IMG/VR virus record: IMGVR_UViG_3300029319_000026
Coordinates: 1-23,512 of that record
Reading direction: 5' to 3' (one strand)
Origin: a virus
Length of the DNA: 23,512 nucleotides
The position numbers and the translations under genes are program-made. Every line of letters starts with the position of its first letter. Position 1 is the stretch's first letter. The notes under the pieces are model-generated. The model was not told the origin of the DNA. It was given only the letters and a program-made list of their open reading frames with translations, and made no database searches. Positions 1 through 23,512 of the stretch are shown here, piece after piece.

Positions 1-2
1 GG

Positions 3-74
3 AATGAAGTTCTGGACCGTGCATCCAAACAACCGGGTGCCACGGTTCGGAAAAACCGCGACTACTCCTTCTAA
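3..74 (+). CDS. 3' end of an unidentified upstream gene (partial)
   Basis: Frame 3 is open from the window edge to a TAA at 72-74 and encodes a 23-residue tail that ends RKNRDYSF. This reads like a natural charged C-terminus, 15 nt before phoH. Frame 1 is also open from the edge (to the TAA at 79-81), so the choice of frame is a judgement from residue composition only. Too little is present to name a product. Confidence 0.4.
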   Translation, partial: NEVLDRASKQPGATVRKNRDYSF

Positions 75-89
75 CTCTTAATCTAACTT

Positions 90-845
90 ATGCCAGCAAA
101 AAGAAAGACTCAAACACCAATTGTCCCATTTGGGATGAGTAACAAGCATATGAAAAGAAAGAAACCAATTAACGCAGATTTAATGCGAAAGATTGAACCT
201 CTTACACAAAATCAAGAGGAACTCTTTCGTTGCTACAAGAACAATCAAAACCTTGTAGCATATGGTTGTGCGGGTACAGGGAAGACATTCATCACCCTCT
301 ACAATGCTCTTAAGGATGTATTGGATGAGAAGACTCCATACGAAAAGATCTACCTTGTCAGGTCTCTTGTAGCAACTAGAGAGATTGGTTTCCTTCCAGG
401 TGACCATGAAGATAAGTCTTCACTCTACCAAATTCCATATAAGAATATGGTAAAGTATATGTTTGAACTTCCAACTGAGTCAGACTTTGAGATGCTGTAT
501 GGCAATCTGAAAGCACAAGGAACAATTTCATTCTGGTCTACATCATTTATTCGTGGAACTACACTTGATAATGCAATCATTATCGTTGACGAATTCCAAA
601 ACTTGAACTATCATGAACTCGATAGTATTATCACAAGGATTGGTCAAGACTCTAAGATCATGTTCTGCGGTGATGCAACTCAGTCTGACCTTCTTAAGGA
701 TAGAGAGAGGAACGGTATTGCAGACTTTATGAAAATTCTTCGTATCATGCCATCGGTTGATATTGTTGAATTTGGAGTTGAAGATATTGTTCGTTCTGGA
801 CTGGTCAAAGAATATCTGCTAGCTAAGATGGAAATGAATTTATGA
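90..845 (+). CDS. phoH: PhoH-like P-loop ATPase
   Basis: A 251-aa PhoH-family ATPase. The Walker A motif GCAGTGKT is at residues 59-66, the Walker B IIIVDEFQN at about 163-171, and the PhoH-type third motif GDATQSD at 194-200. The N-terminus (1-30) is basic. PhoH proteins are cytoplasmic predicted ATPases related to the helicase core; the gene is nearly universal in T4-like cyanophages, and its exact role in infection is unsettled (a phosphate-starvation link comes from bacterial homologues). The start at 90 has no clear Shine-Dalgarno sequence. The stop overlaps the start of the next gene (ATGA at 842-845), so the two are probably translationally coupled. Its placement with exonuclease, gp33, gp59 and gp32 puts it in the nucleic-acid-processing block. 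Confidence 0.93.
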   Translation: MPAKRKTQTPIVPFGMSNKHMKRKKPINADLMRKIEPLTQNQEELFRCYKNNQNLVAYGCAGTGKTFITLYNALKDVLDEKTPYEKIYLVRSLVATREIGFLPGDHEDKSSLYQIPYKNMVKYMFELPTESDFEMLYGNLKAQGTISFWSTSFIRGTTLDNAIIIVDEFQNLNYHELDSIITRIGQDSKIMFCGDATQSDLLKDRERNGIADFMKILRIMPSVDIVEFGVEDIVRSGLVKEYLLAKMEMNL

Positions 846-1525
846 TTTTTGAGCATTGTAATTATCTCGGTGATGTTGAACTAACTAAAAAAGAAAAGAA
901 TGGCATCCGTCTCTACAATCTTCCAAGTGGAGACTGGGTGCCTTCTATTACTTCTGTCACTTCTTTTTACAACCGACAGATCTTTGCCGATTGGAGAAAG
1001 AGAGTTGGTGTAGAAGAAGCAAATCGTATTACTAAGAAAGCAACTAGTAGAGGAACAGATTTCCACGCAGCAACAGAACTCTACATGCTGAACAAGGAAA
1101 TCAACTGGGATGAGTTTAAACCACTCACCAAGTTTATGTTCCATCATGCTAAGCCATATCTTGATAAGATAAATAATGTACATGCTATCGAAAGAACTCT
1201 CTATTCAGAGTACCTTGGATTAGCAGGTAGAGTTGACTGCATCGCAGAGTACGAAGGAGAACTTGCAGTCATTGACTTTAAAACATCCGAAAAGATTAAA
1301 CCAGAAAAGTGGTTAGAGAACTATTTCGTTCAAGAAATGTTCTATGCTTCTGCTTATTATGAAATGACTGGTATCCCTGTAACGAAGTTGATTACGATCA
1401 TGGTCACTCCTGGTGGTGATGTGAAAGTATTTGACAAAAGGAACAAAGGGGATTATATTAAATTATTAGTTCGTTATATTAAAGAATTTGTATCTCACAA
1501 TACTAGGTCAGAGCATGGGGAATGA
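842..1525 (+). CDS. PD-(D/E)XK exonuclease, RecB/MGME1-like
   Basis: A 227-aa nuclease of the PD-(D/E)XK superfamily. Visible motifs in order: H75 in FHAATE, E117 in AIERTL, D132 in GRVDCIAEY, the D145-x-K147 pair in VIDFKTSEK, and the QxxxY signature at Q164-Y168 (VQEMFY). This set is typical of RecB-type nuclease domains and resembles the mitochondrial exonuclease MGME1, which trims single-stranded DNA ends. The inferred role is DNA end processing in phage replication or recombination, or host DNA turnover. The start overlaps the phoH stop by ATGA; the 3' end overlaps the gp33 start by 11 nt. Length is usual for the cyanophage protein annotated simply as exonuclease. The nuclease fold is firm; polarity and substrate are not determinable here. 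Confidence 0.85.
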   Translation: MIFEHCNYLGDVELTKKEKNGIRLYNLPSGDWVPSITSVTSFYNRQIFADWRKRVGVEEANRITKKATSRGTDFHAATELYMLNKEINWDEFKPLTKFMFHHAKPYLDKINNVHAIERTLYSEYLGLAGRVDCIAEYEGELAVIDFKTSEKIKPEKWLENYFVQEMFYASAYYEMTGIPVTKLITIMVTPGGDVKVFDKRNKGDYIKLLVRYIKEFVSHNTRSEHGE

Positions 1526-1772
1526 ACTGGAAAAAGCAATAGAAAGTAAATTCTTCTGTTCTGCACGATTCGCACAGGAGATAGAATCCTTAGTGCTCGA
1601 TAATCAGGGAATGAGTTACATCGATGCTGTTGTTCACTTCTGTGAGAAAAATAGTATTGATTTGGAGTCAGTTCCTAAACTAATTTCCAAACCTCTGAAA
1701 GAGAAGATCAAGTATGAGGCAATGGAACTAAACTTTTTGAAGAGGAGTTCAAGAGCAAAGTTGCCTCTCTAA
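1515..1772 (+). CDS. 33: Late transcription coactivator gp33
   Basis: An 85-aa protein aligning with the conserved core of T4 gp33: a motif GMSYIDAV then FCEKNSID (T4 has GMSYLEAT and FLEENSIP) and a C-terminal KPLKEKIKYEA/LNFLK block. In T4, gp33 bridges host RNA polymerase and the sliding clamp to activate late promoters recognised by sigma factor gp55; the clamp contact is a hydrophobic C-terminal tail, and here the tail is AKLPL. I chose the ATG at 1515 rather than the longer open frame beginning at 1488 because it gives a gp33-sized protein starting MGNELEK and has AGG at 1505-1507 upstream. It overlaps the exonuclease by 11 nt. It lacks the long acidic N-terminus of T4 gp33, as usual for the short cyanophage form. 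It fits functionally with the TATAAATA-like late promoters in this window. Confidence 0.85.
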   Translation: MGNELEKAIESKFFCSARFAQEIESLVLDNQGMSYIDAVVHFCEKNSIDLESVPKLISKPLKEKIKYEAMELNFLKRSSRAKLPL

Positions 1773-1790
1773 ACGATTTATTATTTTTTG

Positions 1791-2387
1791 ATGATGCCTT
1801 TTGATGCTTACAGACAATACCTCTCTTTGAAGAATCACTTTACCAAAGAGAAGTATGACTACCACAAGTATTGTGGTAAGAGTCGTGCGACTGTCCAGTC
1901 TTTCTATAAAAGAAAAGATAGGTTTTGGTTTGAAAAACTTGCCAGAAACAAAGATGACAAAGAGGTAGTTGAGTTCTTTGTATCTAACTTTATCACCTGC
2001 ACTGATCCAAGTAAGCTTTGGATAGGAGAAATGATACGAGAAGGTGAAGGTAGATACACTTCTTGGAAGAAGAGAACTCAATCAATGTCTTATCTTTTCA
2101 AAGAAGAAGTAGACAAAGTTTTTTCTGACAATAACTTTGATTCTATGTTTGCAATGGATGGTTCTAGACATCCACAAATTTTAAAAGAGTATCTAAGAGA
2201 TAATATTTCCATTGAAACCCTAGTAATTTTGGATATGATTCTAGGGTTCAGAAAAGATTGGGATAAAAAACTACAAGATCCTGTGTGGGAAACCGTAAGT
2301 TTGAGAATGAAAAAATATTCTCCCTTTCTAAATATTGAAGTATCACGTTACAAACAAGTCCTGAAGAAGGTTGTGTTAAGCAAATGA
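1791..2387 (+). CDS. 59: Helicase loader gp59
   Basis: A 198-aa homologue of T4 gp59, which loads the replicative helicase gp41 onto gp32-coated single-stranded DNA at forks and recombination intermediates. Landmarks shared with T4: the N-terminal KYDYHKY block, the aromatic and basic KRKDRFWFEKLA motif (T4 KRRDKYFFQKLS), a hydrophobic VVEFFVSNF segment followed by the WIGEM motif, and a C-terminal VILDMILGF/W...Y half. The reading frame is open from TTG at 1788; I took the first ATG (1791), giving MMPFDAYRQYL, with 1794 possible. No Shine-Dalgarno sequence is evident in the T-rich leader. The stop overlaps the next start (ATGA, 2384-2387). The 33-59-32 order is the same as in T4. Confidence 0.9.
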   Translation: MMPFDAYRQYLSLKNHFTKEKYDYHKYCGKSRATVQSFYKRKDRFWFEKLARNKDDKEVVEFFVSNFITCTDPSKLWIGEMIREGEGRYTSWKKRTQSMSYLFKEEVDKVFSDNNFDSMFAMDGSRHPQILKEYLRDNISIETLVILDMILGFRKDWDKKLQDPVWETVSLRMKKYSPFLNIEVSRYKQVLKKVVLSK

Positions 2388-2728
2388 GTTTTTTTGATTC
2401 CGAAGTCGTTCGTGCTGAAATGGTTGAAATTGGTGAATTGCAAGAAGATGTTTATAAGAACGTCTTCAACTTTGCATCAATGGATAAGGAAGAGAAACTC
2501 TTTCATGTTGGTATGCTAGAGAGACTTCTGGATAAACAGAAGATTCTCTACACTCGGTTGAGTCTGTCTGACGATGCTGAGGCACAAGAAATGAAAGAAC
2601 GCATCCTTGAATCTGCAGTGATGATGGGTCTCCCTAAGGGGACTGATATGAATATGGTATTCAATAACATGTCCAAGATGCTTGAAGTGATGAAGGATCA
2701 GATTGACAAGTCTGGTTCTGACCTGTAG
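2384..2728 (+). CDS. DUF1825-like protein between gp59 and gp32
   Basis: A 114-aa alpha-helical, acidic protein with no signal peptide or membrane segment. It starts MSFFDSEVV, has a central LERLLDKQKILYTRLSLSDD block and ends in a helical VFNNMSKMLEVMKDQ segment. The FFDSE start, the helix before an SxD segment and the terminal M..MLE.MK helix match my recollection of DUF1825, a small family found mainly in cyanobacteria and their phages; its function is unknown. The start overlaps the gp59 stop (ATGA), indicating translational coupling with the fork-loading and ssDNA-binding proteins, so a replication accessory role is a reasonable but unproved guess. Family assignment is by remembered motif only. 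Confidence 0.6.
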   Translation: MSFFDSEVVRAEMVEIGELQEDVYKNVFNFASMDKEEKLFHVGMLERLLDKQKILYTRLSLSDDAEAQEMKERILESAVMMGLPKGTDMNMVFNNMSKMLEVMKDQIDKSGSDL

Positions 2729-2733
2729 AATAA

Positions 2734-2775
2734 CGTGGTCCACACAAGCCAAATCCAACAAATCTAATTAATCCT
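2734..2775 (+). promoter_or_regulatory. Possible gp32 mRNA leader / translational operator
   Basis: The leader before gp32 has a small dyad (GTGG-T-CCAC, 2735-2743) followed by about 30 nt of A/C/T-rich, apparently unstructured sequence, with no Shine-Dalgarno sequence before the ATG. In T4, gp32 represses its own translation by binding a pseudoknot plus an unstructured leader. The arrangement here is reminiscent but much simpler; the assignment is inference. Confidence 0.25.
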
Positions 2776-3741
2776 ATGTCTTTTTCTAATCTCAAAAAGC
2801 AATCCAATCTTGGTTCCCTGACTCAGAAACTGGTCAAGGAAGTCGAAAAGATGAATAACACTGGTGGCGGTGGTGATGACCGTCTCTGGAAACCCGAAAT
2901 GGATAAGACTGGTAATGGATACGCAGTTATCCGTTTCCTGCCCGCACCAGATGGAGAAGAACTCCCTTGGGCGAAGATGTACTCCCATGCCTTCCAAGGT
3001 CCTGGTGGTTGGTACATCGAGAACTCTCTGACCACTCTGGGTCAGAAGGATCCTGTGTCTGAGCACAACCGTGAACTGTGGAACAGTGGACTTGATTCTG
3101 ACAAGGACACCGTTCGTAAGCAGAAACGCAAACTGTCTTACTATGCCAACATCTATGTTGTGCAAGACAAAGCAAACCCTCAGAACGAAGGTAAAGTCTT
3201 CCTCTATAAGTTTGGTAAGAAGATCTTTGACAAGATCATGGAAGCAATGCAACCTGAGTTTGAAGATGAAGAAGCAATCAACCCCTTTGATTTCTGGGCT
3301 GGTGCTAACTTCAAACTGAAACTGAAGAAGGTTGCAGGTTACTGGAACTATGACTCTTCTGAGTTTGATCGTCCTGGTGCTCTGCTGGACGATGACGATG
3401 CACTGGAAGCACTGTGGAACAAGCAGTATTCACTGACTGCTCTGACTGCTGCTGATCAGTTCAAGTCCTATGAGCAATTGGAGACTCGTCTGAAGATGGT
3501 TCTGGGTCAGAAGTCTGCACCTCGTTACGATGAGGAGACTGCTGATGAGGACAATGATCGTGGATCTTTTGCCCCTAACTTCTCTTCCCGCGAATCTAAT
3601 CCTGTCCCTCAGGATCTGAAGAACGAACTCAATTCTTTGAGTGAAGGACGAGACTTCAACTCACAAGACATCACTCCATCTAACTCTTCTGAGGACGAAG
3701 ATGATGCACTGTCTTACTTCCAAAAACTGGCAGAGAGTTGA
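2776..3741 (+). CDS. 32: Single-stranded DNA-binding protein gp32
   Basis: A 321-aa homologue of T4 gp32, which coats ssDNA during replication, recombination and repair and contacts gp59. The basic N-terminal region (about 1-25) corresponds to the cooperativity domain. The core OB region has the block KLSYYANIYVVQDKANP...EGKVFLYKFGKKI, closely matching T4 KTSYWANILVVKDPAAP...EGKVFKYRFGKKI. A long acidic C-terminus (DEETADEDND to SSEDEDDALSY) corresponds to the partner-binding tail. The protein contains no cysteine at all, so the T4 zinc site (three Cys and one His) is absent; the corresponding segment is ENSLTTLGQKDPVSEHNREL. Codon use is richer in G+C than in the structural genes. The gene ends exactly where the convergent gp53 gene ends. 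Confidence 0.93.
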   Translation: MSFSNLKKQSNLGSLTQKLVKEVEKMNNTGGGGDDRLWKPEMDKTGNGYAVIRFLPAPDGEELPWAKMYSHAFQGPGGWYIENSLTTLGQKDPVSEHNRELWNSGLDSDKDTVRKQKRKLSYYANIYVVQDKANPQNEGKVFLYKFGKKIFDKIMEAMQPEFEDEEAINPFDFWAGANFKLKLKKVAGYWNYDSSEFDRPGALLDDDDALEALWNKQYSLTALTAADQFKSYEQLETRLKMVLGQKSAPRYDEETADEDNDRGSFAPNFSSRESNPVPQDLKNELNSLSEGRDFNSQDITPSNSSEDEDDALSYFQKLAES

Positions 3742-4404
3742 TTAAGAGAACAGTCTAATATTATCAGCACGTTTCAGGGTTTCAGTCATATATTGACTGG
3801 AACCTTTTTTGTATTTCATTGAATCTTCAAAGTCGTCAATTATAACATTTAAATATCTTTGCTTAAGAAGAAATATATTTCTCTTATCATTGTTTAATTT
3901 CTCTTCATGCTGATAGTTTGTTATAGAGACAACCGGTTTTTCAGTTGTCATTCGACCAGTATCACCATTATAATAAGTAATGGAATAATCGGATGTCACT
4001 ACTAATCCAGCAGGAACAATAGTTACATTTTCATTATTTTTTATTTCTGTTGTTTCATAATGATGAATCTCATTTAATTTCTCATAAGTTCCATACTTTT
4101 CAAGGAGATAATCATCAAATTCTATTTGGTTTAATGGCCACTCATCTTGAATGTTTACGATGTTATTACTAGTTAAAACAACCCAGTCAAGATCCATTCT
4201 ACCGTAGACATCAAATGCTACATTGTCTGGTCTATCATTACCTTTGATTTGATACTTAGTAAAGAATGCCAAGTCTTGATAGATGTCTTCTCTAAGTAAT
4301 ACTTTCTTAAAAAGATTTTTTACAGTAATGTAATCTGATATATTAGCATCAGGAAGTCTGCTGACATATTCAAAATCTGGAATTTTGTTAAAGTAATTTG
4401 ACAT
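3742..4404 (-). CDS. 53: Baseplate wedge subunit gp53
   Basis: A 220-aa homologue of T4 gp53 (about 196 aa), the wedge protein that joins neighbouring wedges around the hub during baseplate assembly. The N-terminus (NYFNKIPDFEYVSRLPDA, then VKNLFKK) and the central segment RPDNVAFDVYG...LDWVVLTSNNIVN...EWPL are the characteristic gp53 pattern: a phage protein whose conserved core names a Y/W-rich stretch before a LSNNI-type turn. The start lies 1 nt after the gp48 stop, so both are read from one mRNA. Its stop codon abuts the gp32 stop with no spacer, leaving no room for a dedicated terminator. Confidence 0.85.
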   Translation of the reverse strand: MSNYFNKIPDFEYVSRLPDANISDYITVKNLFKKVLLREDIYQDLAFFTKYQIKGNDRPDNVAFDVYGRMDLDWVVLTSNNIVNIQDEWPLNQIEFDDYLLEKYGTYEKLNEIHHYETTEIKNNENVTIVPAGLVVTSDYSITYYNGDTGRMTTEKPVVSITNYQHEEKLNNDKRNIFLLKQRYLNVIIDDFEDSMKYKKGSSQYMTETLKRADNIRLFS

Positions 4405-4405
4405 T

Positions 4406-5674
4406 TTAGAAACCTATTTCGGCAGGGACTTCGTTGCTAGATGATGAACTATCAGATTCTTCATAATCATCACTGTATACTGGCTCAAGTTCTTGGAATG
4501 CAAGTGTCATAGAATAAGAACTCATTGCACCATCTTCAAAAGGAGCATACGATCCTTCTGGAGTATACTGAACACTGCATGATGTAAGAGCACACTCTTT
4601 AAATTTATTTAAGAACGGAGATGCAGAATTGGATGCTAATTGTTGATACTGAATTCTAAATGTATTTGGGGTCTTGAGGAATAGTCTTGTACCTTCTCTA
4701 ATAGGTGCCATTCCTTGTTTGAAGAATCTTATAATCTGAACAATCTGCTTTGCTTCATCTGCACTTCTTGGAGACATCTTAAATGTAAAAGAGAATGGTC
4801 TCAGTGAAGGTGCATTGAATAACAACTCAAGGTTGGGGTTAAGGATAACCCCTTCAGTTCTTGATAACAATTCGTTTGGATTTATACCAGCTGCAGATGC
4901 TGCAAATAAATTTGTAATTGCTTCTTGAACATCACCACGCCCTTTGCTTATTCCACTTGAAATCCTACTAATTGATCCTTCTGCACCTTCAACACCACCA
5001 CCAATGAAAGCTTTTGCAAAATCTGATCCTGCTATTTGAACAGCATCCATATTGCCTGGACCCCAACTACATGAATTCTGATCTTGAATACCTGAAGGAA
5101 TTGGGAGTACAACAGTTCCTATAATATCTCTATCTGAAGATCTATCACTAAAAGAGAGACCTTCTTTGAACCTTTTAGGTTCATACTTCATCATATCAAA
5201 CTTTATTACATCAGCAGTTTCATCTGTGGTCAATGGATATCTAAAGTTTCCAAATTTATCTCTGTTCTTTGGTTCTTTTGGTGGAACAGAACTTGGTTGC
5301 GAAGTATCCCCAGATTCTGGAGGTTTCTCTGCTCTATTAGGATCTCCTTTAGCTCTATTATATTCTTCTGTATCTTGTGATTTTTTAACGAAGTCTCCCC
5401 TCATGGACTCCATCTGATTTTTTGAGGCTTGATTTAATCTTCCTTGATATTGTTTTACTTTTCCAGAAGCCTGGTTATTGAATTTCCAGTTATTTACACC
5501 ATCTCTTTCTGCAATGACTCTACCACCAGCACCCTTTGCATCACTATATTGCAACATCTCAACATCATATGTTCCATCTGCTAACTTTGTAGTTCTAGTT
5601 GCAGTGTAGATTATTTGTTTACTTCTCCCTGTCCCTATAGTTACAGGACTTATCTTACTTGTTACAACAGTCAT
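4406..5674 (-). CDS. 48: Baseplate tail-tube cap gp48
   Basis: A 422-aa homologue of T4 gp48 (364 aa), which with gp54 sits on the hub and templates tail-tube polymerisation. Diagnostic parts: GTVVLPIPSGIQDQNSCSWG near residue 190, the APSLRPFSFTFKMSPRSADE segment near 290, the FFKQGMAP stretch, and a C-terminal CSVQYTPEGSYAPFEDGAMS followed by a YSMTLAFQELEP strand. An N-terminal domain of about 75 residues (TYDVEMLQYSDAKGAGG) and a Pro/Lys/Glu-rich linker (about 100-145) make it longer than T4 gp48. It ends in an acidic serine-rich tail (YEESDSSSSS). A late-type promoter motif lies 16 nt upstream. Confidence 0.85.
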   Translation of the reverse strand: MTVVTSKISPVTIGTGRSKQIIYTATRTTKLADGTYDVEMLQYSDAKGAGGRVIAERDGVNNWKFNNQASGKVKQYQGRLNQASKNQMESMRGDFVKKSQDTEEYNRAKGDPNRAEKPPESGDTSQPSSVPPKEPKNRDKFGNFRYPLTTDETADVIKFDMMKYEPKRFKEGLSFSDRSSDRDIIGTVVLPIPSGIQDQNSCSWGPGNMDAVQIAGSDFAKAFIGGGVEGAEGSISRISSGISKGRGDVQEAITNLFAASAAGINPNELLSRTEGVILNPNLELLFNAPSLRPFSFTFKMSPRSADEAKQIVQIIRFFKQGMAPIREGTRLFLKTPNTFRIQYQQLASNSASPFLNKFKECALTSCSVQYTPEGSYAPFEDGAMSSYSMTLAFQELEPVYSDDYEESDSSSSSNEVPAEIGF

Positions 5675-5688
5675 CTAACAGATGGTTT

Positions 5689-6039
5689 TTATTTATTTAG
5701 CACACGTTTTCCATATTGTAGAGATAACAAATCATCAAGCTCATCTTTTTCTACAATGTAAACTTGAGTTCCTAGTTCTTCCCAAGTATAATTTCTATAG
5801 TCTCCATGATGAAAGTTGATTCCACGAAATCCCCATCGAAATATTTCAGTTACTGCAACTAGTGGGTGCTGATCGTACTCAATGTTAGGTGTCTTCGCAA
5901 AGTATTTGAATGTACAGAAGTTTCCTGCTTCTGGTATTGGTGTTACCGTATCATTCAGTGCATACATTATAAGTTCCATTCTATCTTCAACATCTGTTTC
6001 CGACTGAATGTCTTGCCTTATTGGTTCGATGCGATTCAT
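5689..6039 (-). CDS. Conserved cyanophage protein of unknown function
   Basis: A 116-aa soluble protein between gp4 and gp48 on the same strand. Its centre (NFCTFKYFAKTPNIEYDQHP, then LVAVTEIFRWGFRGINFHHG) follows a pattern seen in several T4-like phage structural or packaging proteins: a Y-x-x-x-P-L-V strand followed by a G-F-x-G-x-N-F-H-x turn. I cannot assign a function. The start overlaps the gp4 stop by 4 nt (6036-6039), so it is translationally coupled to head completion; the context suggests a virion or assembly role. It could be a short relative of the longer proteins with this motif. Confidence 0.7.
   Translation of the reverse strand: MNRIEPIRQDIQSETDVEDRMELIMYALNDTVTPIPEAGNFCTFKYFAKTPNIEYDQHPLVAVTEIFRWGFRGINFHHGDYRNYTWEELGTQVYIVEKDELDDLLSLQYGKRVLNK
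5690..5697 (-). promoter_or_regulatory. Late-type promoter candidate upstream of gp48
   Basis: On the minus strand this reads AATAAATA, one mismatch from the T4 late consensus TATAAATA, 16 nt upstream of the gp48 start and overlapping the stop of the preceding gene. It would give gp48-gp53 an additional late transcript. AT-rich background makes this uncertain. Confidence 0.35.
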
Positions 6040-6479
6040 TTGATACCCAGTTCGTCTTCTGTGATTACTTTGAATTCAATTCTTCTATCTTCACAAAATT
6101 CAACTGCTGCTTTCCACTTTGCTTGATTGACTGCATAAGTCTTACACTCATACAAATATGATTTAGTAACTCTTGATTTCTTTTTTGGTGGTTGGGTCTG
6201 TCTCTTTGGTTTCACTTCAACCACATATGTCTTGGTAGCACCATTTGTTTCTTTTACCTTCATAATAAAGTCTGGGAAGTATCTATGCACCCTATTATCT
6301 ACTGGTGAGACATAAGGTATAAAAAATTCTTCACTACCCCACTCAAGAACATTTTCGTTCAAGTCACAATATCTACAAAACTTTCTTTCCCAACTACTAC
6401 GACAAATAATATTATTTGGATTGCCCTTATACTTTCTGGGAAACGATGGTTTGTATTTGCTTTTAATACTTTCGGCCAT
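6036..6479 (-). CDS. 4: Head completion protein gp4 (PD-(D/E)XK fold)
   Basis: A 147-aa homologue of T4 gp4 (also called gp50/65 in older maps), needed to complete DNA-filled heads before tail joining. Highly characteristic segments: RKYKGNPNNIICRSSWERKF, CDLNENVLEWGSEEFFIPY, then VHRYFPDF and YVVEVKPKRQT. Candidate catalytic residues of a PD-(D/E)XK nuclease are visible: E31 (SSWE), D70 (FPDF), E88 and K90 (VEVK). This suggests trimming of DNA at the portal, though the nuclease role is inferred from the motif. It is the first gene of the leftward block; a perfect TATAAATA lies 24 nt upstream. It overlaps the next gene by 4 nt. Confidence 0.92.
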   Translation of the reverse strand: MAESIKSKYKPSFPRKYKGNPNNIICRSSWERKFCRYCDLNENVLEWGSEEFFIPYVSPVDNRVHRYFPDFIMKVKETNGATKTYVVEVKPKRQTQPPKKKSRVTKSYLYECKTYAVNQAKWKAAVEFCEDRRIEFKVITEDELGIK

Positions 6480-6502
6480 ACATAATATATAAGGTCAAAA
6501 AC

Positions 6503-6510
6503 TATTTATA
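6503..6510 (-). promoter_or_regulatory. T4-type late promoter for the gp4-gp53 block
   Basis: The minus strand reads TATAAATA, a perfect match to the T4 late promoter -10 element recognised by gp55, 24 nt upstream of the gp4 ATG and inside the 32-nt divergent gap. It ends 1 nt before the gp54 start codon on the opposite strand. Confidence 0.6.
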
Positions 6511-6511
6511 G

Positions 6512-7291
6512 ATGGCAACCGAAAGAGAGTCAGTAAAAAGAAAAAGATTTGATGATATCAGAAGCAGTATTATAAGACCATCTTTAACATCTTATTTTGC
6601 TGTAGAGATTCCATTACCACCTGGAAGTCTAGGATCTGAATTGCAAGAAGTTCTTGGTACAAATCAGGGAACTATGAATCTGATGTGCAGTGAAACTAGT
6701 CTGCCTGGATCTCAATTAGCAACTCTTGATATAACAAATGATGCTACAGGTGTTACTGAGAAACATGCATATAGAAGACAGTTTGATGATAGAATAGATT
6801 TTACTTTCTATGTTGATGCGGAGCAATATCTTCCTATCAGATTTTTTGAAACCTGGATGAGATCTATTGTTAATGAAGATCCTGAGAAAGTAGCTAATAA
6901 CTCAACAGTATACAGAACGAAATATCCAAATGATTATATTGCTGATCAGGGATTAAAAATTTACAAGTTTGAAAGAGATTATACTTCTGTTCTAACTTAT
7001 GAATTTTTCAGATCATTTCCATTGAGTATTTCTTCAATGCCTGTTAGTTATGATGGAAACAATCTACTGAAGTGCAGTGTCTCTATGTCATATATTAGAT
7101 ATGTTCAAAGTGGTCCAAGTCAATTGGGTGGAGCAGGAGGTTCATTAGAAAATTTATTTGGACAGACTAAAGAAAGTCTTCTTTCTGATCCAAACGCAAA
7201 TCCATTCTCTTATAATCCACTTAATCAGGCTGCTAAATTATTTAATAATGGAACTAAGACTCTCAAGAGTGTTTTCTCAGGACTTGCCTGA
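6512..7291 (+). CDS. 54: Baseplate tail-tube initiator gp54
   Basis: A 259-aa protein of the tail-tube superfamily, which includes T4 gp19 (tube) and gp54 (initiator). It has LTSYFAVEIPLPPG near the N-terminus, CSETSLPGSQLATLDI at 53-68, a HAYRRQFDDRIDFTFYVD strand, FFETWMRSIV, and a C-terminal FFRSFPLSISSMPVSYDGNN...SVSMSYIRY. These are the tube-protein strand pattern and the W-M-x-x-I/V helix. gp54 fits better than gp19 because of the neighbours (gp4, gp48, gp53, gp26) and the extra C-terminal 45 residues after the tube-like domain. T4 gp54 is longer (320 aa). No Shine-Dalgarno sequence precedes the ATG; AAGG at 6491-6494 is too distant. Confidence 0.75.
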   Translation: MATERESVKRKRFDDIRSSIIRPSLTSYFAVEIPLPPGSLGSELQEVLGTNQGTMNLMCSETSLPGSQLATLDITNDATGVTEKHAYRRQFDDRIDFTFYVDAEQYLPIRFFETWMRSIVNEDPEKVANNSTVYRTKYPNDYIADQGLKIYKFERDYTSVLTYEFFRSFPLSISSMPVSYDGNNLLKCSVSMSYIRYVQSGPSQLGGAGGSLENLFGQTKESLLSDPNANPFSYNPLNQAAKLFNNGTKTLKSVFSGLA

Positions 7292-7297
7292 TTGAGT

Positions 7298-7305
7298 AAT
7301 AAATA
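7298..7305 (+). promoter_or_regulatory. Late-type promoter candidate upstream of gp26
   Basis: AATAAATA (one mismatch from TATAAATA) lies in the 41-nt gap before gp26, 27 nt upstream of its ATG, a position suitable for a short leader. AGGA at 7325-7328 provides a ribosome site. The same 8-mer occurs before the 15930 gene. Confidence 0.45.
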
Positions 7306-7332
7306 ACCATACTGAAACTTCTATAGGACATT

Positions 7333-8052
7333 ATGCCTTTACCAAAGATTGCCACACCGACATATGAGTTGGAATTACCTTCTACTGAGGAGACAATCAA
7401 ATTCAGACCCTTCTTAGTTAAAGAGGAAAAACTTCTTGTTCTTGCATTAGAAAGTGAAGATACTAAACAGATTACTACAGCAATCAAAAACGTAATTAAG
7501 AATTGTATTTTAACAAAAGGTGTTAAAGTAGAAACTCTTCCTACGTTTGATATTGAATATCTCTTCCTCAACATTCGTGGTAAGTCTGTTGGTGAAGTTT
7601 TGGATGTTAATATTATTTGTCCTGATGATGGGGAGACTGAAGTTGAAGTAAAGATTGACCTTGATGAAATCAAAGTCAAAAAGAATGACGATCATAAGAG
7701 ACAAATTAAACTTGATGATTCTATTATGATGGAGATGAAGTATCCATCACTTGAACAGTTTGTTAAAAATAACTTTGACTTGAATGACAAGAATGCAATG
7801 GATCAATCATTTGAATTGATTGCTTCTTGTGTAGATAAGATTTATTCTGAGGATGAAGTTTGGGCAGCAGCAGATTGCACCAAGAAAGAGATGACTGAGT
7901 TCTTAGAACAAATGAATTCGTCTCAGTTTAAAGAGATTGAATCTTTCTTTGAAACTATGCCTAAGTTGTCGCATACAATTAAGGTTAAGAATCCAAATAC
8001 AAAGAAAGAAAATGAAATTGTACTTGAGGGTCTTGCAAGTTTTTTCGCATAG
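7333..8052 (+). CDS. 26: Baseplate hub assembly protein gp26 (0-frame product)
   Basis: A 239-aa member of the T4 gp26 baseplate family. The N-terminal half has PTYELELPSTEETIKFRPFL, then VKEEKLLVLALES and a helical IKNVIKNCI segment, then the strand pair IRGKSVGEVLDVNIICPDDG. A second half with VEVKIDLDEIKVKK and the helical LEQFVKN...SFELIASCVDKIY follows. T4 gp26 helps assemble the central hub. The last sense codons (Ser236-Phe-Phe-Ala239) contain a T TTT TTC heptamer at 8040-8046, just before the TAG, and the -1 frame continues into the gp51-like ORF. This architecture parallels the G/GT tail assembly chaperones of other long-tailed phages, so this may be the short form of such a chaperone. 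Confidence 0.85.
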   Translation: MPLPKIATPTYELELPSTEETIKFRPFLVKEEKLLVLALESEDTKQITTAIKNVIKNCILTKGVKVETLPTFDIEYLFLNIRGKSVGEVLDVNIICPDDGETEVEVKIDLDEIKVKKNDDHKRQIKLDDSIMMEMKYPSLEQFVKNNFDLNDKNAMDQSFELIASCVDKIYSEDEVWAAADCTKKEMTEFLEQMNSSQFKEIESFFETMPKLSHTIKVKNPNTKKENEIVLEGLASFFA

Positions 8053-8081
8053 CTCTGGTTCACATGAACCTAGAGAGCTAT
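8040..8081 (+). promoter_or_regulatory. Predicted -1 ribosomal frameshift signal (slippery heptamer plus hairpin)
   Basis: In the gp26 frame, codons AGT TTT TTC contain the canonical X XXY YYZ heptamer T TTT TTC (8040-8046). A hairpin follows at once: ATAGCTCT (8049-8056) pairs perfectly with AGAGCTAT (8074-8081), and above a 3-nt bulge (8071-8073) GGTTC (8057-8061) pairs with GAACC (8066-8070) around the loop ACAT. The spacer is 2 nt if the stem is fully formed and 4-6 nt if its lower pairs are melted. The 0-frame stop TAG (8050-8052) is in the lower stem; the only ATG of the downstream ORF (8064) begins in the loop. Confidence 0.75.
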
Positions 8082-8234
8082 TACCGACTTAACTTTGCCT
8101 TGATGCAGTATCATAAATATTCATTAACAGAGATTGAAAATATGATGCCGTGGGAGAGAGACATTTATGTTGCTCTCTTACAACAACACCTTGAGGAAGA
8201 AAAGTTAAAACAGCAGGCAGCAAATGGACCTTGA
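8046..8234 (+). CDS. 51: gp51-like extension in the -1 frame of gp26 (predicted gp26-51 fusion)
   Basis: A short ORF that encodes MNLESYYRLNFALMQYHKYS onward, 56 aa from the ATG at 8064 to the TGA at 8232-8234, with SLTEIENMMPWERDIYVALL in the middle and a charged helical end. It resembles the C-terminal extensions of phage tail assembly chaperones and the short proteins labelled gp51 in T4-like cyanophages, as I recall; T4 gp51 itself is much longer. The frame is open from 8028 (TGA at 8025-8027) and has no ATG, GTG or TTG before 8064, and no Shine-Dalgarno sequence. Reading through the slip at 8046 adds RIALVH and gives a 300-aa gp26 fusion. Independent initiation at 8064 is the alternative. 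It overlaps the next gene by 11 nt. Confidence 0.75.
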   Translation, partial: RIALVHMNLESYYRLNFALMQYHKYSLTEIENMMPWERDIYVALLQQHLEEEKLKQQAANGP

Positions 8235-10395
8235 TGAGCTTCTGAAATCTATAAGAGAGGAAGGAAATTCCACAGGTGGCAAAATTGTGCCTGCAAAGTT
8301 TTTGGGTGAGGATAAGTATGACAAATATTATAATGAACTTTTAACTGAGGGAAGAATTAAAGGAGATAATCTCTCACCTCAAGAAAGAAAAGAAGGTGCT
8401 AAAGCATATAGAAAAGGAAAGATAGACTTTAAAACTTTTGTTGATAAAGTTCTATCAGCAAAAAAAGAACAAAGTGTAGGAAGTTCTGGTGGACCTAAAA
8501 GTATAGGTTCCGGTGGTGGAGCACTTGTAGTAAGAAAGAAAACTATTTCAGCAGATGACATTAAGTCTGGTTCGTCTGTAGAGACTGAACAAAATCTAGA
8601 TGAAATCTTAAAGGGTATTGACTCTATCAGAGAGACCTTAAAGAAAGAAGAAGAATTAAAGAAGAAACAAGCATCGGATTCTAAAAGGTCAGAAGAAAGA
8701 AAGAAGAGAAAAGCAAAAGAAGAGAAGTTAGAAGGTTCTGTATTCAAGGGATTAGCAAATCAAACTAAGAAAGTTTTTGCACCTGTCAAGAGTATCCTTG
8801 ATAGAATGATTGAGTTCTTTACTAAAATTTTGATTGGAAGATTTCTTGTCAAACTTATTGGTTGGATGACTGATGAAAAGAATCAGAAAAAACTTAAAGC
8901 ACTTGGATTCTTATTAGAAAAAACTTGGCCAGCACTTGTCACTGCATTTGTATTATTTGGAACAGCATTTGGTGGAGTAATTAGAACTATTATAGGTTTA
9001 GCATTAAAGTATACGGGTAAACTTATAGGTGCTGCTGCTAGACTTGCAATAAAAAATCCTCTTGCTGCAGCTGCCGTAGCAGTTGTCGGTGGTGCTGCAA
9101 TTGGTGGTATCATGCAATCCCAAACACAATCAAACGATCCTGAGAGAGCAGCACAAGGTAAGACTCAGTTGGATGATACCTTAGAGTTTGGTGGTGCTAC
9201 TGGTGACCCAATGGGTGCATTGATGTTCAATAGTGGTGGACTTGCACCAGCACCAAAAGGAACAGATACTGTTCCTGCGATGCTAACTCCTGGTGAGTTT
9301 GTGATGAGTAAGGGTGCTGTTGATGCTTTTGGTACTGACTTTATGGAATCATTGAACTCTTTGGGTGGAGGAACTAATAAACCCAAGAGATCTAATGGAA
9401 CACTCTATGCTTCCTCTGGTGGTTCTACAAAAGAAGAACCTGGTGGTAGAAATAAAACGAAGCCAGAATCATCAGGAGGAATGGGATCATTCTTCTCCAA
9501 TCTTTTTACAAAAAAACCTGATAGTAAGAAGAATGAAGAAAAGAAAGACACCAAAGCTTCTCCTTCTGGTAAGATAAAGGGCAATACTTCCGGTACTAAT
9601 GAAGAAAGGTGGAAAGCTTTTTATGCGATGGGTCAAAAGGCTGGAGCAAAATATCCACAATTAGTCGCAGCACAATATGCATTAGAGTCTGGTTGGGGTT
9701 CTGCATTGTCTGCTAGGAACAACTTCTTTGGTATTAAAGCAACTGATTCTGAAAGTGCTACGGTTTCTAATACAAGAGAAGTAATTAATGGTCAGAATGT
9801 ATACATGGATGAAAGGTTCAAAAACTTTGAAACACCACAGGAGGCTGTCAATCACTTAGTAACTCAGTGGTATAAAGATTATCGTGGATATAAAGGTGTT
9901 AATAATGCATCGTCTGCTTTTGCTGCTGCTGATCAACTTTTGGCTGAGGATTATGCTACTGATCCTGAATATGCCAGGTCGTTGAAGAGACTGTTAAATC
10001 AGTATGCAGATGTTACTGGAGATGAAAAAGACATTGCAGCAGTTTCTGATAGTGGTTTTATTGCTTCTTCCCCAACTTCATCTGGAGGATTATCACCTAG
10101 TTCTTCTTCAAGTTCTTCCTCTGGAGCATCATCTATTGCAGCAAGTTTAAAGACGATACGATCTTATCTTGGATCCACATCGGGTGATCAGACAGCACAA
10201 CTTGGAAAGAATACTCCAAGTGTATCAACTCCGACACCACCAGTTAGATCTCAACCAAAGGTTCAAACTATTAACTCTGGATCGGAGTCTGGTGGTCAAG
10301 CAGAGTCTCTACCATTACTTTCTTCTGATACTCCTTTTATTCCATCACCTCCTGCTTCTGCAGAGAAGATGCTTGTTATGGGACTTCCAGCATAA
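8224..10395 (+). CDS. Tape-measure-like tail protein with glucosaminidase domain
   Basis: A 723-aa virion protein. Order: acidic N-terminus; Lys/Glu coiled coil (about 120-170); a short ILDRMIEFFTKILIGRFLVK segment (191-210) shared with the next gene; hydrophobic, Ala/Gly-rich membrane-like stretches (about 227-297); the motif GTDTVPAMLTPGEFVMSKGA (346-365), common near the ends of phage tape-measure proteins; then a FlgJ-type N-acetylglucosaminidase domain (about 455-595) with catalytic Glu488 in YALESGWG, NNFFGIKA and YATDPEYA (577-584). A Ser-rich linker follows. The position after the gp26/51 assembly proteins and before the hub genes fits a tape measure carried inside the tube, with the enzyme cutting host peptidoglycan at injection. 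It starts inside the gp51 ORF. Confidence 0.75.
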   Translation: MDLDELLKSIREEGNSTGGKIVPAKFLGEDKYDKYYNELLTEGRIKGDNLSPQERKEGAKAYRKGKIDFKTFVDKVLSAKKEQSVGSSGGPKSIGSGGGALVVRKKTISADDIKSGSSVETEQNLDEILKGIDSIRETLKKEEELKKKQASDSKRSEERKKRKAKEEKLEGSVFKGLANQTKKVFAPVKSILDRMIEFFTKILIGRFLVKLIGWMTDEKNQKKLKALGFLLEKTWPALVTAFVLFGTAFGGVIRTIIGLALKYTGKLIGAAARLAIKNPLAAAAVAVVGGAAIGGIMQSQTQSNDPERAAQGKTQLDDTLEFGGATGDPMGALMFNSGGLAPAPKGTDTVPAMLTPGEFVMSKGAVDAFGTDFMESLNSLGGGTNKPKRSNGTLYASSGGSTKEEPGGRNKTKPESSGGMGSFFSNLFTKKPDSKKNEEKKDTKASPSGKIKGNTSGTNEERWKAFYAMGQKAGAKYPQLVAAQYALESGWGSALSARNNFFGIKATDSESATVSNTREVINGQNVYMDERFKNFETPQEAVNHLVTQWYKDYRGYKGVNNASSAFAAADQLLAEDYATDPEYARSLKRLLNQYADVTGDEKDIAAVSDSGFIASSPTSSGGLSPSSSSSSSSGASSIAASLKTIRSYLGSTSGDQTAQLGKNTPSVSTPTPPVRSQPKVQTINSGSESGGQAESLPLLSSDTPFIPSPPASAEKMLVMGLPA

Positions 10396-10405
10396 GGTAT
10401 AAGAT

Positions 10406-12703
10406 ATGGCAATAACTTCTCAAAAACTTTTACCATCATCTAAATCAAATAGTTCTTCTATTGTCAAAGTAAAGACAACTAAAGTGAGTGCAAGTTCTCT
10501 CACGCCAGTTGGTAAGAAGTTTGATGTGATGAAGGATAAAATTTTTGAAGTTGATAAGATTTTAAAAGGAACTCTTGCTGCAGACAAAAAGAAAATAACG
10601 GATGATAAGAAGCAAGAAGAGAAGCAGAGAAGAAATAAACGTGAAGATAAGTCTGAGGAGAAAAAGAAATCACCAGAAGAAAAGAAAGGAAAAGGTCTTA
10701 AGTTACCAAAGATAGGATTCTTAGATAGAATTAAAAACTTCTTAACCACTATTCTCTTGGGTTATGTTCTCAAGAACCTTGTTGGTAATGGCAGTATTGT
10801 TGATGGTATTGGTAAAATTTTAAAAGGAGTTACTGTAGCTGTTGAGTTCACTGCAGATCTTATAATCGGTGTCCTTGATGGTCTAGGATCTTTTGCACTA
10901 TTTGTTCAGAATAAGCACAAACAAATTGAAGAATACTCTAAGGATAAATTTGGTGAAGATGGTGTCAAAAAGTTTAAGAAACTTTCTGATTCACTGTTCA
11001 ATCTTATAAATGCTTTCTTGATTGTTAGTATGGTAAAACCTGGGAGGGATAAACCAGGCAAACCAGGCAGAAAACCAGGTAAACCAGGTAGTAAACCTAA
11101 AGTTAAACCAAGAACTAGACCAAGTAAAGATGTAAAGAATAGATTAACCAGTAAGGAAGTCAGAAAAAGATATGCAAGAAGATATGGAAATGAAGCTGCC
11201 AAACAAAGGTTTAAGGGTAATGTAAGAACTCCAGTAAAAGGAAATGTTCTTAGTAGGGGTCTTAATAAAGCACCTCAAAGAATGGCAGTTAAATTCTTTG
11301 GTAAGGGTGCCACTAAGGTGGTCAAAAAAGCGTTTGGAAAAATTCCAATCATGGGTCCTGTCATTGTGGCAGTATCAACTCTTCTTGAAGATAATGATGA
11401 TAATGGAATGCCTGATTTCAATTTCAGTAAAGCATTATTTACTGGAATAGGTGCTGCTCTGGGTGGTCTTTTAGGATCATTCATACCAATTCCTATTCTT
11501 GGAACTTTGATTGGTGAGGGTATTGGACTCTTCATTGGTGATTTGATGTATGAATTGGTTGCTGGTGGTGGAATTGAAGAAGTTGGTAAAAAATTACAAG
11601 ATGCTTTGAAGACTGCTATGATGGTTGGAACAGCAGTTAAAGATTTCTTTGTCAGTGGATTTAAGAATTTTACTAAACAATTATTTGAAAAGAATCCAGT
11701 TGAAATACCAGATGGACTTGGAAGAAGATCTGCGGCAACTAAACTTGCAGAAATGCTTGGGATGAAACAATTCCTTAAAGAAAGAGGATATGTAGATGCG
11801 AAGGATCAGGTTACTAAATTCCCTAATCTTTTGAATATTGTCAATCCTCTTGCTTTTGTTCCTATGTTGGCATCATCATTCTTACCTGATGTGTTTGGAC
11901 CGAAAGCAACACCACCAGCACCTACTGTTGCTAAAACTGTAGATGCAACACAAGGTCCTACAAGTACTACAGGTCCTACAAGTTATACAGGTTCTGGTAC
12001 AACAAAAACTGTTACTATGCCTAGTAGTGGTGATATTGTTGAGATTGGTAAAAACTTGGCTAGAAAAGGATTCTCTGTTGCAGAACATCCAGATTTTACC
12101 AAAACTCCAACACCAGCTGGAGGGACATATACACCAGGACAAGGATATGTTTCTGATGTTCACAGAGGTGTTGGTCACTATGAAGGAAGAGCAATTGATG
12201 TAACAAACTGGCGTGGTGGAGACCCTGAATATAAGCAAGCATATCTTCCAGTATTAAATTCACTTGAAAAAAATCCAAAGATTAAAATGTTGATACATGA
12301 TAATTGGGGATTTTATAAAAATGGTAATAAGTCTGGTCCTGGAGCACATGGACACCCAGAGCATATGCATATTGAGGTTAAAGATAGGGGCGGTAAGATT
12401 GGTAAGGGACTCTTTGCAAACTTAGGTGGACCTGAGTTTGTCATTGACTCTGACTCATACATGGCAATTGAAAGTACTTTACCAGGATTCCTTAAGGCAC
12501 TGAACAATGCAGAAGGAAAGCAAGCAGTTAAAGTATTAGAAAACTATGCATCATATGAAGGTATGGGTGGAGAAACTATCATTGTAAATAATATCCAGAA
12601 AGTATCACCATCTAAATCCAAATCAAAATCTGGTGGATCTAATATTATTATGGGCGGTGGTTCTGGTGTTAGTCAGACAGATATTACCTATGCAATGGGT
12701 TAA
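10406..12703 (+). CDS. Tape-measure-like tail protein with M15-like peptidase domain
   Basis: A 765-aa virion protein related to the preceding one: Lys/Glu coiled coil (about 58-98), then FLDRIKNFLTTILLGYVLKN (105-124), matching its neighbour's ILDRMIEFF...GRFLVK segment; hydrophobic stretches at 110-170, 196-210 and 340-390; a collagen-like KPG repeat (about 211-228); a putative zinc peptidase at about 540-660 with H591-x6-D598 (HYEGRAID) and H653/H655-x-E657 (HMHIE), the ligand pattern of M15-type peptidoglycan peptidases. A tape-measure-like GGPEFVIDSDSYMAIE (674-689) follows. Predicted to cut the peptide part of the cell wall, complementing the glucosaminidase next door. Whether one or both proteins set tail length cannot be decided here. 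Confidence 0.7.
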   Translation: MAITSQKLLPSSKSNSSSIVKVKTTKVSASSLTPVGKKFDVMKDKIFEVDKILKGTLAADKKKITDDKKQEEKQRRNKREDKSEEKKKSPEEKKGKGLKLPKIGFLDRIKNFLTTILLGYVLKNLVGNGSIVDGIGKILKGVTVAVEFTADLIIGVLDGLGSFALFVQNKHKQIEEYSKDKFGEDGVKKFKKLSDSLFNLINAFLIVSMVKPGRDKPGKPGRKPGKPGSKPKVKPRTRPSKDVKNRLTSKEVRKRYARRYGNEAAKQRFKGNVRTPVKGNVLSRGLNKAPQRMAVKFFGKGATKVVKKAFGKIPIMGPVIVAVSTLLEDNDDNGMPDFNFSKALFTGIGAALGGLLGSFIPIPILGTLIGEGIGLFIGDLMYELVAGGGIEEVGKKLQDALKTAMMVGTAVKDFFVSGFKNFTKQLFEKNPVEIPDGLGRRSAATKLAEMLGMKQFLKERGYVDAKDQVTKFPNLLNIVNPLAFVPMLASSFLPDVFGPKATPPAPTVAKTVDATQGPTSTTGPTSYTGSGTTKTVTMPSSGDIVEIGKNLARKGFSVAEHPDFTKTPTPAGGTYTPGQGYVSDVHRGVGHYEGRAIDVTNWRGGDPEYKQAYLPVLNSLEKNPKIKMLIHDNWGFYKNGNKSGPGAHGHPEHMHIEVKDRGGKIGKGLFANLGGPEFVIDSDSYMAIESTLPGFLKALNNAEGKQAVKVLENYASYEGMGGETIIVNNIQKVSPSKSKSKSGGSNIIMGGGSGVSQTDITYAMG

Positions 12704-12726
12704 ATATAAGTAAGAGGAATCATACA

Positions 12727-14085
12727 ATGACAAAAGAAGTAACAACAAGATCATCCGAACCATCTTTACCACAGATACTAAAGGTTTACTCCAATAAAGA
12801 TACTAACAAAGCTCAAAGTTTAGCTGGTGGTCTTGTATCCATTGCTTACTTTGAAAGTTTAATAAATGATGGTGTTTCTGCAAGAATTACTTTTAATGAT
12901 ACTGGAACGAGTAAGGGTGGAGAACTTAAAGAAAGTATAGTAGAAGGTCTTCCTATTGTTGGTCAAGAGCAAGTCGTACTTAAATTTGAAGATAATAATG
13001 AAGTAAAAATAGGAGATACACCTGAATTAATATTGTATGTAAATAAAATTTCTACACTGAGTGATGATAGTAGAAAGACTCAGGTGGTTCTTGACTTAGT
13101 TTCTGAAGAGTTTATGAGAAATGAGAAGGTAAGAATTACCAAAAGATATGATGGCAAGATATCCGACTCAGTTAAAAAGATTTTGACAGATGGTAATTCT
13201 ATTGGACTACAAAGCAAAAAGAAACTTGATATTGAAGATACTTTGAATATGTATAACTACATTGGTAATAATAAGAAACCATTCTACATTATCAATTGGT
13301 TGGCAAGAAAATCAATCTCTGCACAAAACCAGAAGAAAGGGAAGAGTGCTGGATACTTCTTCTATGAAACCTCAAAAGGATTTTTCTTTAAGTCAATTGA
13401 TAGTCTTTTCTCACAAGAACAAAAGAAATCAATCATCTTCAATGATAGTGTGGGAGTACCAGAAGGTTATAATTTAAAAGCACTTGATTACTCTAAAGAT
13501 AATAATGTCAATGTAAGAGAGAAAATGAAGATGGGTGCATATTCAAGTAGAACAATATTGTTTGATCCTTTTACGACATACTATGAAGTAATAACCCCCA
13601 ATGCAAAGAAAGATGAGGATGAATTAAAACTTGCGGGTAAGAATCTTCCTGTTCTTAATCCAAAATTTAATCAGGAAGGTGCTAATAAAGAATTCACCAG
13701 AACTACATACTATCTTCTTGATAAAGGAACACTTCCAACAGGAGATACAAATCAGCAATTAGAAAAATCTAAAGATGAGAACTTTGAATACAGAGATATC
13801 TTGAATCAATCTATTATGAGATACAACCAGTTCTTTTCTTCTATGGCTTCTGTCACGATTCCAGGAGATTTCTCCCTAAATGCTGGAGACGTGGTATACT
13901 TGGATGTACCTCAACTTGAAGAAGAGAAAGGTACAAATACAAGTAAGGAGAATAGTGGTCTATATATTATAGCAGAACTGACTCATTACATTCATGTTAA
14001 AGACGGTACTTTTACCAAATTGACTTTGGCAAGAGACTCTTTCGGTAAAACTGGTAAACCAAGTAAAGAAAGCGTAGCACAATGA
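12727..14085 (+). CDS. Baseplate hub protein, gp27-like
   Basis: A 452-aa protein that I read as the hub ring that docks the gp5 OB protein to the tail tube. Clues: an N-terminal beta-rich half with SGLVSIAYFESLINDGVSA-like strands and the ELILYVNKISTL repeat; a central NWLARKSISA helix followed by GYFFYETSKGFFFKSIDSLF; and a C-terminal OB-like strand set LNAGDVVYLDVP then SGLYIIAELTHYIH (from residue 410) and KLTLARDSFG, all typical of gp27/gpD-type hubs. It lies just before the CP12-like gene and gp5, as expected for the T4 27-5 pair. A good ribosome site (AGAGGA, 12713-12718) precedes the ATG. Its stop overlaps the next start (ATGA). Sequence similarity to T4 gp27 itself is not apparent. 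Confidence 0.7.
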   Translation: MTKEVTTRSSEPSLPQILKVYSNKDTNKAQSLAGGLVSIAYFESLINDGVSARITFNDTGTSKGGELKESIVEGLPIVGQEQVVLKFEDNNEVKIGDTPELILYVNKISTLSDDSRKTQVVLDLVSEEFMRNEKVRITKRYDGKISDSVKKILTDGNSIGLQSKKKLDIEDTLNMYNYIGNNKKPFYIINWLARKSISAQNQKKGKSAGYFFYETSKGFFFKSIDSLFSQEQKKSIIFNDSVGVPEGYNLKALDYSKDNNVNVREKMKMGAYSSRTILFDPFTTYYEVITPNAKKDEDELKLAGKNLPVLNPKFNQEGANKEFTRTTYYLLDKGTLPTGDTNQQLEKSKDENFEYRDILNQSIMRYNQFFSSMASVTIPGDFSLNAGDVVYLDVPQLEEEKGTNTSKENSGLYIIAELTHYIHVKDGTFTKLTLARDSFGKTGKPSKESVAQ

Positions 14086-14303
14086 CGGAAAAACGAAGCA
14101 TTCAGCAACACATCAACGACGATAAGGATATGCTTGAGAACGGAACTCTATCTCCACAAATGCGTCGTCATGTAGCCGATGAGTTGGATCATCTTGAGAA
14201 GTATCAAGCAGCACATCCAGATGAAGATCATGACCCAACATCATTTGAGATGTACTGCGATGAGAATCCAGAAGCAGACGAGTGTAGAATTTACGAAGAC
14301 TGA
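14082..14303 (+). CDS. CP12-like small protein
   Basis: A 73-aa acidic protein. Residues 54-73 (SFEMYCDENP, then EADECRIYED) match the C-terminal module of CP12, the intrinsically disordered redox switch that binds GAPDH and phosphoribulokinase and shuts down the Calvin cycle: two Cys (C59, C68) eight residues apart and a terminal Y-E/D-D that enters the GAPDH active site. The middle GTLSPQMRRHVADELDHLEK aligns with the CP12 G-x-x-S-P-E-C...W-D-x-V-E-E-L region, but the N-terminal Cys pair is missing. CP12 is a known auxiliary metabolic gene of cyanophages. G+C is about 43% by hand count (96 of 222), higher than the adjoining hub gene. The start overlaps the hub stop by ATGA; 6 nt separate it from gp5. 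Confidence 0.75.
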   Translation: MTEKRSIQQHINDDKDMLENGTLSPQMRRHVADELDHLEKYQAAHPDEDHDPTSFEMYCDENPEADECRIYED

Positions 14304-14309
14304 TAAGTA

Positions 14310-15896
14310 ATGGAAGGAGGAGGACTATTTAATCCAGGTTTTCTGGGAGCAAACTTTCTTTGGTGGGTCGGTCAAGTTGTTGACGACTCCACCTGGAGAG
14401 AGAATATTCTCTCGGGAAAATATGAGGATAAGAATAGTATTCCTGGATGGGGTAGAAGATATAAAGTAAGAATTATTGGTCTTCATGATCAAGGGCAGGA
14501 GACAATCCCTGACGATCAACTGCCCTTTGCAAATGTAATGTATCCTGTCACTGCAGGTGGAGGACAAGCAGCTGCTAGACAAACACCACAAATCCGTCAG
14601 GGAAATATGGTGTTTGGTTTCTTCCTTGATGGACAGGACCAACAAGTCCCTGTTATTATGGGAGTACTGGGTAACAATTCCCAAACAGCACTATCACAAA
14701 AGACTGGTGATAATAAGGTAACTAATTCCAGTCCTGGAAATCTTGCAGAAAGTGGATACGCAACTGGAGCAGTTGCAAAAAAAGGAACAGAAAGAGAAGT
14801 TCCACCAGACTATGATAAGGTAATCAAACAACCAGCAAGAAAACCTGGACAACCAGATGTAGAGGCTGGGGCAAATGCACCACCAGCACCAGGCGCAACA
14901 AATGAAAATGAAGCAGTTCATCAGATTGATGCCTCTGATGTAAAGAGACAAGAGAAATGTGATGAAAAGATTGTATTGATGAAACCAGACCCTGAAGAAG
15001 TAGTTCCATCTGCAATGAAGGGTATTCAGACTGCAATAGAAAATCTTACAACTAAAATTGATAAAGTTCTTCAGGCATTGCAGAGTTATGTTGATGCAGT
15101 ATCTATAGCAACAGAGTTTGCTAATATGCAAAAGCTCATTGAAGATGCCTCTGCAGAGATTGGAAAGTATATGAGAATTATCTTTGATAAGATAATGCAG
15201 TATGCTCTGAAGATTTTAAATGAGGGTTTGACAAAAGTTGTAGCAATGCTTCCATCTTCTATGAGATATCAGTTTGCTGATATGAAAGAGGTTCTAACTG
15301 AACTTATGTTGTGTCTCTATGGAAAACTTACTGGAAAGTTGGCTGATTTAGTTAAGGGTGCATTGGAAGGTGCTCTTGATCTTAAGTCACTTGAGCAGGA
15401 GGTGAAAGAATTAGTTGCTGAAGGAAGCGCGGCAAAGACTAATCCAAAAGTTCCAATGTGTTATGCAGAAGGAATCACTAGTGCAGTATTAGCTGCTGCG
15501 AAACCAGACATTGATGATGCAAATAATAACCTTGTAAACAACCTTGATGCATATCTTGAGGACATCACTGGAATGTTAGCAGGTGTTAGTGGTGCATTAT
15601 CAGAAGTCAATAATTTAATTCCAAGTATCAGTGGTAGCATCACTTCTGCATTATCATTCACCAACCTTAAGTTCAGTGTGTTTGGGTGCGAGTTAGATCC
15701 ATCAACAGCTGTATCTGATTACTATACATTCTGTAGTGGTGGAGACTCACAAGCACCTTCACAGTTGCCAAGTAGTAAATCTGTTGAAAATGCAGTTGAC
15801 ACTTCAACTCCACCTACTGAGTCTAAGACTACACCTTTTGTTGAACCAACAGCAGGTACTGAGGATGTAGACAATGCTGCGTTAGGCATAAATTAA
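14310..15896 (+). CDS. 5: Baseplate hub/spike protein gp5 (OB domain, no lysozyme)
   Basis: A 528-aa protein whose N-terminus matches the T4 gp5 OB domain: FLWWVGQVVDD (about 16-26), the strand YKVRIIGLHDQGQE, LPFANVMYPVT, QGNMVFGFFLDGQDQQVPVI and MGVLGNN (to about 125). Residues beyond are a Pro/Ala linker, then long helical, coiled-coil-like segments (about 230-350 and 405-450) and a Cys-containing end. Neither the gp5 lysozyme domain (about 170 aa in T4) nor the C-terminal triple-stranded beta-helix is present. The role is docking on the gp27-like ring at the tip of the tail tube. ATG at 14310 is the only plausible start; the GGAGGAGG at 14316-14323 is inside the coding region. T4 gp5 is 575 aa. 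Confidence 0.85.
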   Translation: MEGGGLFNPGFLGANFLWWVGQVVDDSTWRENILSGKYEDKNSIPGWGRRYKVRIIGLHDQGQETIPDDQLPFANVMYPVTAGGGQAAARQTPQIRQGNMVFGFFLDGQDQQVPVIMGVLGNNSQTALSQKTGDNKVTNSSPGNLAESGYATGAVAKKGTEREVPPDYDKVIKQPARKPGQPDVEAGANAPPAPGATNENEAVHQIDASDVKRQEKCDEKIVLMKPDPEEVVPSAMKGIQTAIENLTTKIDKVLQALQSYVDAVSIATEFANMQKLIEDASAEIGKYMRIIFDKIMQYALKILNEGLTKVVAMLPSSMRYQFADMKEVLTELMLCLYGKLTGKLADLVKGALEGALDLKSLEQEVKELVAEGSAAKTNPKVPMCYAEGITSAVLAAAKPDIDDANNNLVNNLDAYLEDITGMLAGVSGALSEVNNLIPSISGSITSALSFTNLKFSVFGCELDPSTAVSDYYTFCSGGDSQAPSQLPSSKSVENAVDTSTPPTESKTTPFVEPTAGTEDVDNAALGIN

Positions 15897-15899
15897 GGC

Positions 15900-15907
15900 A
15901 ATAAATA
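15900..15907 (+). promoter_or_regulatory. Late-type promoter candidate upstream of the 1796-aa gene
   Basis: AATAAATA in the 33-nt gap after gp5, 22 nt upstream of the ATG at 15930, is identical to the candidate before gp26. GGAAG at 15915-15919 is the likely ribosome site. It would start a new late transcript for the distal structural genes. Confidence 0.45.
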
Positions 15908-15929
15908 TCATTACGGAAGTTAGTAAATA

Positions 15930-18900
15930 ATGTCGTTCAACCTTTTCGGACCAGCTACTAAATGTGATATTAGGGTTGGATATATTGACCCTGATCTTGG
16001 ATACGTAAAGGAAGTTAGTATCCATGATGCGAATGAGTATGCTTTTAAAAATCCAGGAACGACTTTTATATTTGAAACCCGAGATGGTATTAGATACCTG
16101 AATATCAATGAGGTTAATAATCTAACAGCAAACGATCTTCTTCCAGAAAAGAATGCTGCAGATTCTTGTGATGGTATTGTTGGATTATCTCCAAGAGATT
16201 CTGATATTATATTATCTGATGGAACTGTTGTCCCTGTACAAAATAGAAAGGGTACGTATAAAACATATGTTAAAATCAGTGGTGGTGGAGGAACAGGTGC
16301 GGTAGCAAATCCTGTTTTTGGTTCTGATGGATCATTGCTAGCAGTTAATGTTATTAGGGGTGGATTTGGATATAAGTATCCACCAATAGTAAAAATAATT
16401 GATGAGAACAGGAGGGGATCCGGTGCTGTCCTAAGATCGGTTCTTGGAGAAAGACCTCCAACTATTGAATATTTTGATCAAGAAGATGACTTTGAATTCT
16501 ATGATTTCAGTAGATGTACTGAAGAACTTGAAGGTTATGGCACAAGATTTGGTGTAAATGGTGAGGTTCTTGGTGGATGGGATCCAACTTTATATGCAAC
16601 CTTAGCAAAAGATCCAATCAGAGTAGAGATAAAAGAGTATCAAGAATATTTGGCACAGGGTATTTCTCCTTTCTGGTCTACAAGAAAAGAGAATCCATTA
16701 GCAGTAACTTTCAGAGATAGAAAATCTAAACTTGTTTTTCCAGTCTCTGATTTAAAATATAAGGAGAAACTTAGAAAGGAAGGTAAGCCAGTTCCTTCTG
16801 GTTGGGGTCCATGGATGAATACCTATGCGGTATCTCCAGTACCACCTCAATGGAATAGTGATGTTCCTGGATCAGATTATGCTGGTGGAGTGGCAACTAT
16901 GGTGTGGGAAGAGGAATTTCCATATGATGGAGTGTATACCTTTAAAGCCATGGCAGATAATATTGCAGTGATATACATTGACAATACTCCAATTCTTGAA
17001 ACAAGCAATTTTATAGGTGGACCTACAAAGAGAGTAGATAAGAATCTTAAAGCTGGAGTTCATGAGATTAAGATTGATCTTAAAAATATACCACAACTTA
17101 GAAAGAAAAAAATTAACAAACCACAAGCAGTATCTGTTGGTGAGGAAATTTTAGTTTCTTATCGAGGCATGTCTAAGGGTGCTGGTATAAGAAGAGATTC
17201 AAATAAACTTGTTAGAATTGATGATGATATCAAACCAAAATTTGATGAGAACGCAAGATTCCAAATCATATCATCAACTTGTAATGCTAAATTCTCAGAT
17301 GATGGAAGAAAAATTTTATATAGTGGAAGTGGTGATATTACTATAAAGTATAAGTATGATGATGACCCAAAGAATTCTGGTTTAGCTGTAACCGATATTG
17401 AAGCTGGTGGAACAGTATGGGAGAGAGAACGTATTGGTGGTAGTGGTACAAAAAGATATCCAATTGAAATTGCAGACCGTGGAAGTTTAGGTAGAGGAAA
17501 AACCGCTGCAGTTAAAAATGTTTCAAAAAAGAAAATTAAGTTTACCGATTCAAGAAGTCAAGGTGACACTGATGCAGAATTTGAAATTCTAGACTCACCT
17601 GGAGTAACTGCTGAGTTCAAAGGGAGTAATGATGACAACCTTGAATTAGTTGTTAGGGGTAGTGGTAGTGTCACTCTTCGATTAAAATGGGATGATGATC
17701 CAAAGAGCAATGGTGAAGCAGTCGGCAACATTAAAGTTGCTGGTGAGGTGTGGAAACAGAGAGCATTTAAGAATAAAAAAGGAGATGTAACAAAAACCAT
17801 TAAGGTATCTGGTAGAGGTGGATCTGGAGCATATAAAGAGAAAGGAGAAGTAACAAAAACTATTAGTGTTAAAGGTTCTTCTAAACAAAATGCTCCAGGA
17901 AAACCAACTAAACCACCAGCAAACTCATCAATCATCAAGCAAGGATTTTCTGGTGAGGTATTCAATACTGTTGGTGCTATGGGTGCTGCTAACAGAAGAT
18001 TGTGGAGAACAAATGTCTATGGTAGAGGTGGTTTCTTAGGTGAGTATGGTGTCTGTCCTTTTGATACTAAGCAGAACCTCGCAGATAATCCATACCCAGG
18101 AACTCATTTAATTACTTGGCCAAAGGTTGAGATTCCAGAAGATGGCAATTACGATATTGAAATTGAAGTTGATGATAGAGTAAAACTTACACTTGCAAAT
18201 GAAGTAATTGAAAAGAATGGATTTGTAGGTGACACTGATAAAGGAACTGGCAAGAGCACCTATACAAAATTCTTTAGAAAGGGAACATACCCACTGACAG
18301 CAGAACTATATCAAAAACCTGGTGGAAGATTCTCCTTTCAAAAAGGTGCAGCAGTTCCAACCAAATCTGGTGGAGTGTCTGCAAGATTTACAAGAGATGG
18401 TGGTGATGTATTCCTGTTGGTAGAAGGATCTGGTTCAGCAAAAATTGATTTTTCTTTAAGAACTAGTGATACTCCTAGTGGTGGGTATGCACTTACAGAA
18501 GTATCTGTTGGTAATGCTAATTTAAGAAGATCAAAAGTTATAAACTGGAATGCTTCTGGTAAGAGTAGAACTCAGAGAGGAGCAGATCTTATGAGTGGTG
18601 GATATAAGAGAAAAGAAACCATAACAGGATCCGGAACTTTCACTGCAGGACAGAGATATAAAGTTGTTAGAAAAGGACATCGATCAAGTGCTCCAAAACC
18701 AAGAGCTGAAGGTCGTAGTGTTTTCTTTAATGATTCTGGTAACGATTCTTTTGACGCAGAACTTAAGATAGGCAGAGTTCACAGTCCTCAACCAGCAGCA
18801 GTTAAAGGTGTCAATCCTATGGCACTTGCTGTAAGGATTAGTGGAAAACCTGACGAGTATATTATCTCTCCAGTCACATGGAAAGAGAACCCTATGGGCG

Positions 18901-21320
18901 TTGCTTTAACAATTGATTCACCTCTTCCACCAATACCAGAAGAACCAATTCCTCCACAAGAGGGAAGGTGTCCTAACAATCCTTTCTGGACTACTAGATT
19001 TACTGGTGGTAAAGAAAAGTGGTGGCCAGTTAATGTTGGTCCCAGGTGGAGTGACTTTATGAATAGGTATGCAATATCACCAATTGCACCAAGAAGTGAA
19101 AGAACTACAGATGGTGGTGGAATTCCATACTTTAACACTTGGAACCTTGATATTCCTTACAATGGTTACTTTGGTATAAAAGGAACATGTGATAATTTTG
19201 GATCAATTTTGATTGATGGTCAGGAAGTGTATAAACTTGCTGGATTTAAAAATTCTTCACCACCAATTGAAAAAGTATATCTATCACAAGGTCAACATGA
19301 AATCTCTGTTAAGGTAGAGAATCAAAAGACTACTTTATACCGACAGATAGAGAAGACAGTCTTTGATACTAAGGACTGGGGTAAACCATTAGCCAATGCA
19401 CCTGAAGAAGACGTTCAATTCCATACAACTTCATCAGCAAAATTTGCAAATTCTGTTGAACTTGTTGGCAAATTTAAGGTATCAAAAGATTATAACGGAT
19501 CGCAGATAAAGGATACCAGGACTGTAAAGATTGCACCTGGACAAGTATATGATGTTATTTTCCGCAGTAATGCAGGTGGTGGTAGTCCTCCTAGAAGTCG
19601 TCCTGGTACTAGAAGATATCCGATTGAAGTTGCATCTCTCGGAAGCAGAGGTAGAGGTCCTAATGCTGCAGTTAAAAGTGTTTCAAAAAGAACAATAAAA
19701 TTTACAGACTCAAAATCTCAGGATGATACTGATGCAGAATTCAAGATTTTATCAACATCTCCTGGAGTAACTGCTGAGTTTAGTGGGAGTAATGATAATA
19801 ACCTTGAATTAATTGTTAAAGGTGATGGTAATGTTACCCTTCAATTAGAATGGGATGACGATCCAGCAACAAGACATAATGGCAAAGCAGTTGGTAATCT
19901 TAGAGTTGCTGGTGAGAGATTTAATCAAAAGGGCAAAAACGGAGACCAAAAGAAAACCATTAAAATATCTGGCAATACTACTACATCAGGAGGTGGTTCT
20001 GGACCTCAACCTAATATCAGACTTAGAACTGCTGGTGAGAATGTTGTTCAGATGGAAGAACATAATGATAATGATTATACTGATATCATTATTAGATCTA
20101 ATAAGGGAAGATTTTATGGTCTTAATGGTAACAGAGCTAAGTTTGTTCTTGGGTCTCCAGCACAAACCCCAACAACACCTAGAGAAATTAATGGAGTGAA
20201 GTATTCTGGACCAGATATTACTAAGTATACCAATCCAAATTGGAGTTCGTTTATGAATATGAGAGGCATTGCTTTATATAAACCTCCCCGTGACAAAGAG
20301 AATCCAATTAATGGAGTATTCAATTATACATGGTCTGGTGTCAACTTAGATGCTACTGGTCGATATGCAATTAGATTGCAAGCAGATGTTAATGCAAACC
20401 AAACAACTCAACCGACAAAATTATACATTAATGATACTCTTGTAGCAGATGCAAATTCATTTAGAGGAGATCCACTACCAACATACGTAAATCTTGATGC
20501 AGGAAAAGTTACTCTCAGAATTGAGGAAACAGTAATCCGAAATGAAGAAAATATTTTTGATGTCAACCCGTTTGGATTTGGATTGCAACTTACTAAAGTA
20601 GTTGATGTTCCTAATGGATCTAAATCTTGGATAGACAATCCTGTTGGGGTATCTGCTATATTGATTCCACCACCTTGCCCTAAAACTGTTGAAGGTAAAG
20701 GTGTTGTCACAGAGATTATTGCAGATGAACCAGGAAATGGATATCCACAACCACCAGGTGAAGGTTATCCTGTTGTCCTTAGACTCAAAGAGATTGTTCC
20801 AACATCACCAGGTATCGGATATACTCCTGGGGACAATGTTTTTATTGATGGAATACCTCTTCCAATAGTACCTGGTATTTTTGGGGAAGTAACATCTATT
20901 TCTGTAATACCACCTGGTATGACTGGTCCTCCAGTTGGATTCACTGAATATCCAAACATAACCTTACCATCTGATACTGGAATTGGATTCAGAGGCAGAC
21001 CAGTATTTGAACCTGTTATTGTTCCTGAAGATGTATTTCCTGACGAGGATATAATTCAAGTCACTGACTTGGTTGGTCTTAAGCAAACTGGTTACGTAAA
21101 TGGAAAACCATATTATGGTTCTGTTTACTCTGAGAATGGTCAATTGTTTGCTGGAATTTATGCAACTATTGGCGATCCTATTCCAGTTTATGCAACTCTT
21201 CAAGAGAGTATTGATGCTGAGGTTGTCACCAGACCTTCTGCAATCCTCAGACAGGGTACTGATGTTACCAATGCAGATCCAAGACTTAATATTCCAGGAA
21301 CTCCAGATAATCTTGTCTGA
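15930..21320 (+). CDS. Giant modular virion structural protein (1796 aa)
   Basis: A 1796-aa protein, the largest in the window, of the type found after gp5 in T4-like cyanophages; function unassigned. N-terminus (1-200) ends in a Gly-rich repeat with GGFGYKYPPIVKII. Four related beta-sandwich modules, PA14-like in pattern, follow at about residues 247-387, 707-797, 1016-1134 and 1435-1537; three share a W-x-x-F/W-M-N-x-Y/x-A-I/V-S/A-P-like motif (GPWMNTYAVSP, SDFMNRYAISP). Between them are at least four copies of a D-D-D-P/V-A-G-E type domain, two nearly complete at 508-628 and 1228-1348. The C-terminal 200 residues are Pro/Gly-rich with GxGYPQPP-type repeats. Carbohydrate or host-surface contact is a guess from the PA14-like pattern. 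No signal peptide or membrane segment. Confidence 0.8.
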   Translation: MSFNLFGPATKCDIRVGYIDPDLGYVKEVSIHDANEYAFKNPGTTFIFETRDGIRYLNINEVNNLTANDLLPEKNAADSCDGIVGLSPRDSDIILSDGTVVPVQNRKGTYKTYVKISGGGGTGAVANPVFGSDGSLLAVNVIRGGFGYKYPPIVKIIDENRRGSGAVLRSVLGERPPTIEYFDQEDDFEFYDFSRCTEELEGYGTRFGVNGEVLGGWDPTLYATLAKDPIRVEIKEYQEYLAQGISPFWSTRKENPLAVTFRDRKSKLVFPVSDLKYKEKLRKEGKPVPSGWGPWMNTYAVSPVPPQWNSDVPGSDYAGGVATMVWEEEFPYDGVYTFKAMADNIAVIYIDNTPILETSNFIGGPTKRVDKNLKAGVHEIKIDLKNIPQLRKKKINKPQAVSVGEEILVSYRGMSKGAGIRRDSNKLVRIDDDIKPKFDENARFQIISSTCNAKFSDDGRKILYSGSGDITIKYKYDDDPKNSGLAVTDIEAGGTVWERERIGGSGTKRYPIEIADRGSLGRGKTAAVKNVSKKKIKFTDSRSQGDTDAEFEILDSPGVTAEFKGSNDDNLELVVRGSGSVTLRLKWDDDPKSNGEAVGNIKVAGEVWKQRAFKNKKGDVTKTIKVSGRGGSGAYKEKGEVTKTISVKGSSKQNAPGKPTKPPANSSIIKQGFSGEVFNTVGAMGAANRRLWRTNVYGRGGFLGEYGVCPFDTKQNLADNPYPGTHLITWPKVEIPEDGNYDIEIEVDDRVKLTLANEVIEKNGFVGDTDKGTGKSTYTKFFRKGTYPLTAELYQKPGGRFSFQKGAAVPTKSGGVSARFTRDGGDVFLLVEGSGSAKIDFSLRTSDTPSGGYALTEVSVGNANLRRSKVINWNASGKSRTQRGADLMSGGYKRKETITGSGTFTAGQRYKVVRKGHRSSAPKPRAEGRSVFFNDSGNDSFDAELKIGRVHSPQPAAVKGVNPMALAVRISGKPDEYIISPVTWKENPMGVALTIDSPLPPIPEEPIPPQEGRCPNNPFWTTRFTGGKEKWWPVNVGPRWSDFMNRYAISPIAPRSERTTDGGGIPYFNTWNLDIPYNGYFGIKGTCDNFGSILIDGQEVYKLAGFKNSSPPIEKVYLSQGQHEISVKVENQKTTLYRQIEKTVFDTKDWGKPLANAPEEDVQFHTTSSAKFANSVELVGKFKVSKDYNGSQIKDTRTVKIAPGQVYDVIFRSNAGGGSPPRSRPGTRRYPIEVASLGSRGRGPNAAVKSVSKRTIKFTDSKSQDDTDAEFKILSTSPGVTAEFSGSNDNNLELIVKGDGNVTLQLEWDDDPATRHNGKAVGNLRVAGERFNQKGKNGDQKKTIKISGNTTTSGGGSGPQPNIRLRTAGENVVQMEEHNDNDYTDIIIRSNKGRFYGLNGNRAKFVLGSPAQTPTTPREINGVKYSGPDITKYTNPNWSSFMNMRGIALYKPPRDKENPINGVFNYTWSGVNLDATGRYAIRLQADVNANQTTQPTKLYINDTLVADANSFRGDPLPTYVNLDAGKVTLRIEETVIRNEENIFDVNPFGFGLQLTKVVDVPNGSKSWIDNPVGVSAILIPPPCPKTVEGKGVVTEIIADEPGNGYPQPPGEGYPVVLRLKEIVPTSPGIGYTPGDNVFIDGIPLPIVPGIFGEVTSISVIPPGMTGPPVGFTEYPNITLPSDTGIGFRGRPVFEPVIVPEDVFPDEDIIQVTDLVGLKQTGYVNGKPYYGSVYSENGQLFAGIYATIGDPIPVYATLQESIDAEVVTRPSAILRQGTDVTNADPRLNIPGTPDNLV
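17451..17813 (+). repeat. Internal domain repeat, copy 1 of the best-conserved pair
   Basis: Encodes residues 508-628 of the 1796-aa protein, from RYPIEIADRGSLGRG through TDAEFEIL, GVTAEFKGSNDDNLELVV and KWDDDPKSNGEAVGNI to KTIKVSG. It aligns over its whole length with the copy at 19611-19973. A shorter relative sits just upstream at 17253-17435 (SGSGDITIKYKYDDDPKNSG) and a divergent one at 18381-18542. Confidence 0.85.
19611..19973 (+). repeat. Internal domain repeat, copy 2 of the best-conserved pair
   Basis: Encodes residues 1228-1348 (RYPIEVASLGSRGRG, TDAEFKIL, GVTAEFSGSNDNNLELIV, EWDDDPATRHNGKAVGNL, KTIKISG). Similarity to copy 1 extends to the DNA, with shared runs such as CCTGGAGTAACTGCTGAGTT in both, which suggests recent duplication or gene conversion. 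Confidence 0.85.
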
Positions 21321-21353
21321 CCTGTTAAATAGTTCACAACCTGTTATTTAAAA

Positions 21354-21971
21354 ATGTCAACTGCTGGTAATACAGATAATGATAGAACGGGTGGTGGTAA
21401 TAATATAAAGAAGAATTTTACTGCCACCACTTATGCAAATGATCATGGTGCAATATCTTTTGGTAAGGTTCATAAACGTGGTGATGTAACATCAGATGTG
21501 ATGCTACAGGCATCAGATGGAAGACACTTTGTTTCATTAGATAAAGACGGACAGAGAAAGGGTTGGACTACTGCAATGTGTCCTGGTAATTTGCAACTTG
21601 AATGTGGAAGTGATAATACTGAAGCAAATGATACCTGTATGATCAATGCCAAGAATGGCAACATTGACATTATTGCAACTAATGGTAAAATTAGATTGCA
21701 AGCCCATGATATTGAATTAGTTGCTCTCAAGGATGGTTCTGCAGGAAATGTAAAAATATTTGCTGGAGAAAATATTTCACTTGATAGTAAAAAAGTCTTA
21801 ATAGATGGAACGGCAAATGTAAAGATTATGTCAGCAGGAATTACTGAGGTAATTGGTAATAGTTGTCTTAAAATGTATGGATCGATCATTCGTGGAGTAA
21901 GTGATGCATGTTCACTCAAGGATTCTAAAGTTGGTGGTAAGAGATATCAACAACAACAAAGTCAAGTATAG
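21354..21971 (+). CDS. Beta-helical spike-like protein
   Basis: A 205-aa protein. The N-terminus (1-35) is Gly/Asn-rich; then a beta domain with HGAISFGKVHKRGDVTSDVM and ASDGRHFVSLDKDGQRKGWT. Residues about 100-170 are a regular succession of short strands with Asn/Gly turns (NGNIDIIATNGKIRLQAHDI, ELVALKDG, NVKIFAGENISLDSKKVLID, ANVKIMSAGITEVIGN), the pattern of the triple-stranded beta-helix in the T4 gp5 C-terminus, VgrG and P2 gpV. Since gp5 here lacks this part, this protein is a candidate for the membrane-piercing needle. It ends in a Gln-rich tail. The 33-nt leader has no clear Shine-Dalgarno sequence but contains a short AT-only dyad. Confidence 0.6.
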   Translation: MSTAGNTDNDRTGGGNNIKKNFTATTYANDHGAISFGKVHKRGDVTSDVMLQASDGRHFVSLDKDGQRKGWTTAMCPGNLQLECGSDNTEANDTCMINAKNGNIDIIATNGKIRLQAHDIELVALKDGSAGNVKIFAGENISLDSKKVLIDGTANVKIMSAGITEVIGNSCLKMYGSIIRGVSDACSLKDSKVGGKRYQQQQSQV

Positions 21972-21979
21972 GAGTAGAA

Positions 21980-22765
21980 ATGTCTTTTAATTTAGATGAC
22001 GCTAATGTAGGTGGTCAACTTAAAGTTGGAACTGGTATCTATCCTGCCATTGGTGAAGGTCCCTTAAAAGTAAATGGATCTGCTGGTATGGAAGGTCCAA
22101 TTGTTATTGGAAATCCTACGACGTTCCCCTGGCCTTATGCTACCCTTTGTGTTGGACCACTAACTAATAGTGATAGTAATTCTCCTCTTTTTCCTGGAGG
22201 ATTTTGCTATGGAGCACCAAGTAATCCATTTTCACTTGCAGTAAATGGTTCTGCTGGATTTGAAGGTAATATTGAAACCGTAAAAGATGTTATTGTTGGT
22301 GGTAATCTTAAGGTTCAGGGTAATGTAATTTCAAATTGTAATGGACACATCCTTGCTGCTAAAAAGAACTTTGATATTCCACACCCAACTAAAGAAGGTT
22401 GGAGATTAAGACATACCTGTCCTGAGGGTCCATCAAATGATGTTTACTTTAGAGGTAGAGTAACAAATAAAAATGAGATTGAACTTCCAGCATATTGGAA
22501 AGGATTAGTTGATTGGACAACTATTACAGTCAATCTTACTCCTATTGGAGCACATCAAGATGTGATTGTAAAAAGGATTGATGAGGATAAAGTATATCTT
22601 CAAGCAATGGGTAGAATGCCCATCAATTGTTTCTTCCATATATACGGAACCAGATCCGATGGAGAGAGACTTATCCCAGAATACGAAGGAGAATCTCCTG
22701 AAGATTATCCAGGAAATAACGATGAGTATTCTGTTTCTGGATATCACTACGACAAGAGAGGTTAA
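21980..22765 (+). CDS. Virion structural protein, paralogue 1
   Basis: A 261-aa protein with two regions. The N-terminal half (1-120) is Gly-rich with repeated short strands: VGGQLKVGTGIYPAIGEGPL, KVNGSAGMEGPIVIGNP, AVNGSAGFEGNIETVKDV, VGGNLKVQGNVIS, in the manner of phage fibre shafts. From residue 121 begins a globular domain: NGHILAAKKNFDIPHPTKEG, WRLRHTCPEGP, VYFRGRV, ELPAYWKGLVDWTTITVNLT, PIG...VIVKRI, and an acidic EYEGESPEDYPG near the end. This domain recurs in structural proteins of cyanophages as I recall, and in the next gene. Probably a minor fibre or baseplate-periphery protein. Ribosome site AGGAG at 21970-21974. Confidence 0.7.
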   Translation: MSFNLDDANVGGQLKVGTGIYPAIGEGPLKVNGSAGMEGPIVIGNPTTFPWPYATLCVGPLTNSDSNSPLFPGGFCYGAPSNPFSLAVNGSAGFEGNIETVKDVIVGGNLKVQGNVISNCNGHILAAKKNFDIPHPTKEGWRLRHTCPEGPSNDVYFRGRVTNKNEIELPAYWKGLVDWTTITVNLTPIGAHQDVIVKRIDEDKVYLQAMGRMPINCFFHIYGTRSDGERLIPEYEGESPEDYPGNNDEYSVSGYHYDKRG

Positions 22766-22767
22766 TC

Positions 22768-23481
22768 ATGGCAGGAGAATTTATACCAGGTTCAGGTGGC
22801 AAAGATTGCGGCGATTATCCAACTTGGGGAACACCATCTGAAGGATATCATTATATTTTTAAAGGTAATGCAAAGGAATCAGATTATCCAGATGAGGCAT
22901 GTACACCCTGGTATCATAAAACAGCACAGATTGATAGTTTACAGGTAAATACCTCTGTTATTGGAGATGGTGAAGTAAATGTTGGTGGTGATGTAAAATC
23001 TAATGATGGAGCACATATTCTTTCCCAGAAGAAAAACGCTCCATTTGATATGCCTCACCCCAACAAAAAGGGATGGCGTCTAAGGCATGTTTGTATTGAA
23101 GGACCAGAGATTGCTGTTTACTGTAGAGGAAAGATTCCTGCAGATGGGATCATCAATCTTCCTTCTTTCTGGGATGGACTAGTCAATCCAGAAGACATGT
23201 CAATTAGTCTAACTCCTTTTGGAACTTGGCAAGAATTATTTGTCCAAGAAATTAAATGGGGTAGGCAAGTAGTTGTAAGAAATAATTCTGGTGGTCCAAT
23301 TAATGGAGATTACTATATTGTTGCTCGTAGACTTGATGATGACTTGATTGTTGAATATGAAGGGGAATCGCACGATGATTATCCTGGTGGCAATGAAGGG
23401 TATACCTTCAGTTGGGAAGATGGATATGTAAAAGGTCTCATCAAAAAATTCGTTGAAGAAAACCTTGACACGGACTCCTGA
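22768..23481 (+). CDS. Virion structural protein, paralogue 2
   Basis: A 237-aa tandem relative of the preceding gene. From residue 81 it has the same globular domain: GAHILSQKKNAPFDMPHPNK, KGWRLRHVCIEGP, VYCRGKI, NLPSFWDGLV, SISLTPFGTWQELFV, and EYEGESHDDYPGGNEGYTFS, followed by a unique charged helix (YVKGLIKKFVEENLDTDS). Its N-terminal 80 residues are unrelated to its neighbour's shaft: CGDYPTWGTPSEGYHYIF and a short VNVGGDVKSND strand pair. Two nt separate it from the upstream stop; GAGAGG at 22755-22760 is the ribosome site. Function unassigned; likely a virion component. Its last codons overlap the promoter at 23465-23493. Confidence 0.7.
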   Translation: MAGEFIPGSGGKDCGDYPTWGTPSEGYHYIFKGNAKESDYPDEACTPWYHKTAQIDSLQVNTSVIGDGEVNVGGDVKSNDGAHILSQKKNAPFDMPHPNKKGWRLRHVCIEGPEIAVYCRGKIPADGIINLPSFWDGLVNPEDMSISLTPFGTWQELFVQEIKWGRQVVVRNNSGGPINGDYYIVARRLDDDLIVEYEGESHDDYPGGNEGYTFSWEDGYVKGLIKKFVEENLDTDS

Positions 23482-23493
23482 CCGTCGTATAAT
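23465..23493 (+). promoter_or_regulatory. Consensus sigma-70 promoter directed out of the window
   Basis: TTGACA at 23465-23470 and TATAAT at 23488-23493 are both perfect consensus hexamers separated by exactly 17 nt, with the -35 inside the last codons of the upstream CDS. Transcription would start near 23500 and run rightward. This is a host-sigma (SigA) type, hence early, promoter at the boundary of the late structural block. Confidence 0.8.
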
Positions 23494-23512
23494 AACTAGG
23501 TAATCAAACGAA

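Follow-up and report, generated by a model that had tools for sequence, protein, structure and literature searches.

The locus raises the question of whether gp26 and gp51 are two proteins with separate starts or two products of a single gene. The window, which is the whole stretch of 23,512 nucleotides analyzed here, comes from a T4-related cyanophage, with the Synechococcus phage S-SM2 as the closest named match (gp26 identity 79.5%). The gp26 gene (7333..8052, plus strand) is an open reading frame for 239 amino acids that matches Pfam family PF12322 (E 5.1e-78), which includes both T4 gp26 and T4 gp51, as well as the baseplate hub family phrog_150 (E 1.1e-83). The PF12322 score of 262 bits compares with a curated cut-off of 24.5, and only one copy of the family was found in the 68.7-kb record. 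As argued below, a single tail assembly chaperone gene very probably specifies both gp26 and gp51, with the long form made by a -1 ribosomal slip.

The gp26 gene ends in AGT TTT TTC GCA TAG, which places a slippery heptamer, T TTT TTC, at 8040..8046 on the plus strand in the phase of gp26. The -1 frame has a stop codon at 8025-8027 and is open from 8028 to a TGA at 8232-8234. From the heptamer onwards it encodes an extension of 62 codons plus the TGA (8046..8234, plus strand), with a match to phrog_634, the gp51 family in PHROGs (E 9.2e-31). Joining the two parts at the heptamer, join(7333..8046,8046..8234) on the plus strand, gives a predicted fused gene for 300 amino acids. Public annotation starts gp51 at the ATG at 8064..8066 (plus strand), where a frame of 56 amino acids begins, and the phrog_634 match begins upstream of this codon. 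The positions that the earlier note gave for the heptamer in the gp26 phase, for the closure of the -1 frame at 8025-8027 and for the 56-amino-acid frame were all confirmed.

Immediately upstream, gp26 is adjoined by a tail tube protein gene (6512..7291, plus strand; Phage_TTP_2, E 7e-9; phrog_45, E 6.1e-36). Downstream, a plus-strand gene with a glucosaminidase domain (8224..10395; Glucosaminidase, E 6.4e-18) overlaps the 3' end of the extension and is a candidate for the tape-measure gene based on weak profile matches, the best of which has an E-value of 0.0014. Thus, a large gene does adjoin the locus, although its identity as the tape-measure gene, as assumed in the earlier note, is only probable. 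It is followed by another large gene (10406-12703); a phrog_35029-like N-terminus is seen in both, weakly in the second, and either of them may be the tape-measure gene. On the minus strand at 6036-6479 lies a gp4-like head closure gene with a match to a TnsA-like endonuclease (E 1.3e-23). No tRNA genes were found in the window, and scans of it for promoters and terminators gave matches at chance level only.

Conservation of the slip site was examined in an initial scan of 80 relatives with gp26 proteins 72–83% identical to that of the window. All 80 have TTTTTTC at a constant spacing to the gp26 stop, and in all 80 the -1 frame reads FFRxxxxH or nearly so. Scans with queries from S-PM2, HTVC008M, pf16 and T4 gp51 contributed another 181 loci, and annotated records of named phages were included manually. 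A gp51-like frame in the -1 phase and an in-phase T TTT TTN were present in each of the 257 scorable loci. Thus, the heptamer and the -1 phase, for which the earlier note had suggested an alignment of relatives, are universal in this set, and the opposite case, loss of the heptamer with gp51 retained, was found in 0 of the 257 relatives. The seventh base is C in 214 loci, T in 42 and G in one, a preference that matches measurements in E. coli, where U_UU.U_UU.Y ranks among the more efficient -1 motifs (PMC4066793). The preceding codon always ends in T (AGT, TCT, GAT, AAT, GGT, GCT or ACT). The heptamer T TTT TTN is also found in KVP40, Aeh1, HTVC008M, Melnitz, phiM7, RHph_N34, pf16, ACP17, Desulfovibrio 7757, Phosso and others, and seven further named phages agree (Aeh1, S13, VmeM-32, BUCT608, SH-Ab 15599, ZPAH1 and Phosso).

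At first sight, 30 loci lacked the heptamer. On inspection, 29 of these carry it (the group L207–L264, e.g. L207, L222 and L237), 31 bases upstream of a gp26 stop that lies seven codons further on, eight codons past the heptamer; the remaining locus, L177, is a contig in which the frame of gp26 is broken. In the group of 29, about 24 bases are read in two frames, and the short form gets a variable tail. The gp51 frame of another locus, L274, is also broken; since close relatives of both are intact, these two breaks are probably contig errors. A U6 heptamer was absent from two Ackermannviridae relatives that have a -1 frame. In both Salmonella phage Maynard (1354-2157 of locus L282) and Vibrio phage 1.244.A (1354-2246 of locus L283), a gp26 relative is followed by a -1 extension, and another slip signal or stop-start coupling may operate in these phages.

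The codon choice at the slip site was compared with the expectation from the codon usage of the remainder of these genes for 122 representatives with less than 88% identity. The resulting log10 P of -42.9 assumes independence and is overstated due to kinship among the sequences. Elsewhere in these genes, the form xxT TTT TTN was seen in just 2 of 133 other Phe-Phe pairs. No substitutions were observed in the heptamer in 88 disjoint sequence pairs (median upstream distance 0.16), as compared to changes at nearby third positions in about 9–33 of the 88. A -1 stop codon directly abuts the heptamer in 36 loci, and 14 of them have an open -1 window of 7–10 bases, corresponding to the heptamer plus at most three bases. 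Judged from the sequence comparisons, the conservation of the heptamer is not due to chance and goes beyond protein constraint alone.

Downstream of the heptamer, a two-tier RNA hairpin is predicted at 8049..8081 (plus strand), with a lower stem of 8 bp (8049-8056/8074-8081) and an apical stem of 5 bp (8057-8061/8066-8070). The predicted folding energy of the segment 8030-8110 was -24.0 kcal/mol (z = -3.56), and 0 of 200 shuffled sequences were as stable. The apical hairpin (8057..8070, plus strand) covaries among the 80 close relatives, with two-sided changes in all five pairs and a total of 47 two-sided cells, as compared to 10.7 in shuffles (0/500) and 3–12 in slid controls. Conservation of the lower 8-bp stem was not found in the relatives, and no consensus fold emerged from them with RNAalifold. 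Thus, the hairpin described in the earlier note is present and stable in the window, but only its apical 5 bp covary, and a two-tier hairpin common to the whole family was rejected. In more distant relatives, the hairpin is replaced by other folds, which suggests that the stimulator, if the hairpin is one, is lineage-specific. A downstream stimulatory structure is common, but not obligatory, in programmed -1 frameshifting. Instead of stimulation, or in addition to it, the hairpin may serve to conceal the AUG in its loop. We consider it a tentative and rather doubtful idea that, in the subgroup around the window, the covarying hairpin, beginning 10 bases past the slip site, both promotes slippage and conceals the extension's only AUG in its loop. 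If so, this double duty would leave the ratio of long to short chaperone to be set by frameshifting alone.

Comparison with T4 provides a natural control for the fused product. T4 gp26 (208 amino acids) and gp51 (249 amino acids) are homologous to the short and the long forms of the window, respectively. The ends of T4 gp26 and the short form coincide, whereas T4 gp51 runs on, and its last approximately 50 residues can be aligned with the -1 extension directly across the junction (a stretch of 28 letters against FFRIALVHMNLESYYRLNFALMQYHKYSL). By this alignment, T4 gp51 is the in-frame, colinear equivalent of the frameshift product. In T4, genes 26 and 51 are separate, located on opposite strands and without a frameshift, as compared to the single gene with a slip in the window; the two genes are also on opposite strands in 44RR. 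In RB43 (2501-3794 of locus L278), a gp51-like long form and a gp26-like short form are arranged in tandem on one strand, which is consistent with their having arisen by duplication. A tree of 33 domains places the short and long copies of the T-even phages together and apart from the frameshift-type genes, with support values of 96/95 (midpoint root, some long branches). The simplest reading of these sequences is that, in the T-even line, duplication took over from frameshifting. A review from 2016 describes the G-T frameshift as conserved in long-tailed phages with the exception of T4 (PMC5009743). The short and long paralogous genes of the T-even phages fit this exception, consistent with the replacement of frameshifting by duplication.

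The alternative that gp51 is a separate protein translated from ATG 8064, by free initiation or by re-initiation through translational coupling, with the overlap and the heptamer being incidental, agrees with the annotation in public records and with the stop-start overlap seen in some phages, such as KVP40, RHph_N34 and BUCT608. However, a start codon (ATG, GTG or TTG) is missing from the first 19 codons at 92 of the 257 loci (29 of the 122 representatives), and an upstream start in the same frame is also absent from these 92 loci. A ribosome-binding site is lacking as well: a Shine-Dalgarno match of at least four bases precedes 3 of 80 candidate gp51 ATGs, compared to 83 of 122 gp26 starts among the representatives. 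For the bases that separate the gp26 stop from the ATG, the pN/pS ratio is 0.27 in the -1 frame versus 1.56 and 4.21 in the other frames; by this measure, the -1 peptide upstream of the ATG is under purifying selection at the protein level. Along with the invariance of the heptamer and the colinearity of T4 gp51 with the fused product, these results make the separate protein highly improbable, and an independent start for gene 51 was rejected. This agrees with the objection to free initiation at 8064 in the earlier note. Since the ATG is common among close relatives, some free gp51 might be made from it where present, in addition to the long form made by frameshifting. We consider this combination of routes unlikely. 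In the window, the ATG has no Shine-Dalgarno sequence and begins in the loop of the covarying hairpin, and the methionine would be equally well explained if it belonged to the long form. Thus, ATG 8064 probably lies within the coding sequence of the long form, and independent initiation of gp51 is a side route at most. In the records of S-CAM1 (L082) and ACG-2014d (L083), the extension is unannotated yet intact in the -1 frame.

The long form might also be encoded by mRNAs with one extra U, if RNA polymerase slips on the run of six T. A homopolymer run is indeed present, and in E. coli, U7 motifs are under-represented whatever the frame; transcriptional slippage is among the explanations put forward for this (PMC4066793). 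However, most of the runs contain six T only, and the codon phase xxT TTT TTN is kept in 257 of 257 loci, although a slipping polymerase would be served equally well by TTT TTT preceded by a codon with another last base, an arrangement never seen at these loci. Given the constant codon phase, transcriptional slippage was judged to have a very low probability. The comparative data thus support the reading of gp26 and gp51 as one gene with a -1 ribosomal frameshift, giving products of 239 and 300 amino acids, as had been suggested for the window in the earlier note.

With ribosomal slippage, most ribosomes would terminate at 8050-8052 and release the 239-amino-acid short form. In a minority, the tRNAs in the P- and A-sites would re-pair from TTT TTC (8041-8046) to TTT TTT (8040-8045), and the slipped ribosomes would then read CGC at 8046 and continue to 8234, yielding the 300-amino-acid long form. 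Among the tryptic peptides predicted for the window, ENEIVLEGLASFFR and IALVHMNLESYYR belong to the frameshift product only and ENEIVLEGLASFFA to the short form. By analogy with gpG and gpGT of lambda, the tape-measure protein would be coated by many short and few long copies, and the extension of the long form would recruit the tail tube subunits.

The structural data were examined for support of a chaperone role. The model of gp26 from the window has a mean pLDDT of 86.8. A comparison of the model with the PDB gave no significant match (best E 0.42). The four highest probabilities among the PDB matches listed were 0.69, 0.60, 0.44 and 0.35, all obtained for solved structures of tail assembly chaperones, namely HK97 gp13 (two chains), 3FGX and YqbN, and the next was 0.12. 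The matches to 2OB9, 3FGX and 3KLU, which are tail assembly chaperones (PMC9603447), have probabilities in the range of 0.69–0.35 but E-values above 1. Neither gp26 nor T4 gp51 matched a solved structure by sequence, and the matches of the gp26 model among predicted viral structures were other gp26-type baseplate hub proteins. T4 gp26 and gp51 are included in a list of hub assembly chaperones (PMC3004832). A feature of G/GT-type chaperones, two forms with a common N-terminal part, is present by sequence (239 and 300 amino acids), and T4 has both forms as genes. Thus, gp26 is probably in the right place for a chaperone of the lambda G/GT type and has weakly the right fold, and we infer that a chaperone role is probable.

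Tail chaperones made by frameshifting are well known in phages and have already been reported for T4-like phages, so the novelty of the present case is limited. As cited by later papers, Vladimirov, Gautam and Davidson (Virology 2022, 566:9-15) identified the tail chaperone genes of T4-like phages (PMC10885494, PMC12846349); these are of the same family as the genes studied here, with short and long forms and poly-T slip sites. The PRFect paper cites their study for a short gene and a fused long gene in some T4-like phages (PMC10885494), an arrangement of two genes that differs from the single gene with a slip in the window, and the paper on Pseudomonas phage Adele cites it for the poly-T slip sites (PMC12846349). 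No paper on the cyanophage case itself was found in the literature, in which Vladimirov et al. (2022) was represented by its citing papers. Thus, the statement in the earlier note that no report was known for T4-like cyanophages may still stand for cyanophages, whereas the T4-like kind, according to these citing papers, had already been published. The locus resembles lambda gpG/gpGT in that its predicted -1 frameshift lies towards the end of the short form, in its position close to the tail tube gene and the candidate tape-measure gene, and in that neither form needs a separate start, but the sequences are different and look unrelated. Adele and other Vandenendeviridae likewise carry a conserved poly-T -1 slip site in the gene for the short form, and the -1 frame was open in every relative examined (PMC12846349). 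The motif in these phages is GTTTTT, and they represent another phage lineage, likened here by description.

The present analysis adds the breadth of the survey, the tests of selection and start loss, and the covarying apical hairpin. The heptamer T TTT TTN is apparently fixed in phages of cyanobacteria, Pelagibacter, Methylophilales, rhizobia, vibrios and others, which suggests a deeply conserved recoding site. The cyanophage records examined either list gp51 as a separate gene or omit it, and a real protein of 300 amino acids would therefore be missing from the databases.
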